The notes below the pieces were generated by a model. The model had not been told where the DNA came from and ran no database searches. It saw nothing but the letters and a program-made list of their open reading frames with translations. The translations under genes and the position numbers were made by a program. From positions 3,341,897 through 3,405,896 of the forward strand of contig NC_014387.1 of NCBI RefSeq assembly GCF_000145035.1: a stretch of DNA of 64,000 nucleotides, read 5' to 3'. Every line of letters begins with the position of its first letter. Positions within the stretch are counted from its first letter, which is position 1. Positions 1 through 64,000 of the stretch are shown in pieces. This DNA comes from Butyrivibrio proteoclasticus B316. GTDB lineage: Bacteria; Bacillota; Clostridia; Lachnospirales; Lachnospiraceae.

Positions 1-438
1 ATTTTTTATTTCTATTATGATCATTGAATCAGACAGAACCTGTCCTTCCATTTCCAGGGCATACTCAGCGATTACTTTCATGGCTTCTTCCTGATGGGTA
101 GTGTTAAAATCAAAGTTGTTCGTTACAACCTTCATGGACATTGAGCCATAAGGTGTATCGTACTGAGTGTCATACTCCATTTCTTCACCAAACTGAAGTC
201 TGTTCTCAGTTTCTCCGCCACGGATTATCTCCATGCTCTTTCCATCAGAAGCAATATATACTTTATTATGAACCTTCACAGTACCATTCCCTGCATCCTG
301 TTCCTCATCGTATTCCACAAGTCTTCTTCCATCTTCCATATCCTCGTAAAATCCTATTGAACTGGTAACAATCTTCTCTGTCGGTTCACCCGGTCTTGAA
401 TGGATTCCGGTTACATTCACATCTACATTTTTTCTCAT
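1..438 (-). CDS. DUF1934 (YwiB-like) beta-barrel protein, 3' end cut by window
   Basis: The frame is open from an ATG at 438 to the window edge, giving 146 codons without a stop. An AAGAGGAGATT Shine-Dalgarno lies about 5 bases upstream. The start MRKNVDVNVTGIH and the later segments on polarity and symmetry of short beta strands (for example ending in SMSMKVVTNNFDF near residues 105-117) match my memory of DUF1934/YwiB, a small calycin-like cytoplasmic family of about 140 residues with no settled function, so only a few residues are probably missing. It is transcribed towards the left edge, downstream of ispE. Family call is from recognition alone; function unknown. Confidence 0.6.
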   Translation of the reverse strand, partial: MRKNVDVNVTGIHSRPGEPTEKIVTSSIGFYEDMEDGRRLVEYDEEQDAGNGTVKVHNKVYIASDGKSMEIIRGGETENRLQFGEEMEYDTQYDTPYGSMSMKVVTNNFDFNTTHQEEAMKVIAEYALEMEGQVLSDSMIIIEIKN

Positions 439-519
439 AATAATCTCCTCTTACTCCTCAAGCAAACTACTATCTATTACTCACCACCCATCACATGATA
501 CTTTGAATCATTTTCACCA

Positions 520-1392
520 TCATAATTTATTAGGATTAATCGGTCCTGACAGGAACACCTGAAGCTTCATTCCGCTATCGCACAGGCTCTCGTACCCTTT
601 TTTGGCAAGAGCTTCGTCATCAAATATTCCAAATACAGTCGGACCGCTACCAGTCATAAACGCCCCAATGGCTCCTGCCTTGGTTAAAAGAGCTTCCAAC
701 TTGCCGATCTCTTCATATTTGGAAGAAGTAACAGGCTCAAGTACATTACCTATGAGTCCGCACATTTCCTCAAGATTACCTTCTTCAATAGCTTTCCTTA
801 TCCCATCTATATCCGGGTGATTCTCTATTTCTTTACTATCAAGTTCCTTGTACACCCAGCCTGTGGAAACATCGATATTCGGCTTGGCTACAACTATACT
901 GCACTTTGGCATATCGGAAATGATCGTAAGCTCCTCTCCGATTCCTTCAGCCAGAGCAGTTCCTCCCAGAATGCAATATGGAATGTCCGCTCCAAGCTTA
1001 ACTGCAAGTTCGCACAATCTCTTTTTATCAAGTCCGAGATTCCAGAGCTCATTAAGCGCCATATAAGCAGCAGCTCCGTCAGTACTTCCCCCTGCCATTC
1101 CGGCTGCTACGGGAATTCTTTTAACAAGGTGGATATTAACGCCCTTTTTAACTCCATATTCCTCCTGAAGCTGCTTTGCAACCTTGCAGATGAGGTTCGA
1201 TCCGTCGGTTGGAATAGTATCCTGATTGGCTGTCAGAACAACCTCTCCGGTATCGTTATCCTCAAAAGTCAGTGTGTCATATATATCCACATTCTGCATT
1301 ATCATGCGTACAATATGGTATCCGTCATCTCTCCTGCCCGTAACATCCAGTCCCAGATTGATTTTGGCGTATGCTGTTCTCTCTATCTTCAT
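520..1392 (-). CDS. ispE: 4-diphosphocytidyl-2-C-methyl-D-erythritol kinase (IspE)
   Basis: Cytoplasmic GHMP-family kinase of the non-mevalonate (MEP) isoprenoid pathway; it phosphorylates CDP-methylerythritol with ATP. The protein starts MKIERTAYAKINLGLDV, typical of IspE, and carries the GHMP phosphate-binding loop PVAAGMAGGSTDGAA (about residues 95-109) and a C-terminal GAFMTGSGPTVFG motif. Its length of 290 residues is normal. The only Shine-Dalgarno-like stretch (GGAG) is about 12 bases from the ATG, so initiation may be weak. It probably forms a transcription unit with the DUF1934 gene that follows it. Confidence 0.95.
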   Translation of the reverse strand: MKIERTAYAKINLGLDVTGRRDDGYHIVRMIMQNVDIYDTLTFEDNDTGEVVLTANQDTIPTDGSNLICKVAKQLQEEYGVKKGVNIHLVKRIPVAAGMAGGSTDGAAAYMALNELWNLGLDKKRLCELAVKLGADIPYCILGGTALAEGIGEELTIISDMPKCSIVVAKPNIDVSTGWVYKELDSKEIENHPDIDGIRKAIEEGNLEEMCGLIGNVLEPVTSSKYEEIGKLEALLTKAGAIGAFMTGSGPTVFGIFDDEALAKKGYESLCDSGMKLQVFLSGPINPNKL

Positions 1393-1534
1393 AATTACTC
1401 ACGTCTCCAACATTTTAATGTGTGCAAAAGCGCATAAATACGCAGTTACATCAATCCTCTTACATCTTCTCACTAGTAAATATCAAACTCAAGAAAAAAA
1501 GTCCAAAAAAATTAAAAAAATTTAGTTTTAACTC

Positions 1535-1561
1535 TAAAGTTTTTTAAAAAAATGCCGATAT
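1535..1561 (+). promoter_or_regulatory. Sigma-28 (FliA/SigD) flagellar-type promoter
   Basis: The -35 element TAAAGTTT is at 1535-1542, followed by an 11-base spacer and the -10 element GCCGATAT at 1554-1561. This matches the classical flagellar sigma consensus TAAAGTTT-N11-GCCGATAA at all but the last base. It sits about 70 bases upstream of the ATG at 1631 in the correct orientation, inside an AT-rich 240-bp divergent intergenic region. I saw no second copy of this quality elsewhere in the intergenic DNA. Confidence 0.85.
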
Positions 1562-1630
1562 GGGGATTAGGTAAACTATTGTTTCGTTTCAAGCGAAGTT
1601 TTATTAACCGTCGCGGAAAAGGAGTTCTAT

Positions 1631-2254
1631 ATGGGCGTAAACGGAGTTACCGAGGTTACTAACAACATCGCAACCACCTATGCATCATCTGTCAATCCTA
1701 ATTCTGTCGAAGAAAAAAAGAAAGACGATGAGGTAAAGGTAAAGCAGGAGGCTGCCGCCGTTTATGAGAAATCAGACGACAAATCTTCGTCAATTTCTTC
1801 TAAAGAGGCAGACAGGACCAAGATCATCCAACAGCTGAAGGCAGACGATGCGATTCGTCAGCAACAGCTTCTTGACATCGTCCACAAGATGATGGGCAAG
1901 CAGGCCAAGAGCTATGGAATCGCTAATTCTGACAATCCGGATGACTCCATTTGGAGTTTCCTTGCCAAGGGTGATTTCACTGTCGATGCAGCCACGAAGG
2001 CTCAGGCACAGGCCGATATTGCTGAGGATGGATACTGGGGTGTTAATCAGACCTCCGAGCGTATCCTCGACTTCGCCAAGGCTCTTGCCGGAGACGATCC
2101 TGACAAGCTCGAAAAGATGAGAGACGCCTTCCAAAAAGGTTTCGCGCAAGCAGAAAAGACCTGGGGCGGTAAGCTCCCGGACATTTCTCAGCAGACCTAT
2201 GGAGCTGTGATGAAGGGATTCGATGAGCTGACAGGGAAGACAGTAACTGAATAA
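1631..2254 (+). CDS. Conserved protein of unknown function, sigma-28 regulated
   Basis: A 207-residue hydrophilic protein with no signal peptide or membrane segment; AAAAGGAG Shine-Dalgarno. Residues 1-75 are low-complexity and charged (KKKDDEVKVKQEA), and residues about 78-95 are Gln/Lys-rich. The C-terminal half (about 125-205) is a compact motif region: GYWGVNQTSERILDFAKAL, then DKLEKMRDAFQKGFAQAEK, then LPDISQQTYGAVMKGFDEL. From memory, similar WGV...RILDFAKAL...DAF.KGF...LPDISQ.TY tails occur in short proteins of flagellated Firmicutes and spirochaetes, but I cannot name a function. The sigma-28 promoter just upstream puts it in the flagellar/chemotaxis regulon. It is the only clear unknown with such a direct regulatory clue in this window. 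Confidence 0.85.
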   Translation: MGVNGVTEVTNNIATTYASSVNPNSVEEKKKDDEVKVKQEAAAVYEKSDDKSSSISSKEADRTKIIQQLKADDAIRQQQLLDIVHKMMGKQAKSYGIANSDNPDDSIWSFLAKGDFTVDAATKAQAQADIAEDGYWGVNQTSERILDFAKALAGDDPDKLEKMRDAFQKGFAQAEKTWGGKLPDISQQTYGAVMKGFDELTGKTVTE

Positions 2255-2269
2255 GGTTGCTAGTAATCA

Positions 2270-2299
2270 AAAAGGAAGGGTGTCAAAGCCCTTCCTTTT
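2270..2299. terminator. Bidirectional rho-independent terminator
   Basis: Stem AAAAGGAAGGG (2270-2280) and CCCTTCCTTTT (2289-2299) around an 8-base loop. It lies between the convergent sigma-28-driven gene and pyrD, with a T-run in each direction. Confidence 0.85.
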
Positions 2300-2308
2300 G
2301 GCATGCCT

Positions 2309-3214
2309 TTACTCTACAATACCTCTGAGTTCATTTATATCTGCAACATTATATCTCTTCATGTAACTCTCAATTCCCTCAACTACCTTCTCTGTAGTAT
2401 AAGGATCATGGAAATTCATGGCTCCTACAGCCACTGCTGTAGCTCCTGCCATGATAAACTCAATTGCATCATCTCCGTTTGCTATTCCGCCCATTCCAAT
2501 AACCGGAATCTTAACTGCGTGAGAAGCCTCATATACCATGCGGACAGCCACTGGCTTAATAGCAGGGCCCGACATTCCACCGGTCTTATTTGCAAGAGCA
2601 AATTTTCTCTTGTGGATATCTATCTTCATTCCTGTGATCGTATTGATAAGCGATATAGCATCAGCACCTGCTGCCTCAGCTGCCCTGGCCATCTCTGCAA
2701 TACTGGTAACATTAGGACTAAGCTTCATGATAACAGGCTGCTTGGCAACCTTCTTGATCCTTGATGTGATATCATAAAGTGCATCTTTGTTCTGGCCGAA
2801 GGCAATTGCTCCCTCTTTTACATTAGGACAGGAGACATTGATCTCAAGCATGTCTACTCTGGACTCGTCTCCAAGTCTTTCTACAACTTCAAGATAGTCC
2901 TCAACACTTTTTCCACACACATTAACAATTACTTTTGTATCATAATCTTCAAGGAACTTCAGATCTCTTTCTACAAAAACATCAATTCCCGGATTCTGAA
3001 GACCGATAGCATTTAACATTCCGCCATAGACTTCTGTAACCCTTGGAACCGGATTTCCGGGCCACGGAACATTGGCAACTCCCTTGGTAACTACAGCTCC
3101 GAGCTTATTAAGATCTACAAAATCAGAATATTCCATTCCGGAGCCAAAGGTTCCCGAGCCTGTCATTACAGGGTTTTTGAACTTAACTCCAGCTATTTCA
3201 ACCTGTGTATTCAT
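2309..3214 (-). CDS. pyrD: Dihydroorotate dehydrogenase, catalytic subunit (PyrD, class 1B)
   Basis: FMN enzyme oxidising dihydroorotate to orotate in pyrimidine synthesis. In class 1B enzymes the electrons pass through a PyrK partner, which is encoded directly upstream. Visible motifs are FKNPVMTGSGTFGSG near the N-terminus, NVSCPNVKEG with the class-1 catalytic Cys (about residue 128), KLSPNV, and GMGGI..GDDAIEFIMAGATAVAVG at the phosphate/FMN site. The ATG at 3214 follows an AAAAGGTGG Shine-Dalgarno by 8 bases; a GTG four codons earlier overlaps that site and is less likely. About 301 residues, the usual length. Last gene of pyrC-pyrK-pyrD. Confidence 0.95.
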   Translation of the reverse strand: MNTQVEIAGVKFKNPVMTGSGTFGSGMEYSDFVDLNKLGAVVTKGVANVPWPGNPVPRVTEVYGGMLNAIGLQNPGIDVFVERDLKFLEDYDTKVIVNVCGKSVEDYLEVVERLGDESRVDMLEINVSCPNVKEGAIAFGQNKDALYDITSRIKKVAKQPVIMKLSPNVTSIAEMARAAEAAGADAISLINTITGMKIDIHKRKFALANKTGGMSGPAIKPVAVRMVYEASHAVKIPVIGMGGIANGDDAIEFIMAGATAVAVGAMNFHDPYTTEKVVEGIESYMKRYNVADINELRGIVE

Positions 3215-3232
3215 TATATTATCCACCTTTTC

Positions 3233-4045
3233 TCAGAATTCTATATCATCTGCATCAAATACCGGTCCGTCAGTGCAGATTCGAGTATTATGCACGTATG
3301 AGTGGTGATCGATCTCTTTAGTCTTACAAATGCAGCCAAGACACGCTCCTACGCCACATGCCATTCTCTCCTCAAGAGAAATATAGGCTTTTATCTTCTT
3401 CTCATCCGCATAGGCCTTGATTGCCCTAAGCATTGGCATTGGGCCGCAGGCAAAAATCACATCGCACGTGACATTCTGCTCTCTCATGGCATCAATAACA
3501 TTCCCCTTTGTACCTACACTTCCGTCCTCTGTAGCTATGACAAGATCAGAGTATTTCTCAAAATCCTCCGATAAAAAAGTTTCCTGATTTCTATATCCCA
3601 TGACTGCAGTAACTGACGCTGCTGTCACATTCTCGGCTGTATCATCACATTTTCCGGATAATTCCTTGGCTGTCTGAAGAAGAGGCGGTACTCCGATTCC
3701 TCCGCCCATAACAACAACTCTTTTACCTGCTGCCTTATCGAGAGGAAAACCATTGCCCAAAATTCCAAGGATCATCATATAATCCCCCGGCTGATACAGG
3801 GCAAATTCCGCTGTTCCGCTTCCCACAACTCTGTATACAAGTCTTATTGCTGACCTGTCCCTGTCAATCTCACAGATACTGATAGGTCTTGGCAAAAGAG
3901 TTGACTTATTCGTCGGATAAACCCCAACAAACTGGCCCGGATGAGCATCCTTTGCAAGATCTGTCTCAAGCCACAGATCGTAGATTCCCTCTGCCAAAAG
4001 AGATTGACTAAGTACTTTTGCCTCGGTTTTTTCTTTTCTTCCCAT
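3233..4045 (-). CDS. pyrK: Dihydroorotate dehydrogenase electron-transfer subunit (PyrK)
   Basis: FAD/[2Fe-2S] protein that passes electrons from PyrD to NAD+. It has an N-terminal ferredoxin-reductase beta-barrel with the FAD motif RPISICEID, a nucleotide-binding region with VVMGGGIGVPPLL, and a C-terminal cysteine cluster CGVGACLGCICKT plus a later Cys that would hold the 2Fe-2S centre. The ATG at 4045 has a GAGGAG Shine-Dalgarno 7 bases upstream; ten in-frame codons before it have no ribosome site of their own. About 270 residues. A gap of under 20 bases to pyrD supports co-expression. Confidence 0.95.
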   Translation of the reverse strand: MGRKEKTEAKVLSQSLLAEGIYDLWLETDLAKDAHPGQFVGVYPTNKSTLLPRPISICEIDRDRSAIRLVYRVVGSGTAEFALYQPGDYMMILGILGNGFPLDKAAGKRVVVMGGGIGVPPLLQTAKELSGKCDDTAENVTAASVTAVMGYRNQETFLSEDFEKYSDLVIATEDGSVGTKGNVIDAMREQNVTCDVIFACGPMPMLRAIKAYADEKKIKAYISLEERMACGVGACLGCICKTKEIDHHSYVHNTRICTDGPVFDADDIEF

Positions 4046-4131
4046 TCCTATACTCCTCAATTTATCTAAAATCAAACTACATCATATACACATACTCACA
4101 AAGTCCGCTGAAAATGCACTCTTCTGAAAAT

Positions 4132-5454
4132 TCACCCATGAAAATAAACTACTTTTCCCCTGCATATCGTGTTATAAATTTTTCCCGGCAACCTCTGGCC
4201 CAAAAATGGTGTATTGGAGGACTTGGAAACGCTCTGTACAAAGCTCCACTCCTCTCCGGAGTTAAAGATCACAAGGTCAGCATATCCTCCCTCTGTGATT
4301 CTTCCTGCATCAAGCCCATATACTCTGGCAGGGCCTGCGCTCATCCTGTCTATAAGATCTCCCATTGTGAGAAATCCTGTATTAACCAGCTCTCTGATCC
4401 CAAGAGAAAGAGATGTCTCAAGCCCTGTAATTCCGCTAGGTGCCTGTGTCAGCTCTTTTTGTTTCTCCTCTCTTGAATGAGGAGCGTGGTCTGTTGCTAT
4501 CATTTCTATTGTGCCATCCTGAAGTCCTGCAATGATTGCCTGTCTGTCGCTCTCAAGTCTGAGCGGCGGATTCATCTTGGCAAGTGAGCCGTACTTGAGA
4601 ACTGCATCCTGCGTAAGAGTGAAATGATGAGGCGTTGCTTCCGCATGAACCTTAACTCCGCGCGCTCTTGCCTCTCTTATCAGGTCAACTGCCTCACTGG
4701 TACTGATGTGCTGAACAACAATCTCAGCTCCTGTCTTCTCAGCTATCTCTATATCTCTTTTCACCATTGAGATTTCCGCTTCTCTTGGCGAACCTGTAAT
4801 TCCCAGTTTCTCTGAGACTTCTCCAGCATTGATTCCATTATTAGTAATAAGCTCAGGATTCTCCTCATGAAGACTGATTATCATGTTTCTTTTGGCTGCC
4901 TCTATACAGGCTTTCTCCATAATTTCGGAATCTGTAACAGGCTTACCGTCATCAGTAAAAAGAACTGCCCCGGCCTCCATAAGAGCATCCATATCAACAA
5001 GTTCTTTTCCGTCCATGCCCTTTGTGACATTTCCGCAGGTCAGAACTCTGATCCCGGTCTTACTGCCTCTTTCAAGAACATCTTTGATCGTCGCCACATT
5101 GTCCATATGTGGTTCTGTATTTCCCATCATGACAACAGTGGTAAAACCACCCTTGGCCGCCGCCCTTGCTCCTGTCTCAATATCCTCTTTATATGTAAAT
5201 CCCGGATCTCTGAAATGAACATGACAATCCACAAGTCCCGGAGCAACTATACATCCTGATGCATCAATTTCTGACAGTTCTTCACCCGCAGCAGGATTCT
5301 CCATAAGTTTCATTGAAACGCATTCAGCCGCCATATCATCAAGGCTTCCGCACGCACCAATCCTCGCAATCCTGTCTTCATCTATCAGAATGTCATACAT
5401 TCCGCTTCTGTTACTTGCAGGATCAAGTAATGTTCCGTTCTTGATAATTATCAT
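4132..5454 (-). CDS. pyrC: Dihydroorotase (PyrC)
   Basis: Zinc amidohydrolase that cyclises carbamoyl-aspartate to dihydroorotate. It shows the metal motif GLVDCHVHFRDPGFTYKEDIETG with HxH near residue 60, two later histidines in the sheet region (VQHIS; AEATPHH), and the ATDHAPHS motif carrying the catalytic Asp. The ATG at 5454 is preceded by AAGGAGG with 5 bases spacing, so I prefer it to an in-frame start 12 codons upstream. About 440 residues, normal for the long bacterial type. First gene of the pyr cluster; I saw no PyrR-type attenuator ahead of it. Confidence 0.95.
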   Translation of the reverse strand: MIIIKNGTLLDPASNRSGMYDILIDEDRIARIGACGSLDDMAAECVSMKLMENPAAGEELSEIDASGCIVAPGLVDCHVHFRDPGFTYKEDIETGARAAAKGGFTTVVMMGNTEPHMDNVATIKDVLERGSKTGIRVLTCGNVTKGMDGKELVDMDALMEAGAVLFTDDGKPVTDSEIMEKACIEAAKRNMIISLHEENPELITNNGINAGEVSEKLGITGSPREAEISMVKRDIEIAEKTGAEIVVQHISTSEAVDLIREARARGVKVHAEATPHHFTLTQDAVLKYGSLAKMNPPLRLESDRQAIIAGLQDGTIEMIATDHAPHSREEKQKELTQAPSGITGLETSLSLGIRELVNTGFLTMGDLIDRMSAGPARVYGLDAGRITEGGYADLVIFNSGEEWSFVQSVSKSSNTPFLGQRLPGKIYNTICRGKVVYFHG

Positions 5455-5601
5455 GACTTCCTCCTTGACCTTACTTTTCCATATTCTCATTTACTTTATC
5501 ATAAAGCCCCGTCGTGCACTATTGTTTTTTCTATTCCATTTTGAGGCTAACCATGAGAAAATATATGAGGTATTTTAGTTTATAGAAAAGAGGCATTTTT
5601 T

Positions 5602-6330
5602 ATGATACGTTTGATATTAGTAGTTTTATTTGTAGCTGTTTTCCTAATACTGAGCCTCCCAATTCAGGGCGTCCTCTGGATTGTCGGTAAGTTCAATCCC
5701 TGGGCCAAGAAAACTGTCTCTCTGGCTATTGTCAGCTGGGCTTTTAACGTGGTTTCTTTCCTCAGTGGCATCAAGAGAACTGTCATAGGCGAAGAAAATG
5801 TTCCCAAGGACTCAGCTGTTCTCTATGTAGGTAATCACCGCAGCATCTTCGATATTGTGCTTGCATATCCAAGAGTTCCAAGACCTACAGGTTTTATTGC
5901 CAAAAAAGAAATCCTGAAAGTTCCGCTTCTCAACATCTGGATGATCTATATGGACTGTCTCTTCCTTGACAGAAGCGATATCCGCAAGGGTATGGAAATG
6001 ATACTGACAGCAATTGATAAGGTCAAAAACGGAATATCAATCTTCATCTATCCTGAAGGAACCAGGAATAAAACTGACAAGCCACTTGGCGAGTTCAAAA
6101 AAGGAAGCTTTAAGATTGCACAGAAAACAAACTGTCCGATCGTACCTGTTGTCATCAACCATTCCGATGAAATATTAGAGAAGCACTTCCCATTTATCAA
6201 AGCTACTCATGTTACCATCGAATACTGCAAGCCGGTGATCATGTCTGAACTTTCCAAGGAAGATCAGAAAAACATCGACCAGTACGTAGCAGATATTGTT
6301 GAAAAAACATATCTTAAAAACGCTCAGTGA
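5602..6330 (+). CDS. plsC: 1-acyl-sn-glycerol-3-phosphate acyltransferase
   Basis: Membrane-associated enzyme making phosphatidic acid from lysophosphatidic acid and an acyl donor. One long N-terminal hydrophobic stretch (about residues 2-28) is followed by the PlsC motif NHRSIFDIV (H-X4-D, about residue 78), FIAKKE, and FPEGTR-like FIYPEGTRNK (about 152), then a C-terminal PVVINHS segment. Its 242 residues are typical. It is a single + gene between pyrC and ddl, with AAAAGAGG 9 bases ahead of the ATG. Confidence 0.93.
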   Translation: MIRLILVVLFVAVFLILSLPIQGVLWIVGKFNPWAKKTVSLAIVSWAFNVVSFLSGIKRTVIGEENVPKDSAVLYVGNHRSIFDIVLAYPRVPRPTGFIAKKEILKVPLLNIWMIYMDCLFLDRSDIRKGMEMILTAIDKVKNGISIFIYPEGTRNKTDKPLGEFKKGSFKIAQKTNCPIVPVVINHSDEILEKHFPFIKATHVTIEYCKPVIMSELSKEDQKNIDQYVADIVEKTYLKNAQ

Positions 6331-6381
6331 TTGTTTAGCACCACTATCAGATCTTAAATTCACCTGATTTATGGCATAATT

Positions 6382-6417
6382 AAGCGGTATGCATTAATAA
6401 CTCAATGCATACCGCTT
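6382..6417. terminator. Hairpin between convergent plsC and ddl
   Basis: AAGCGGTATGCATT (6382-6395) pairs perfectly with AATGCATACCGCTT (6404-6417), giving a 14-bp stem and 8-base loop. The T-runs are short, so it is a likely but not classic bidirectional terminator. Confidence 0.65.
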
Positions 6418-6421
6418 CTTA

Positions 6422-7627
6422 TTATCCTTTAGCGCCCTTGCTGCCGCCGCCAAGGTGAACACCTTCAAGAACATTAGTCTCAAATGAATATACAACCTTG
6501 TGGCTCTCTCTGTCAGCCTTAAGTGCCAATTCAATTATTTCATCAAGGAGATCTGTGTACTTAAGTCCAAGTGGTTCCCAGAGATAGAAAGAAAGAGATC
6601 CCGGGATAGTGTTGATCTCGTTGAGATATACCTTGTCAGTCTTCTTGTCGATCATGAAGTCAATTCTGGAGATACCTGAGCAACCAAGGCACTTAAATGC
6701 ATCAACTGCCATGGTTCTGATTTCTTCTCTTCTCTCAGGAGTGATCTCTGCAGGAATCTTTCTCTTAAGAGATGCCATTCCCTTGCTGCCACCGGTCTTA
6801 GCTCCCTTAGCGCTGCCTTTGGCACCGCCGATATACTTATCTTCAAAGCTGAGGATATCGTCTGAGTTAACAGGCTCCTCGCATTCAGAAGCCTTAGCGT
6901 TCTCGTAGTCACCGATTACTGAGCAGTTGATCTCTTTAAGATCAGAAATGGCAGGCTCAACAAGAATCTTCTTGGAGAATTCAAATCCAAGATCAAGAGC
7001 CTCTATAAGCGCATCTCTGTCACTTGCCTTCTTGATACCAATACTGGAACCAAGGTTAAGAGGCTTAATGATAACAGGATATTCAAATGCTGCCTCAATC
7101 TTCTCTACAAGTGCATTAACATCCTCATAGTCTTTCCATGTATAGCACTTACAATCAAGAACAGGAATTCCGTTATCCTTGAGAACTGTCTTCATAACAT
7201 ACTTGTTCATGCCAACTGCTGATGAGAGAACATCACATCCAACAACAGGAAGTCCAAGAGTAGCAAGATATCCCTGAAGTGTACCATCCTCAACATTTGT
7301 TCCATGCACGATAGGAAAAGCAATATCAACCTGAGAAATAACGTTATTACCGAATTTCTTCATAGGATATCTCATAAGAGAAACCTTGTCGCCCTCTTTA
7401 ACCCAGATGACCTGTGTGCTCTTCTTGATAAGTTCAGGAATATGTGTGTATTCCTCAATCTTATCCACATCCTCACCTACGTAGAAGTCGTTGTTCTTGG
7501 TAATATATACAGGAATTACATCATATTTATCTCTATTGATATGTCCGATTGCCTGAATTGCTGAGATGATTGAAATCTCATGTTCTGTACTCTTTCCACC
7601 AAATAATACTGCCAGTTTAAGCTTCAT
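6422..7627 (-). CDS. ddl: D-alanine--D-alanine ligase
   Basis: ATP-grasp ligase forming the D-Ala-D-Ala dipeptide of peptidoglycan. It has GGKSTEHEISI at residues 10-20, the ATP-grasp VIIKPLNLGSSIGIKKA region (about 185-201), and the catalytic/Mg motif RIDFMID...NEINTIPG (about 323-345). At 401 residues it is longer than usual (about 340-370). The extra length is a Gly/Lys/Ser-rich insertion (about 267-288) in the omega-loop region and a GGGSKGAKG C-terminal tail. It lies 32 bases after murF, whose product uses the dipeptide. Good AGGCAGG ribosome site. Confidence 0.95.
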   Translation of the reverse strand: MKLKLAVLFGGKSTEHEISIISAIQAIGHINRDKYDVIPVYITKNNDFYVGEDVDKIEEYTHIPELIKKSTQVIWVKEGDKVSLMRYPMKKFGNNVISQVDIAFPIVHGTNVEDGTLQGYLATLGLPVVGCDVLSSAVGMNKYVMKTVLKDNGIPVLDCKCYTWKDYEDVNALVEKIEAAFEYPVIIKPLNLGSSIGIKKASDRDALIEALDLGFEFSKKILVEPAISDLKEINCSVIGDYENAKASECEEPVNSDDILSFEDKYIGGAKGSAKGAKTGGSKGMASLKRKIPAEITPERREEIRTMAVDAFKCLGCSGISRIDFMIDKKTDKVYLNEINTIPGSLSFYLWEPLGLKYTDLLDEIIELALKADRESHKVVYSFETNVLEGVHLGGGSKGAKG

Positions 7628-7659
7628 AACCTGCCTTCTTTCTAAATCTGTATATCTTT

Positions 7660-9279
7660 TTACTTATAGTTATCAGGAAGATCATTCTCAAGGAGAATAA
7701 CTTTTTCTCTTCCTGCATCAATCTCATACATAAGGGCTGTAGCCTCGTTAAGAGTGTTCTTGATAAATATTCTCTCCGGATCAAATCCGCCCTCGATAGC
7801 GCCTGCCTTAATAGATGCGCTGTTCTTCTCTCCGACAAGGATTATGTAATCACAGACAGCTGCTGCCTGCTTACCAAATTCCTTGTTATACTCATCCTCT
7901 TTTTCTCCAAGCTCAACCATTCCGGGTGTTACCAGAATCTTGACCTGATCCTCAAAAAGATCAAGAGTCTCAAGCGCAACCTTGGCTCCGTTTGGATTGG
8001 AGTTGTATGCATCATCAAGAATTGAAACCGGTCCGTGTTTGATCAGTTCAAGTCTGTGAGGAACACTTGCAAGCCTTCTTACTGCAATTCTGAGCTTGGT
8101 CATTGGAATTCCCAGACTGTTAGCAGCCGCAATTGCTCCAACAATATTCTCAACGTTATGTCTTCCAACAAGCTTGGTTGCAAACTCGCATGTCTCTCCA
8201 TTCGGTGCCGTCACGGTAAAAGAGGTACCGCTTCCCGAAACCTTGATATCAGTAGCTCTGTAATCACAACCTTCTGAAAGACCATATGTTATAGCATCTT
8301 CATACTTCATGTTGGCGCGGATGATCTCATTGTCACCATTTACGAACTTAAGGTGTGCGTCCTTCTTGCCGTCAGCCTTCATCTTCTCATCAACCGCATC
8401 AAGTAGTTCATACTTGGTGCTGATAATGTTATCAAGACTGTGGAAGGTCTCAAGATGCTGATGTCCGATAGAAGTCAGGATTCCATCATCAGGATGAACT
8501 ATATCAGTAATCTCCTTGATATCATGGAGATGTCTCGCACCCATTTCACACACAAAAATCTCGTGTGTTGGCATAAGATGCTCTCTGATGGTCCTGACAA
8601 TTCCCATAGGAGTATTGTAGCTCTCGGGAGTCATGAGAACTCTGTAGCCCTCAGATAAAAGAGTTGTCAGGTAATACTTAACACTTGTTTTACCAAAGCT
8701 TCCTGTAATTCCAATTATACGAAGCCCAGGATGCTCTCTTAAAATTCTCTTGGCATCATCAATAAAGTAGCGGTTGATCCTATTCTCGATCGGCTTGTTT
8801 ATAAGATTTGCAAGAGCAGTAAGAAAGGGGAAAAGTCCGATATAAACAGCCCATACTATCAGCACTGCTACAATTCCTGCAGAACTTGAATTATATAAAA
8901 CAAAAGAAACAACAAGTAAAATAATGATCAGAACAGCATCTGTTATAAATAATCTCTTTACCCTGTCTGTCACCACAAACTTTTTCTTGGCAGGCTTGGG
9001 GATATAGAGAAAAACAGTCATCACAATAAACACTATTGCCAGAATATCAAATAAAAGATAAAGTCCAAACTTCTCCTGTGCCATGAATAGAGGCGCAAGA
9101 ACAAGTGAGCAGGCAGCTCCTACATGAAGTCCAAAGCTGCTGCGTATAGTTCCAAGGAATCTAAAGTATCCCTGAAACTGATAACTGGACAACTGAAGCA
9201 TATGAGTGTAATAACGAAGCCCCAGAATAGTTATAGCCACAATGCCTATAATCTTGATCAAAATTGCGAAAATATACAT
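7660..9279 (-). CDS. murF: Membrane-anchored MurF-type ligase (UDP-MurNAc-tripeptide--D-Ala-D-Ala ligase)
   Basis: Adds D-Ala-D-Ala to the muramyl tripeptide. Residues 1 to about 170 hold several hydrophobic helices (for example 1-22, 55-95, 113-160). The Mur-ligase core follows: P-loop GITGSFGKTSVKYY (about 195-208), CEMGARHLHDI, LTSIGHQHLETF, and C-terminal LDDAYNSNPNGAKVAL and GMVELGEKEDEYN. The N-terminal membrane part is not in classical MurF but is common in clostridial homologues. The adjacent ddl supports the substrate. It could be a related Mur ligase rather than strict MurF. GGAGAG ribosome site 7 bases from the ATG. Confidence 0.85.
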   Translation of the reverse strand: MYIFAILIKIIGIVAITILGLRYYTHMLQLSSYQFQGYFRFLGTIRSSFGLHVGAACSLVLAPLFMAQEKFGLYLLFDILAIVFIVMTVFLYIPKPAKKKFVVTDRVKRLFITDAVLIIILLVVSFVLYNSSSAGIVAVLIVWAVYIGLFPFLTALANLINKPIENRINRYFIDDAKRILREHPGLRIIGITGSFGKTSVKYYLTTLLSEGYRVLMTPESYNTPMGIVRTIREHLMPTHEIFVCEMGARHLHDIKEITDIVHPDDGILTSIGHQHLETFHSLDNIISTKYELLDAVDEKMKADGKKDAHLKFVNGDNEIIRANMKYEDAITYGLSEGCDYRATDIKVSGSGTSFTVTAPNGETCEFATKLVGRHNVENIVGAIAAANSLGIPMTKLRIAVRRLASVPHRLELIKHGPVSILDDAYNSNPNGAKVALETLDLFEDQVKILVTPGMVELGEKEDEYNKEFGKQAAAVCDYIILVGEKNSASIKAGAIEGGFDPERIFIKNTLNEATALMYEIDAGREKVILLENDLPDNYK

Positions 9280-9367
9280 ATAAGCTCTCCATAATATATG
9301 TCTATGAGTCAGTAACTTCTATAGAAATCGTCAGCTCTATCTGCCACTTAACATAGAGCCTTATATC

Positions 9368-10156
9368 TTATATTCCAAGAAAACTACCAAGAATCTTGTT
9401 GTACAGATATGGATTGTCCAGGAAGGTGTAATGCCCTGCTCCCTGAATAACTGCAAGTCCGGCCTCAGGCATAAGCTCTTCCATCTTCTGTCCGTCTGAC
9501 AGAGGTGTCGCCGTATCCTGATCGCCCCAGATAAGGAGCGTTGGCTGAGTAACAGAAGGCATGTAAGGAGTGCAATCCTCGTTGACATTCATAACAAGAG
9601 ACTTGCGCATAACAGGTGAAGCTGCCGCATAATCCGCACTTCCAAATTTCTTCTGAAGATAATCAAGTGTTCCCGGAAACAGCTTAACAATTCCGGTCTT
9701 AGTGATAAGATTCTTATAAAACTTATATCTCTTGGTGCGCTTACTCATGGCACCGGTCCTGACAGGTATAACTCCGGCCGAATCAGTCAGGATTATCTTA
9801 GGAATGGTAAATCCTGCCTCAATCCTTCCATCATGTATTCCGGCGGCGAGCTTAATTATTATCCTTCCGCCCATGGAATGTCCCAGGAGAATAACCTCTT
9901 TTTCCTCAGGATAGAGCTTGCCGATAAAGGCCAGTACAAAGTCCACATAATCGTCAACGCCCATTGGCTCTGCCGGCTCATCACTCTTACCAAATCCCGG
10001 CATATCCATTGCCACCACATGATATTTACTCTTGGCAAAAGAAATAACTCCTGCAAAGAGATCTATGTTTGAGCCCCATCCGTGGAGCATTACCAGAAGA
10101 GGTCCGGCCCCTTCATCTATATAATTTATATTAAGTCCATTTATATTTGTATTCAT
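9368..10156 (-). CDS. Alpha/beta hydrolase
   Basis: A 262-residue cytoplasmic alpha/beta-fold hydrolase. It shows the oxyanion HGWGSN motif (residues about 25-30), the nucleophile elbow LGHSMGGRI with Ser near 98, an acid in LIWGDQDTATP, and the catalytic His in GAGHYTFLDNP near the C-terminus. The substrate cannot be read from sequence; relatives include esterases and C-C hydrolases. AGGTGAG ribosome site. It stands between murF and the GH9-like gene with gaps of 75-90 bases on each side. Confidence 0.85.
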   Translation of the reverse strand: MNTNINGLNINYIDEGAGPLLVMLHGWGSNIDLFAGVISFAKSKYHVVAMDMPGFGKSDEPAEPMGVDDYVDFVLAFIGKLYPEEKEVILLGHSMGGRIIIKLAAGIHDGRIEAGFTIPKIILTDSAGVIPVRTGAMSKRTKRYKFYKNLITKTGIVKLFPGTLDYLQKKFGSADYAAASPVMRKSLVMNVNEDCTPYMPSVTQPTLLIWGDQDTATPLSDGQKMEELMPEAGLAVIQGAGHYTFLDNPYLYNKILGSFLGI

Positions 10157-10231
10157 GACTCACCTATATTATCACTAGCTCTATCTAGTTGCAAATTCCA
10201 TATTATGACAACCATAAGGGAAAAAATGCCT

Positions 10232-11836
10232 TTAGTTTTCAAGAACACTGAGCATAAAGATAAGAAGAGCATCCTTCTGAGGATCATTCATTACGCCTTT
10301 GTACTCTTCTATATCCTCGTGATTTCTTTCAGTACTATTTGTAACAAAATTCACACATGAGGGATTCATTCCCATCATATAGTGAGCATGGTTCTCAATT
10401 ATAGTTGTGTACTCATGGTTGTAGATGATGTGATTGGTAATTGTAAGGCATCTGGCCTCATCCAAAAGAGTCGTAAAATCCTCACCCTCTGCAGCATCTG
10501 CTACCAGATACCTACTCTCTGTTGCTTTGGCCGCAATAGCCTCAGATCTCTTCATAAGCGCCTTAATAAGTTTCTCACACTGCTCCTTATCAACCTCCTG
10601 ATTGGTAGAAAGGTAAGATACGGCACCGATAAATACATTCTCATCTGTTTCAAATAAAGTCATCAGGTCATCTCTGGCAAAAAAGCTATCAAGTACATGC
10701 TGGTATTTATCGCTTCCTGTTGCCCTGTAGAGCTGTGCTGCCGCCCTAAAAGCTGCCGTACTTTCATACACGCTCTGATTGATTGAGAAACATTCCCAGG
10801 CTCTGTCTGAAGCCTTAAGCGCCGCCGTAGCATATTCCTGATCAAACTGCTGATAAACATAACTAAATCTGGCCATAGTTGCAGCAAAACTTATTGTCGC
10901 ATCCATTGACACAGGTGTCACTTCAACTGGAGCAGAAAAGATATCCCCTCCAGCGTTACTCACTGTAACAGCTGCGCCATAGACACCTCCCGTCTTGGTA
11001 TCCTGCATCTTGAGGAGCCAGTCCGATTCATATTTGAGTTCATCTATTATATCCGGTATTCCATTTCCGCTTTCGGGTATTCCCGTTTCATCCGTAAAAG
11101 CGTCCGGGTTCATCTCGTAAGCAAGAAGTAAGTTATCCACAATCCTTGTTCCAATATAAACATCTCTGTCTGCCAGCTCATCCATGTGCCAGCCGCCAGT
11201 AACGTCTATGGTAGTTTCTGTATTCTCCTGAAGTCTTGCCTCAGTTGTATGACAGGCGCTGTGACCGTTATCTCCTGAGTCCACCTGAGAAATAGCGATT
11301 CCACATCTGTTGGTATAGTATTTACGGCACGCTTCATCAAAAACTGCCCTATATACATCTTTGCCTATAGAAAAAGACAAAGACTCACCTATATAGTCTG
11401 CGTAAATATAGTAATTGCCCGGTTCTCTTAAATCATTGAACCTGCCGATCCCATAATATTTCCCACTCGCTTCATCTAGGGTTGCTTTGACAACTTCGCC
11501 CTTGTAGACTGTTTCTCCGCTCTCCAGATTAATGATACTAAAATCAGACGGTATTCTCTTTCCCCTGAATATAGCTACTTTCTCAGAATCTACATTAAAG
11601 CCGGTCTGATCTACAAGGATATTCGGTACCTGTTGCGGGATTTCTATTATATTTGTTTCAATAGAGGTCTGTGACTGCGTACCGGTTTCTTCCAAAACCT
11701 CTGTTTCCTGCACAACCTCCTCACTTCTTTCAGCAGAAGAAGCGCCGCAACCTGCGACGCTTCCCATGATCAGCACCATAAGTGCTGCAACTACTCTATT
11801 TTTCCCTCTCATATCATAAAACATGTCATTGTCCAC
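10232..11836 (-). CDS. GH9-like (cellulase family) lipoprotein with altered catalytic motifs
   Basis: Secreted lipoprotein: hydrophobic leader with lipobox VAG-C (Cys30 from the GTG at 11836), then an acidic Glu/Thr linker (31-65), an immunoglobulin-like CelD N-domain (about 70-160: LVDQTGF...KVAIF...GETVYKG), and an (alpha/alpha)6 GH9-type region (160-534) with NRCGI, DVTGGWH, GIPDIIDELKYESDWLLKMQD and a late NHAHYMMGMNP. Canonical GH9 enzymes have GGW(H/Y)DAGD, whose Asp is the catalytic base, and a C-terminal HHR plus catalytic Glu. Here GGWH is followed by MDELAD, and the tail lacks HHR and ends early. It may be a binding or regulatory homologue or have a shifted activity. The start is uncertain: the ATG four codons in has a comparable upstream GAAGTGG. 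Confidence 0.75.
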   Translation of the reverse strand: MDNDMFYDMRGKNRVVAALMVLIMGSVAGCGASSAERSEEVVQETEVLEETGTQSQTSIETNIIEIPQQVPNILVDQTGFNVDSEKVAIFRGKRIPSDFSIINLESGETVYKGEVVKATLDEASGKYYGIGRFNDLREPGNYYIYADYIGESLSFSIGKDVYRAVFDEACRKYYTNRCGIAISQVDSGDNGHSACHTTEARLQENTETTIDVTGGWHMDELADRDVYIGTRIVDNLLLAYEMNPDAFTDETGIPESGNGIPDIIDELKYESDWLLKMQDTKTGGVYGAAVTVSNAGGDIFSAPVEVTPVSMDATISFAATMARFSYVYQQFDQEYATAALKASDRAWECFSINQSVYESTAAFRAAAQLYRATGSDKYQHVLDSFFARDDLMTLFETDENVFIGAVSYLSTNQEVDKEQCEKLIKALMKRSEAIAAKATESRYLVADAAEGEDFTTLLDEARCLTITNHIIYNHEYTTIIENHAHYMMGMNPSCVNFVTNSTERNHEDIEEYKGVMNDPQKDALLIFMLSVLEN

Positions 11837-11859
11837 TTCACTTTTATACGCTACATAGT

Positions 11860-14148
11860 TTATTTTACGCGGTTAAAGTTAATTAGACAACCATCCAGTA
11901 TTATTTGTCTCTCATCGTCTGTCAGGCTTCCAAGCTTTAAATTAAACTCCTTTAGTGCTCCGCCTGTAACCACATAAGCCTTGATATTCTCAGTTTTTTC
12001 TTTTACCGCTGTAGCGATGCCCGGAATGAAGATATAATCAAGGTTTTTAAAAGGAAGCTCCTCACCATCAATGATAAATGGCAGCATTCCCCAGTTGATG
12101 AGGTTTGAACGATATCTCTTGGTAGCATATTCATTGGCAATGTTAGCCCAACCTCCAAGAACCTTCTGACATGAAGCAGCCTGCTCTCTTGCAGAGCCAT
12201 CACCAGGCTTAACTGCAAAGATTGTTGAGCCAATACCTGTATTATGGCTTGTAACCTCAGGATAATCCTTTAAGACAGTCTTAATCGCGTCTGCAAGCTC
12301 AGGATCCATCTCGTTAAACGGAACATCATCCCTTCTCTTGATCTCCTGTGCATATACCGCCTTGGCTCTTCCAACATACTCAGGATCTTTTCTTGAAAGA
12401 GTAAATTCAGCAAGTCCAAGAGGGTTTGATCTGTAGGATGAAGTCTCTCCGGAAGGAATAAGCTCATCAGTAGTTGTAACAGGATCGTGGATCTCTGAAA
12501 CTACCCTGAGCAGGAGGTTATCTGTAAGTGCAACCATCTTAGGCCAATCCTTGATGTTTGGTCCAAGCTGAAGCTCAACAGATGGATCTGCCTTGCCATG
12601 TGAATCAAATACACGATTCTTATAAATCTCGCTATCAAAGTGATACTTATATTTATTAAGTTCTCCGTCGAATTCAGTAGCAGGTGTGAGCACGCCCTGA
12701 TTAGCAGCTGTCGCTGCAATAGATCTGGCATCCATAAGTGCCACGGAAGCAACCTGTCCGTTCTGAACCTTGGAACCTTCTCTATTAGGGAAGTTTCTGG
12801 TTGAATGTCTGATACTGAAAGCATTGTTGGCAGGAGTATCTCCGGCACCAAAACATGGTCCGCAGAATGCTGTCTTGAGGATTGCACCTGTCTCAAGAAT
12901 AGTTGCGGCTGTACCGTTCTTGACAACCTCCATGAAAATAGGTGTAGAAGCTGGATATACACTAAGTGTAAATCTGTCATTACCGATGAAATGTCCCTTT
13001 AGAATGTCTGCAGCAGCGCAGATATTCTCAAATCCACCACCTGCACAGCCTGCAATGATTCCCTGATCAACATAGAACTTACCATCTCTAAGCTTGTTCT
13101 GAAGTGAGAACTCAACTTTATCTCCAAAGCTTACCTTAGCTCGCTTCTCAACATCTGCCAGGATATCTGCCGCATTTCTATTTACCTCAGCAATCTCATA
13201 TACATTGCTAGGATGGAAAGGCATAGCGATCATTGGGTTAAGCGTATCAAGATCAACCTTAACAAGGCCGTCATAGTAGGCTACATCTCCTGGCTTAAGC
13301 TCCTTGTAATCGCCGACTCTTCCGTGGATATCATAGAATTCTCTGATCGTATCATCTGTCTGCCATATAGATGAAAGACAAGTAGTCTCTGTTGTCATTA
13401 CATCAACGCCAATCCTGAAATCCGCACTCAGATTCTTGACGCCTGGTCCTACAAACTCCATTACCTTATTCTTGACATAGCCGCTTCCGAATACCTTGCC
13501 GATAATAGCAAGAGCAACGTCCTGAGGACCAACTCCCTTCTTGGGCGTTCCCTCAAGATATATGGCTACTACACCTGGCATATCTACATCATATGTCTGT
13601 CCCAGAAGCTGTTTAACAAGCTCAGGGCCGCCCTCTCCAATAGCCATTGTTCCAAGAGCGCCATATCTTGTATGAGAGTCAGATCCAAGAATCATTCCGC
13701 CTGATGTGGCAAGCATTTCTCTTGCAAACTGGTGGATAACTGCCTGATGAGGTGGAACATAGATTCCGCCATACTTCTGAGCAGCAGTAAGACCAAACAT
13801 GTGATCATCTTCGTTGATAGTTCCACCGACAGCACAAAGTGAGTTGTGACAGTTGGTAAGAACATATGGAATAGGGAATTTCTCAAGACCTGAAGCTCTT
13901 GCAGTCTGGATAATTCCTACATAAGTAATATCGTGTGAAGTAAGCTTATCAAACTTAACACAGAGCTTATCCATGTTGCCGGAAGTATTGTGAGCCTTAA
14001 GTATCCCGTAAGCAATCGTATTTTCTTTTGCCTCTTCCCTGGAAGTATTAACCCCATGGCTTCCAAGAACAGCAGAGGCTTCTGCATCATCAGGAACAAT
14101 TGTTGTTCCATTTAAGAGATAACATCCCTTATCGAGCGTTGTTACCAT
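11860..14148 (-). CDS. Aconitase-superfamily hydratase (YbhJ-like)
   Basis: A predicted [4Fe-4S] hydro-lyase of 762 residues with the full aconitase architecture. It has the N-terminal domain with [12 protein letters not shown] and the cluster-binding [13 protein letters not shown] (third and fourth Cys) near residue 425, plus [16 protein letters not shown]. The C-terminal swivel domain carries [11 protein letters not shown], the counterpart of the GDSSSREHAA active-site loop. The family is related to E. coli YbhJ; the substrate is not established. The ATG at 14148 is preceded by AGGAGGATTTACT, so it is preferred over an upstream in-frame codon. Isolated gene with no citrate or leucine genes nearby, so a role in central metabolism is only a guess. 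Confidence 0.85.
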
Positions 14149-14241
14149 AGTAAATCCTCCTACCATTTAAGCCGCTATACATGTATACAATAATATTGGC
14201 GATATTATACAATAATTTCGTAATGATTTGTAGTGACAATT

Positions 14242-15804
14242 TTAATGTGTGTCTTTGATTTTTTGTAACTGTCTTGTTATATCCTCAATACCTGCTGCCT
14301 TAAGAGCATCTCTAAAAAGAGTAACTTCTGCTTCCGGAGGAATACTGTATCTGGCATAGGTTATTTCAGGAATATACTTATCACAAACCTCTATTACCGC
14401 CTGCAATTTGTTCTGATCAAGACCATAGGCAAAATCATAGCCATCCCACGGGTAATCTACCGCTACATGTTTATAACTATCCAATAATTTATAGTAATCA
14501 TTCCAGTTTACCTCTGTATCCAGAAGTTCATAATCATCTCGCCTTCCCCACCAGAAGTTAGTTGTAATGTCGTCTCTGTCAGCATTATAGCCTCGGGGCT
14601 TTTCCATCTTTTTCCCATCAGGACTGACATATTGAATTCCTTCAACACCATAGCGCATAAGTCTGTAGCAGGTTCTGTCATTTCGGAGTACATCATATAC
14701 CATAAGCGCCTTTTCCGGATTTTTACTATAAGCAGATACGGCCATTGCGCCATGTAAAATACTGGTTTTCATAAGATTAGCGTTTTCTTCTCCAAACCAG
14801 TAGAACCCGGCCGAAGCCGAAGGATTTTTAACTCTGAGCAAAGGCTCTATAACGTTATAATACTGTGCTGTATGATGTTGGACGACTGCAGAATACCCCT
14901 GATAAAACTCATCAGTTTCATCTCCGGCGCCTTTTTGGCCAGCTCTCCAGACACCTATCATGTCCCATTCCTTCATGAGTTTGGCAAATTTGATAAACTC
15001 ATCTCCCTCATAATACGGAGAAACTATTTTCCCGTCGCCATCAGAATACGCCCCCCATAGTCCATAAGTTGTAACTTCATATATAGGATTGTATTTTTTC
15101 TGAGACATAAGGTATCCAAGACCAATGATAGTATTTGTCCCATCGCTGTCCCAGGCTATCATTTCAGGTTTTTTTCTCACTATATATCTAAAATACCCGG
15201 TAATGTCATCCCAGCTTTGGAGCTTATCATAGCCGGCTTCTCTGGCCACATCTGCTCTGTAAATGAACCCGTGGTTGGTCCACTGCGTATATTCGTTTTC
15301 AGGGATAAAATAGATTTTCCCATCATAGGAGCATTTGTCCCACTCAGCGCTTGTCACCCGGCTGTAGGTTTCAGGGCAAAAAAACTGTAGCATTTCCCTA
15401 CTCATCGGAAGTAAATTACCCTGCCTGGCATTGGGCCATGCGTCAAGCCAATCAGAACCTGTTCCTATCAGGTCAATATTAGAATTCTTAGATGATATTA
15501 TTTCATTATATCTATGGAGATAATCGTCCCATCCAACATAGAAGATATCCAGTTTGGCATTTACTCTTTTCAGCAGAATCTTGTTGATTTCTGCCACTGC
15601 CTCTTCTGTCATTCCATTAGTTGGCTTATCTCCGATTGTTAAAAGAGTCACTGTAGTAGGTTCTTCGTTAAAGTCGATATTCCACACCTTGTACGCGTCA
15701 TCATTTGTCTTGCGGTTATCTTTACTATGGCCAAAGCTTCCACATGCAGCAGTTCCAATAATCAGGAACATGATCAACAAGCTGGATATTATCCTCTTTT
15801 TCAT
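14242..15804 (-). CDS. Extracellular solute (sugar)-binding lipoprotein
   Basis: Signal peptide MKKRIISSLLIMFLIIGTA-AC with lipid-attachment Cys21. The mature protein is a periplasmic-binding-protein type 2 fold of the oligosaccharide-binding kind: early VTLLTIGDKPTNG, IDLIGTGSDWLDAWPNA, KIYFIPENEYTQWTNHGFIYRADVA, and a tryptophan-rich C-terminal half. It resembles the lipoproteins of DUF3502-like sugar ABC systems in Lachnospiraceae. No permease genes are adjacent, so it is an orphan that may feed permeases elsewhere and share the ATPase at 18448-19557. 520 residues; AAAGGAA ribosome site. Confidence 0.85.
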   Translation of the reverse strand: MKKRIISSLLIMFLIIGTAACGSFGHSKDNRKTNDDAYKVWNIDFNEEPTTVTLLTIGDKPTNGMTEEAVAEINKILLKRVNAKLDIFYVGWDDYLHRYNEIISSKNSNIDLIGTGSDWLDAWPNARQGNLLPMSREMLQFFCPETYSRVTSAEWDKCSYDGKIYFIPENEYTQWTNHGFIYRADVAREAGYDKLQSWDDITGYFRYIVRKKPEMIAWDSDGTNTIIGLGYLMSQKKYNPIYEVTTYGLWGAYSDGDGKIVSPYYEGDEFIKFAKLMKEWDMIGVWRAGQKGAGDETDEFYQGYSAVVQHHTAQYYNVIEPLLRVKNPSASAGFYWFGEENANLMKTSILHGAMAVSAYSKNPEKALMVYDVLRNDRTCYRLMRYGVEGIQYVSPDGKKMEKPRGYNADRDDITTNFWWGRRDDYELLDTEVNWNDYYKLLDSYKHVAVDYPWDGYDFAYGLDQNKLQAVIEVCDKYIPEITYARYSIPPEAEVTLFRDALKAAGIEDITRQLQKIKDTH

Positions 15805-15834
15805 TAACGGATTCCTTTCGTAACCGGTAAGGCG

Positions 15835-16407
15835 TCAGTTCTCGTCTAGTCCCTGACTGGATTTCAGCTCTTTCTCAGCCTTGTTTCTGGCTCTCAGTTC
15901 CACAAAAAATTCCTTTAACATTTTGGCGCATTCATCCTTTAACACGCCTCTTTTAACCTGTACTTGGTGATTAAATCCCGGATTGTTCAGTATATCCAGA
16001 ACAGATCCTGCACACCCCGCCTTGGGATTCTCAGCAGCCATGATGACTTCAGGTATTCTGGCCTGTACTATAGCTCCGGCGCACATCTGGCAAGGTTCTA
16101 AGGTTACATAAAGCTTACAGCCCTCAAGTCTCCAGTCACCAATTACCTTCCCCGCTCTCTTGATCGCAGTTATCTCAGCATGAGCCAGGGTTGTCTTGTC
16201 GGTGTTGCGCCTGTTATAGCCTCTTCCAATTATTTTGCCTTCATAAACTATTACACACCCGATTGGCACCTCTCCCAGAACATATGCCTTTCTCGCCTGT
16301 GTAATGGCGGCTTTCATAAATTTAATATCTTGTATTTCCTCCTGAGTAAGACCTTTTGTACTGATCCTGCCCAGAGCCTTAGGTTTCATCTGCATATTTA
16401 AATTCAT
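15835..16407 (-). CDS. tadA: tRNA-specific adenosine deaminase (TadA)
   Basis: Zinc deaminase making inosine at the wobble position of tRNA-Arg(ACG). It shows the catalytic HAEITAI motif (His/Glu) and the zinc PCQMCAGAIVQARI motif, with the family's GAAGSV-like GCAGSVLDIL after it. Its 190 residues exceed the usual 150-165: there is an N-terminal extension of about 25 residues and a basic C-terminal tail. No strong Shine-Dalgarno is visible, so the true start could be the Met four to six codons in. Confidence 0.93.
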   Translation of the reverse strand: MNLNMQMKPKALGRISTKGLTQEEIQDIKFMKAAITQARKAYVLGEVPIGCVIVYEGKIIGRGYNRRNTDKTTLAHAEITAIKRAGKVIGDWRLEGCKLYVTLEPCQMCAGAIVQARIPEVIMAAENPKAGCAGSVLDILNNPGFNHQVQVKRGVLKDECAKMLKEFFVELRARNKAEKELKSSQGLDEN

Positions 16408-16491
16408 ACCATTTTAGTAGTAATTCGTTTCATTTTTTGCTATTATATATCATTATTATAGACATTTTTAATTATTATCGAAAGGTAAAAT

Positions 16492-16899
16492 ATGAGGATT
16501 TCCACAAAAGGCCGATATGGTCTGAGAGTTATGACAGATTTGGCAGCCCATTATAATGGTGAATACATCTCCCTTAAGGATATTGCTGTCAGACTTGGTA
16601 TTACAGTCAAATATCTCGAGCAGATAGTTACTGCTCTTAATAAGGCAGGTTACCTTGAGAGCATGCGCGGAACAAACGGCGGACACCGCCTTGCCAAGGA
16701 TCCTTCTGAATATGTTGTAGGTGATATATTAAGAGTTATGGAAGGCAACTTCTCGCCTGTAGAATGTGCTGCAGAAGGGATGTCTGAATGTCCCTTATCT
16801 GATTCCTGTGCCAGTCTTAATTTCTGGAAGGGGCTGGATGATGTAGTCAACCAGTACATAGACAGCTATACTCTGGATCAACTCGTTAAACAAAAATAA
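16492..16899 (+). CDS. Rrf2/IscR-family transcriptional regulator
   Basis: A 135-residue winged-helix DNA-binding protein. It begins MRISTKGRYGLRVMTDLA, typical of Rrf2 members, and has the recognition region LKDIAVRLGITVKYLEQIV. Three cysteines in CAAEGMSECPLSDSC (about 93-107) match the 2Fe-2S ligand spacing of IscR-like regulators, so redox or Fe-S sensing is likely. No cysteine desulfurase genes follow; the SRP RNA lies next on the same strand. AAAGG ribosome site. Confidence 0.9.
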   Translation: MRISTKGRYGLRVMTDLAAHYNGEYISLKDIAVRLGITVKYLEQIVTALNKAGYLESMRGTNGGHRLAKDPSEYVVGDILRVMEGNFSPVECAAEGMSECPLSDSCASLNFWKGLDDVVNQYIDSYTLDQLVKQK

Positions 16900-16950
16900 T
16901 AATCATAATTTACTTGAAATAATTATCAAAACCAAGTATATTTATAGAGC

Positions 16951-17124
16951 GGCTCTGTAAAGGGTGTATGTAGCAGTCCTTTTGTGTAGGTTCGGGTCTT
17001 ATGCAATGGAAATCTGCGAACCGTGTCAGGTCGGGAACGAAGCAGCACTAAGTGGAACCTTCCATGTGTTGTAAGGTTGCCTGTCTCTACCGGAAGTCAA
17101 CGTACATGCATCCTTTACAGAGCC
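16951..17124 (+). ncRNA. ffs: Signal recognition particle RNA
   Basis: The universally conserved SRP helix-8 core is at 17023-17048 (GTGTCAGGTC..., then GGAA tetraloop region, then GAAGCAGCAC), followed by TAAG and the closing GGAACCTTCCAT arm that pairs with ATGGAA at 17007-17012. The ends pair perfectly over 13 bp: GGCTCTGTAAAGG (16951-16963) with CCTTTACAGAGCC (17112-17124), extended by a G-U-rich helix, making a helix-5-like rod. About 174 nt is between the small (about 100 nt) and Bacillus-type (about 270 nt) bacterial forms. Exact ends are inferred from the pairing. Confidence 0.9.
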
Positions 17125-17216
17125 GTCTGTGTATACTAGGCGAGTGTTCCTGAGCTTAGTATATACATTCTCACTACACTTGATGAGACTCTTTCGAATC
17201 TAGTGTATCAGAAGTT

Positions 17217-18305
17217 TCATTGTCTGCCTTCAAGATACTTCATGTAACTGATTACCATAAGAGCAATCTTAAAGGTAAGAGCATCATCAAAGTTTCTAAC
17301 ATCAAGTCCTGAGCTCTTCTCAAGCTTCTCTATTCTGTAAACCAATGTGTTTCTGTGAACAAAGAGCTGTCTTGATGTCTCAGAAACATTCAGGTTGTTT
17401 TCAAAGAATTTATTGATAGTATTGAGTGTCTCTTCATCAAGATCATCAGGAACTTCCTTGTCGCCGAAGATTTCATCAATGAATATCTTGCAGAGGCTTT
17501 CAGGAAGCTGATAAATAAGTCTTCCTATTCCAAGTGTATTGTAGGCATTAACTCTTTTTTCTGCATAGAATATTCTTCCTACCTCAAGAGCCATCTTGGC
17601 TTCCTTGAAAGACTTACTAAGATCCTTGATCTCCTCAACAATCGTTCCGTAGGAAACTCTGACATTGAGCATTGCCTCAGTATTCATCATATCAACAATA
17701 GTTGTAGCAATCTTGTGGACATCTTCATAGTTCTGTCCTCTTCCAAGATTCTTGATCAGGATCACACTATTCTCATCAACGGCTGTAACATAGTCTCCGG
17801 AATGCTGACCATACATGCTGCTCAGAAGCTCCTGCGCTGTGTTATCCTGAACATTCTTGGTTTCAACCAGGATGATTACTCTCGGAACACTAACCTCTAT
17901 TTTGAGCTTACGTGCCCTGTTATACACATCAATAAGAAGCATGTTATCAAGAAGCAGATTCTGGAAAAAGTTATTCCTGTCAAACCTTTCTTTATATGCG
18001 ACAACAAGATTCTGAAGCTGACTTACACCTATTTTACCAACCATATAAGCGTGCTCACTGTCACCCTTGGCAAGAAGCACATAGGCCGGATCACCCTCGT
18101 CCAATATCTTAAACAGATGCACATCGCCGATTACCTGAGAGTCTACAGGGGAGTTGGCAAAATTAATAACGATAGAAACATCAAGGAAATCTCTTTCGCT
18201 TGTGGATGCTACCGTTTCGCCTCCCAAATCCATAACACATAGCTCAACTTTTGTAATAGCGCTAAGTTCTTCTATACTTGTTCTGATAGTCTGTGCAGAA
18301 ATCAT
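17217..18305 (-). CDS. CdaR/PucR-type transcriptional regulator
   Basis: About 362 residues. The N-terminal part (about 1-110) resembles a sugar-diacid sensing domain, the middle has a GGDEF-like CdaR segment, and the C-terminus carries the PucR helix-turn-helix FFENNLNVSETSRQLFVHRN followed by TLVYRIEKLEK. The ATG at 18305 has AAGGAG 6 bases upstream and is chosen over an in-frame start nine codons earlier. It lies after the sugar-ABC ATPase on the same strand but is separated from it by two terminator hairpins, so it is probably a separate unit. The ligand is unknown; control of sugar uptake is a guess from context. Confidence 0.85.
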   Translation of the reverse strand: MISAQTIRTSIEELSAITKVELCVMDLGGETVASTSERDFLDVSIVINFANSPVDSQVIGDVHLFKILDEGDPAYVLLAKGDSEHAYMVGKIGVSQLQNLVVAYKERFDRNNFFQNLLLDNMLLIDVYNRARKLKIEVSVPRVIILVETKNVQDNTAQELLSSMYGQHSGDYVTAVDENSVILIKNLGRGQNYEDVHKIATTIVDMMNTEAMLNVRVSYGTIVEEIKDLSKSFKEAKMALEVGRIFYAEKRVNAYNTLGIGRLIYQLPESLCKIFIDEIFGDKEVPDDLDEETLNTINKFFENNLNVSETSRQLFVHRNTLVYRIEKLEKSSGLDVRNFDDALTFKIALMVISYMKYLEGRQ

Positions 18306-18356
18306 ACACTGCTCCTTATCTATTATTAACAATTAGTCTCTCTATTATCATAACAT

Positions 18357-18383
18357 AAAAAAGAATGTCGCGAACGACATTCT
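18357..18383 (-). terminator. Rho-independent terminator with UUCG tetraloop
   Basis: On the minus strand AGAATGTCG, loop TTCG, CGACATTCT, then a T-run (18362-18357). It is a perfect 9-bp stem and forms a second terminator after the ATPase gene, just before the CdaR-type regulator. Confidence 0.85.
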
Positions 18384-18402
18384 CGCGCCGGTCTTGTGCA
18401 AC

Positions 18403-18432
18403 AAAAAATGGGCCACACGAAATGTGCGGCCC
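18403..18432 (-). terminator. Rho-independent terminator of the ATPase gene
   Basis: On the minus strand GGGCCGCACA, short loop, TGTGGCCC, then ATTTTTTG. It lies 16 bases after the ATPase stop codon and with the next hairpin makes a tandem terminator. Confidence 0.88.
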
Positions 18433-18447
18433 AAATTATTATCATTA

Positions 18448-19557
18448 TTAGTTTGTGATTGTCTTCTCTGTCTCTTTGTCGAAGATGTGGATCTTCTCAA
18501 CATCGAAAGCAAACTTAACCTTATCGCCAGGTCTAGCTGTTGTACGAGAATCTACTCTAGCTGTGATAGGGAACTCAGCGAGATCGAAGTACAGATAAAC
18601 TTCTGCACCAAGAAGCTCGTATACGTTGATTGTTGACTCAAATACAGCCTTAGATGTGCTAACAACCATCTCTGAATCATCAACATCCTCAGGACGGATA
18701 CCGAATGTAACCTTCTTTCCGCCGTAGCCACCTTCGATAAGCTTCTTAGCCTTAGCTGGTGGAAGCTCGATTGACTGGCCAGCGATCTTGAGGCAAGCCT
18801 TGTCGCCATTAACCTCAACATCAGCATCAAGGAAGTTCATCTGAGGTGATCCCATGAATCCAGCAACGAAGAGGTTGCCTGGCTTATCATAGAGGTTCTG
18901 AGGTGTATCAACCTGCTGAACAACACCATCCTTCATAACTACGATTCTTGTACCAAGAGTCATAGCCTCTGTCTGGTCATGTGTAACGTAGATAATTGTT
19001 GTGCCAAGTCTCTGGTGAAGCTTAGCGATCTCTGTTCTCATCTGAACACGGAGCTTAGCATCAAGGTTTGAAAGAGGCTCGTCCATAAGGAATACCTTAG
19101 GGTTACGAACGATAGCACGTCCCATAGCAACACGCTGTCTCTGTCCACCTGAAAGAGCCTTAGGCTTACGATCAAGGAGCTTCTCAAGATCAAGGATCTT
19201 AGCTGCTTCTCTAACCATCTTGTCGATTTCCTGCTTAGGAACTTTTCTAAGCTTAAGTCCGAAAGCCATGTTATCATATACAGTCATATGAGGATACAGA
19301 GCGTAGTTCTGGAATACCATCGCAATATCTCTGTCCTTAGGCTCTACATCGTTAACTACTCTGTCACCGATTTTAAGAGTACCAGAAGAAATATCCTCAA
19401 GTCCTGCGATCATACGAAGTGTTGTAGACTTACCACATCCTGATGGGCCTACGAAAATGATAAATTCCTTATCCTCGATATCAAGGTTGAAATCTTTAAC
19501 AGCCTCGAAACCATTAGGATAAACCTTAGTAACATGCTGAAGTGATAAACTTGCCAT
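18448..19557 (-). CDS. ugpC: Multiple-sugar ABC transporter ATP-binding protein (UgpC/MsmK type)
   Basis: A 369-residue ATPase energising sugar permeases. It has Walker A GPSGCGKST (about 37-45), signature LSGGQRQRVAMGRA, Walker B VFLMDEPLSNLDAKL, a switch His in THDQTEAM, and a C-terminal TOBE/MalK regulatory domain (about 240-369) with FGIRPEDV. Such stand-alone ATPases commonly serve several sugar ABC systems in Firmicutes, which fits the orphan sugar-binding lipoprotein in this window. TAGGAGGAAAAATA precedes the ATG. The 200-bp region upstream is AT-rich and should carry its promoter, but no strong box stands out. Confidence 0.93.
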   Translation of the reverse strand: MASLSLQHVTKVYPNGFEAVKDFNLDIEDKEFIIFVGPSGCGKSTTLRMIAGLEDISSGTLKIGDRVVNDVEPKDRDIAMVFQNYALYPHMTVYDNMAFGLKLRKVPKQEIDKMVREAAKILDLEKLLDRKPKALSGGQRQRVAMGRAIVRNPKVFLMDEPLSNLDAKLRVQMRTEIAKLHQRLGTTIIYVTHDQTEAMTLGTRIVVMKDGVVQQVDTPQNLYDKPGNLFVAGFMGSPQMNFLDADVEVNGDKACLKIAGQSIELPPAKAKKLIEGGYGGKKVTFGIRPEDVDDSEMVVSTSKAVFESTINVYELLGAEVYLYFDLAEFPITARVDSRTTARPGDKVKFAFDVEKIHIFDKETEKTITN

Positions 19558-19756
19558 ACCTTATTTTTCCTCCTAATTTGCAAATACGTTTATGCTATAA
19601 AAAAGTATAGCTTTTAGAAATTTTATTATCTATTCACTAATTTCACAAATATTTTAGCATTCATTAGCAAATGTGACCAAGATAACAATCAGTTTTCCAC
19701 AATTTAAAAATGTTGACGAATATTCAAAAAATTCACTGTGCAATTTGTCCATTGCT

Positions 19757-21166
19757 TTATTCGCAAAAAGAAATACTGCCCTTGCCATCAACCTTAGATT
19801 TTTCGAGAGCTTCCCTTACTTTTGCAAGCAGCTCATCTGCATTTCCACCATTTTGAGGATATATTGCCCGGCCAGCTGCTATCTTGGCCTTCTTACCTTT
19901 GTCTATAAGGCCTGATTTGAGATCATACAAAAACATCTGAAGCTCATCTGTCTGTTTTCTTATATCTTTTTCACCTTCGAAGCCTTTTAAGAATACCAGA
20001 AATTCCCCTTCTTCTCCGCGCCCTAGTATATCTGTGATCCTGTAAGTACGTTTTAGTTCCTCTGCCACATCTTTTAGTATATTGATCCTGTCTGTGGAAT
20101 TGTCACAATCTATTGAAATTGCGAACAAAATACCATTTCTATCCCCTGCATACCTTGTATATCCACTCAGTTCACCGGTAAAGCCAAACTCATTATAAAG
20201 CCCTGTGATACTGTCAGTTTTAATTCTTTCGCTCTCCTTGGCTGCACGAATTTTTCTAATAAAGCTGCCGAACATGAATATTCCAAGATTTGCCAGTATA
20301 TAAATCGTAACTATAACCAAAAGCGCGATCACCAGGTTATAGTAATTCATCATATATACCTTCATAATATCCGACATATCATCATCAGTAGCTACAATGA
20401 CAACTCCGCCTGATATTTGCCCTGATGGGACAAAAATAAGATTTCCGTACCCTTCTATTTGAGACATGTAATATTTCTTCTGTGAAATATACATTTTGAT
20501 CGTATCTTCAGGTAACAAGTCGCTACCGTCTTCCCAAATATTATCTCCATTGAAATTTCCTGCAAAAATATAGCCTTCCAAATTCACCAGCGCTGTAACT
20601 TCAAGTTTTGGCAATCCTTTTAAAATTCTCTCCTGAACATCTTCAACTCTTGAATTTGTTATCAGATATCCCTTGGTATTTCCGTCAAAGTTTATATAAT
20701 TAACGACTACAACACTTCCGGCTGAAAAATATCCATCTTCCCTAATTTGTACCATTCCACTTCCACCATTATGGAAGCTCTCTATAATCTTTGCAAAAAA
20801 CAGCTCATTGCTGATATTTATCTTTTCACCTTTTTCATTTACGCCAACTCCATTAGCATCAACTACTATACTTCCAAAGACAGATTCATTTTTAGAAAGT
20901 GTTCTTAATACATTGACCAGCTTGTCCTGATCTTCGTTAAAATCCATATTAGCAAAAGAAACAGCCGTAGAATTATTGTAATCTACGACTGTCTGTATTA
21001 TCACATCTACAGAGCGAACGTTTTCCTCTGCAATATGTGATATCTTATGCATTTCATTTTCTTGAACTTCTTCTTCAACTATCCCACGAAAAATCCAGCA
21101 GGTTATGCCTGCCATAACATACAAAGCAATAATCGGAACTAACCACTTAAGATAAGCCTTTTTCAT
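19757..21166 (-). CDS. Membrane sensor with extracellular domain and degenerate GGDEF domain
   Basis: The first helix is at residues about 4-25, an extracellular Cache-like domain covers about 30-265, the second helix is about 270-295, and a GGDEF-fold domain takes up the C-terminus (SITGLYNEFGF to the end). The signature that should read GG(D/E)EF is EEGEF within ILGRGEEGEFLVFL, so the catalytic glycines are lost and cyclic-di-GMP synthesis is unlikely; a receptor or inhibitory role is possible. The ATG at 21166 follows GAGG by 6 bases. It lies downstream of the YesL-like gene by about 30 bases, so the two may be co-transcribed. Confidence 0.8.
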   Translation of the reverse strand: MKKAYLKWLVPIIALYVMAGITCWIFRGIVEEEVQENEMHKISHIAEENVRSVDVIIQTVVDYNNSTAVSFANMDFNEDQDKLVNVLRTLSKNESVFGSIVVDANGVGVNEKGEKINISNELFFAKIIESFHNGGSGMVQIREDGYFSAGSVVVVNYINFDGNTKGYLITNSRVEDVQERILKGLPKLEVTALVNLEGYIFAGNFNGDNIWEDGSDLLPEDTIKMYISQKKYYMSQIEGYGNLIFVPSGQISGGVVIVATDDDMSDIMKVYMMNYYNLVIALLVIVTIYILANLGIFMFGSFIRKIRAAKESERIKTDSITGLYNEFGFTGELSGYTRYAGDRNGILFAISIDCDNSTDRINILKDVAEELKRTYRITDILGRGEEGEFLVFLKGFEGEKDIRKQTDELQMFLYDLKSGLIDKGKKAKIAAGRAIYPQNGGNADELLAKVREALEKSKVDGKGSISFCE

Positions 21167-21198
21167 GGGATACCTCACTGATAAAAGAATTCCTGCAG

Positions 21199-22026
21199 TT
21201 ACTGGTTTGAATCTGTATTTCCCTGACTTATTTCTTCAGTACCTTCATCAATCTTCCTGATAGCAGCATCCATCTCTTCTTCATCAGACATTTCTTCTAC
21301 CTTGGGCTCAAATCTCTTAAAGGTATTATTGTACAAAAGAGCCTGTACAAATCCGGGGCCTGCAATACCCATAAGTATGAGGATTGGAAGAGCCTTAGCA
21401 CTAAAGAAGTAGAGAATTACTACAGGCACTGCGCTCACAAGAGCCATCAGCACTGTCTTAGGAAGTGCCATTATAGACATAAGAGCAGCATTCCTGAGCG
21501 TTCCAAGTACCGTGTTAACAAACTTGGATAAAAGAGGGAATATATATAGTGAAACCATATACAGAATAAGTGAAATAGCTATCACTATGTATCTGTATAT
21601 ACCTGAGCCATCTCTCATGATAAGGAAATCCAGAAGCAGGATTCCGCCTGCTGTGAACTGAATAACCTGTAAAATAGCTCCCTGTTTAAAGTTCTCTTTA
21701 AAGGATTTAAAAAATGACTTGGTTACATAACTATCTTCATCTCTGACAAGCTTAAGGAGCACATAATGCATAGCTGTCAGAGCAGGTCCTAAAGGTATAG
21801 AACAAACAATACCGCCAAGCCAGGCTACTACTACATAGAAAACAATTCCATCCAAAGAAGTAATATCTCCGGACGCAATCTGTATCAAGTATCCTCCAAC
21901 TGTAACCGCCTGTTCAATGATCAGAGGAGTAGCAAAAATCAAAGTCAAAATGTTCAGCCACATTATGTCTGCAAGTTTAGAAAGCGCATGCATAAGTGGA
22001 CTATCAATATCAAAAATCTTTCCCAT
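21199..22026 (-). CDS. DUF624 (YesL-like) membrane protein
   Basis: A 275-residue integral membrane protein with about five hydrophobic helices. It begins FDIDSPLMHALSKLADIMWLNILTLIFATPLI, which is characteristic of the YesL/DUF624 family. That family often sits near sugar ABC transporters in Firmicutes and has no settled function. The C-terminal 40 residues are soluble and acidic (EEMSDEEEMDAAIRKIDEG). Ribosome site AAGGAACGGG. Confidence 0.82.
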   Translation of the reverse strand: MGKIFDIDSPLMHALSKLADIMWLNILTLIFATPLIIEQAVTVGGYLIQIASGDITSLDGIVFYVVVAWLGGIVCSIPLGPALTAMHYVLLKLVRDEDSYVTKSFFKSFKENFKQGAILQVIQFTAGGILLLDFLIMRDGSGIYRYIVIAISLILYMVSLYIFPLLSKFVNTVLGTLRNAALMSIMALPKTVLMALVSAVPVVILYFFSAKALPILILMGIAGPGFVQALLYNNTFKRFEPKVEEMSDEEEMDAAIRKIDEGTEEISQGNTDSNQ

Positions 22027-22045
22027 ACAACAAAACCCGTTCCTT

Positions 22046-22540
22046 CTAGCGTAACTTTAGTTCCATTGGCGTGAATCTTATCCCATCCGCCACAGTCTCG
22101 GGACCTATGTCCCGAAATCCCCTCTTATGATAAAAGCCTACAGCATAAGGTGCCGCATTAACTGTAAGCTTATCTATCCCCTCTTCATTTTTTCCATAAA
22201 TGGAAACATACTTAATCAGAGCACTTGCAACCCCGTTGCCATGATAATCCCCGTCGACAAACAACAAAGATATGTGCATTCTCTCCCTAAGAGAGATAAG
22301 TCCCACATATCTATCACCGTCCATAGCAACAAACAATTGATAATGCCCTGCCACAAACATCTTCCTGAGCATATCGTCATTGACGAATTTGTGGAAATTC
22401 TCTATTCCTTCCTGGGAGTAATCCGGGGCATCAAACCTCTCAAAGGTGTCCCATGCGAGTTTCATAGCCCCGTCCCAGTCAGAATGGTAAGCACACCTTA
22501 CCATTATTTTTGATGTATCAACCTTTATTGACACTTTCAA
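22046..22540 (-). CDS. GNAT-family N-acetyltransferase
   Basis: A 164-residue acetyl-CoA-dependent acyltransferase. Motif A is visible as LFVDGDYHGNGVASALIKYVS (acetyl-CoA pyrophosphate loop), followed by LTVNAAPYAVGFYHKRGFRDIG, the usual C-terminal strand and helix. The start is a TTG at 22540 with AAGGAAA 5 bases upstream, overlapping the end of the hydrolase gene by 23 bases; translational coupling is likely. The ATG at 22504 has no ribosome site. The acceptor is unknown. Confidence 0.85.
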   Translation of the reverse strand: MKVSIKVDTSKIMVRCAYHSDWDGAMKLAWDTFERFDAPDYSQEGIENFHKFVNDDMLRKMFVAGHYQLFVAMDGDRYVGLISLRERMHISLLFVDGDYHGNGVASALIKYVSIYGKNEEGIDKLTVNAAPYAVGFYHKRGFRDIGPETVADGIRFTPMELKLR

Positions 22541-23474
22541 TCACTTTCCTTAGCCACTGGTACTGATCCTCAAATACCTGCTCTCTTCCGATTTCCTGTT
22601 GAAGCTCGTGTCTCATATTATCATACAGCTTGAGTTCAACGTTCTGAATCTGAAGCTGTTTCTTGTAAATATCAAACAACTTGGCAGGAGCCTCTCCATA
22701 GTTGCCTACAGGATCTTCCTTACCTGCTGTGATAAGAATTGGAAGGTTCTTAGGAATGTCATCCATCTTGTTGATATCCTGAACTCTCTTGAGAAGTTCA
22801 GCCATTGTAGCAAATCCGTTAAGTGTGAAAATGAAGTTGTCTAAAGGATCAGCTATGTATTTGTCTATGCTCTCTTCATTATGTGAAAGCCAGTCAAACT
22901 TAGTTCTTGGATTAGGGATTCTCTTGAGATATCCCTTAAATGCCATGTTGTTGATCATAGTTGATCTCTTCTTGGTTCCTGAGAACAACTGCATGATATT
23001 AACCAGATTAGCCAATGAATTAACTGTTCCGGTAGGCATATACGCTGTACCCTGGATAATAGCCCCCTGAATACCTGTTCCGTAACGGGTAATATACTCT
23101 CTTGCCACAAAAGATCCGAAGCTGTGTCCAAGTATAAACACCGGAATTCCAGGATACTCTTCCTGAACCATTTTCTTAAGTCTGTGTGCATCACGTACAA
23201 GTACAGTTGCCGGATCATCCTTGCAGAAAAAGCCCTTGGTAGCGTTGCTGTTGCAAGTTACAGAGCCGCCATGACCAAGATGATCATTACCCATTACAAG
23301 AATGCCTTTCTCAGCAAGAAAACGGGCATATTCATCGTAACGATCAACGTATTCCTGCATACCATGGATAATCTGTAAAATAGCTACAGGCTTATCCTCA
23401 GGAATCCACTTGATTGCATGGATCATGGATTGTCTGTCTCTTGATTTGTAAGTCAATTCCTCTTTGCGCACCAT
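22518..23474 (-). CDS. Lysophospholipase/monoacylglycerol-lipase-like alpha/beta hydrolase
   Basis: About 318 residues of the serine aminopeptidase S33/Hydrolase_4 group. It has IIHGMQEYVDRYDEYARFL near residue 37, NDHLGHGGS, nucleophile elbow LGHSFGSFV, a late acid in ITAGKEDPVG and a His in YDNMRHELQQE, which matches the RHE...E signature of lysophospholipase-like enzymes. The ATG at 23474 is preceded by GGGGAGGAA with 8 bases spacing; an ATG six codons upstream lies inside that site and is rejected. It is the first gene of hydrolase-GNAT-YesL-sensor. Confidence 0.87.
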   Translation of the reverse strand: MVRKEELTYKSRDRQSMIHAIKWIPEDKPVAILQIIHGMQEYVDRYDEYARFLAEKGILVMGNDHLGHGGSVTCNSNATKGFFCKDDPATVLVRDAHRLKKMVQEEYPGIPVFILGHSFGSFVAREYITRYGTGIQGAIIQGTAYMPTGTVNSLANLVNIMQLFSGTKKRSTMINNMAFKGYLKRIPNPRTKFDWLSHNEESIDKYIADPLDNFIFTLNGFATMAELLKRVQDINKMDDIPKNLPILITAGKEDPVGNYGEAPAKLFDIYKKQLQIQNVELKLYDNMRHELQQEIGREQVFEDQYQWLRKVIESVNKG

Positions 23475-23527
23475 TTGGAAGTTCCTCCCCATAATTTAGT
23501 TTATAAGTAAACCTATATATATAATAA

Positions 23528-23658
23528 CATGGATTTCTCCGCTACGCTTTCGAAATCCATGCACACATTCGGAATCCGCACTATCGTGCTACTTCCTCAT
23601 GCGTGTATATGTCTCAAGGTCCAAGAATCTCTCATGCAAGCATGAGATTCTTGGACTT
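23528..23658. repeat. Structured intergenic element of three tandem hairpins
   Basis: Between metG and the hydrolase. Hairpin 1: CATGGATTTC (23528-23537) with GAAATCCATG (23552-23561). Hairpin 2 is imperfect, about 23562-23608, built on GCAC-TATC-GTGC with outer arms ACACATTCGGAA and TTCCTCATGCGTGT. Hairpin 3: GTCCAAGAATCTC with GAGATTCTTGGAC at about 23619-23657. None is followed by a T-run, so these are not ordinary terminators. The compact series looks like a mobile intergenic repeat or a structured RNA end for metG. Confidence 0.65.
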
Positions 23659-23672
23659 TGATCCATTTATTA

Positions 23673-25712
23673 TCAACAGATTTCTGCACCTGAGGGCATA
23701 GGCTTCTCAGGAGTCATGAGCGCAAGGTTACCCTCAGCATCTTCTGCACAAAGAAGCATTCCTTCTGACAAAACTCCGGCAAGCTTAGCAGGCTTTAAGT
23801 TTACAAGAACCATTACTTTCTTGCCGACCATCTCTTCAGGAGTGTAATACTTTCTGATACCGGATACGATCTGCTTGACCTGACTTCCAATCTTGACCTG
23901 TGAGCACAGAAGTTTCTTGGATTTCTCAACTGCCTCGCAGGCAATGATCTCACCAACCTGGAACTGCATAGCTCCGAACTGGTCATATTCGATTTCTTCC
24001 TTGGCAGGAATGTCGATAGGAGCCTGCTCAGACTCTGCTGTTTCTGCCTTAGGTGCTGGTGCAGGAGCAAGTCCGGCCTTGGCAAGGTTCTCTGCTGCCT
24101 TTCTCTGAGATTCTTCAAAATCAGCCTTCTGCTTCTTGGTTATTTCAGCAGCCTTCTCGAGCACATCCTTGAGATCCTTACGAGCAAAGAGCATCTCAGG
24201 AGCCTCAACAACCTTAGTGCCTGAAGCAAGCACGCCGAACTGGCCAAGTGAGTCGAATTCTCTTTCAGGAGCATTGAGCTGTTCTCTGATCTTCTGAGCT
24301 GTTTCAGGCATAAATGGATCAAGAAGAGCAGCGCCGATTGAAATAGACTCTACAAGGTTGTACAGAACTGTAGAAAGTCTGTCCTTCTTGCTCTCATCCT
24401 TACCAAGTACCCATGGCTCAGTTTCGTCGATATATTTGTTGCATCTCTTAAAGAGAGTAAAGATTTCAGTAAGCGCATCAGCAACTCTGAGCTCATCCAT
24501 CTTCTTCTCAACCTTGTCATAGCATGATGTAACTACAGCCTTAAGGTCTGCGTCAACATCCTCTGTAACACCCTTATCAGCTACAACGCCACCAAGATAT
24601 TTGTTACTCATGGCAATTGTTCTGTTAACAAGGTTTCCAAGTGTATTAGCAAGGTCTGAGTTGAAACGCTCAACCAAAAGTTCCCATGTAATAACACCGT
24701 CGTTCTCAAAAGGCATCTCGTGAAGTACGAAATATCTTACAGGATCAACACCAAAGAGACTTACAAGGTCATCAGCATAGATAACGTTACCCTTTGATTT
24801 ACTCATCTTCTCGCCGCCCTGAAGGAGCCATGGATGACCAAATATCTGCTTAGGAAGCGGCTCTCCGAGTGCCATCAGGAAAATAGGCCAGTAAATTGTA
24901 TGGAATCGAATAATATCTTTACCAATAAGATGAAGATCAGCGGGCCACCACTTCTTGTATTCTTCGCTGCTATGGCCTTCTGCATCGTAACCAATACCTG
25001 TGATATAGTTTGAAAGTGCATCAAGCCATACATATACAACATGCTTGTCATCAAAGTCTACAGGAATTCCCCACTTAAATGACGTTCTGGAAACGCACAG
25101 ATCCTGAAGTCCCGGAAGAAGGAAGTTGTTCATCATCTCATTCTTTCTGGATACAGGCTGAATAAACTCAGGATGTGTATTGATATAATCAATAAGCTTG
25201 TCAGCATATTTGCTCATTTTAAAGAAATATGCCTCTTCCTCTGCGGGATGAACAGGACCGCCGCATTCAGGGCACTTGCCATCCTTGAGCTGAGACTCTG
25301 TATAGAACGCCTCACACTCTGTACAATACATTCCCTTGTATGATCCCTTGTAAATATCACCCTGATCATAAAATCTCTTGAATATCTTCTGAACCTGCTT
25401 GACATGATCATCATCTGTAGTACGGATGAATCTGTCATAAGATGTATCCATGAGGTTCCAAAGTCCCTTAATAGTATCTGAAACCTGATCAACAAACTCT
25501 TTAGGAGAAGCACAGCCTGCTTCAATTGCTCTTGTCTCAATCTTCTGCCCATGTTCATCTGAACCGGTCTGGAAGTGAACATCAAATCCATCTCTTCTCT
25601 TATATCTTGCGATTGCATCTGCAAGCACGATCTCATAGCTGTTACCGATATGTGGCTTACCTGATGTATAAGCAATCGCAGTAGTAATGTAGTATTTACC
25701 CTTATTCTGCAT
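23673..25712 (-). CDS. metG: Methionyl-tRNA synthetase
   Basis: About 679 residues. Class I signature AYTSGKPHIGNSYE near the N-terminus (HIGH equivalent), a zinc knuckle CTECEAFYTESQLKDG...CPECGG, KMSKSKGNVIY (KMSKS loop), the alpha-helical anticodon-binding region, an Ala/Lys/Glu-rich linker (about 545-580) and a C-terminal OB-fold tRNA-binding domain (FGAMQFQVGEI onward) that promotes dimer formation. The ATG at 25712 follows AAAGGATATATAGAA; a TTG six codons before it is less likely. The preceding gene on this strand is map, 37 bases away. Confidence 0.96.
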   Translation of the reverse strand: MQNKGKYYITTAIAYTSGKPHIGNSYEIVLADAIARYKRRDGFDVHFQTGSDEHGQKIETRAIEAGCASPKEFVDQVSDTIKGLWNLMDTSYDRFIRTTDDDHVKQVQKIFKRFYDQGDIYKGSYKGMYCTECEAFYTESQLKDGKCPECGGPVHPAEEEAYFFKMSKYADKLIDYINTHPEFIQPVSRKNEMMNNFLLPGLQDLCVSRTSFKWGIPVDFDDKHVVYVWLDALSNYITGIGYDAEGHSSEEYKKWWPADLHLIGKDIIRFHTIYWPIFLMALGEPLPKQIFGHPWLLQGGEKMSKSKGNVIYADDLVSLFGVDPVRYFVLHEMPFENDGVITWELLVERFNSDLANTLGNLVNRTIAMSNKYLGGVVADKGVTEDVDADLKAVVTSCYDKVEKKMDELRVADALTEIFTLFKRCNKYIDETEPWVLGKDESKKDRLSTVLYNLVESISIGAALLDPFMPETAQKIREQLNAPEREFDSLGQFGVLASGTKVVEAPEMLFARKDLKDVLEKAAEITKKQKADFEESQRKAAENLAKAGLAPAPAPKAETAESEQAPIDIPAKEEIEYDQFGAMQFQVGEIIACEAVEKSKKLLCSQVKIGSQVKQIVSGIRKYYTPEEMVGKKVMVLVNLKPAKLAGVLSEGMLLCAEDAEGNLALMTPEKPMPSGAEIC

Positions 25713-25748
25713 TTCTATATATCCTTTCAAATCGTAATATCTATTCTA

Positions 25749-26624
25749 TTACCAGCACAAAAGCTCTGGCCCGTCCTCTGTTACAAGGAGTTCAACCTCC
25801 CACTGAGCTGATGGTTTCATATCTGCTGTATAAACTGTCCAGTCGTTCTCTTCGTCAATAAAGATCTCATCCCTACCCATATTGACCATAGGCTCGATTG
25901 TAAATACCATACCTGGAACCATGAGCATTCCTGTACCGGGTCTGCTGACATGGCTGACATATGGCTCCTCGTGGAAAGCATTGCCACAGCCGTGACCACC
26001 GATTTCTTTAACGACAGTATAACCATTATCAAGAGCATGTTGATGTACCGCATGTCCCATATCTCCAATCGGAGTCCAAGGAATAACTGCCTTGATTCCG
26101 GCTTCCATACACTCTTTGGTAACCTGAACAAGTCTCTTTTTCTCAGGAGAAACATCGCCTATCATAAACATTCGTGATGAATCAGAGAAATAACCATCAA
26201 GAATAGTAGAACAGTCTACGTTGATAATATCTCCATCCTGTAAAATTATGTCTTTGGAAGGGATTCCGTGGCATACCTCTTCATTAATTGAAGTGCATAC
26301 GCTCTTAGGGAAGCCTTCATAACCTAAGTCCGCTGGGATGCCTCCCATCTTAGTGGTCACATCATTGACGATGTCGTCAATTTCCTGTGTTGACATTCCT
26401 GCGCGGATCTTGTCTCCAACCTCATCAAGCACAGCCATATTTATGACAGCACTCTTCTTGATTCCCTCAATGTCCTTCTCTGTTTTGAAAAGGTCTCTGC
26501 TAGGGATGATAAAGCCCTCATGCTCGTAGTGGATCAGCTTGTCATCAAAAGCCGCATGGCAACTCTTATACTTCTTGCCACTGCCACACCAGCACATATC
26601 ATTTCTTCCTAATCTCTTGTACAT
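25749..26624 (-). CDS. map: Type I methionine aminopeptidase with N-terminal SEC-C zinc motif
   Basis: Removes the initiator Met from nascent proteins. The first 25 residues hold a SEC-C motif GRNDMCWCGSGKKYKSCH that should bind zinc. The pita-bread fold follows with metal ligands in INVDCSTILDGYFSDSSRMF (two Asp), GGHGCGNAFHEEPYV (His), FTIEPMV (Glu), and a terminal AQWEVELLVTEDG (Glu). The ATG at 26624 has AGAAGG 6 bases upstream; an upstream TTG is rejected. About 291 residues; the SEC-C extension is typical of several clostridial MetAPs. Probably co-transcribed with metG. Confidence 0.95.
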   Translation of the reverse strand: MYKRLGRNDMCWCGSGKKYKSCHAAFDDKLIHYEHEGFIIPSRDLFKTEKDIEGIKKSAVINMAVLDEVGDKIRAGMSTQEIDDIVNDVTTKMGGIPADLGYEGFPKSVCTSINEEVCHGIPSKDIILQDGDIINVDCSTILDGYFSDSSRMFMIGDVSPEKKRLVQVTKECMEAGIKAVIPWTPIGDMGHAVHQHALDNGYTVVKEIGGHGCGNAFHEEPYVSHVSRPGTGMLMVPGMVFTIEPMVNMGRDEIFIDEENDWTVYTADMKPSAQWEVELLVTEDGPELLCW

Positions 26625-26677
26625 ATTCAACCTTCTTTTTATCGACAATTACTCTATAATAGTATGCCTTTTCACCA

Positions 26678-28219
26678 TTAAACTGTCAAATTATTCACAG
26701 TAAATCTGCCATTTATTATTTCCTTAACAGGACTGTTTTTTCTGATAAAGTTTATCAGCAGATCCGGCATCTCATCCGAATAACTTCCAACCGACTTACA
26801 ATTGCCTATACACTCGTATCCGCCGGTTCCTGTTGCCCTGTAATTGCTGGTAACAAGTGTATACTTCTCATCATCTCTAAGCTCTGTTCCATCAAGCTTT
26901 CTGAGCATTACAACTCTCTCTCCCACCGGTCTGGTGAGGTCATATGCATATTCAAGTCCTGCATAATAATCATAATTGTAGTGCTCGATCTTAGGCTTCA
27001 AAAACTTCTCTGATACACTAATCTCACCTGTCTCAGCATTATAGTCAAAGTACTCAGCGCATCTTTCAAGAGCAGCTTTAAGAACAGCTTTGGTTACTTC
27101 TTTTACCTCAACTGTATTAGCAAACTGATAGATTCCAAGGACATCCCTTACTGTTATCTCTTTCTTAAGCCCAAGTGGGTCGTTTGCAAGACTGGTACAG
27201 GAGAAATCTGCTCCGGTGTAGTCGAGCTGAACCTGGTTGAAAATCGCAGCCACCTTGCTTCCGTGGATTGCGGCATCAAGCTTGGCCTCAGGCGCTATCT
27301 CTTTTTCCAGACAGCCAATAGGCTCATCAAGCCAGGTCTGTATCTTATCAGTAAGTCCGTTCATGAAGCTGTGAGCCTCTATTATTTCCCTGCACTTCTC
27401 ATCAGGTGCATCGGGAATTACCAGCTCTGAAGTTATGTCAAAAGAGCTGTCTTTTTTATCCACATTCAGGAGGCAGTACTTAACTGCATTTGATGGTGGC
27501 TGAACTCCATATGTGCCCTCTATTATAGTTCCTGCAACCGCAATATGCTGATGGCCCGTCAAAAGAATGTCGTAGCCAAGCTCGCGACAGATCTTGCAGG
27601 CCTGATTTTCAGAAGACTGTGACAAAAGAGCTCCTGTCTCAAGATCCTCTTCAAAACCGCCGTGGTATATTGCTATAGTAAGATCGCATTTATCCTTAAG
27701 CTCCTCATACTGCTCAGAAAGAGCCTTAACAGGGTCTGTAACATTGAGCTTTTCAAGGTGCTCAGGCTGCTCCCAGACATTTACATAACCTGTAACTGCC
27801 GCTGTAATTCCAACCCTTGTTCCATCCGGCATTGTGTGGATAACATTCTTCTGGATCCCAAGCTTTCCGTCAAGGTCCTCAACGTTAGCTGAGATAATCG
27901 TCGCTTTCATGTACCTGGTGTAATCTTCAATCGCCTCATAGCCAAAATTAAAATCGTGATTACCAAGTGTATAGTAATCTAGCCCCATGGCATTGAAGCC
28001 CTCTGCCATAGGATTGAAGTCATATTCATCCTTGTGTTCAAGGTAATAAGACAAAAGAGGTGTTCCCTGAAGTGAATCACCACCATCGAGTACAAGTGTA
28101 TTTTCGTCTTTTTTTATCTGAGATGCCAACAGAAAAAGGCCGGAATTCTCCGGACAGTTCTTGGCATAGTTTGTTGGGAACAGATGACCATGGGTATCTG
28201 AAGTAAAAATAATACGCAT
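26678..28219 (-). CDS. 5'-nucleotidase / UshA-like metallophosphatase
   Basis: Two-domain enzyme of 513 residues. The N-terminal dimetal phosphoesterase domain has TSDTHGHLFP (residues 5-14), LDGGDSLQGTP, YTLGNHDFNFG, and a late GHQHIAVAG. The C-terminal 5_nucleotid_C domain has FSCTSLAND and VTSNYRATGTGGYECIG. It lacks a signal peptide, which is unusual for the UshA group and suggests a cytoplasmic role. TAAGGAG ribosome site 6 bases from the ATG. Downstream of map by about 50 bases on the opposite side; it is separated from the PhnD-like gene by a terminator. Confidence 0.9.
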   Translation of the reverse strand: MRIIFTSDTHGHLFPTNYAKNCPENSGLFLLASQIKKDENTLVLDGGDSLQGTPLLSYYLEHKDEYDFNPMAEGFNAMGLDYYTLGNHDFNFGYEAIEDYTRYMKATIISANVEDLDGKLGIQKNVIHTMPDGTRVGITAAVTGYVNVWEQPEHLEKLNVTDPVKALSEQYEELKDKCDLTIAIYHGGFEEDLETGALLSQSSENQACKICRELGYDILLTGHQHIAVAGTIIEGTYGVQPPSNAVKYCLLNVDKKDSSFDITSELVIPDAPDEKCREIIEAHSFMNGLTDKIQTWLDEPIGCLEKEIAPEAKLDAAIHGSKVAAIFNQVQLDYTGADFSCTSLANDPLGLKKEITVRDVLGIYQFANTVEVKEVTKAVLKAALERCAEYFDYNAETGEISVSEKFLKPKIEHYNYDYYAGLEYAYDLTRPVGERVVMLRKLDGTELRDDEKYTLVTSNYRATGTGGYECIGNCKSVGSYSDEMPDLLINFIRKNSPVKEIINGRFTVNNLTV

Positions 28220-28242
28220 AAAAAACTCCTTATATTAAACTT

Positions 28243-28274
28243 AAAAAAGGGAAGATACCAATGATATCTTCCCC
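28243..28274 (-). terminator. Rho-independent terminator of the PhnD-like gene
   Basis: On the minus strand GGGGAAGATA, loop, TATCTTCCC followed by TTTTTT (28248-28243). It separates the binding-protein gene from the 5'-nucleotidase gene. Confidence 0.85.
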
Positions 28275-28293
28275 ATACTATATTATAAAGTAC

Positions 28294-29403
28294 TCAGTCA
28301 AGTGCCATCATCATCTTCTGTGCAGCACGCTCAGAATCATAGTCTGAACTGGTTGCTTCCATATATCCCGTGTGTGCATAGATTGAAACGGCCTCTTTTC
28401 CCTCTTGTGTATTTCCTACATTTATAAAAGCCTGTTTAACTGCTTCCTTAAGTGCCTCTGTCATAACCGGTGAAAACTTGCTGACACAAATTGTGTCATT
28501 GTAGATTCCATCTGAGACACCGATAACATTAGTCTCATCCCAAATGCTCTCAGTTCTTCCGTATGTATTAGTCCATTTCTCGGCCTGATCAAGCCTGGCA
28601 TCTGCATAGGTTACAAGAACGTCAACTGTGCCATTTGCCAGCTTGGAAAACGCTGTACCGTAATTATCAGAAACTTCCGCATGGGTAAGGTCAGCTATAT
28701 GCTTACCATAGTTTGACTGTATCCAGAGAGAAGGATATACAAAACCTGCCGGTGACGTGGAATCCATAATACTCCATTTAAGAGAATCCAGTTCATCCCA
28801 TGTGATCTCTTCTCCGGCATTTACCTTCTCAGCTATCGCCTTACCGGCATCTGACGGGCCTGCTATCACAATAGATCTGTAATATGTAATAGGCTCTTTA
28901 GTTCTGGTTGTTGGCTTATTATCATTCCATACTTTTGGGTCCGGACTATCAAGAGACAGGCCATCACGAGTCGCAGTCAGGATAACGTCGCATCCGTCAT
29001 CATATTGTACGTACGTGCCCCCGGGGATCAGTCCAACATCAATAGTTCCTGCAGAAAGGCCTTCGCCTACAGACTCATAGGTTGAGCCTACAACTATCTC
29101 TACCTCTTTAACATCGTAGCCGGAAGTTGCCAGCTCATTGATCAGAAGTTCTTTAAGAGGCTCAGTTGTTGCTATTATCTCATCAGGTTCATGCGATGGA
29201 ACAAAACCTACTATAAGCTTGTCTATTTGCGTAGGTTCCGCAGGTCCAATCTGTGTCTGGTCTATTTGATCAGCAGTGTTTTGCTGCATTGTAAGTTCCT
29301 CAGGACCGGTATCAACGCTTATTTCAGCTTTTTCTTTTCCGCACCCCATGAGTAGTGCAGCTAAAGCAATACCTGTTAAAAGATTGATCGAAAGTTTTCG
29401 CAT
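28294..29403 (-). CDS. PhnD-like phosphate/phosphonate-type substrate-binding lipoprotein
   Basis: Signal peptide and lipobox LLMG-C (Cys21) followed by a flexible Gln/Asp-rich linker (22-60). The binding fold starts at IDKLIVGFVPSHEPDEIIATTEPLKEL, typical of PhnD/PtxB-like proteins, with VGSTYESVGEGLSAGTIDVGLIPGGTYV and a later SPAGFVYPSLWI. Normally such a protein is coded beside PhnC and PhnE; here no permease or ATPase is adjacent, so the ligand is unknown. AGGAGAGAG ribosome site; 369 residues. Confidence 0.85.
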   Translation of the reverse strand: MRKLSINLLTGIALAALLMGCGKEKAEISVDTGPEELTMQQNTADQIDQTQIGPAEPTQIDKLIVGFVPSHEPDEIIATTEPLKELLINELATSGYDVKEVEIVVGSTYESVGEGLSAGTIDVGLIPGGTYVQYDDGCDVILTATRDGLSLDSPDPKVWNDNKPTTRTKEPITYYRSIVIAGPSDAGKAIAEKVNAGEEITWDELDSLKWSIMDSTSPAGFVYPSLWIQSNYGKHIADLTHAEVSDNYGTAFSKLANGTVDVLVTYADARLDQAEKWTNTYGRTESIWDETNVIGVSDGIYNDTICVSKFSPVMTEALKEAVKQAFINVGNTQEGKEAVSIYAHTGYMEATSSDYDSERAAQKMMMALD

Positions 29404-29503
29404 ACTCTCTCCTGATTAATTCTATTATAAACATTGAGAGCCCATGTGTTTCCCACATGAGCCCCCATCTCTTTAACAAGTATAAAATATTAAAAAAGCA
29501 GCG

Positions 29504-30163
29504 TCAACGATTCTGCAATATGTTTATAAACTTTTTAACGTTTTCAGAAACATTTCCTTTAAACACTCCCGAACCGGATACAATTACGTTTGCACCGGCA
29601 TCGAGCACGTTTGAAACGTTCTCTGTATATATACCGCCATCTACCTCGATGTCAGTAGTAAGGCCTCTTTCCTGTAACATCTGACGAACTTTTTTAACCC
29701 TGCCTATACTCTCAGGGATAAAAGACTGTCCTCCAAATCCAGGTTCAACAGTCATAACAAGAATCATGTCGACCTTATCAAGGTAAGGTAATAATTCCTC
29801 TACTGCAGTTCCCGGCTTAATAGAAATACCCGCCTTGATACCGCAGCCATGAATCTTGTCTATAACAGCCATAGCATCGTCTGTAGCTTCCAGGTGGAAA
29901 GTAATGATGTCTGCACCGACCTTGGCAAATTCTTCAATATACCTGATCGGATCAGTGATCATGATGTGAACATCAAAAACTTTCTGTGTTGTCTTCCTGA
30001 TACTCTTAATTACTGGCATACCATAGGAAATGGATGGCACAAAAATGCCATCCATTACATCAATATGAATATACTCAGCTCCTGCCTCATCTACTTCTCT
30101 TATCTGCTGACCAAGAATATTAAAATCTGCAGACAATATTGAGGGACTCAAGATATTCTTCAT
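29504..30163 (-). CDS. rpe: Ribulose-phosphate 3-epimerase
   Basis: Interconverts ribulose-5-P and xylulose-5-P. A 219-residue TIM barrel with PSILSADFNILGQQI, the metal-binding HIDVMDGIFVPSISYG (Asp/His), HIMITDP, MTVEPGFGGQSFI and EVDGGIYTENV motifs. Its ATG shares one base with the stop of the transketolase C-subunit gene (TAATG), so translation is coupled. It closes the pentose-phosphate block. Confidence 0.96.
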   Translation of the reverse strand: MKNILSPSILSADFNILGQQIREVDEAGAEYIHIDVMDGIFVPSISYGMPVIKSIRKTTQKVFDVHIMITDPIRYIEEFAKVGADIITFHLEATDDAMAVIDKIHGCGIKAGISIKPGTAVEELLPYLDKVDMILVMTVEPGFGGQSFIPESIGRVKKVRQMLQERGLTTDIEVDGGIYTENVSNVLDAGANVIVSGSGVFKGNVSENVKKFINILQNR

Positions 30164-31104
30164 TATTTCAAAAATTCCTTTACTGATGCATATACTCCGT
30201 CACCATCAAGGCCATATTTCTTAACCAGAGCAGCTGCAGATCCTGACTCACCGAATCTGTCCTGCATACCGATCTTCTTGACAACTGTAGGGCATTCCTC
30301 TGAAAGAACGTCACATACAGCACTTCCAAGACCGCCGATTACAGAATGCTCTTCAACTGTAACAACCTTGCCAGTCTTCTTGGCTGTTGCTACTACAAGC
30401 TCTCTGTCGATAGGCTTGATAGTGCAGATGTTAACAACTTCTGCGCTGATACCGTCAGCTGCGAGCTTCTCAGCAGCTTCAAGAGCAGCTCCTACTCCGA
30501 TACCAGTTGCTATAATACTAACATCTGTACCCTCTCTAAGTACAGTACCTTTTCCAAGTTCAAACTTATAATCAGGTCTGTCGTTAACAACAGGGCAAGC
30601 TGCACGTCCAAAACGGATGTAAACAGGTCCAACATACTCAGCAGCTGCTCTTACGCAAGCTCTTGCCTCGATGTCATCTGCAGGGCACATAACAACCATT
30701 CCAGGAATTGTGCGCATAAGTGCAAGATCTTCGTTACACTGGTGGCTCGCTCCATCCTCACCTACAGTGATTCCGGCATGTGTTCCACCAATCTTAACAT
30801 TGAGGTGTGGATAACCAATTGAGTTACGAACCTGCTCAAATGCACGTCCTGTAGCGAACATAGCAAATGTGCTGACAAATGGGATCATTCCTGTTGTAGC
30901 AAGACCTGCTGCCACACCCATCATGTTACACTCTGCGATACCGCAGTCGATATGACGGTCAGGGAATTCCTTCTTGAACCAACCTGTTCTTGTTGCTGCT
31001 GCAAGGTCTGCATCAAGTACTACTACCTTATCATTAACCTTTGCAAGCTCTATAAGTTCTTTTCCATAGCTATCTCTGGTAGCTATCTTCTTTACTTCGC
31101 TCAT
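30163..31104 (-). CDS. Transketolase, C-terminal subunit
   Basis: A 313-residue polypeptide equal to the pyrimidine-binding and C-terminal domains of transketolase. It has the catalytic Glu in HIDCGIAECNMMGVAAGLA (activates thiamine diphosphate), GGTHAGITVGEDGASHQ, and a C-terminal VTVEEHSVIGGLGSAV region. Split transketolases are common in Firmicutes and archaea. AGGAGGTAAATA before the ATG; its partner subunit lies 24 bases upstream and rpe overlaps downstream. Confidence 0.94.
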   Translation of the reverse strand: MSEVKKIATRDSYGKELIELAKVNDKVVVLDADLAAATRTGWFKKEFPDRHIDCGIAECNMMGVAAGLATTGMIPFVSTFAMFATGRAFEQVRNSIGYPHLNVKIGGTHAGITVGEDGASHQCNEDLALMRTIPGMVVMCPADDIEARACVRAAAEYVGPVYIRFGRAACPVVNDRPDYKFELGKGTVLREGTDVSIIATGIGVGAALEAAEKLAADGISAEVVNICTIKPIDRELVVATAKKTGKVVTVEEHSVIGGLGSAVCDVLSEECPTVVKKIGMQDRFGESGSAAALVKKYGLDGDGVYASVKEFLK

Positions 31105-31128
31105 TATTTACCTCCTGTCAATCTGGTT

Positions 31129-31959
31129 TCAGCCCAAAGCTTCGCCGATCTTGTTAAGATCGTCCATAGCCTTTGCATACTCTTCATCATTAGGTGCTAC
31201 GCCATGCCATGAAACCTGGCCTTCCATGAAGGATACACCCTTGCCCTTAAGACTGTGGGCAATGATTGCTGTAGGCTGGCCCTTTGTTTCTCTTGCTTCC
31301 TTGAAGGCTGCTCTAAGAGCGTCAAAATCATGAGCATCAACATTAATAACATGGAAGTTAAATGCTTCAAATTTCTTGTCAATAGGATATGGTGAACATA
31401 CCTGATCGATAGGTCCGTCAATCTGAAGGCCATTGTTATCAACGATAACAACGAGGTTATCAAGCTTACGGAAACCTGCAAACATGGCAGCCTCCCAAAC
31501 CTGGCCTTCCTCAATCTCACCATCACCTAAAAGTGTGTATGTTCTGTAATCTTTATTGTTAAGCTTTGCAGAAAGAGCCATACCACAAGCAACTGAAATT
31601 CCCTGTCCAAGAGAACCGCTACTCATATCAAGGCCTGGCAGATACTGCATACTAGGATGTCCCTGAAGTCTTGATCCAAGCTTACGGAGTGTTGTAAGCT
31701 CCTCAACAGGGAAGTAGCCCTTCTGCGCCATTACTGAATAAAGACCTGGTGCTGTATGTCCCTTGGAAAGAACAAAACGATCACGATCAGGATCTGCTGG
31801 CTTCTCAGGGTTAACGTTCATCTCCTCAAAATACAGATATGTGAAAATATCTGCTGCTGACAGTGATCCACCCGGGTGACCGGCACCTGCTGCGTGAACC
31901 GCTGTAACAATGCCCTTGCGGACTTCGTTTGCAATCTTCTGCAATTCTTTGTTAGTCAT
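31129..31959 (-). CDS. Transketolase, N-terminal (thiamine-diphosphate-binding) subunit
   Basis: A 276-residue N-terminal half with HAAGAGHPGGSLSAADI, a ThDP/Mg motif GDGEIEEGQVWEAAMFAG with NN later (VVIVDNNGLQ), and HSLKGKGVSFMEG. With the next gene it makes a complete transketolase moving two-carbon units between pentose phosphates. The ATG at 31959 has a strong GTGGAGGAAAT site; an in-frame start 36 codons upstream would cross the promoter region and adds a Cys-rich, implausible leader. Confidence 0.94.
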   Translation of the reverse strand: MTNKELQKIANEVRKGIVTAVHAAGAGHPGGSLSAADIFTYLYFEEMNVNPEKPADPDRDRFVLSKGHTAPGLYSVMAQKGYFPVEELTTLRKLGSRLQGHPSMQYLPGLDMSSGSLGQGISVACGMALSAKLNNKDYRTYTLLGDGEIEEGQVWEAAMFAGFRKLDNLVVIVDNNGLQIDGPIDQVCSPYPIDKKFEAFNFHVINVDAHDFDALRAAFKEARETKGQPTAIIAHSLKGKGVSFMEGQVSWHGVAPNDEEYAKAMDDLNKIGEALG

Positions 31960-32050
31960 ATTTCCTCCACTTTTTTCCTTGCATAATGTTCTCACAAAAC
32001 GCACTGTATATATGCATTTCTGTTTCAAATTCTTAACGCAAATACAATGT

Positions 32051-32080
32051 ATCATAATGAAAATCAATTATCTATGTTAA
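32051..32080 (-). promoter_or_regulatory. Candidate sigma-A promoter for the transketolase-rpe genes
   Basis: On the minus strand TTAACA (32080-32075), an 18-base spacer, and TATGAT (32056-32051), about 90 bases upstream of the transketolase start in a 177-bp gap after araD. Consensus-based only. Confidence 0.4.
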
Positions 32081-32135
32081 TTTTTGCCGAGATTTTACTA
32101 TATAATGCTACCGCTTTAGTTATTTCTGCTCCCGC

Positions 32136-32834
32136 TTATTTGCCCTGACCATAATATGCATTAGCGCCATGTTTTCTATAGTAATGCTTATCCTGGAGTT
32201 CCTGTGGTGCAGGCATAACTCTTGGATTTATAACTTCACATCTGTATGCCATCTTAGCTACTTCTTCAGTTACAACTGCGTTGTGAACTGCTTCATGAGC
32301 ATCTTTTCCCCAGCTGAATACACCGTGATTCTTGCACAGAACAGCAGGAACAGCCACCGGATCTTTTCCCATACGTTCAAACTCATTAACTATGAGATGG
32401 CCTGTGTTCTCTTCATAAGCATCTTCAATTTCTTCCTTGGTAAGACATCTTACACATGGAATCTCACCATAGAAGTAATCAGCATGTGTTGTTCCGTAGC
32501 ATGGAATGCTTCTTCCGGCCTGTGCCCAGCTTGTGGCATAGGATGAATGTGTATGAACAACACCGCCAACCTCTTTAAATGCCTTATAAATCTCAACATG
32601 AGTTGGTGTATCAGATGAAGGATTAAGTTTACCCTCAACCTTATTGCCATTAAGATCCATAACTACCATATCATCAGGAGTCATTGTCTCGTAATCAACA
32701 CCACTTGGCTTGATTACGAAAAGTCCGCTCTCTCTGTCGATGGCGCTTACATTTCCCCAGGTAAAGGTTACAAGACCATACTTTGGTAAAAGAATATTCG
32801 CTTCATATACTTTTTTCTTGAGTTCTTCTAACAT
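32136..32834 (-). CDS. araD: L-ribulose-5-phosphate 4-epimerase
   Basis: A 232-residue class II aldolase-fold zinc enzyme converting L-ribulose-5-P to D-xylulose-5-P. It shows [40 protein letters not shown], zinc motif [16 protein letters not shown] (HxH), [12 protein letters not shown], and the third zinc His in [10 protein letters not shown]. The ATG at 32834 follows AGAAGG by 7 bases; an ATG six codons earlier is less well placed. It follows the FGGY kinase gene with a 21-base gap. Confidence 0.96.
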
Positions 32835-32855
32835 TTTATTGCCTTCTTTCATATC

Positions 32856-34457
32856 TTATTTTAATGAATCAACTGCTGCTCTCTCAATTGTAAGACCAGC
32901 ATTGTAGTCCTTCATGAAATCATCGAAGCCTTCTGCATCCTCTTTTACAGGCTCAAAGGTCTCAACCTTGCCGGAAACAAATACCTTGTTATTGAGGAAG
33001 CTTTCAAGAGTCTCACCCTCTGCCTTCTGGAGCATATAGCCTGCGAGAATAGCCTGTCCCCAAGGGCCACCTTCTCCTGCTGTCTCCATGAGCTTGATTG
33101 GTGTGTTGAGGGCTGCTGCCATTACTCTGTCACCAACGCCTCTGATCTTGAAGAATCCGCCCTGGCCAAAGAAGAAGTCTGCCTTGACATTCTCTTCTTT
33201 CATAAGGATATCGTTACCTGCCTTGAGTGCTCCAAGAGCTGTGTAAAGGTGAGTTCTCATGAAGTTTGCAAGGTTGAATTTATCATCAGGTCTTCTGACA
33301 AAAAGAGGTCTTCCTTCGTTAAAGCCTGTGATGCTCTCGCCTGAGAAATAGTTATAAGCAAGGAGTCCGCCGCAGTCTGCGTCGCCTTCCATAGCCTTGC
33401 GGTAAAGTGTTCCGTAGAGTGTATCATCATCAATATCCTTGCCGATTGCACCTGCAAACTCCCTAAAGAGTCCGACCCATGCATTAAGGTCAGAAGTACA
33501 GTTGTTGCAGTGAACCATTGCAACTTCCTCTCCACTTGGAGTTGTTACAAGATCAAGCTCAGGATAAGCCTTGGAAAGACTATGCTCCAAAACCACCATT
33601 GAAAATACTGAAGTTCCGGCAGAGATATTACCTGTTCTAACGCCAACAGAGTTTGTTGCTACCATACCAGTTCCTGCATCTCCCTCTGGAGGACATACAG
33701 GTACGCCTGCCTGAAGATTTCCTGTAGGATCAAGCTTTTTAGCTCCTTCTGCAGTAAGTGTACCGGCTGAAGCGCCTGCAGGAAGTGACTTGGGAAGGAC
33801 ATCTCTTATCTTCCAGCCAAGATTCTTGCCTGCAATAAGCTCATCAAACTGATCAAGCATCTTCTGGTTGTAATCACAAGTCTTGGAATCAATAGGGAAC
33901 ATTCCGGATGCATCGCCCACACCAAGAACCTTCTCACCTGTCAGCTGCCAGTGAATGTAGCCTGCAAGTGTTGTGAAGAAATCAACCTTTGAAATATGCT
34001 CCTCGCCATTGAGAATAGCCTGATAGAGATGCGCAATACTCCATCTCTGTGGGATGTGGTATCCAAAAAGATCTGTGAGCTCATCAGATGCCTTCTCGGT
34101 AATTGTATTTCTCCATGTTCTGAATGGAACAAGAAGCTCTCCATCCTTATCAAAAGCCATGTAGCCGTGCATCATAGCCGAAAATCCCATTGCACCAATC
34201 TTGACAAGCTTCTCTCCGTACTGTTTCTCTACATCTGCTGCCAGTTTACTGTAGCAGTCCTGAAGTCCTGTCCAGATATCCTCAAGTGTATATGTCCAGA
34301 TTCCATTATCCAGTCTGTTCTCCCAGCCATGTGATCCTGATGCTATCGGATTATACTCATAGTCTGTGAGTACCGCTTTGATTCTGGTAGAACCAAACTC
34401 GATACCAAGAAGTGTCTTTCCCTCAGCAATTAAACTTTTTACATCACCCATAATCAT
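32856..34457 (-). CDS. FGGY-family carbohydrate kinase, probable L-ribulokinase
   Basis: A 533-residue two-domain sugar kinase: the phosphate-1 region [17 protein letters not shown] near residue 17, [20 protein letters not shown], and the C-terminal nucleotide region with [16 protein letters not shown] and [10 protein letters not shown]. The length lies between xylulokinase (about 500) and classical AraB (about 560). Its place between an AraR-like regulator and araD argues for L-ribulose as substrate; sequence alone does not separate it from xylulokinase. AGGAGAGAG ribosome site. araA (isomerase) is not in the window. Confidence 0.85.
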
Positions 34458-34541
34458 TCTCTCTCCTGTTTTCTATGTTGTTGAATTAATTCTGCAGAGA
34501 TCTTTTGTATCTTTGCCCCTGATCTCTGATTGTTGCCTCTT

Positions 34542-35633
34542 TTACCTGATATCCCTCACAGACTGGCGCAAAATAACGTCTTCTGTGAATTCATAAGTCG
34601 CATTCCCAAATTTCCCGGTGCTGTGAATAAGTCTTATCATATTCTGTGCAGCCTTTTCTCCAAGCCTTGCCTTGGGATGCGGAATAGAGGAAATTGTCAT
34701 TCCTCCAACTCCTATCTTGGCCATATCAGAATCATCCATTCCTATAACTGACATATCTCTTGGAAGCTTCAGACCGTCATCAGTCAAAACCTGCATGAGC
34801 AGCCCCGCCACAAGATCGTTATAGCAGAACACTGCTGTACAGTCCCTTAGTCTCTCCTTTACTCTTGATAAAGCTCTTTTCCCATCCTTGATATCTATTG
34901 TGTCAATCCAGTTCACATGGTCATAGGTAAAAGAAAGCCCGCACTCTGTCATTGCGCGCAGATATCCTCGGTATCTCTCCCTTCCCTGTCCATCATCCAG
35001 CTTGAGCACGCATCCGATGCTCTTGTGTCCTGCCGCAGCCAAAGCCTTGACTGCTCTGTAGGCACATTCCTCATCGTTGATCGAAACATGAGGCATATCG
35101 AGTTCCGGGTAATAGCTGTTTATAAAAAGAAATTTCATCCCCTTGTCTATCAGTTTGCGATAAAGGCCGATATTAGGATTTGGAAGTGCACTCTTAACAG
35201 GCTCCATGATCACACCTGCCACATCACTTCTCTCAAGAAGATCCTCCAAAATCTGCCTCTCTTTACCGGTTGTATTGTTGGTAAAAGAAAGCTGCATAGA
35301 ATATCCCTTAGAGCTAAGGGTGCTCTCAATTCCTCTGATAGTACTGGGAAAAATGTAGTCATCTACATAAGTTGTAACAACTGCGACCACAGACTTATTG
35401 CTGTCATCCGCGCACTGATCCGCAACATACGTTCCGCTCCCTCTTCTGCTCTCAAGTAAGCCTTCCTCAGAAAGCTTCTGTATAGCATGCCTTATCGTCT
35501 GCCTGCTAAGTCCAAACATGTCACACAGCTCATTTTCAGAGGGAATCTTTTCCCCGGACTTTAAACTGCCACTATCAATATTCTCACTGATCCAATCTAT
35601 AACCTTCTGATATTTAGCCAAAACTAACCCCAT
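34542..35633 (-). CDS. araR: AraR-like regulator (GntR DNA-binding, LacI-type sugar-binding)
   Basis: A 363-residue chimeric repressor like B. subtilis AraR. The N-terminal GntR winged helix (KYQKVIDWISENIDSGSLKSGEKIPSENELCDMFGLSRQTIRHAIQKL region, residues 7-50) is followed by SRRGSGTYVAD, then a LacI/periplasmic-binding domain (about 80-363) with FCYNDLVAGLL and MSVIGMDDSD. It is expected to repress the kinase-araD-transketolase block until arabinose binds. Its own upstream DNA carries operator-like repeats, which suggests autoregulation. The start has no strong Shine-Dalgarno. Confidence 0.88.
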   Translation of the reverse strand: MGLVLAKYQKVIDWISENIDSGSLKSGEKIPSENELCDMFGLSRQTIRHAIQKLSEEGLLESRRGSGTYVADQCADDSNKSVVAVVTTYVDDYIFPSTIRGIESTLSSKGYSMQLSFTNNTTGKERQILEDLLERSDVAGVIMEPVKSALPNPNIGLYRKLIDKGMKFLFINSYYPELDMPHVSINDEECAYRAVKALAAAGHKSIGCVLKLDDGQGRERYRGYLRAMTECGLSFTYDHVNWIDTIDIKDGKRALSRVKERLRDCTAVFCYNDLVAGLLMQVLTDDGLKLPRDMSVIGMDDSDMAKIGVGGMTISSIPHPKARLGEKAAQNMIRLIHSTGKFGNATYEFTEDVILRQSVRDIR

Positions 35634-35635
35634 TC

Positions 35636-35773
35636 ACAAGTTGTACGCTTTTCTATAACTTGTATTTATAATCAAGAGCTTTCAAATCCGCTCCACGTCT
35701 ATCATTTTACGTTCGGTGGCAGAATTGCGTCAATGACTAATATATACAATTTTGACAAGTTGTATATGTACAA
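35636..35773. promoter_or_regulatory. Operator-like sites upstream of the AraR-like gene
   Basis: The motif ACAAGTTGTA occurs at 35636-35645 and 35755-35764, and its inverse AACTTGTAT at 35657-35665. The distal copy runs into the palindrome TTGTA-TATG-TACAA (35760-35773). These recall Firmicutes AraR boxes (TTGTAC/GTACAA half sites), though spacing differs by two bases. They could control both the regulator and the divergent lipoprotein gene at 35985. Confidence 0.5.
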
Positions 35774-35984
35774 ATATATCAAAGAATTTCCATCAGCTTG
35801 TTTTGATCAGTTCTTCATTAGAAAGCAAATTCAGAAGAAAACATAGCAATTATTCAACATTTTCAATTCCCCAGATGTACGATATTATAGACGAGTATGA
35901 AATTTCATGTGATACATGAATTGCTCCATGATCAGCATCATTCTCGAAATTCTACAACGTAAATACAAGAAAGCGAGCATTAAC

Positions 35985-37691
35985 ATGAACTTCAAACGAA
36001 TTATTCCACCACTTACACTTGCTCTTTTATTGTCCGGTTGCGGAAATGTCTCAACAGATGATAGCGGCGCATCTGCCGCAGAAGCTTCATCAGTATCTGA
36101 AATCAGCGCAAGTTCTGATAGTTCCCCCTCTGACAATTCCCCGGAAAAAGAAACAACTTCTTCCGTAGAATCCACTGTTGCAGATCCAAATGCAGAGACC
36201 AAAAAAGAACTTGCTGAGTATACAGCTCTTTTCAACACGCCTGAATACAACGGCTTCCTCACCAAGTCTTTTAGCAAACCATCAGAAATCGACTGGGATG
36301 TTGTCATGACTGCCGGAGGAGGAATATCAGATAAGAATCTGACCTCTGAAGAAATAGAAGACTATAGGGTACTTTCCAACTATTCTTTCTTTGATAAAGA
36401 CAAATTTATTGTCATCAGAAGAAGTGACCTGGAAAAATTTGCTCTAAAGCACACAGGTGAGGCTTTGAACACTGACGAGCACACACTCCCCTGGTCATAC
36501 ATGTACAAATATGATTCATTCTACAATTTCCACTGGGATTACGATGACAAGACCTATACCTGTTTTTCTATAGAAAAAGATGGAAGCGACTTAACACTTC
36601 GTTTCCAAATGGATGATAATTCCCACGTAGGAAAATCAGCAGACAGGATTGTCAAGGCCACTAAAACAGATGACGGCCTGCTGATCAGATCAAATGAGAT
36701 TCAGTGGAAAGATGGATGTGATCCGGATCAGTCTTTTGATATCGATCTTGCAGACAATGGCGAAAGCCTGACTTTTTATACCTACAAGGGTTATTCAGGC
36801 GCTGCCCGTTTCATTCTCACCAAGGGCGGAAATGTGGTTTCCACAGGAACTCTTTCAGGGGTAAGAGACGATAGTTCCATTTATGTTAAAACGCTGACAG
36901 CTGTTGGATTCTTTGATTTTAATGCTGATGGCATAAAAGATATCGTTTGTATCGGAGATTCTGACAATGGTAAAAACGTCATCCTATATGAATCGGTTGA
37001 CACAAACTACAACTACGAGCAGTGCTCAGCAGATGAAACTGTAGAAAAAATGATTGATGGCGACCTGACTCTAAACAAGGTCAAGAAAGCGCTCCTTGGA
37101 GACAATACTGAAGGCATCTACAATACTTACAATGAAGCTTATGCCCAGGTAGCCAAGCTTTACAACATGTCTTCCAGTGTATACGGCTATGATTATGGCC
37201 TTATCGACGGCAATGGTGATGCTATTCCGGAACTTGTTATAAATGGTGCAAGCACTACTTCCCTCTTTACCTTTGAAAACGGACATATACACTGTCTCAT
37301 GCAAAAATGGGGCTGGGGAGCAATGGGCAATCACGGTTATGAATATGCTCCCGGCAAAAATGTCTATTTCAATGACAATTCAGACTACGCCGGTGCTATA
37401 CACTATGACTCCTTCATGATGCCAAGTGAAGGCCAGGAGCTTCAGACATATTATTCCGTGAAAACAAACTATTTCAAGGATGAAGATAAAGACGGCATTC
37501 CTTCTGAAGACGAGCTCGCAGCAAACAGTGATATGGAATATTCTGAATCCTACTACGAAAACCACACTGGCGTAGAAATGACACAGGAAGAACTTGAAAC
37601 CAAGGTAAACGAGCTCTGGAACTACGACTACAAGCCACTTCAGGGAGATGCGGACTATGAAGGACTGATCACAGTGCTCCAGAACAGTTAA
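35985..37691 (+). CDS. Large lipoprotein with calcium-binding (VCBS/EF-hand-like) motifs
   Basis: Signal peptide and lipobox LLLSG-C (Cys17 from the ATG at 35985), then a Ser/Glu/Ala-rich linker (about 20-70). The rest (568 residues in total) is an acidic extracellular domain region. Three Asp-rich loops look like calcium sites: FDFNADGIKDIV, IDGNGDAIPELV, and DEDKDGIPSEDEL near the C-terminus. I do not recognise the family. No strong Shine-Dalgarno (AGAAAGCGAG is 10 bases upstream); the in-frame start 23 codons earlier would bury the signal peptide. It is divergent from araR across 350 bp, so sugar-linked control is possible. Confidence 0.75.
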   Translation: MNFKRIIPPLTLALLLSGCGNVSTDDSGASAAEASSVSEISASSDSSPSDNSPEKETTSSVESTVADPNAETKKELAEYTALFNTPEYNGFLTKSFSKPSEIDWDVVMTAGGGISDKNLTSEEIEDYRVLSNYSFFDKDKFIVIRRSDLEKFALKHTGEALNTDEHTLPWSYMYKYDSFYNFHWDYDDKTYTCFSIEKDGSDLTLRFQMDDNSHVGKSADRIVKATKTDDGLLIRSNEIQWKDGCDPDQSFDIDLADNGESLTFYTYKGYSGAARFILTKGGNVVSTGTLSGVRDDSSIYVKTLTAVGFFDFNADGIKDIVCIGDSDNGKNVILYESVDTNYNYEQCSADETVEKMIDGDLTLNKVKKALLGDNTEGIYNTYNEAYAQVAKLYNMSSSVYGYDYGLIDGNGDAIPELVINGASTTSLFTFENGHIHCLMQKWGWGAMGNHGYEYAPGKNVYFNDNSDYAGAIHYDSFMMPSEGQELQTYYSVKTNYFKDEDKDGIPSEDELAANSDMEYSESYYENHTGVEMTQEELETKVNELWNYDYKPLQGDADYEGLITVLQNS

Positions 37692-37728
37692 TGATTTGCA
37701 TGAAAAGCGCGCTATTGAGCGCATTGTT

Positions 37729-37764
37729 AAAAGGCAGCACCTAAATTTACAGGTGCTGCCTTTT
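37729..37764. terminator. Bidirectional rho-independent terminator
   Basis: AAAAGGCAGCACCT (37729-37742) pairs perfectly with AGGTGCTGCCTTTT (37751-37764) around an 8-base loop, between the convergent lipoprotein and glycosylase genes. Confidence 0.9.
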
Positions 37765-37787
37765 ATTATAGACAAAACTACTATTTA

Positions 37788-38681
37788 TTACTTGGTTTCC
37801 ACGCCGTTTGATCGTGAGTAAAAGAACAGATACTGTTGCATTACTCCGTTATAAGGTTTGTATTTATCAAACAGAAAGCCATTCGGATACTTGGCATCAA
37901 GAACTTTGTTGATCCAGACGTCTTTAGGAAAAGCATCAAGTCTGTGATATCCAAAGAGAATCTCACAGTTTGCAACCTTGACTCCAACGCCGTAAAGTGC
38001 AAGAAGCTTCTGCATAAGAGCATCATCATCAATTTCTTTCCAGCTATCAAGGTCTGCCGCACCACTCACCACATCAAGTGCAGCCTGATGAACATATTTA
38101 TCTCTGTAGCCAAGGCTACATGCTGATAGTTGTTCAACAGTCAGTTTTGAGAGTTCTTCTGGAGTAGGAAAAGAATATACATCATTTCCCTCTGGATCCA
38201 CCGCTATCTTACGCCCTGCCAGGGCACATATTTTCTCAATTGAGGCTTTGATTGCCGGAATATTTTTTCTCTGGGAAATAATAAATGAAATAAGCATTTC
38301 CCATGGGTCCTGTCTGAGAATTCTAATTCCCTGTCCATATTCAGAAGCGTTATACAGGTATTCGTCTTCTGATTTGTCGATCAGGCTCCTTATATCGCTA
38401 TAACTGCTATTCAGATCAAAGTAGTTTTTCCAGAATGCCTCGAACTCTTTTTTATTACAGCTTAGCTCATACCGACCACCCGGCCTATTTTTCTCATCCT
38501 TATTATCTGATTCTCCAACAACAATATCCGGTTCAACATCGGAATCATACACTTCTTTTATAAATAAATATTTATCTCCAGCGACCACGCTGTAGCCTTC
38601 ACCGCATTTATTGAATCTGAAGCACTGGCCACTATCAGCTATTTTCTGAAGATCAAAATCGTCCTGTATCGTAATTCTCAT
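37788..38681 (-). CDS. 8-oxoguanine DNA glycosylase (OGG1-type)
   Basis: A 297-residue base-excision-repair glycosylase/lyase. It has the N-terminal OGG_N domain (QCFRFNKCGEGYSVVAG), then the helix-hairpin-helix region LLALYGVGVKVANCEILFGYHRLDAFPKDVWI, where the Asp of PKDVW is the catalytic acid and a Lys in LGYRDKYVHQAA is the Schiff-base nucleophile. Its Shine-Dalgarno-like AGAGGA is about 14 bases away, longer than usual. Single gene; the next minus gene upstream is the Mrr-like nuclease. Confidence 0.9.
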   Translation of the reverse strand: MRITIQDDFDLQKIADSGQCFRFNKCGEGYSVVAGDKYLFIKEVYDSDVEPDIVVGESDNKDEKNRPGGRYELSCNKKEFEAFWKNYFDLNSSYSDIRSLIDKSEDEYLYNASEYGQGIRILRQDPWEMLISFIISQRKNIPAIKASIEKICALAGRKIAVDPEGNDVYSFPTPEELSKLTVEQLSACSLGYRDKYVHQAALDVVSGAADLDSWKEIDDDALMQKLLALYGVGVKVANCEILFGYHRLDAFPKDVWINKVLDAKYPNGFLFDKYKPYNGVMQQYLFFYSRSNGVETK

Positions 38682-38726
38682 GTTTTCTGTTTTATTCCTC
38701 TATAATTTCCTGATTCAGCTCTTACC

Positions 38727-39191
38727 CTATCTGCGTCTTCTGCCATCCTCATCGGCCATGGCATCCACATATCCTCTATCCCACAACATGATATTCAGCT
38801 TTTGGGCAAGCTCCACCGCCGGCTGAGTAAAATACTGATTGGTCATCACTACTCCGACCATTCTGTCGTAGAAATCCCTGCCTGCATATATTTCCTGAAC
38901 TGCCTTAACTCCAATTGGTTTATCATAGCATTTGCACTGCACTGCATAAGTTACACCATCTTTCTCCGCAAGGATGTCCGCACCAAAATCTCCGCTTCCC
39001 TTTGTAACTTCCACATCGAGAAAGCCATGAGCTTTCAATATATCAGCGCAGTAATATTCAAAATCGTGCCCTTCCATCTCATCCATTGGAAGCGGCCTTG
39101 ATCTTATTATCTTTACTATATGTACTATCAGAAGCGCCAATAAAACTATAGTGGCTCCTATGATAAAAGCAAGTACATGTTCTTTATTCAT
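38727..39191 (-). CDS. Membrane-anchored Mrr-like endonuclease-fold protein
   Basis: A 154-residue protein: one N-terminal membrane helix (residues about 7-28, Ile/Leu/Val-rich), then a Mrr_cat PD-(D/E)xK domain. The catalytic residues are visible in GHDFEYYCADILKAHGF, GDFGADILA (Asp) and YAVQCKCY (Q-x-K). The C-terminus is basic (GRRRR). The family usually acts on modified or foreign DNA; a membrane-tethered nuclease of this small size is often seen in Firmicutes with no known role. No restriction partner is nearby. Confidence 0.82.
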   Translation of the reverse strand: MNKEHVLAFIIGATIVLLALLIVHIVKIIRSRPLPMDEMEGHDFEYYCADILKAHGFLDVEVTKGSGDFGADILAEKDGVTYAVQCKCYDKPIGVKAVQEIYAGRDFYDRMVGVVMTNQYFTQPAVELAQKLNIMLWDRGYVDAMADEDGRRRR

Positions 39192-39272
39192 TTATTTTCA
39201 TAACCTCAACTATACTTCTCAGCAAACCTCATGATTCCATGCATCATCAATTCGCCAGTATTATTCCCCCGA

Positions 39273-40295
39273 TTACCATCCGGCCTCATCTACTTTTTTC
39301 TGTATCTCAAGAACATTTCTGTCCCAGGACTCATATCTCTCATCCCCTCTGTGATCCGGCAGATCAAACCTATACTTAAGCCCGTTACCGATATGTTCTG
39401 TATACTTACAGCTTCCCACATAATTCAGATGCGAGAAATCAAAGAAATCTTCATCAAAATTAATTCCTATGGTATCATACCATTCCGTATCATCCTCAAA
39501 GAAAATTCCTCTCTCAGCGCATAATCTCTCCACATATTCATACCTTCGATCCGGCTCATGTTCCTTGATATATGGAGTCACGATGAAAAACATCTCAATC
39601 CCGTTTTCATTACAAAAATCTATTATCTTATCAAGATATTTCTGTGACTTGTCAGTAAGGGGTAGTGGATCCTCAGCATCAAACTCAGGCTTATCCCACT
39701 GAGACTCTTTAAAATAAGGCGTATAGCCCTTGAAGGCACTTTTTTCCTCAGTCGTTTCAAAAAGAAAATCGAAATCCTCCTGTTCAAGTTCCTGATATCT
39801 GGCGTGATAACTAACAAGCGCAGGAAAAAAATCAAGCACCCTTGTGGGTTCTACACTCGCCTTCAGCATATCCAGTTTATTAAGCGATGGCCTAAGTCCG
39901 TAGAAATTATCCGCAATATACTTATACTGATAATCGTCCAGAAAATTCGCAGGTGCAAAAAAATCAAGCACTATCACCTTGGGATTCTGGTACTTGCATA
40001 TTTCCTTAAGATAATAGTAGGTCATCCACAGAGGCTGCTCTGCTGCGCTATAGTCATAGGCGGCAATCCCATATTTTTCCCATAAAAGAGCTGTGTTGAT
40101 ATTTACATGCATATGGCTAGAGCCAAGAAAAGCCACGTCTATAGTATTCTCAGGCTGTGCATATAGACACCTGGCCTGCTTAATTCCATGTGCTGTCTTA
40201 AAGCATAAAAGCCTGCACGCGCCGTTAAGCGATACTATAAGTGCCAGCACCAACGCTATGAACTTAATTCCCCCTATTACTCTTTTCATATGCAT
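39273..40295 (-). CDS. SGNH-like protein, partner of MBOAT acyltransferase
   Basis: A 340-residue protein with an N-terminal signal anchor (about 8-28) and an extracellular SGNH-hydrolase-like domain of the AlgJ/AlgX/DltD kind: DVAFLGSSHMHVNIN (GxSH type block, about residue 57), VIVLDFFAPANF, and a late DFSHLNYVGSCKYTEH with the Asp-x-x-His pair. Its ATG shares one base with the stop of the MBOAT gene (TAATG), with GGAG 5 bases before. It probably transfers or removes an acyl group on an external glycan. Confidence 0.85.
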   Translation of the reverse strand: MHMKRVIGGIKFIALVLALIVSLNGACRLLCFKTAHGIKQARCLYAQPENTIDVAFLGSSHMHVNINTALLWEKYGIAAYDYSAAEQPLWMTYYYLKEICKYQNPKVIVLDFFAPANFLDDYQYKYIADNFYGLRPSLNKLDMLKASVEPTRVLDFFPALVSYHARYQELEQEDFDFLFETTEEKSAFKGYTPYFKESQWDKPEFDAEDPLPLTDKSQKYLDKIIDFCNENGIEMFFIVTPYIKEHEPDRRYEYVERLCAERGIFFEDDTEWYDTIGINFDEDFFDFSHLNYVGSCKYTEHIGNGLKYRFDLPDHRGDERYESWDRNVLEIQKKVDEAGW

Positions 40296-41725
40296 TAAAA
40301 CTCCATATATATGAGTCTTGTACTAATATCAGGTCCATAAATGCCAAATATTACGAGTATCATTAACAGCAAGTAACACACTATATATCGTCTCCCCTGT
40401 GTCAGTGAAGCTGTCATCTCCGGAATATTAGACTTTCCATTGTAGGCAATCCTGTCAAGCACTGCAATACACAGTATTGAAACTATGATCACAACCATTT
40501 CTATCACGACAAGATTCATATTCTCCATATTTTCGGCAAAAGAGATATATCCTGCAAAGTGCGTAAACATCGCCTTTACATACCTAAGCCCGGCACTTAG
40601 TGACGAAGCTCTAAAGAATATCCACGCAAAAGAAGCTTCCAAAAAAGTGATTATTGTACCAACCACACCTTTTCTTATTATACTAAATCCCTTGTCTCTG
40701 CAAATACTATCTACCGCAGAAAAGACTCCGTGAAGTAATCCCCATACTATAAAATTCTTGCCGGCGCCATGCCACATTCCGCAGATCAAAAAGACAATCA
40801 TCGTATTGATGATCTTTCTGGCTGGTCCCTTTCTGTTTCCTCCAAGCGGAATATATACATAATCTCTGAGCCATGAAGAAAGTGACATATGCCAGCGTCT
40901 CCAGAACTCTGTGATATTCTGACTGCAATATGGCATATCAAAATTCATTACAAGATCAATACCAAATGCCTTAGATACTCCGATTGCAAAATATGAGTAG
41001 CCCGCAAAATCGCAGTATATCTGAACCGTGTAAAAGAGCGCTCCTAATAATAACCAGTTACTCCCCAAGAGTTCTGCACCATCAAAAATCTTATCCACAT
41101 AGATTCCCAGTCTGTCTGCAATTACAACCTTCATGAAGGCACCATAGAGAGTGTAGTAAAACACTCTTTTCCACCTATCCTTGTCTATGAGTTTTGCACA
41201 ACAGGCATTTTTGATCTGATCATTAAAACCGTTCCATCTTTCGATAGGACCGCTTACAAATTTGGGAAACCATGCAAGATACAGTACTACATCAGCGATG
41301 TTAGTTGTAGGTTTTACGCTTTTTCTTTTGACATCGACTATATAACTGATCGCCTGAAAAACATAAAACGAATAGCCAATAGGCATTAGAATTTTACTAA
41401 GAAAACTATCCTCTGCTGCCCCTTGCGAAAAGTACGCAGGAAAATATTTTAGAATAAGTAGACTGAGAACAAAGATAGAAACTGCAACAGACATAATGCC
41501 TGTTGCAGCTCTTTCACTTTTCTTTTGCCAAATGGACACGAGTAGTCCTGCTGCCCACGTAAAAACGCTCACAAAAAGGACTACCGCTCCTGCAAGTCTA
41601 TTAAGAGAATAGATATATAAAATGCTCGCTACAGCCAGCAAATACTTTCTGCTATTCCCCCTTAGAATATAAAACAGTATACATATAACCAGTGCATATA
41701 GTACCGACGTGACACCAACTGTCAT
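40295..41725 (-). CDS. MBOAT-family membrane O-acyltransferase
   Basis: A 476-residue polytopic protein with about 10 membrane helices. It has the AlgI/PatA hallmarks YSYFAIGVSKAFGIDL, FWRRWHMSLSSWLRDYVYIPLGGNRKG and the invariant His in FLICGMWHGAGKNFIVWG. It should move acetyl groups across the membrane for O-acetylation of a cell-surface or secreted polysaccharide. Its start overlaps the stop of the PfoR-type gene by four bases (ATGA), and its stop overlaps the SGNH start, so the three are a coupled operon. Confidence 0.93.
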   Translation of the reverse strand: MTVGVTSVLYALVICILFYILRGNSRKYLLAVASILYIYSLNRLAGAVVLFVSVFTWAAGLLVSIWQKKSERAATGIMSVAVSIFVLSLLILKYFPAYFSQGAAEDSFLSKILMPIGYSFYVFQAISYIVDVKRKSVKPTTNIADVVLYLAWFPKFVSGPIERWNGFNDQIKNACCAKLIDKDRWKRVFYYTLYGAFMKVVIADRLGIYVDKIFDGAELLGSNWLLLGALFYTVQIYCDFAGYSYFAIGVSKAFGIDLVMNFDMPYCSQNITEFWRRWHMSLSSWLRDYVYIPLGGNRKGPARKIINTMIVFLICGMWHGAGKNFIVWGLLHGVFSAVDSICRDKGFSIIRKGVVGTIITFLEASFAWIFFRASSLSAGLRYVKAMFTHFAGYISFAENMENMNLVVIEMVVIIVSILCIAVLDRIAYNGKSNIPEMTASLTQGRRYIVCYLLLMILVIFGIYGPDISTRLIYMEF

Positions 41726-42801
41726 AGTTTAAGATCCCCATCTTTGACCCATCCAAGCTTTCTGACACCTGCGTGAATGATAAGTGAGAATACAGCAGGG
41801 AGAACAAATGATATCATCACAAGTCCGATCCAGTCAAAAGCTGTGATTGCAGCCTTGCTGCCAGCAGCTATATCGTTAACCCATCCTGTATAAACACCAA
41901 TCTGTCCAACAAGTCCGCAGGTTCCCATACCAGATGATACAGGAGCGCCGTTCATACGAAGTCCAAACACGCATGTCGCCAATGGTCCGGTGATTGCGGA
42001 CGCAACGATTGGCGCAATCCAAACTCTTGGATTTTTGATAATATTCCCCATTTGCAACATTGATGTGCCAATTCCCTGTGATACAAGGCCGCCCCACTTA
42101 TTCTCTTTAAAAGAAATAACAGCAAAGCCAACCATCTGGGCACAACATCCGGCAACTGCAGCTCCTCCCGCAAGTCCTGTGAGCTGAAGCGCAGCACAGA
42201 TAGCCGCAGAAGAGATAGGAAGTGTAAGCGCGATACCAACTACAACTGAGACCAAAATTCCCATCAGGAATGGCTGTAGCTCAGTAGCCCACATAATAAG
42301 ATTTCCTACCCACATAGCTGCTCTTCCAAGTGGAGGTGCAATGAGCCATGAAAAGAAAACACCTACTGCTATTGTAACAAGAGGAGTAACCAGGATGTCA
42401 ACCTTTGTTTCTTTAGAAACTGCTTTACCAAATTCAGCAGCAATTATTGCGACAAAAAGAACTGCCAGTGGCCCGCCTGCTCCGCCAAGTGCATTAGCAG
42501 CAAAGCCTACTGTAATCATAGAAAAAAGAACAAGTGGCGGACACTTGAGAGCATAACCAATAGCTACTGCCATCGCTGGTCCGCTCATAGCTGTTGCAAG
42601 TCCACCTACTGTGTACTCAACGCCTGCAATCGTTGCTACAGTCTGCATCAGAAATGGAATCTTAAACTGAGTGCCTACCGTGTTGATGATTGTTCCGATA
42701 AGTAATGAGCAAAATAATCCCTGCGCCATTGCTCCGAGCGCGTCGATACCGTATCTCTTAAGAGAGATTTCGATATCCTTCTTCTTCAAAAACTCTTTCA
42801 T
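41722..42801 (-). CDS. PfoR-type PTS EIIC_2 family membrane protein
   Basis: A 359-residue polytopic permease-like protein rich in Gly/Ala helices. It belongs to the PfoR/PTS_EIIC_2 group (COG3641 as I recall): QGLFCSLLIGTIINTVGTQF, TVGGLATAMSGPAMAVAIGYALK, GGAGGPLAVLFVAIIAAEFG. The PTS partners IIA and IIB are absent here. The ATG at 42801 follows GGAGG by 6 bases; an ATG two codons before touches that site. Its stop overlaps the MBOAT start, which is an unusual partnership and may point to a non-sugar substrate or regulatory role. Confidence 0.82.
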   Translation of the reverse strand: MKEFLKKKDIEISLKRYGIDALGAMAQGLFCSLLIGTIINTVGTQFKIPFLMQTVATIAGVEYTVGGLATAMSGPAMAVAIGYALKCPPLVLFSMITVGFAANALGGAGGPLAVLFVAIIAAEFGKAVSKETKVDILVTPLVTIAVGVFFSWLIAPPLGRAAMWVGNLIMWATELQPFLMGILVSVVVGIALTLPISSAAICAALQLTGLAGGAAVAGCCAQMVGFAVISFKENKWGGLVSQGIGTSMLQMGNIIKNPRVWIAPIVASAITGPLATCVFGLRMNGAPVSSGMGTCGLVGQIGVYTGWVNDIAAGSKAAITAFDWIGLVMISFVLPAVFSLIIHAGVRKLGWVKDGDLKL

Positions 42802-42901
42802 TTTCATCCTCCGTCGGTGCCTGGCCTATACCGGGTCACCGCTTCTTAATATTTTCTGAAAAATTCTAACATAGCACTACACACGTCTTCAAGGCTTTTA
42901 T

Positions 42902-42976
42902 TGTAAAATATATTTTACTTTTTTCATTGGAAATATGTAAAATATAGTTGACATTATTCATCTGAAAGATTACTAT
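42902..42976 (+). promoter_or_regulatory. Promoter with operator-like repeats for the membrane protein/XRE pair
   Basis: TTGACA (42948-42953), a 17-base spacer and TACTAT (42971-42976) form a sigma-A-like promoter ahead of the ATG at 43019. TGTAAAATATA occurs at 42902-42912 and 42936-42946 (34 bp apart); the first is part of a perfect 16-bp palindrome, 42903-42918. The second abuts the -35 box, as expected for a repressor site. Confidence 0.55.
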
Positions 42977-43018
42977 AAAATTACAAGAACAGATTAAAAA
43001 CGTTGGAGGTATGATGTA

Positions 43019-43555
43019 ATGAATGAATCTATAATATTGTTATTATTCTATGCTTTGATAGTAATTGTGCTTGCTTTTTTGATCAAGCGCAGACACAAGA
43101 CCGAACACTATGATGAACTGCAGCTGAAAAACAGAGCAGAAGCTTACAAGAGAGCATTCTTTACCATAATCGTTCTTCTTTGTGGAATTATTATATATGA
43201 TACCTGTTCAGGCAATACTCTTCCGCCATTTGTTCTTAGCGGACTGCTCATAATCGTTGTCATGACTGGCTTTCTTGTTTTTGCAGTTTATTCTATATGG
43301 CACGATGCCTTCTTCTACCTTGGGCAGAGTTGGAAAGCCTACTTTGGTGTATGCATCGGCGTAGGGCTTGCTCAGTTAATCGAACTTATTAGCGTCATTT
43401 CACGCATATTAAAAGGCGGCGAGCACGAAGAGAACTTTTGGAACCTGGTACTTTCCAAGGTATCCGCAAGTGCAATGATGACTATTACATTTATTACATT
43501 GGCTGTTGTTATTGGAATTAAGCAGTATAGAGAAAACAAGATATGCGAGGATTAA
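43019..43555 (+). CDS. Membrane protein of unknown function, paired with XRE regulator
   Basis: A 178-residue protein with an N-terminal helix (about 4-22), a short basic segment (KRRHKTEHYDELQLKNRAEAYKR), and four further helices (about 47-65, 72-97, 108-132, 148-170). It resembles small membrane proteins that precede YgzD-type regulators in Firmicutes; the function is unknown. GGAGG is 9 bases from the ATG. The XRE gene starts three bases after its stop. Confidence 0.85.
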   Translation: MNESIILLLFYALIVIVLAFLIKRRHKTEHYDELQLKNRAEAYKRAFFTIIVLLCGIIIYDTCSGNTLPPFVLSGLLIIVVMTGFLVFAVYSIWHDAFFYLGQSWKAYFGVCIGVGLAQLIELISVISRILKGGEHEENFWNLVLSKVSASAMMTITFITLAVVIGIKQYRENKICED

Positions 43556-43558
43556 GCC

Positions 43559-43750
43559 ATGAAAAATTTGAAATTAAAATCTGCCAGAGCTGCCAAGGAC
43601 TTGTCTCAGGAAGATTTGGCCAAACTCTGCGACGTATCAAGACAAACTATCAGTGCTATTGAAAAGGGGGACTATAACCCGACAATAAATCTTTGTATTG
43701 CTATCTGCAAAGCTTTGGATAAGACTCTAGACGAACTGTTTTGGAATTAA
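43559..43750 (+). CDS. Small XRE-family transcriptional regulator
   Basis: A 63-residue helix-turn-helix protein with the motif LSQEDLAKLCDVSRQTISAIEKGDYNPTIN, like YgzD/YozG-type regulators. It contains only the DNA-binding domain. It is coupled to the upstream membrane-protein gene (3-base gap, GAGG ribosome site) and probably represses the operon through the repeats at 42902-42946. Confidence 0.92.
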   Translation: MKNLKLKSARAAKDLSQEDLAKLCDVSRQTISAIEKGDYNPTINLCIAICKALDKTLDELFWN

Positions 43751-43756
43751 GGCTCA

Positions 43757-43789
43757 AAAAAGCGGCAAGTTTTATACTTACCGCTTTTT
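43757..43789. terminator. Bidirectional rho-independent terminator
   Basis: AAAAAGCGGCAAGT (43757-43770) and ACTTACCGCTTTTT (43776-43789) with one mismatch, between the XRE gene and the convergent methyltransferase. Confidence 0.85.
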
Positions 43790-43794
43790 CATTA

Positions 43795-44568
43795 TTAGCC
43801 TTTTTTCTTTGCCACTATAAGGTATCTGTGAATAGTACCTTCTACATAACCATTCTTGTCAATTACTTCCTGTATTTTGAGAAGTCTGTCAAAACACTTA
43901 TCTACAGAGAATCCCGGGAACTCCCACTCAATGATATGAGCAAACCATACAAATGCACCAACATCATAAAAGCGAATAGGTCTAAAGGCCTCCTCTGCTC
44001 TGATAATCTTTAATCCTGCATCCTCAAACTTTTTCTTCTGAATAGAAAGCTCAAGCTCTGGAAATGGCTTTGGCACATCAGGCAGAACCATCTCTACAAG
44101 ATCTCTGTCATTCTCCCCGCCAACCTGCTCAGTAATGAACAGTCCATCAGGTCGAAGAAGCCTTGCAGTTTCCTCAGGATCAAAGTCACCATGTCTATTA
44201 ATAATCATATCAAAAGAGCCATCTGCAAAAGGAACGTTTGACGCATCATCACAAGCCTTGAAGTCTATTCCAAGTGGCAACAGTTCTTTCATGCACAACT
44301 CAACATTTGGTGCATAACCTTCTGTAGCTGCAGTTTTGCCATAAGGATGTCCAAGAGATCTCAGGAATTCTCCACCGCCTGTATCAAAGTCCAATAACTC
44401 CATACTATCCACGCGGTTCTCATCAATTATCTGCTTGTAATTCCAAGGAAGATCTTCCTCCTCTTCGTACCTGTCATGGATATGAGAAAAATCCCAGCCG
44501 TGAATATGAGCTATCTTCTCCTCTGCTTCCCACTCTATTCTTAATTCACTTATTCTATCTGTATTCAT
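43795..44568 (-). CDS. Class I SAM-dependent methyltransferase with attenuator-like leader
   Basis: A 257-residue Rossmann methyltransferase. Motif I is LLDFDTGGGEFLRSLG (about 68-83), a usual acidic residue follows in ATEGYAPNVELC, and motif IV is DMIINRHGDF. The first 60 residues are acidic and Trp-rich (GWDFSHIHDRYEEEEDLPWNY), a pattern I associate with a Firmicutes subfamily of unproven substrate; there is no zinc finger, so it is not a typical RlmA. AAAGGAG 6 bases before the ATG. The 5' region has a leader peptide and alternative hairpins, and a MerR-TipAS gene is upstream, so antibiotic or ribosome-stress induction is plausible. Confidence 0.8.
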   Translation of the reverse strand: MNTDRISELRIEWEAEEKIAHIHGWDFSHIHDRYEEEEDLPWNYKQIIDENRVDSMELLDFDTGGGEFLRSLGHPYGKTAATEGYAPNVELCMKELLPLGIDFKACDDASNVPFADGSFDMIINRHGDFDPEETARLLRPDGLFITEQVGGENDRDLVEMVLPDVPKPFPELELSIQKKKFEDAGLKIIRAEEAFRPIRFYDVGAFVWFAHIIEWEFPGFSVDKCFDRLLKIQEVIDKNGYVEGTIHRYLIVAKKKG

Positions 44569-44611
44569 ATCTGCTCCTTTTCAAATAAAAAACTGTTCTT
44601 CATTATTTGTT

Positions 44612-44706
44612 CGGTGCAGTATGTGACAGCAAATAACTCTTATTAATCTCGGTACAACCTGCTGTCAGCATTAAAACTGCACCGAGTAGTTATCTCGCAT
44701 TCTCAT
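44612..44706 (-). promoter_or_regulatory. Candidate attenuator: leader ORF with mutually exclusive stems
   Basis: Read on the minus strand, the leader codons can pair in several ways: CGGTGCAGT (complement of 44676-44684) with 44612-44620; CTCGGT-type 44681-44686 with 44648-44653; AGTTAT-type 44688-44693 with 44633-44638. A separate stem joins 44661-44667 with 44624-44630. The first two cannot form together, and both are changed if a ribosome stalls on the leader. No clear T-run terminator follows, so translational control of the methyltransferase is as likely as transcriptional. Confidence 0.6.
44671..44706 (-). CDS. Leader peptide MRMRDNYSVQF
   Basis: An 11-codon ORF with AGGAGG five bases before its ATG, one of the best ribosome sites in the window. 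It ends TAA 102 bases before the methyltransferase start. Codons 5-11 form arms of the alternative stems described for this region. A peptide this short with such a site is best explained as a regulatory leader. The Arg-Met-Arg start and the Tyr-Ser-Val-Gln-Phe end could favour drug-dependent stalling, which is an inference. Confidence 0.65.
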   Translation of the reverse strand: MRMRDNYSVQF

Positions 44707-44755
44707 GATTACCTCCTATGCGACATCTGTTTATCCAGATTGACACAACAAAGAT

Positions 44756-44785
44756 ATTATATACAATGCTATAAGCACGCGTAAA
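44756..44785 (-). promoter_or_regulatory. Promoter for leader peptide and methyltransferase
   Basis: On the minus strand TTTACG (44785-44780), an 18-base spacer and a perfect TATAAT (44761-44756). Transcription would start near 44749, about 43 bases before the leader ATG. Confidence 0.65.
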
Positions 44786-44849
44786 TACTGATTTAATTAT
44801 TCTGACAGTTTAATTCGCCAGATGACTTCAAAATCGTATATTGTTGTGA

Positions 44850-45578
44850 TCATCTTCCGCAATGAATCTTAATAGCCTGAAAGATAAACTCTGCAGTTCC
44901 TTTACCGCCCATCTTTTCAATGTTCTGGGTCAGCTCTCCGCCGCCTACATAGCCTGTTCCAAGGCCATAAAGAATATCATCAGTGCATGTGTACATATGC
45001 TCTGTAATGAAATCCTGTACTTTCTTTACCTGAGCCTGGACCTCTTCGGATGCCGGATCCATTCCCTTCATAGTTCCCAACTCTTCAAAAAGCTTAGTAA
45101 AGTCAGCCATCAGGCCGCTCTCATATTCCTTTGTCCAGTTCTTGCTCTTCTCGGCATATTCTTTATAAGCAGGAGTATCTCCCCACTGTTCTTTAGCCTT
45201 TTTAGCGTATTCATCAAGCTTACTTGTATCAAATGCTGAAAAATTCAATTTTCTCACTCCTCTCACTTTAAGGTATTTGCACATGTTCAGCAGATTCTCA
45301 ATGTGCTCCTTCTTAAGTTCCAGAAGTTCTATCTGCTGTTCCAGTGCTTTTGTCTTATCAAAGTCAGATCTGTTAACTATTTCCTTTATGTCTTTTAGCG
45401 GAAATTCCAGCTCCCTGAACAGTAAAATCTGCTGCAACTTTTCCAGAGCTGCATCGTCATACAGCCTGTAGTCAGAATCGGTGTACTTCGCCGGCTTTAA
45501 GAGTCCGATCTCATCGTAATAATGCAGTGTGCGTATACTCACTCCCGTCATTTTACTTACTTCATTTACTGTCATCAT
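44850..45578 (-). CDS. MerR-family regulator with TipAS drug-binding domain
   Basis: About 242 residues. The N-terminal MerR helix-turn-helix MTVNEVSKMTGVSIRTLHYY is followed by DEIGLLKPAKYTDSDYRLYDDAALEKLQQI, then a dimer coiled coil (FDKTKALEQQIELLELKKEHIENLL). The C-terminal TipAS region (about 125-242) has YAKKAKEQWGDTPAYKEY and YTCTDDILYGLGTGYVGGGELTQNIEKMGG. TipAL/Mta relatives sense thiopeptides or other hydrophobic drugs and activate resistance genes. The ATG at 45578 follows AAGGAG by 9 bases; an upstream GTG overlaps that site. It has its own MerR-type promoter. Confidence 0.9.
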   Translation of the reverse strand: MMTVNEVSKMTGVSIRTLHYYDEIGLLKPAKYTDSDYRLYDDAALEKLQQILLFRELEFPLKDIKEIVNRSDFDKTKALEQQIELLELKKEHIENLLNMCKYLKVRGVRKLNFSAFDTSKLDEYAKKAKEQWGDTPAYKEYAEKSKNWTKEYESGLMADFTKLFEELGTMKGMDPASEEVQAQVKKVQDFITEHMYTCTDDILYGLGTGYVGGGELTQNIEKMGGKGTAEFIFQAIKIHCGR

Positions 45579-45606
45579 GGCTTTCATCTCCTTCACGTGT
45601 AACTAT

Positions 45607-45637
45607 ACCTTAAACCATAACGTAACGTGAGGGTCAA
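45607..45637 (-). promoter_or_regulatory. MerR-type promoter with 19-bp spacer
   Basis: On the minus strand TTGACC (45637-45632), a 19-base spacer CTCACGTTACGTTATGGTT and TAAGGT (45612-45607). The over-long spacer and dyad CCTCACGTTACG/TTAAGG-like symmetry are the hallmark of promoters that MerR activators untwist; it sits just before the MerR-TipAS gene, so positive autoregulation is expected. Confidence 0.75.
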
Positions 45638-45673
45638 TACTTTTTGTAAAAAATACCTCACATCATAGAATAA

Positions 45674-45703
45674 TCAGCAAGGTTTCTGTAATTTGACGCT
45701 CAT
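45674..45703 (-). CDS. Possible 9-residue ORF (MSVKLQKPC)
   Basis: GGAGG lies 6 bases before the ATG, and the frame ends TGA after nine codons. It follows the methyltransferase stop and precedes the MerR promoter. ACATCAT around its ATG can pair with ATGATGT at 45666-45660 (minus strand), so it may be a structured leader or a chance ORF. Confidence 0.3.
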   Translation of the reverse strand: MSVKLQKPC

Positions 45704-45721
45704 GATGTTCCTCCAACATTA

Positions 45722-46540
45722 TCAATTCTTTATGAATATCTGAACAACATGATTTGAATAGCCCATAAGATCAGGTCTTTCAGCTGTTGCTTTCAAATAC
45801 TGAATCCATTCATTATATGAGGCTTCAGACATTTTGTTTACAGACTCTCTTATAACCTGTGAAAGTCCATCCTGTGCAAATCTTGGTCCCTTTGATACAG
45901 GCAAAGTCTCTAGTACTTTATCAGTAAGTTCATCAATTGCAGATATGGTATGCAGCTGTATAGATGAGCCTGTATTATCAGTAACCAGCGCTGTATCTCT
46001 CTCATATCCTATTTCATTTATTTCTTCCGCAGGGTTTTCACTCTGAAAAATATATTCTATAAGCGGAGCATCCTGAAGAACAAAAGAGACAAATATCGGA
46101 GCACCTTTCTTTGCCACACGCACAGCTTCTTTTATCGCAACAACTCTCTCATGAACATTTTTAAGATGGTAAATTGGCCCAAGCTCCAAAACAAGATCAT
46201 AAGTACCATCTGAAGAATCTCGCAAATCCAATGCATTGCCCTGACAAATATTTACATTTTTTCTATCCTGGAATAAATCTTTCATTCTTGAAACATTGTC
46301 GGGATGCAGGTCTATAGCATCAACATGGAATCCTTCATCTGCCAAAGCCTTAGTATATACGCCACATCCAGCACCTACGTCTATGACCTTTGCTCTAGGC
46401 TTTAGATATTTGTGAATATAATGCTTCGTTATTATGAATTCCGTTTCATTTGCTTTTGTGTAAAACAGTCGTTTCTCTTCAACAGCCCCTGCATACTGTC
46501 TCTGATAAAGCTCATATAATTCTGTTCCACTAAGTCCCAT
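45722..46540 (-). CDS. Class I SAM-dependent methyltransferase
   Basis: About 272 residues with motif I VIDVGAGCGVYTKALADEG, the acidic tip in VDAIDLHPDN, and motif IV DLVLELGPIYHL followed by HERVVAIKEAVRVAKKGAPIFVSFV. The ATG at 46540 follows AGGAGG by 7 bases. It is clearly a different family from the methyltransferase at 43795-44568. The small-molecule or RNA substrate is unknown. It is upstream of MerR-TipAS and 11 bases after the ORF6N gene. Confidence 0.83.
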   Translation of the reverse strand: MGLSGTELYELYQRQYAGAVEEKRLFYTKANETEFIITKHYIHKYLKPRAKVIDVGAGCGVYTKALADEGFHVDAIDLHPDNVSRMKDLFQDRKNVNICQGNALDLRDSSDGTYDLVLELGPIYHLKNVHERVVAIKEAVRVAKKGAPIFVSFVLQDAPLIEYIFQSENPAEEINEIGYERDTALVTDNTGSSIQLHTISAIDELTDKVLETLPVSKGPRFAQDGLSQVIRESVNKMSEASYNEWIQYLKATAERPDLMGYSNHVVQIFIKN

Positions 46541-46551
46541 CCTCAATCCTC

Positions 46552-47514
46552 CTACACCTGTTTTCCGGTACTTTGAGCTTTTTGTATAATGGAATTGATT
46601 AGCCCAACATCAGCCAGTCTATTGATTCCAAAGCACTTCTTACCAGCATCCTTGATAGATGCTCCAATATGATAACCTTTATTACCATCAATAATCATAA
46701 AGCGATCGTGAAATGCCGTTGTTTTAAACGCATTAAGAGCCGGATACTGTGCATTAAAATTTGTAATATCCTGCTTAGTCAGTTTAGTTCCTGGCAATGT
46801 GTAAATAGCAACATCTACGCCAGACTTCTTTTTAGCCAGTATATTCAATGTTTGTAAATCCACATATCCATCAATAAGGGTAATGCTGCTTTGAGCTTCT
46901 TCTACAATATCCGCCAAAAGCAAAAATGCATCGAATATCTGACCGTCAAAGAAAACTTTCTGCATATCTTCCTTATCCGACTCAATATAATCAAAAACCT
47001 TATCAAATTTTTTCTCTGTTTCCAGTCTGAATTGCTCGTTTTGGATTTGTGATTCTATCTGCCTATGTTCGATGGTATTAACTTTATCCATCAGTAACGC
47101 ATTTCTAGCAAGGTACTTTCTCATGACTACAAATGTCTTCATGATACGTATACTAACTGTAACCGCAGTTTCTCCTCTAAGCACAGATGATAACATAGCA
47201 ATGCCTTGCTCTGTATACACAAAAGGAAGTGTACGTCTACCACCATGTTCATACTCACTTGAAATGCCAAATTGGCATTTCAAGTGATCATATTCCTGTT
47301 TGGTTATTTGAAAACAGAACTCTTCTGGAAATCTTTTCTTATTTCTTTTCATAGCTCTGTTCAGGCTTCCAGTCTCGACTCCATATAACCTCGCAAGGTC
47401 AGAATCAAGCACTATCTGAGCGCCCCTCAATAAATGAATAACATCCTTGATATCTTCATAATCATCATTATCTATTTCAGTAGAAAACTCCACCAACTCA
47501 TTTTTTTCTTCCAT
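46552..47514 (-). CDS. ORF6N-domain DNA-binding protein with C-terminal PLD-like half
   Basis: The N-terminal ORF6N domain (about 18-110) shows VIHLLRGAQIVLDSDLARLYGVETGSLNRAMKRNKKRFPEEF and GGRRTLPFVYTEQGIAMLSSVLRG, typical of phage and mobile-element regulators. A coiled coil (about 130-180) leads to a C-terminal phospholipase-D-like half with FHDRFMIIDGNKGYHIGASIKDAGKKCFGI, where H-D-R...H-I-G-A-S replaces a full HKD. A nuclease or ligand-binding role is possible. Preceded by an XRE gene, with the palindrome 47525-47559 in the 42-bp gap. GGGAGG ribosome site. Confidence 0.85.
   Translation of the reverse strand: MEEKNELVEFSTEIDNDDYEDIKDVIHLLRGAQIVLDSDLARLYGVETGSLNRAMKRNKKRFPEEFCFQITKQEYDHLKCQFGISSEYEHGGRRTLPFVYTEQGIAMLSSVLRGETAVTVSIRIMKTFVVMRKYLARNALLMDKVNTIEHRQIESQIQNEQFRLETEKKFDKVFDYIESDKEDMQKVFFDGQIFDAFLLLADIVEEAQSSITLIDGYVDLQTLNILAKKKSGVDVAIYTLPGTKLTKQDITNFNAQYPALNAFKTTAFHDRFMIIDGNKGYHIGASIKDAGKKCFGINRLADVGLINSIIQKAQSTGKQV
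47254..47286. repeat. Palindrome copy 1, inside the ORF6N gene
   Basis: ACTTGAAATGCCAA and TTGGCATTTCAAGT flank one central A at 47256-47284, extended to 33 bp here. It encodes HLKCQFGISSE in the ORF6N domain. An identical 29-bp unit lies at 47528-47556. Confidence 0.9.
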
Positions 47515-47524
47515 TTTTCCTCCC

Positions 47525-47559
47525 TAAACTTGAAATGCCAAATTGGCATTTCAAGTTTA
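47525..47559. repeat. Palindrome copy 2, between XRE and ORF6N genes
   Basis: The same 29-bp unit (47528-47556), extended to 35 bp by flanking AAA/TTT pairs; it overlaps the XRE stop codon and ends about 10 bases before the ORF6N ribosome site. It is a likely operator or RNA hairpin; no T-run follows, so a terminator is less likely. Confidence 0.85.
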
Positions 47560-47916
47560 CATTTTTTCCAAATCATCAAGCTTTTTTAATGTCTTAAGAT
47601 ACCTCTCAAATCTCTTCTGCTGATCAATAGACAACTTATGATATTCCAGAATGATTTCCTTATCATGGAAACTAAAGTCTAATTCCCTACTAGAATACTC
47701 ATCAAAATCACCATCAATCCCTTTGCCTGTAAGAAGCTGCTCCGGTGTTATATCAAGTGCATCGCATATAGTCATTATTTTATCTGCTGAAGGATTGGTC
47801 TTCTTGGTCTTCCAATCGCTGATAGTACTACCTGAAAGCCCCACCATCTTTCCAAAAGCACTCTGCGATATTCCTCTTTGCTCAAGTATCTTAAATATTC
47901 TTTCACTAATAATCAT
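47557..47916 (-). CDS. XRE-family phage-repressor-like regulator
   Basis: A 119-residue protein. The helix-turn-helix (about 5-60) has GISQSAFGKMVGLSGSTISDWKTKKTNPSADKIMTICDALDITPEQLL. The C-terminal part is acidic and helical (YHKLSIDQQKRFERYLKTLKKLDD), probably for dimer formation; there is no peptidase domain. GGAGATAAG before the ATG. It is translated just before the ORF6N gene and is a candidate to bind the palindrome. Confidence 0.9.
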   Translation of the reverse strand: MIISERIFKILEQRGISQSAFGKMVGLSGSTISDWKTKKTNPSADKIMTICDALDITPEQLLTGKGIDGDFDEYSSRELDFSFHDKEIILEYHKLSIDQQKRFERYLKTLKKLDDLEKM

Positions 47917-47970
47917 ATCTTATCTCCGCATTTACGAATATGTTTATCTTTCGTCAGTACGTCTATGATA

Positions 47971-48336
47971 TCATCCCACCAACACATATTCAATGCTCTT
48001 CATTGCATTTTCATCTGTTAGTGGCGTTCCTTCTCTCTTCCAGTCTCTCTGTTTTCCATACTCAACGAAGTTGTGGGAAGTAACTCTATCCCAGCCTGGA
48101 ATGTTATCCATGATATCTGCGATAATCTTTGCTTCTCCCTGCTTAGTATTATCAAAATTCCTATTGTGCTCAAGTGCTTTGTAGAAAAGCATGCTCACAT
48201 ATACATAGTTTTCTTTAGATGAATCAAGGAAATCTCGTATCTCAGTTTCCATTGGGTCGTCAGGCACAAAAACTTCCTGCAGCGCCTCTAATTCTTCCTT
48301 CATCTCTTTTGAAAGCGTCAGTGAATAATTGAGCAT
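47971..48336 (-). CDS. Fragment of a mobile-element protein (possibly VirE/primase-like)
   Basis: About 121 residues from an ATG at 48336 with GGAG 14 bases before. The C-terminal part PGWDRVTSHNFVEYGKQRDWKR recalls the end of virulence-associated E (phage primase-helicase) proteins. The N-terminal frame continues upstream in sequence with no coding character. Probably a decayed 3' end left by an element; low confidence in function. Confidence 0.4.
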   Translation of the reverse strand: MLNYSLTLSKEMKEELEALQEVFVPDDPMETEIRDFLDSSKENYVYVSMLFYKALEHNRNFDNTKQGEAKIIADIMDNIPGWDRVTSHNFVEYGKQRDWKREGTPLTDENAMKSIEYVLVG

Positions 48337-48460
48337 GAAAAATAACGACTCCAATCTTGATAGAGTCGCTAAAATCGGTGTTAATGAAGATTTTGATAAT
48401 CTTGTAAACAAGTCTCCAATCGTAGAACCAAATGACAAAAAACGTCGGAGAAAGAAATAA
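48335..48460 (+). CDS. Small ORF MKNND..., basic C-terminal tail
   Basis: A 41-codon frame ending in NDKKRRRKK, overlapping the minus-strand frame at its start. Composition looks more like a protein than its antisense does, but no clear Shine-Dalgarno is visible. It may be a fragment of an element-encoded DNA-binding protein or chance. Confidence 0.3.
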   Translation: MKNNDSNLDRVAKIGVNEDFDNLVNKSPIVEPNDKKRRRKK

Positions 48461-48469
48461 TAGTTTTTA

Positions 48470-48705
48470 TTAGTATTCCCCAACATCAATTTTCTTCTGA
48501 AGAACACCTGCGTAATCATGAGCTGTCTTTCCAATATGTTCGGAATCAAGTGGATAATGAATATTGTACATAATATCAAGAATATGCTGACTACGCTTAT
48601 TCTTTATTATCGTGTCTGAATTAACAGCAGTCATTCCAAGCTCTGAAAAGTGCATGGCACAATTCCCGGGTCATGGGTTTTAATTCAATAATTGCGTTCC
48701 CACCA
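48470..48705 (-). pseudogene. Decayed GNAT acetyltransferase with internal deletion
   Basis: On the minus strand one frame reads IIELKPMTRELCHALFRAW (about 48705-48640), the usual N-terminus of a Lachnospiraceae GNAT, with its initiator ATG changed to ATT. A second frame then gives ELGMTAVNSDTIIKNKRSQHIL (48650-48580), which matches the usual C-terminal part of such enzymes; the middle of about 90 residues is missing and the frames disagree. The last 34 residues (DIMYNIHYPLDSEHIGKTAHDY...) do not look like GNAT and seem joined from other DNA. A decayed gene fused by deletion. Confidence 0.6.
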
Positions 48706-48718
48706 AAATTCCTCCAAC

Positions 48719-48757
48719 AAAAAGACATGTGCCCTCTTCCCAAGAAAACACATGTCT
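48719..48757 (-). terminator. Rho-independent terminator of rlmD
   Basis: On the minus strand AGACATGTG (48757-48749), a 17-base loop, CACATGTCT (48731-48723), then TTTTG. It is 50 bases after the rlmD stop codon. Confidence 0.75.
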
Positions 48758-48806
48758 CTATCTTACCATAGCAACCATCTGCATTGCACCGCAGATATTG
48801 CTTGTT

Positions 48807-50324
48807 TTATTTAGTTAAAAGAACAACCGTCTCCACATGAACAGTATGACCAAACATGTCACATGGACGGATTGCCTTTAGTTCATATCCGCCGTCTGCA
48901 AGAATTCTGAGGTCTCTTGCAAGAGTCGCTGAGTCACAACTGACATATACGATACGGTCAGGAGACATTTTGAGCATAGTATCAAGGCAGGCCTGATCGC
49001 AGCCCTTACGTGGAGGATCTACTACGATCACATCAGGGTGAAGAGCAGACTCAGAAATATTGTATTCAGATTGTAATGCATGCTTATCTTTTTCTTCCAA
49101 ACGTCCATTAGCATAGAAATCCGGAAGAACTTCCTCAGCTTTTCCACAGAAAAAGTCCGCATTAGTCAGACCATTTCTCAGCGCGTTCTTCTTGGCATCT
49201 TCAATGGCATCGGGAATAATCTCAACTCCATAGACATGTCCTGCCTTCTTGGCCATTGATAATGTGATAGTTCCAATTCCACAGTACAGATCCCAAACCG
49301 TCTCTTCTCCTGTAAGACCTGCATATTCTATTGCCTGTCCGTACAGTTTCTCACACTGAACAGGATTTACCTGATAAAAAGAGAGGGGTGAAATATCAAA
49401 TTCAAGGCCACACAAAGTATCAGAAATAGTATCATTTCCCCAGATTGTGTGTATCTCTGTTCCCATTATGACGTTGGTCTTATCAGTGTTGATGCTGACA
49501 GATATACTTGTCATGCCTTTGATTTGAGAGAGCCTTGTAACAAGCTCTTTCTGACCGGATATATATTCTATAGCAGTGTTCTCTCCATCTGCATTAATGC
49601 CTGCAAATTTCTTATTCTTACTAATTCCCTTGTAGTTCAGAACAAGGCAGACCATGATCTGTCCTGAAGTAAAGCCTTTTCTGATCAGAACATGTCTCAT
49701 CAGCCCCTTTCCGGAAGTCTCATCATAAGGCTCAATGTTATTTTTTTCCATGTGGCTTATGATAACACTCAGAATATCTTTATTTTCTGCGGTACCTATA
49801 AGACAGTCTGTAACAGGAATGATGCTGTGAGTTCTGCCGGCATAGAACCCTGCAATTATCCTGCCGTTTTTATCTTTTCCAATTGGAAACTGTGCCTTGT
49901 TTCTGTATCTCCAGGGCTCATCCATTCCAATTATCGGTTCCATGATGCTGTCGACAAACGACTCATCAAATCCACCAAGTCTGACAATATTGTTTCTTAC
50001 CTTACGCTGTTTAAACTCAAGCTCTTTTTCATAGGACATATTCTGTGTCTGGCAGCCACCACAGGCTCTGGCAACAGGACATTTAGCCTCCACTCTGTCC
50101 ACAGAAGGAGTGATAACTTCCTCAAGATGTGCATAGGCATAGTTCTTCTTGGCCTTCATTATCTTGGCGCTTACAACATCACCTATTACCGCATCTTTAA
50201 TAAAGAGGGTATAGCCATCTATCTTGCCTATGCCCTCTCCGTCATTTCCTATATCTGTTATTTCTACTGTCAGAAGATTTCCCTTGTCGTATTTCACGTC
50301 TTCTCTTTTTTTATTATTTCCCAT
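48807..50324 (-). CDS. rlmD: 23S rRNA (uracil-C5)-methyltransferase, RlmD/TrmA family
   Basis: A 505-residue SAM enzyme methylating a uridine at C5 in 23S rRNA (or tRNA in paralogues). It has an N-terminal TRAM domain (LLTVEITDIGNDGEGIGKIDGYTLFIKDAVIGD), an Fe-S motif CPVARACGGCQTQ, the SAM motif VWDLYCGIGTITLSMA, VDPPRKGCDQACLDTML and the catalytic Cys in YVSCDSATLARDL. Bacterial Firmicutes paralogues (RlmCD) modify U747 and U1939, so the exact site is open. Follows trmL by 34 bases. Confidence 0.93.
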   Translation of the reverse strand: MGNNKKREDVKYDKGNLLTVEITDIGNDGEGIGKIDGYTLFIKDAVIGDVVSAKIMKAKKNYAYAHLEEVITPSVDRVEAKCPVARACGGCQTQNMSYEKELEFKQRKVRNNIVRLGGFDESFVDSIMEPIIGMDEPWRYRNKAQFPIGKDKNGRIIAGFYAGRTHSIIPVTDCLIGTAENKDILSVIISHMEKNNIEPYDETSGKGLMRHVLIRKGFTSGQIMVCLVLNYKGISKNKKFAGINADGENTAIEYISGQKELVTRLSQIKGMTSISVSINTDKTNVIMGTEIHTIWGNDTISDTLCGLEFDISPLSFYQVNPVQCEKLYGQAIEYAGLTGEETVWDLYCGIGTITLSMAKKAGHVYGVEIIPDAIEDAKKNALRNGLTNADFFCGKAEEVLPDFYANGRLEEKDKHALQSEYNISESALHPDVIVVDPPRKGCDQACLDTMLKMSPDRIVYVSCDSATLARDLRILADGGYELKAIRPCDMFGHTVHVETVVLLTK

Positions 50325-50358
50325 ACTTATTACCCGATTGAATCTAACTTAACTGTTC

Positions 50359-50859
50359 TTACTCTTCATTTTTCCAATGAAGTCTGTGTAGTTCTCCCTG
50401 CTGCTCAAGCCCTGCAAAGTTGTTCTGCCTGAGAGCTTCGTACAACACTATTGCCACAGAATTGGATAAATTAAGGGATCTGATATCGCTTCCCATTGGA
50501 ATTCTGATGCAGTTCTCTTCATTATCTACAAGGATTTCTTCCGGAATGCCTGCGCTCTCTTTTCCAAACATTATAAAGTCATCCATTCCAAACTGAACAT
50601 CTGTATAACACTTTTTGGCCTTTGTAGTAGCCATCCAGATTTTGGCTCCTGGGTGCTTTTCCAGAAAGTCCTGGTAATCAACATATCTTGTAACATCAAG
50701 ATGCTGCCAATAATCCATTCCTGCTCTTTTAAGGTCTTTTTCCCCAAGTCTGAAGCCAAGCGGCTCAATAAGGTGAAGACTTGTTCCTGTTGCAACGCAG
50801 GTTCTTCCAATATTGCCGGTATTCTGTGGAATCTCCGGCTGATGTAAAACTATATGCAT
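50359..50859 (-). CDS. trmL: tRNA (cytidine(34)-2'-O)-methyltransferase
   Basis: A 166-residue SPOUT knotted methyltransferase that modifies the wobble base of tRNA-Leu. It has HQPEIPQNTGNIGRTCVATG near the start, DYWQHLDV, FGKESAGIPEEIL, and the knot motif IRIPMGSDIRSLNLSNSVAIVLYEALRQ. The ATG at 50859 (MHIVLHQPEIPQ) has GGAG 10 bases upstream; an in-frame ATG 20 codons earlier adds a His-rich leader and is rejected. Confidence 0.94.
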   Translation of the reverse strand: MHIVLHQPEIPQNTGNIGRTCVATGTSLHLIEPLGFRLGEKDLKRAGMDYWQHLDVTRYVDYQDFLEKHPGAKIWMATTKAKKCYTDVQFGMDDFIMFGKESAGIPEEILVDNEENCIRIPMGSDIRSLNLSNSVAIVLYEALRQNNFAGLEQQGELHRLHWKNEE

Positions 50860-50951
50860 ATCTATAAAACTCCGATTATTATATTGAGAATTGCGAAAAT
50901 GATGATGATCATGAAGCAATTCGTATATTATTTGGTATCAAACACCCATGA

Positions 50952-52385
50952 TCACTCATCCTCTTCATCCATTGCCTTAGCTTTGGCAAGAGAAAAAATA
51001 AACTCTGTTCCAACACCTGCCGTACTGATCACGTTGATATTTTCTTCATGGGCTTTGATTATTTCTTTTACAATGGCAAGGCCAAGACCTGTGCCCTTCT
51101 TGTCCTTACCTCTGGATGCATCTGATTTATAAAACCTGTCAAAAATAAGCTTCTGATCTTCCTTGGGGATTCCAATTCCACTGTCCTTGACTGAAACGAA
51201 TACTTTACTGTGTTTCTCTGTTGTCTCTATCTTGACACTGGAATCCTTGTGGCTGAATTTGATCGCATTGTCCACAAGATTGTATAACACTTGCTGGATC
51301 TTACTCATATCGGCATTAACCAGCATCTTCTCATCTGTCAGAACAAGCTCTATAGCTATCTTCTTGTCGATACAGGTTCCGCCAAAAGACTCTGCGACGT
51401 TTCTGATCACCTGATTGATGTCAAAATCAGTTCTGTCCAGGAGCATTCCCCTGGTGTTGAGATTGTTAAGCGTCAGAAGCTCATTGGTGAGCTTGGTAAG
51501 TCTGTCAGTTTCATTGATTACTATTCCCAGGTATTTGCCATGCATTTCTTCGGGAATAGTTCCGTCCTGCATTGCCACCAGATAACCTCTGATTGATGTA
51601 AGTGGCGATCTGAAATCATGGGAAACATTTGCAATAAACTTCTTCTGATCGTCCTCCTGACGGGCAATTTCACCTGCCATATAAGACAGTGAAGCGGCAA
51701 GATATCCCATTTCATCTTCTGATTCAACTGAGAATTCATAGCTCATATTTCCTGCCGCGTACTGCTCAGTAGCTGTCGTGATCTTCCTAAGTGGCACGTA
51801 CACTAGCTCTGTGAAGAAAATGAGAATGATAAGTGACAATAGGAAAAGAACTATGAGCATCAGGTAGGAAATATTCAAAAACTCATTGGCCGCACTCTGA
51901 ATGGCTGCTATCGGCGTGTGTATTACAACATAGGCCTGAACCTTGAAATTAGCAGTTATAGGCGCAAATACACTGAGTACATCTTCGCTATAGCTATTCC
52001 AGAAATTTCCTGTCGTATAGTAAGAACTTCCTGTAACCGTAGGATCAAAACCATCTATCACTATTTCTTTTCCCGGTTCAATTACTCTCGATGAGTCAAG
52101 AACCAGTCGGCCTGATGGGTTGATGATCCAGATAGCCGCATTGTCCATATATTTGGAAAGTGCCACCATCTGTGTATGTACTGCATCAAGCGACGTTTCA
52201 CTGTTATACAGATCCGCTGCGTAAGTATTGGCTATCTGTGTTGCAACCTGGTACATACTGTCAGCCTTGTCTCTTCTGAGTCTCTCATAGGTCATGCTGT
52301 ACACAAAGGTAGCAACTACTACGAATCCGAAGATAGCAAACAAAAGATACGCCAATAGAAATTTTAAATAAAGAGTTCTCTTCAT
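50952..52385 (-). CDS. Sensor histidine kinase
   Basis: A 477-residue kinase. The first membrane helix is about 7-28, an extracellular sensor covers 29-165 (with a double-PAS/Cache-like strand pattern), the second helix is about 165-188, then a HAMP domain (YVPLRKITTATEQYAAGNMSYEF). The dimer and phosphoacceptor His is in FIANVSHDFRSPLTSIRGYL. The ATP domain follows with N box LYNLVDNAIKFS, DSGIGIPKEDQKLIFDRFY and GTGLGLAIVKEI. It starts one base after the response regulator stop, a single coupled system. Confidence 0.94.
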   Translation of the reverse strand: MKRTLYLKFLLAYLLFAIFGFVVVATFVYSMTYERLRRDKADSMYQVATQIANTYAADLYNSETSLDAVHTQMVALSKYMDNAAIWIINPSGRLVLDSSRVIEPGKEIVIDGFDPTVTGSSYYTTGNFWNSYSEDVLSVFAPITANFKVQAYVVIHTPIAAIQSAANEFLNISYLMLIVLFLLSLIILIFFTELVYVPLRKITTATEQYAAGNMSYEFSVESEDEMGYLAASLSYMAGEIARQEDDQKKFIANVSHDFRSPLTSIRGYLVAMQDGTIPEEMHGKYLGIVINETDRLTKLTNELLTLNNLNTRGMLLDRTDFDINQVIRNVAESFGGTCIDKKIAIELVLTDEKMLVNADMSKIQQVLYNLVDNAIKFSHKDSSVKIETTEKHSKVFVSVKDSGIGIPKEDQKLIFDRFYKSDASRGKDKKGTGLGLAIVKEIIKAHEENINVISTAGVGTEFIFSLAKAKAMDEEDE

Positions 52386-53087
52386 TTACTGTTGTACCTC
52401 AAATTTGTATCCAATTCCCCAAATTGTAGCAAGGCGCCATTTCTCATGGTCTGAGAGTTTCTCACGAAGCCTCTTGATATGAACATCAACTGTTCTGGTA
52501 TCGCCTATATATTCATAGCCCCAGATCTGATCAAGAAGCTGCTCTCTTGTAAATACATGGTTAGGTGATGCTGCCAAAAAGTATAAAAGTTCCAGTTCCT
52601 TGGGCGGCATATCGACTCTTTCTCCCATATATTTGACAGAATAATTAGTCATATTTATTTCAAGGTCAGGATATCTTACAACCTTATCATCAGATTCCTG
52701 AATCTCCTGTACCTGCGGTTTGTAGCGGCGCAGAACAGCCTTGACTCTGGCTACAAGCTCTTTGGAATCAAAGGGCTTCTCCATGTAGTCATCTGCTCCC
52801 ATTTCCAGTCCAAGCACCTTATCAAAAACCTCACCCTTGGCGGAGAGCATGATAATAGGAACCTGTGACTTGGTCCTGATCTCTCTGCAGACCTGATATC
52901 CATCGATACCAGGCAACATCAGATCGAGCAGTACCAGATTTGGTTCAAAAGTATCAAATGTGTTGATGGCAGATTCGCCATCGTTACAGATTCGTGTCTC
53001 AAAGCACTCTTTGATCAGGTACAATGAGATCAGCTCTGCAATGTTGTTGTCATCATCGACAATTAAGATTTTCTGTTTTGTTGCCAT
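52386..53087 (-). CDS. OmpR/PhoB-family response regulator
   Basis: A 233-residue regulator. The receiver domain has DDD near residue 11, phosphoacceptor Asp in LVLLDLMLPGIDGYQV, Thr/Ser at IIMLSAKG and Lys at YMEKPFDSKEL. The C-terminal winged helix has PPKELELLYFLAASPNHVFTREQLLDQIWGYEYIGDTRTVDVHIKRLREKL. GAGGGG ribosome site. Regulator-kinase pair lies just after mutS2. The signal is unknown; a YycF/PhoP-like envelope role is only a guess. Confidence 0.95.
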   Translation of the reverse strand: MATKQKILIVDDDNNIAELISLYLIKECFETRICNDGESAINTFDTFEPNLVLLDLMLPGIDGYQVCREIRTKSQVPIIMLSAKGEVFDKVLGLEMGADDYMEKPFDSKELVARVKAVLRRYKPQVQEIQESDDKVVRYPDLEINMTNYSVKYMGERVDMPPKELELLYFLAASPNHVFTREQLLDQIWGYEYIGDTRTVDVHIKRLREKLSDHEKWRLATIWGIGYKFEVQQ

Positions 53088-53094
53088 TTTCCCC

Positions 53095-55488
53095 TCACTT
53101 TATAAATGTAACTATTGTAACTCCGGCATCTCCCTCGCCGAATTCCCCAAGCTTAAATGATTTAACATAAGGCACTGACTTAAGGTAGTTGTGAACAGCC
53201 TGTCTGAGTATGCCTGCGCCCTTTCCGTGGACAACACGAACATTATTAAGATGCGACATATAAGCATCATCGAGATATTTATCAAGAGCAGAAATAGCGT
53301 CATCACTGTTCTTACCAATCAGGTTTATCTCAGTTCTGATGCTGGCTGCTCTGGACAGATCCATCTTGCCTGAGCTTGTATTTCTGCCATAGAACTTCTT
53401 CATGGCCGCCTTGCCATCTTCATCCTGTACAAGCACAAGATCTCTTATATTAGCCTTAGTACGCATGATTCCGCACTGAACATAGAGATTTCCGTCTTTG
53501 TCAGGCTTGGATGAAATAGTACCCCTAAGTCCCATAGATACGATCTTTACTGACTCACCAAGCTTTAACTGAGATTCCTTGAGTATAGGATGTGAAGCAT
53601 TTGCAGCTTCTTTCTTGGCTGAAATAGCCTTGTTCTTGGCTGAAATCTTCTGGCCGACGTTAGTTCTTGCTCTCTCAAGATCCTGCATTGTAGCATTTGG
53701 ACCGGCTTTTCTAAAGGTTCTGATAGTCTCATCCGCAAGATCTTTGGCTTCCTGAAGAATATTCCTTGCCTCCTCATTGGCCTGCCTGAGAATTTCCTCT
53801 TTTTGCTTATCAAGCTTATCTGTCTTACTTGCAAGCTCAGCCTTGAGTTCCTCAACCTCCCGTTTGTACTGGGCAATCTCAAGTCTCTCATTCTCTATTG
53901 TCTTACGGCTCTTCTCAAGATCAGAAAGAAGGTCCTCAAACTTTTTATCCTCGGTTCCAATCTGCTCTTTGGCCGCATTTATGATTTCTTCGGACAAGCC
54001 CAGTTTGGAAGAAATCGCAAATGCATTACTCTTACCCGGGATTCCGATGAGAAGTCTGTAAGTAGGACGAAGTGACTCTACATCAAACTCGCAGCTGGCA
54101 TTCTGAATGCCGGGCGTATTGAGTGCATAAATCTTGAGCTCACTGTAATGCGTTGTTGCAAGCGTTCTGACCTGTCTCTCATGCAAATTGTTGAGGATAG
54201 AAATCGCAAGTGCCGCACCCTCTGTGGGATCTGTTCCCGCACCAAGCTCATCAAAAAGACAAAGCGAATTAGAATCAGCATTCTCCAATATCTTAACAGT
54301 ATTTGTCATGTGAGATGAGAAAGTTGAAAGAGACTGCTCAATACTCTGCTCATCTCCAATATCTGCATAAACCTCGTCAAATACAGAAAGCTCTGACTTA
54401 TCCCCAGCAGGAATTGCAAGGCCTGCCTGTCCCATAAGTGTCAAAAGACCTACTGTCTTGAGGGTAACTGTTTTACCACCTGTGTTAGGTCCTGTGATTA
54501 TGAGCATGTCAAAATCCTTGCCCGCATAAACATCAATAGGAACAACCTTGTTCTTATCAATAAGAGGATGTCTTCCTTTCTTGATGTCAAATGAGTGATT
54601 ATCATTAAAAACAGGTGAAATAGCATTTATCTCAAGAGCATAAGAAGCCTTGGCAAATACAAAGTCAAGGTCAGTCATGATATCTGAGTTATATTTAATT
54701 GCCTCAGCGTGCTCTCCAACCTGCAGGCTCAGCTCTAACAGAATCTTCTCAATCTCAGCATTTTCCTGAAGAACCAGCTCCTTGATCTTATTGTTGAGCT
54801 CCACAACCGCAGCCGGCTCAATGAATAGAGTAGATCCTGAAGACGACTGGTCATGAACAATTCCGTTTATCTGTGATTTGTACTCTGCTCGTACCGGAAC
54901 GCAATATCTGTCGTCACGCATGGTAACTACTGCATCCTGCATATATGTGCGCATAGGTCCGTTGATAAGTCTGTTAAGCTGCTCATGGATCCTGTCATTA
55001 GTCAGCATGATTCCACGTCTGATATGTCTAAGAGCCGGGCTTGCATCTGAGCTGACTTCATCCTCGGAAACGATGCATCTCCTGATTTCAACAGAAACAG
55101 GAGTTAATGGCTCCAACATGCTAAAAGACTCTGTGAGTGAATCAGGAGCCTCGTCATCTCTTTGTGTTCTGCCATAATTCTTGACTCTCGCTACATTTTC
55201 AAGAAAAGCCGCAAGTCTTAAAAGTCCTGCTGTATCCAGTGCACTTCCAATCTTAAGTGCCTTGAGGGAACCTGTAAAATCCCTGTTATCGCCAAAAGAC
55301 ACAGAGCCTTTCTTAAAAATTCTTGCAATAGCATCAGATGTCTTGGTCTGATTGTGTCTGATTTCCTTGATATCTGCAGATGGCACTAACTCCTTGCACA
55401 TCTTGCGTCCAGGCTCGGAAGTAGCGTGTTCTGCAAGCCTGTCTATGATCTTATCGTACTCAAGTACGCGTAATGCTTTTGAATTCAT
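53095..55488 (-). CDS. mutS2: Endonuclease/ATPase MutS2
   Basis: A 797-residue MutS-family protein, involved in ribosome rescue and recombination control. The core has a lever/clamp region, a Walker A loop ITGPNTGGKTVTLKTVGLL, Walker B CLFDELGAGTDPTEGAALA, and the TTHYSELK switch. A long coiled coil (about 520-610, ERLEIAQYKREVEELKAEL) and a C-terminal Smr nuclease domain (about 715-797; LDDAYMSHLNNVRVVHGKGAGILRQAV) are present, which separates it from MutS. First gene of mutS2-regulator-kinase on this strand. Confidence 0.96.
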   Translation of the reverse strand: MNSKALRVLEYDKIIDRLAEHATSEPGRKMCKELVPSADIKEIRHNQTKTSDAIARIFKKGSVSFGDNRDFTGSLKALKIGSALDTAGLLRLAAFLENVARVKNYGRTQRDDEAPDSLTESFSMLEPLTPVSVEIRRCIVSEDEVSSDASPALRHIRRGIMLTNDRIHEQLNRLINGPMRTYMQDAVVTMRDDRYCVPVRAEYKSQINGIVHDQSSSGSTLFIEPAAVVELNNKIKELVLQENAEIEKILLELSLQVGEHAEAIKYNSDIMTDLDFVFAKASYALEINAISPVFNDNHSFDIKKGRHPLIDKNKVVPIDVYAGKDFDMLIITGPNTGGKTVTLKTVGLLTLMGQAGLAIPAGDKSELSVFDEVYADIGDEQSIEQSLSTFSSHMTNTVKILENADSNSLCLFDELGAGTDPTEGAALAISILNNLHERQVRTLATTHYSELKIYALNTPGIQNASCEFDVESLRPTYRLLIGIPGKSNAFAISSKLGLSEEIINAAKEQIGTEDKKFEDLLSDLEKSRKTIENERLEIAQYKREVEELKAELASKTDKLDKQKEEILRQANEEARNILQEAKDLADETIRTFRKAGPNATMQDLERARTNVGQKISAKNKAISAKKEAANASHPILKESQLKLGESVKIVSMGLRGTISSKPDKDGNLYVQCGIMRTKANIRDLVLVQDEDGKAAMKKFYGRNTSSGKMDLSRAASIRTEINLIGKNSDDAISALDKYLDDAYMSHLNNVRVVHGKGAGILRQAVHNYLKSVPYVKSFKLGEFGEGDAGVTIVTFIK

Positions 55489-55626
55489 TGCTAATAAACC
55501 TCTTTATCATATAACTACCCAAACTACAGTTTAACACCTAACTCTCCGCATGACTAGTGGAATTCTAATGTGAAAGCGGCTATAATTATAAAGATATTAT
55601 GTTATTTCAAGCTTGGGGGAATGCAT

Positions 55627-56976
55627 ATGCCACTTAATCAGGACGACAACAAAAAAGACACTCTGGCCAACACAGCCTTTATCAGTGAGAAGATCAAGCA
55701 GCGTCCAATAAATCGTAAAAAACTGCTGCGCAGGACTATTATCACTATCTCTTTGGCTGTAGTCTTTGGTGTAGTTGCCTGTTTTACATTTCTTTTGCTA
55801 CAGCCGGTATTTACCGATACTCTCTATCCGGAAAAAGAGCCTGAGAAAGTTTCTTTTCCCGCAGAATCAGCAAGTGACGAGCTGACGCCGGAAGAAATGT
55901 ACGCAGATGATAATGAAATTGCTGCTACAGAGGCTCAATACCTGGAAGCAACACAAAAGGATCAGATTGATCAGGCAATTGCCTCCTATACCTTTGGTTC
56001 AGAAGATTATAGTAAGATGATGTCCTCTCTTAAGGGTGTTGCTACGGAAGGAAGCCGCAGCATCGTCAAGATCACGGCTATTTCCAGTGACACCAACTGG
56101 TTCAGCCCATCGTTTGAGAGCAGCGGAACAGCATCAGGACTGATTGTTGCCGACAGCGGCAGTAATCTCCTCGTACTCGCTTTCTACGAAGCACTCAAGG
56201 ATGCCGAAACTATAGGAATCACTTTTTGCGACAATGCCAAGGCAGAAGCTCAGGTCAATCTTGTGGACACTATCACCGATTTGTGTATCCTTTCAATCAA
56301 GAAATCAGACCTTTCCGCAGAAACAAGAGAAAAGATTCTTGTAGCAACTCTTGGTAGCTCTAATTCCAACAGCATTGCCGGCCTTCCGGTTATAGCGATC
56401 GGCTCTCCAGTTGGAGTACAGGGATCCATTGCGTATGGAATTGTAACAAGTGAAAAAACTACTCTGGATCTTCCGGACAGTACCTATAAGCTTATTACTA
56501 CGGATATCTACGGCAGTAAGCAAGGAAGCGGCGTTTTGATAAACCTTCTTGGACAGGTAGTAGGTATAATAGACATGGATAAAGAGCCTGTTGATCTGTC
56601 CAATAATATCTGTGCCATTGGAATTACTGAGCTCAAGGCACTTATGGAAGATTTATCCAACAGTAAATCCAGAGCTTACCTTGGTGTTCACGGAACAACT
56701 GTCCCACAGGAAATACAGACTCTACAAAATGTTCCTTCAGGAGCATACATCACAATGGCGGAACTTGGCTCTCCAGCCATGAAGGCCGGTATTCAGAGCG
56801 GCGATATAATTACTGCCATTGGGGATATGGATATAACAAGTTATGAACAGCTGACAAATAAACTTGCCCAGCTGAGCCCTGATGATGTAATATCAATTAC
56901 TGTAATGCGTCAGGCTGTTTCAGATTATATAGAAATGAATCTGGAAGCCACACTTACTGAGTCAACACATGATTGA
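55627..56976 (+). CDS. HtrA/DegP-like membrane protein with degraded catalytic triad
   Basis: About 449 residues. The cytoplasmic N-terminus (1-30) and one membrane helix (about 37-62, IITISLAVVFGVVACFTFLLLQ) are followed by an acidic linker, a trypsin-like domain (about 140-330) and a C-terminal PDZ domain (about 345-445; MKAGIQSGDIITAIGDMDITSYEQL). The usual catalytic His (NNHVV) is absent at LLVLAFYEAL; an Asp survives in ITDLCILSI; the serine region is KQGSGVLINLLGQVVGI rather than GNSGGPL. Protease activity is doubtful; a binding or adaptor role is possible. The ATG at 55627 follows GGGGGA by 6 bases. Confidence 0.83.
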   Translation: MPLNQDDNKKDTLANTAFISEKIKQRPINRKKLLRRTIITISLAVVFGVVACFTFLLLQPVFTDTLYPEKEPEKVSFPAESASDELTPEEMYADDNEIAATEAQYLEATQKDQIDQAIASYTFGSEDYSKMMSSLKGVATEGSRSIVKITAISSDTNWFSPSFESSGTASGLIVADSGSNLLVLAFYEALKDAETIGITFCDNAKAEAQVNLVDTITDLCILSIKKSDLSAETREKILVATLGSSNSNSIAGLPVIAIGSPVGVQGSIAYGIVTSEKTTLDLPDSTYKLITTDIYGSKQGSGVLINLLGQVVGIIDMDKEPVDLSNNICAIGITELKALMEDLSNSKSRAYLGVHGTTVPQEIQTLQNVPSGAYITMAELGSPAMKAGIQSGDIITAIGDMDITSYEQLTNKLAQLSPDDVISITVMRQAVSDYIEMNLEATLTESTHD

Positions 56977-57012
56977 CCATGATTATGTAATAGTTAGAAA
57001 TGAGGTTTTTTA

Positions 57013-57957
57013 ATGAAATTTATCAAGGATTTGAAACCAGGCGACAGAGTAGCAGATATCTACATGTGCAAACACAAATTAAGCGCTACTACCAAGAATG
57101 GTAAAGAGTACTATTCAGTTACTCTCCAGGACAAGACCGGTACCGTAGACGCCAAGGTTTGGGAACCTAATAGTGATGGAATTGATGAATTTGATGACAC
57201 CGACTGCATCGATGTATTTGGTGAAGTGACAAGCTTCAACGGAGCTCTTCAGGTTAATATCAAGAGAGCCAGAAAGTGCCATGAAGGCGAATATGATCCG
57301 GCTCTTTATCTTCCTGTTACCAGCAAAGATATCGATGAAATGTTCAAAGAGCTTCTTGGCATCATCGGAAGTATCCAGAATCCATATTTAAAAAAGCTAC
57401 TTGAAGAGTTCTTTGTTCACGACGAGAAGTTTATCGAACTGTTCCGCAAGTCCAGTGCAGCCAAGACTGTACATCACGGTTTTATCGGCGGTCTTTTAGA
57501 GCATACTCTTAGCGTGACCAAGTTGTGTAATTACTTCTGCACCTCTTACCCAAGACTCAACCGTGACCTTCTTCTGACAGCAGCTATTTGTCATGATATT
57601 GGTAAGACAAGAGAGCTTAGTCTTTTCCCGATAAATGACTATACTGACGAAGGTCAGTTCCTTGGCCACATCGTTATGGGATGTGAAATGGTAAGCGAAA
57701 AGGCCAGAACAATTGAAGGCTTCCCTGAGCTTCTCAAGCAGGAATTACAGCACTGCATTCTTGCCCATCACGGTGAGTTTGAATATGGCTCTCCCAAGAA
57801 ACCAGCCATCATGGAAGCTGTAGCACTTAATCTTGCAGACAACACAGATGCCAAGATGGAAACATTTACGGAACTTCTGTCAAATGTAACCGTTCCTGGC
57901 TGGCAGGGCTATAATAAGTTCTTCGAATCAAATATTTTCGAAACTAAGGTTGATTGA
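57013..57957 (+). CDS. yhaM: 3'-5' exoribonuclease YhaM
   Basis: A 314-residue protein. The N-terminal OB-fold (about 1-90, KNGKEYYSVTLQDKTGTVDAKVW) binds nucleic acid, and the HD domain (about 155-300) has HHGFIGGLLEHTLSV (metal-binding His), AAICHDIGKTREL and ILAHHGEFEYG. YhaM trims RNA 3' ends and takes part in DNA replication-linked turnover in Gram-positives. It is transcribed right after the HtrA-like gene; GAGGT ribosome site. Confidence 0.92.
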   Translation: MKFIKDLKPGDRVADIYMCKHKLSATTKNGKEYYSVTLQDKTGTVDAKVWEPNSDGIDEFDDTDCIDVFGEVTSFNGALQVNIKRARKCHEGEYDPALYLPVTSKDIDEMFKELLGIIGSIQNPYLKKLLEEFFVHDEKFIELFRKSSAAKTVHHGFIGGLLEHTLSVTKLCNYFCTSYPRLNRDLLLTAAICHDIGKTRELSLFPINDYTDEGQFLGHIVMGCEMVSEKARTIEGFPELLKQELQHCILAHHGEFEYGSPKKPAIMEAVALNLADNTDAKMETFTELLSNVTVPGWQGYNKFFESNIFETKVD

Positions 57958-57975
57958 ACAGGACGTTAGCAATGC

Positions 57976-58031
57976 AAAAAGCCGGGATATTGGTATGCAC
58001 AACTTGCACATATCTAATATCCCGGCTTTTT
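57976..58031. terminator. Bidirectional rho-independent terminator
   Basis: AAAAAGCCGGGATATT (57976-57991) pairs with AATATCCCGGCTTTTT (58016-58031), a 16-bp stem, between convergent yhaM and the aminotransferase. Confidence 0.9.
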
Positions 58032-58048
58032 GGTTTATTCATATAAAA

Positions 58049-59206
58049 TTATAATTTTGAAATAAATCTCTCGAATCTCTCCATTGCTGTTTTCAGATTC
58101 TCAAGAGAATATGCGTAGGAAATACGAATATATCCCTCACCACAGTCTCCAAATGCTGTTCCCGGAACAACTGCAAGCTTCTCTTCTGTGAGAAGACGGG
58201 TACAAAATTCATCACTGCTCATTCCAAACTTCTTGATACACGGGAATACGTAAAATGCTCCGTATGGCTCAAAGCAAGGAAGTCCAATCTCCTTGAACTT
58301 ATTGAGAAGGTATCTTCTCCTGTGGTTATACTCTTCCCTCATCATCCTGACATCTTCATCACCGTTCTTGAGCGCCTCAACAGCAGCATACTGGCTGGTT
58401 GTAGGAGCGCACATGATTGCAAACTGGTGTATCTTGATCATCTGTTTCATGATAATCTCAGGCCCACAGGCATATCCAAGTCTCCATCCTGTCATGGCAT
58501 AAGCCTTGGAGAAACCATTTATGAGTATTGTTCTCTCCTTCATTCCGGGAAGCGAAACAATAGACACATGCTTTCCCTTATAGCTGAGTTCTCCGTATAT
58601 TTCATCTGAAATCACATACAGATCTTTTTCTATGACAACCTTGGCAATTGCCTCAAGGTCCTCTTTTTCCATAACCGCACCGGTTGGATTGTTAGGAAAT
58701 GGCAGAACCAGTATCTTGGTCTTGTCTGTAACCTTATCAAGAACTTCCTGCGCTGTCAGTCTGAACTCATTTTCCTCTTTTAACTCGATAATAACCGGTG
58801 TTGCATCAGCTAAAATAGCGCATGGCTCATAGGAAACATAACTTGGCTGAGGAATCAAAACCTCATCTCCCGGATCAAGCATAGCTCTCATAGCAAGATC
58901 TATTGCTTCAGATCCTCCGACAGTTACAAAGACCTCTTTTATCGGGTCGTATTCCACGCCTTGTGTTCTCTTAATATAATTGGATATTTCTACCCTAAGT
59001 TCCTTTAATCCGGAATTAGATGTATAGAAGGTACGGCCTTTCTCAAGGGAATAAATGCCCTCATCTCTTATGTGCCAGGGAGTATCAAAATCAGGCTCGC
59101 CGACACCAAGTGATATAGCCCCTTCAGTCTCCTGTACGATATCAAAAAACTTCCTGATTCCGGAAGGTTTGATATCTACAACTTTACTTCCTAATGGGTT
59201 TCTCAT
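58049..59206 (-). CDS. Class I/II pyridoxal-phosphate aminotransferase
   Basis: A 385-residue fold-type I enzyme. It has the ISLGVGEPDFDTP N-terminal signature, a substrate/PLP Asn in PFPNNPTGAVM, an Asp-x-x-Tyr in ISDEIYGELSY, and the PLP Lys in NGFSKAYAMTGWRLGYA. It resembles AspC/PatA-type enzymes, including those that act on N-acetyl-diaminopimelate; the amino acid is not certain. Its ATG overlaps the stop of the Lrp gene by 4 bases (ATGA), indicating coupled expression. Confidence 0.9.
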   Translation of the reverse strand: MRNPLGSKVVDIKPSGIRKFFDIVQETEGAISLGVGEPDFDTPWHIRDEGIYSLEKGRTFYTSNSGLKELRVEISNYIKRTQGVEYDPIKEVFVTVGGSEAIDLAMRAMLDPGDEVLIPQPSYVSYEPCAILADATPVIIELKEENEFRLTAQEVLDKVTDKTKILVLPFPNNPTGAVMEKEDLEAIAKVVIEKDLYVISDEIYGELSYKGKHVSIVSLPGMKERTILINGFSKAYAMTGWRLGYACGPEIIMKQMIKIHQFAIMCAPTTSQYAAVEALKNGDEDVRMMREEYNHRRRYLLNKFKEIGLPCFEPYGAFYVFPCIKKFGMSSDEFCTRLLTEEKLAVVPGTAFGDCGEGYIRISYAYSLENLKTAMERFERFISKL

Positions 59207-59691
59207 GGTGTGATAATCTCCCTTGTATCCTCGTACTTTTTAGTCAAAATAGTGCCGTGATCTTTATATTTTTTGAGAATAAAATGTGTCGCTGTACTAA
59301 GAACAGTATCAAGTGTTGCAAGCTTGTTATTTACAAAGCCGGCAACTTCCTGAAGTGACTTGCCTTCAAGGATTACCATAAGGTCAAAGCCACCACTCAT
59401 AAGGTATACACTTGTAACCTCAGGGTATTTGTAAATACGCTCGGCAATATTGTCAAAGCCCTGTCCTCTTGTTGGTGTAACCTTAACTTCTATAAGGGCA
59501 TTGACCTTTTCAAGACTTGTCTTGGACCAGTCAACCATTGTGTGATATCCGCAGATAATTCCCTCTTCCTCAAGTGCCTTAAGCTCATTAGCCACGAGAA
59601 GCTCATCTGCCCCAAGCAAAACGCTAAGTTCATGAATATCAATTCTACTATTCTTCTCGATGATATTTAATATCTCTTCTCTTGTTCCCAT
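59203..59691 (-). CDS. Lrp/AsnC-family transcriptional regulator
   Basis: A 162-residue regulator: helix-turn-helix RIDIHELSVLLGADELLVANELKALEEEGIICGYHTMVDWSK (about 15-60), then the RAM ligand domain (VNALIEVKVTPTRGQGFD; VTSVYLMSGGFDLMVILEG). It is coupled to the aminotransferase and probably controls it in response to an amino acid. GAGGAG ribosome site. Confidence 0.92.
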   Translation of the reverse strand: MGTREEILNIIEKNSRIDIHELSVLLGADELLVANELKALEEEGIICGYHTMVDWSKTSLEKVNALIEVKVTPTRGQGFDNIAERIYKYPEVTSVYLMSGGFDLMVILEGKSLQEVAGFVNNKLATLDTVLSTATHFILKKYKDHGTILTKKYEDTREIITP

Positions 59692-59781
59692 TTTATTCTC
59701 CTCAACTTAATGACTTACAACCATTATTGTGCCTTACATTTGCTCCAAAGTAAACATGACATATTTAACATCATGATCTCT

Positions 59782-60765
59782 TTACCCCAGCACAGTTAAA
59801 ATCTCATCCGCCTGAGGGGATTCCAAAAACCTTGTCTCATCAGAATTGATGATAACCTTGTCATTCCCCTCCACAAGCTCTCCGATTACAACAGCCAAAA
59901 TGCCATTTTCTCTTAGGTCAGCCACGAGTTTCTCCCCATTATCAGTTGCAAGCAAAAGAGATCCACCTGACAAAAGATGATACGGATTAAGCCCAAAGAA
60001 TTCGCATATTTCAACAGTTTCCTGTCTAAGAGGAATACATCTCATATCCACCTTAAGCCCGCATCCCGCTCGGGCGGCCATGTCCCATAATCCTGCAAAC
60101 ACTCCGCCATTTGACAGATCATGTGCTGCAGTAATTCCGGATTCAACAGCTATATCCATCTCTTTTCCTACAAAAAGAGCTTCTCTAAGGCTTATTGCAT
60201 CATCTATAAAAGGTGCCGGATATCTGCCTGTAAGTTCCTGATATTTCTCTGCTGCAAGCATCGCAGTTCCTTCCATTGCAGCCCATTTAGTCATTACAAG
60301 CATCTGACCGGGCGCCGGCTTACTGTCAAAGAGCCCTGAAGACTTACTAACATCATCACAAGATCCAACAGCCGAAACAGTTACAAGAGGCCTGTTAACT
60401 GCCGATGTAACCTCGGTATGCCCTCCGCTGTAGACAACCTTACAAAATTTTGCCGCCCTTATGGCATCAGCGACAATTTTCTTAATAACCTGTTCCTCTG
60501 CATCTATTGGTAAAAGAGCTGACACTTCCACATGGTCTGGTATAAGTCCCTGGGATACCAACCCATTAACCGCTTTTACCACACCATAAAAAGCAGCATC
60601 CTGAACATTTACAGTTACAGGAACAATTGTGGAAAAAGTCCTTTTCTTTTCAGAAAAAGCGCAGTCTGTCCCTACAGCTGCGCTTGTTGTATTCTTAAAT
60701 TCTGTTCTAAGCTGCTTTAAAACAGATCTCTTTAAAGCATTCTCAGTAATCTTGCCTAATCTCAT
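59782..60765 (-). CDS. PurM/AIR-synthase-fold protein (HypE/SelD-like group)
   Basis: A 327-residue ATP-binding protein with the PurM N- and C-lobes: MRLGKITENALKRSVL, early VGTDCAFSE, VYSGGHTEVTSAVNRPLVTVSAVG, and the C-lobe AAHDLSNGGVFAGLWDMAARAGCGLKVDM plus LLSGGSLLLAT. No Cys-terminal motif like HypE and no selenoprotein context are present. It follows the VanW gene (13-base gap, AGGAG ribosome site). The reaction is unknown. Confidence 0.8.
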   Translation of the reverse strand: MRLGKITENALKRSVLKQLRTEFKNTTSAAVGTDCAFSEKKRTFSTIVPVTVNVQDAAFYGVVKAVNGLVSQGLIPDHVEVSALLPIDAEEQVIKKIVADAIRAAKFCKVVYSGGHTEVTSAVNRPLVTVSAVGSCDDVSKSSGLFDSKPAPGQMLVMTKWAAMEGTAMLAAEKYQELTGRYPAPFIDDAISLREALFVGKEMDIAVESGITAAHDLSNGGVFAGLWDMAARAGCGLKVDMRCIPLRQETVEICEFFGLNPYHLLSGGSLLLATDNGEKLVADLRENGILAVVIGELVEGNDKVIINSDETRFLESPQADEILTVLG

Positions 60766-60778
60766 TCCGGCTCCTATA

Positions 60779-62347
60779 TCATCCGTTAGTTGTTATAGAC
60801 TCCATATCCTCAGCCACTGCCTGCTGCTGAATCTGGGCGTTTGCTGCATCAACTGCTGCCGCTGCTGCCTGAGCCGCCGCCTCAGCGTTCTCTGTTCCGG
60901 CTGCGTCTCTTGCAGCCTTGAGAGCTCCGGCTACCGCCTTGACTGTGCCAACATCTCTCGTAGCGATCGCTGTCTGGAGTTGTGCCAAAGCTGTCGCATC
61001 GGCACCTGCTGTACCTACAGTGATAATCCTTGGAACCATCTTGTATGTACTACTGTTGATCACTTCATTGCTGACTTCTGAACCATTCTCAGTAACAATC
61101 TTGCGAAGCTGAGCCTTATAACCAATGTGAGCTGACTGTGTTCCCACATAGCCGATTCCCTGAGAACCATCTGTCACATACTGATCCTCAGAGGCTGGTG
61201 TAGTCTCAAGTACCTCGCTCTTAAAAGCAACCTTCCTACCAGGATCCCTTGTCTCAACTCCATAAATTGTAAATGTAATATGCTTGTCTGAAGATGTGTA
61301 TCCTTCTATATAAATAGGGTATTCAGTATTGTTAACAAATCTGAAGTTCTTGCCCCCGGACTCTGCGATAGCCGCATCGGCAGAAGGAGATACATAATTG
61401 ACGATCATTGAATGATTATGTCTCTCTGTTACCTCAAGCTCCGCCAGCAATACAGCGTTATAAAGAGTTGTTGAAACCTGGCAGATTCCTCCACCAATAC
61501 TCTCAACTACTATTCCATTAAGATATGAGCCTGCAGGATAATATCCGTTAGCTTCTGTAAACGGAGTGATAGTATCAAGTACATTAAATTCCTCGCCCGG
61601 ATACAGTGTTGTTCCATTGATCAGCGAGCATCCATTTGCCACATTGGCAGATCTCGATGATCCTGATGTCTTATAGCTTGTAGTGAATGTACCAAGTACA
61701 TCTCTGACTTTGGACAAATCCTCAGCACTTCCAAGCGGAGCATCCTCTTTAATTGAAAGAGAAACAGCTCCATTGTCGCCATTCCATCCGCTTGTTACAA
61801 AATTCTTAATTGCCGCAATAGACTGATCTACATCAACTACATAGCCTGTCTGTCCCTCAGTTACTGTAAATCCGTCAGCTGTCTTCTTAAGAGTATAGTT
61901 AACCTTGTCCTGATTAAAAGAGCTGCATCTGTCACCAACTATCTCCTGAAGGTGTTCATCATTAAAACCATATTCTATATCGAATCTGTGGCCTTCCTTC
62001 TCAAGATCCTTGAGGGCTTTGTATCTCTGGATCACATTGCCCTTGTGTCCAAGACTATAAGCATCTTCTATGATCTGAGGATTCTTCCATGAAATGCCAA
62101 GATCCTCGCCGCTAACCTGAAGACTGCGGCCCTCGCCGGCATCGAGAGTAATCTCTGCACCAGCCATCTTATCAAAATAGGAATGAACAGCCGCTGTTGC
62201 GTCTGATACTGTCATTCCTGAAACATCTATATCTCCGATATAAACGCCATTTGCAATTGTTCGTCCATCTGCTGCTTTTGTCCGAATACCAGGCAGAAGT
62301 AACAGCACACCAATGAAGAGAAGAACTCCTCCGAGAAATTTTTTCAT
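60779..62347 (-). CDS. VanW-family protein with peptidoglycan-binding domain
   Basis: A 522-residue secreted or membrane-bound protein. The signal/anchor helix is about 4-22, repeated PG_binding_4-like segments cover about 30-215 (ANGVYIGDIDVSGMTVSDATAAVHSYF), and the VanW domain (about 230-370) has NGTTLYPGEEFNVLDTITPFTEANGYYPAGSYLNG then GGGICQVSTTLYNAVLLAELEVTERHNHS. The C-terminus (about 445-522) is an Ala-rich helix region. The family's function is not known; it occurs near glycopeptide-resistance genes but this copy has no van context. AGGGGG ribosome site. Confidence 0.9.
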   Translation of the reverse strand: MKKFLGGVLLFIGVLLLLPGIRTKAADGRTIANGVYIGDIDVSGMTVSDATAAVHSYFDKMAGAEITLDAGEGRSLQVSGEDLGISWKNPQIIEDAYSLGHKGNVIQRYKALKDLEKEGHRFDIEYGFNDEHLQEIVGDRCSSFNQDKVNYTLKKTADGFTVTEGQTGYVVDVDQSIAAIKNFVTSGWNGDNGAVSLSIKEDAPLGSAEDLSKVRDVLGTFTTSYKTSGSSRSANVANGCSLINGTTLYPGEEFNVLDTITPFTEANGYYPAGSYLNGIVVESIGGGICQVSTTLYNAVLLAELEVTERHNHSMIVNYVSPSADAAIAESGGKNFRFVNNTEYPIYIEGYTSSDKHITFTIYGVETRDPGRKVAFKSEVLETTPASEDQYVTDGSQGIGYVGTQSAHIGYKAQLRKIVTENGSEVSNEVINSSTYKMVPRIITVGTAGADATALAQLQTAIATRDVGTVKAVAGALKAARDAAGTENAEAAAQAAAAAVDAANAQIQQQAVAEDMESITTNG

Positions 62348-62432
62348 AATGCCCCCTCTGAAAGATTGTGCTATTATAAATTATATGCAATATAGTTAGA
62401 ATATTTACTCCTTAACTGAAAGGATATTATAG

Positions 62433-63077
62433 ATGAAATTACCCTTTTTAGCAAGCTTCATAGTTCTTATCGTCCTCTTCAACATCTCCTCCCGCAAGGT
62501 TTCCAGGAAGGTCGAGCAACAGGAGGCTGACTTTTGGGAAAAAGAGCGTGCGGCCAACAGTGTACGTAAAAAAAGTTTAGAAAATCTTGAATACATACAC
62601 ATTCCAACTCAGCTCCTCCCGTTTGAAACATACGGTGAAAATGAAATCCTTCGCAAGGCAGAAGAAGAAATCCTAGCACTAAAGGATGAAAAGATCGTCA
62701 ATTTTACAGGAATAACAAATACAGATCTCAAGCTTGAATATGGAGCCGCCAATATCACAGCTCTTACTCAGTATGACCTTAATTATACTGCTCTTGTTGT
62801 CGCTCTCCAGAAATGGGGACAGGAGTTATATAATCAGGGACGTTTTGAAGATGCCTGCGCTGTTCTTGAATTCGCTGTCAAGACAAGGACAGATATCTCC
62901 GGAACCTACAGACTCCTGATTGATATGTACAAGACAAAACTTGGTCTTGTTGAAAGCGAAATATCTCATAAATTGCAGGCTCTTACTCCTATAGCCAATG
63001 AACTTAATTCTCTTAGCCGTAATCAGATCACCAAAATGATTGATGAAGCTCTTGAAACCATGAATGTCGAAGCCTGA
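62433..63077 (+). CDS. Membrane-anchored helical (TPR-like) protein, unknown function
   Basis: A 214-residue protein. One N-terminal helix (about 3-19, LPFLASFIVLIVLFNIS) anchors it, followed by a basic coiled-coil region (RKVSRKVEQQEADFWEKERAANSVRKKSLENL), an IPTQLLPF linker, and a TPR-like pair (ALQKWGQELYNQGRFEDACAVLEFAVKTRTDISGTYRLLIDMY). It is divergent from vanW and ends before galT. AAAGGAT ribosome site. I recognise it as a conserved Lachnospiraceae type but cannot give a role. Confidence 0.85.
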   Translation: MKLPFLASFIVLIVLFNISSRKVSRKVEQQEADFWEKERAANSVRKKSLENLEYIHIPTQLLPFETYGENEILRKAEEEILALKDEKIVNFTGITNTDLKLEYGAANITALTQYDLNYTALVVALQKWGQELYNQGRFEDACAVLEFAVKTRTDISGTYRLLIDMYKTKLGLVESEISHKLQALTPIANELNSLSRNQITKMIDEALETMNVEA

Positions 63078-63117
63078 AATCTCATTAAAATAAAGCAATT
63101 CACTGAATTACAAACGA

Positions 63118-63159
63118 TAAAAAGGTTTACACTATCTCATCCGATAATGTAAACCTTTT
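63118..63159. terminator. Bidirectional rho-independent terminator
   Basis: AAAAGGTTTACA (63119-63131) and TGTAAACCTTTTC (63147-63159) form a long A/T-flanked stem between the anchored-protein gene and galT. Confidence 0.85.
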
Positions 63160-63173
63160 CTACTAGATTCTGA

Positions 63174-64000
63174 TCAAAGAGACTTGGTGAATCTGTCAAA
63201 AGCAGCCTGTCCCTCAGGTGTTCTCTTATAAACACCTGCATCTTCCAGAACATGCATGAATACTTCTCCAATCTCATTCTGAACAATCTCATCAATATTG
63301 CTCTCATTGATCACATCATATTTCTTGCTAAACTCATCTACCCAGTCGGCATGCTTCTCAAGAACCTCGTCAGCTCTAAGATCAGCGCCTGCAAGCATAG
63401 CTTTTTTGAGCTGTGCCATCTCTGATTTGAGTCTGGCAGGAAGAACAGCAAGCCCCATTACTTCTATAAGTCCAATGTTCTCTTTCTTAATATGATGAAG
63501 CTGAGCATGAGGATGATAAACTCCAAGAGGATGTTCCTCAGTTGTAATGTTATTCCTCAGAACCAGGTCAAGCTCATACTTATCTCCACGCTTTCTGGCA
63601 ATAGGTGTAATTGTGTTGTGAGGAGTTCCATCGGTCTCAGCAAACACAAATGCAGCCTCGTCAGTATAACCTCTCCACTTATTAAGGATCACGTCAGCAA
63701 GTTCAATGATCCTATCCGTATCAGTACCTGAAAGTCTGATAACCGACATAGGCCATTTAACAATTCCACTCTCTACATCCTCAAAGCCCTTGACTGTGAA
63801 TGTTCTCTCTACTGGAGCCTTAGCCATTGCAAAGGTGTAATGACCGCCCTGGAAATGGTCATGGCTTAAAATAGAACCTCCAACTATCGGAAGATCTGCA
63901 TTGGATCCGACAAAATAGTGAGGAAATGCCTTAACAAAATCAAATAGCTTACAGAAGGTATTGTGCTCAATCTTCATAGGAATGTGCTGTGAATTGAATA
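63174..64000 (-). CDS. galT: Galactose-1-phosphate uridylyltransferase (class 2), 5' part beyond window
   Basis: The C-terminal 275 or so codons run to the window edge in frame without a start. It has [27 protein letters not shown] (catalytic His-x-His-like region), a conserved [30 protein letters not shown] stretch, and a typical C-terminal [18 protein letters not shown]. This is the Firmicutes class 2 GalT of the Leloir pathway, which converts Gal-1-P to Glc-1-P with UDP-sugar exchange. The N-terminal third is outside. Confidence 0.93.

Follow-up and report, generated by a model that had tools for sequence, protein, structure and literature searches.

A conserved leader element with a near-invariant CGA codon and competing RNA pairings, a probable translational attenuator, precedes a Butyrivibrio methyltransferase gene and unrelated genes in Lachnospiraceae and beyond

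The locus

Within the window, the whole 64,000-nucleotide stretch of Butyrivibrio proteoclasticus B316 analyzed here, a gene for a class I SAM methyltransferase is preceded by a very short leader ORF with its own Shine-Dalgarno (SD) sequence and by a series of segments that can pair in alternative ways. Every part of the element and its regulated gene lies on the minus strand (Table 1). An earlier note, made from the sequence alone, had read this arrangement as a drug-responsive attenuator, and the promoter-like site, leader ORF, SD sequence, and SAM methyltransferase that it described are all present. By itself the promoter-like site is weak evidence, since such sites are common in the window (13 found versus 10.1 ± 3.3 expected). 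At three related loci (L003, L004, and L005) the promoter region before the element is near-identical to that of the window.

The leader RNA of the window folds at −53.7 kcal/mol versus −37.9 ± 3.9 kcal/mol for dinucleotide shuffles (z = −4.0), beating 200 of 200. A search for the three-segment pattern gave one occurrence in the window and none in 100 shuffles. A search for terminator-like sites between window positions 43000 and 46500 returned none. Against Rfam 15, the window leader RNA has no match, the other strand gives one below-threshold snoRNA match (E value of 1.1), and 12 related loci give no match at E values up to 1.

Among the Pfam and NCBIfam matches listed for the methyltransferase, only Pfam Methyltransf_11 passes its curated cutoff. 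Fold searches with its AlphaFold2 model (pLDDT of 89.5) returned many similar class I methyltransferases, with small-molecule enzymes and RlmA(I) included among the matches listed, and a PDB sequence search gave no significant match. On its predicted structure the enzyme appears to be a generic class I methyltransferase, for which the fold searches name no substrate.

The methyltransferase had also been linked to a neighboring TipAS-type drug sensor, a link that did not hold up. A tblastn search of the related loci, most of which carry about 1.5 kb on each side, found near-full-length matches to the regulator at the window's own locus (L001 and L026) and in L128, where the match is full-length but distant (32% identity); three further loci (L093, L121, and L065) match its N-terminal part. 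On this search we rejected TipAS as a regular partner of the element. The regulator's own promoter (window 45584-45660) contains CTCACGTTACGT, which we take to be a MerR-like motif and which suggests that the TipAS-type gene is self-regulated; inspection by eye found nothing similar before the methyltransferase.

Several other features of the window deserve mention in their own right. Convergent with the methyltransferase is a plus-strand gene pair (43019-43750) for a membrane-type protein without a Pfam match and then a 63-aa XRE-type regulator, both labels being read off the sequence. A gene that we take to be ORF6N/KilA-N-like and a small, presumably Cro/CI-like regulator lie near the methyltransferase cassette both in the window (46552-47916) and in L005, on opposite sides of the cassette in the two. 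The window also holds a Clostridiales-1 RNA (23522-23675, minus strand) and a small SRP RNA (16990-17089, plus strand).

Table 1. Parts of the element and its regulated gene, in window coordinates
Feature	Position	Strand	Remarks
Promoter-like site, TTTACG-18-TATAAT	44756..44785	-	Consensus match only, 10/12 positions
Leader Shine-Dalgarno, AGGAGG	44712..44717	-	Upstream of the leader ORF
Leader ORF, MRMRDNYSVQF*, 11 codons	44671..44706	-	ATG AGA ATG CGA GAT AAC TAC TCG GTG CAG TTT TAA
CGA (Arg) codon	44695..44697	-	4 codons 5' of the segment 1 TCG; near-invariant; proposed A-site codon of the stalled ribosome
Segment 1, CTCGGTGCAG	44677..44686	-	Within the leader ORF; its CTC is used chiefly in 1:2
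Segment 2', TGACAGCA	44660..44667	-	Pairs with 3'; 7/8 helix pairs with changes on both sides
Segment 2, TTGTACCGAG	44648..44657	-	Pairs with segment 1; 3/10 pairs with changes on both sides
Segment 3', TGCTGTCA	44624..44631	-	Pairs with 2'; same alignment as 1:3
Segment 3, ACTGCACCG	44612..44620	-	Pairs with segment 1 or segment 4
Segment 4, GGAGCAGATATG	44566..44577	-	Methyltransferase Shine-Dalgarno, spacer, and gene start
Regulated gene, class I SAM methyltransferase, 257 aa	43795..44568	-	Pfam Methyltransf_11 match

Distribution of the element and the genes behind it

The element is conserved in Lachnospiraceae and beyond, an observation wider than the window alone could show. The earlier proposal had been made to depend on conservation of the leader and stems in relatives with the same methyltransferase, and both were indeed found upstream of the gene in 8 of the 15 genomes (among 61 searched) that carry a full-length homologue, while being absent in 7 of the 15; the proposal thus survives the sequence part of its own refutation test. 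The one of the 8 that lies outside the genus, L015, encodes an enzyme 47% identical to that of the window, and the segments of its element are changed and still match one another.

A covariance model (R1), built from six elements, gave hits in 16 of the 61 genus genomes and 24 of the 299 family genomes searched. With a wider model (R2) the numbers were 18 of 295 for the order, 8 of 391 for the class, and 5 of 398 for the phylum; some genomes recur between these searches, and searches of more than 40 genomes ran under stricter filters, in which weak matches are lost. The window's genome has one copy at R1 thresholds. Because all six R1 seed elements have the CGA codon, model-found members lean toward it, which is not so for the set found by pattern. 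That pattern scan, over a collection of 84,980 species, returned at least 120 stretches where a rough estimate of chance expectation is about two, and 80 of these loci, 78 of them distinct, make up the pattern-found set. The titles of 41 of the 80 listed loci name Lachnospiraceae and others name Butyrivibrio, Roseburia, and relatives, or Clostridium, Maledivibacter, Desulfosporosinus, Enterococcus, Longibaculum, and Paenibacillaceae.

Some individual loci may bear on how the element moves and persists. One IMG/VR contig (L204, 6140-6217) has the element with a methyltransferase in two reading frames and also encodes phage-like proteins such as a terminase (labeled from reading the proteins), from which the cassette may travel with phages or prophages. 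In L121 (about 4469-4562, the same locus as L031) leader and stems are intact before a methyltransferase without its N-terminal part, and in L033 no methyltransferase frame of at least 70 aa follows the element in the available DNA; to judge from these two sequences, the element can outlast its gene. On plasmids, methyltransferase relatives occur in 59 of 72,556 records, all below 60% identity, and ABC relatives occur in 4 records (Melissococcus) at about 41%, under a strict E value.

For the count of downstream families, 10 of 102 elements had no assignable start or SD sequence and were dropped. Behind the remaining 92 lie 47 methyltransferases, 33 ABC exporters, 9 radical-SAM enzymes, 2 MFS transporters, and 1 truncated methyltransferase. 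Short motifs served to assign these families, and a few representatives were compared with Pfam or NCBIfam. Since four unrelated families stand downstream, the element is a module used by unrelated genes. Most of these genes would suit drug modification or export. The gene neighborhoods that we examined around leader-bearing methyltransferases differ from one another.

Alternative pairings and matched base changes

The earlier note had drawn two stems that share leader codons, 44686-44676 with 44620-44612 and with 44653-44648, and both exist; the second extends to 10 pairs (44686-44677 with 44657-44648). A third stem that it proposed, 44693-44688 with 44638-44633, is present in the window, but matching complementarity occurs in only 2 of 83 related elements, and we rejected it as a part of the conserved element. 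Three further features had escaped the note: a 2':3' helix, a pairing of segment 3 with segment 4, and the near-invariance of CGA.

Segments 1 and 2 form standard pairs in 820 of 820 alignment cells, and 50 cells are changed on both sides versus 14 ± 8 after shuffling (0 of 500 shuffles). For 1:3 and 2':3' together, in an alignment that was fitted to this structure and not to 1:2, 94.9% of cells are paired and 11 of 17 pairs are changed on both sides, in 148 cells versus 47 ± 11 after shuffling (again 0 of 500).

The two variable positions of segment 1 make the point most directly in the 78 distinct pattern-found loci, for which the search pattern left the base combinations at these positions free. 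Positions 4 and 7 are both A in 38 loci and both G in 40. Where position 4 is A, segment 2 has T in 38 of 38 and segment 3 has T in 35 of 38; where it is G, segment 2 has C in 39 of 40 and segment 3 has C or T in 40 of 40. An A at position 7 is met by T in both segments (38/38), and a G by C in segment 3 (40/40). Position 4 and segment 2 thus form A-T or G-C in 77 of 78 loci and G-T in the other one, position 7 matches segment 3 in 78 of 78, and position 4 matches segment 3 in 75 of 78, counting G-T. Segment 1 must match two strands, so any change in it had to be followed in both. On sequence comparison, then, three pairings (1:2, 1:3, and 2':3') are supported by matched base changes. They are conserved, and 1:2 and 1:3 are mutually exclusive, as expected of a translational attenuator; the proposal of a leader-controlled attenuator with exclusive stems gains support from them.

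That one pairing can occlude the SD sequence, the other expectation of such an attenuator, is seen at the level of complementarity and folding. The 3:4 duplex of the window has an energy of −10.7 kcal/mol, and in 35 of 38 methyltransferase elements the element's own 3:4 duplex falls within the best 5% of those formed by shuffled versions of segment 3. Mean energies are −12.0 for methyltransferase elements (n = 38) and −13.4 for ABC elements (n = 30), versus −5.5 and −6.4 with segment 3 shuffled; when segment 3 is set against the start site of the other family the duplexes are weaker (−8.6 and −7.3). A U-rich stretch comes after segment 3 in L015 and L125, where a terminator role is possible; the stretch is able to pair with the SD sequence, so it need not be a terminator.

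The leader ORF and the CGA codon

An SD-led, in-frame start that stays open through segment 1 is found in 64 of 78 distinct elements, compared with 1 of 78 in each of the other two frames; 14 of 78 fail this strict test. The codon at −4 from the segment 1 serine (TCG or TCA) is CGA in 79 of 83 aligned elements, in 75 of the 78 distinct pattern-found elements, whose search pattern was blind to CGA, in 13 of 14 clusters at 65% identity, and in 18 of 22 loci of a further set, three of which repeat earlier loci. The codon is missing there from 4 of the 83 and 4 of the 22. By comparison, CGA makes up 3.4% of Arg codons in long ORFs of the window (22/654) and 9.7% in the regulated genes (129/1335). 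Outside the paired part no other codon is near-invariant, and those around CGA vary. The start codon precedes it by 2 to 7 codons in the 64 elements whose start is SD-led, and the leader stop follows the segment 1 serine after 3 to 16 codons; only the distance from CGA to segment 1 is fixed.

CGA is the codon read by an inosine tRNA-Arg. All 79 arginines at this position in the 83 aligned elements are encoded by CGA, which points to decoding speed. A ribosome might be waiting for supply, with no ribosome-binding drug involved, because the tRNA-Arg for CGA is scarce, uncharged, unmodified, or damaged. The keeping of a specific codon and not merely of arginine accords with such a sensor, as does the slower decoding of CGA than of CGU and CGC in a his-leader assay (in the available part of PMC4046918). 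A run of codons for one amino acid, the feature of supply attenuators, is not found in these leaders, in which a single CGA stands and would be unusual for that purpose, and the controlled exporters, methyltransferases, and radical-SAM enzymes are not arginine genes. We regard a pure supply sensor as quite improbable.

Six elements (L083, L075, L199, L200, L202, and L094) have a Leu, Phe, Ser, or His codon at −4 instead of CGA, and in most of these G/S-K/N-Y/C comes next. Such elements may answer a different signal. The assigned start of L202 is probably too far downstream.

The +X+ motif of macrolide-responsive leaders such as those of yxjB and ermD, R/K-X-R/K with its final residue in the A site, occurs in 24 of 83 leaders, among them that of the window, whose MRMR fits R-X-R. 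At that frequency it is not a family rule and cannot be the general signal. Over segment 1 the peptide has SVQ in 82 of 83 aligned members and SMQ in the remaining one. Variants that change this peptide are matched in the RNA in five loci (SMQF in L044, SVRF in L193, SVRL in L194, LVQS in L196, and SIQF in L203) and unmatched in segments 2 and 3 in two (SEQL in L190 and SGQL in L201). Most of the conservation of SVQ is therefore accounted for by RNA pairing. The SMQ, SVR, LVQ, and SIQ variants, with their matched RNA changes, disfavor SVQ as an arrest peptide.

Folding with a moving ribosome

We folded each element with a block standing for the ribosome and moved its leading edge along the leader; tables of this edge scan cover 74 of the 92 elements (38 methyltransferase, 30 ABC, and 6 radical-SAM), and what follows on ribosome position is a prediction of this model. 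As long as the edge has not reached segment 1, 1:2 and 1:3 coexist in the predicted ensemble. Once it lies on CTC, at −1 to +1 relative to the T of TCG, the probability of 1:2 drops to 0.02 to 0.12 in the 38 methyltransferase elements, and 1:3 stands at 0.85 to 0.95 in these, 0.82 to 0.90 in the ABC elements, and 0.82 to 0.96 in the radical-SAM elements. From edge +3 onward 1:3 declines and 3:4 rises, to about 0.63 in methyltransferase, 0.74 in ABC, and 0.50 in radical-SAM elements; at +6 and beyond 1:3 is at most 0.01 in the 38 methyltransferase elements, and the ABC and radical-SAM elements are on the same course. When an AUG occupies the P site, toeprints appear 15 to 16 nt 3' of its A, according to the accessible text of PMC6851288, and by this distance an edge at −1 to +1 corresponds to a ribosome with CGA in its A site.

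A scan by codon gives the same position for the two main families. In 47 methyltransferase elements SD exposure peaks with CGA in the A site (0.68 versus 0.30 to 0.54 elsewhere), and in 33 ABC elements it is 0.60 at CGA versus 0.21 to 0.55 elsewhere; exposure does not clearly peak at CGA in the 9 radical-SAM elements and has no maximum there in the 2 MFS elements. Conservation, which is observed, and the model, which is a prediction, were obtained separately and converge on CGA.

The reading of the earlier note follows the classical erm logic, in which a drug would stall the ribosome over segment 1, on the conserved YSVQ, and so open the gene. The near-constancy of SVQ described above is what speaks for that logic. 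In the folding model, however, segment 1 and the SD region compete for segment 3, so coverage of segment 1 by a ribosome shuts the start site, and the predicted open state belongs to a ribosome that has halted a step before, with CGA as its A-site codon; this and the RNA-matched SVQ variants make the erm-like reading very improbable in our judgment.

The modeled contrast is clearest against ribosomes further along the leader. The start site is more open, by more than 0.05, with CGA in the A site than with the ribosome further on in 34 of 38 methyltransferase, 28 of 30 ABC, and 5 of 6 radical-SAM elements. Compared with the prestall state, the stalled state gains more than 0.05 in just 24 of 38, 22 of 30, and 3 of 6, respectively. 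Relative to the translated state, 2 methyltransferase elements and 1 ABC element move in the wrong direction, and the mean change in SD exposure is modest (0.61 versus 0.39 for methyltransferases). In the window, the nascent RNA is predicted to pass from 1:2 (0.97) to 1:3 (above 0.99) once segment 3 appears, and the SD sequence is unpaired at 0.91 in the free RNA, 0.85 with the ribosome stalled, and 0.50 with the ribosome past CGA (0.79, 0.83, and 0.50 under slightly different limits). Because the ribosome-free RNA of the window is already predicted to be open, the modeled contrast there holds only against ribosomes further along, and the simplest rule that the model yields for this copy is that a leader translated through means closed and anything otherwise means open.

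That rule is the same as a general sensor of translation failure, in which CGA causes no special stall and any block to leader translation before segment 1 would allow 1:3 to form and turn the gene ON. Triggers would be initiation inhibitors, a shortage of ribosomes, or drugs that arrest them at the start codon (pleuromutilins, lincosamides, or tetracyclines). The predicted openness of the ribosome-free window fold agrees with this alternative, as does the general preference for 1:3 once segment 3 has been made (mean of 0.90 in 38 methyltransferase, 0.94 in 30 ABC, and 0.82 in 6 radical-SAM elements), and the portions of PMC12121999 and PMC10201436 available to us describe toiL, cplR, and vmlR as responsive to drugs that presumably arrest the ribosome on the start codon. 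It leaves unexplained, however, why CGA is near-invariant at a fixed distance from segment 1 while the distance to the start varies from 2 to 7 codons, and why 1:2 is conserved. We consider it unlikely.

Proposed mechanism

We think it probable that the element is a leader-peptide-controlled translational attenuator, a three-way RNA switch that a ribosome stall at CGA turns ON. Segment 1, which lies within the leader ORF, would pair either with segment 2 or with segment 3, the latter pairing being extended by 2':3', and segment 3 would have the SD region of the next gene as its alternative partner. During free translation of the leader, ribosomes would cover segment 1, 3:4 would form, and the gene would be OFF. 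A ribosome with CGA in the A site would cover with its leading edge only CTC, three bases used chiefly by 1:2, and segment 1 would then pair with segment 3 and free segment 4, turning the gene ON; one codon past CGA, 1:3 would be lost and 3:4 would close the start site. The stall signal would probably be a ribosome-targeting drug, as suggested by controlled genes that look like resistance genes and by R-X-R in some leaders, and the version we prefer has such a drug acting together with the slow CGA codon.

As a possibility that we advance tentatively and with some doubt, the CGA-paused ribosome may act as a ruler, its leading edge unzipping the three base pairs that chiefly distinguish the two hairpins. 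The result would be a switch about one codon wide that reports the decoding of CGA, a new regulatory class adopted by unrelated resistance-type genes across the Firmicutes.

Relation to known attenuators

In ermC, ermD, and cat, a leader peptide is combined with alternative hairpins and start-site occlusion, and a ribosome on the leader frees the start site. The element resembles these systems in all three components. It differs in that the model predicts closure of the start site when a ribosome occupies segment 1. Contrary to the earlier note, the layout is not exactly that of these systems, since segment 1 and the SD region compete for segment 3.

A close parallel is Bacillus subtilis yxjB (tlrB), the gene for the 23S rRNA methyltransferase RlmA(II). 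As the available text of PMC6851288 has it, tylosin holds the ribosome at an RYR sequence of the leader while the second Arg occupies the A site, and the start site becomes free. Both have a very short leader ORF, an SD-sequestering RNA, and a methyltransferase downstream, and both have Arg in the A site at the stall (here as proposed), with the window's MRMR fitting R-X-R. As described in the same portion of that paper, yxjB uses an intrinsic terminator and one SD-sequestering hairpin, whereas here a leader segment competes with the SD sequence for a third strand; here, too, CGA is fixed and R-X-R is not (24/83), and four gene families are served.

The Escherichia coli toiL-topAI uORF is alike in that stalled uORF ribosomes change the folding at the start site of the next gene, an effect that is modeled in our case (PMC12121999, available part). 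That account proposes that the start site is unmasked by a stall at any point of the uORF, whereas our model gives a window about one codon wide; sequence, host, and genes are all different. The Clostridioides difficile cplR uORF (MRI), as far as the accessible sections of PMC10201436 go, is likewise a short clostridial uORF with anti-SD pairing, and its attenuator is induced by lincomycin and retapamulin. It has a three-codon uORF and an intrinsic terminator, whereas no terminator-like site was found within window positions 43000 to 46500. The Thioalkalivibrio "smtA motif," as presented in the part of PMC11109978 available, was considered and rejected as unrelated to the element. Other uORF candidates are named in the available parts of PMC8632094 and PMC6429828.

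Our literature searches, which included leader peptide strings and took in a minority of the subscription papers, returned no description of the element. Leader-peptide attenuation is already known. What is new is a three-way competition that involves the start site, a fixed CGA, and the variety of genes served.

Implications

If the ruler with its one-codon resolution is real, it would explain the retention of one slow codon at a constant spacing from an RNA switch. If the proposed attenuator is correct, methyltransferases, ABC and MFS transporters, and radical-SAM enzymes have in common a class of riboregulator that is absent from Rfam 15 and from the papers searched. A shared sensor suggests that the genes under its control may answer the same or related compounds, and it would help to track down new resistance functions in bacteria of the gut and rumen.
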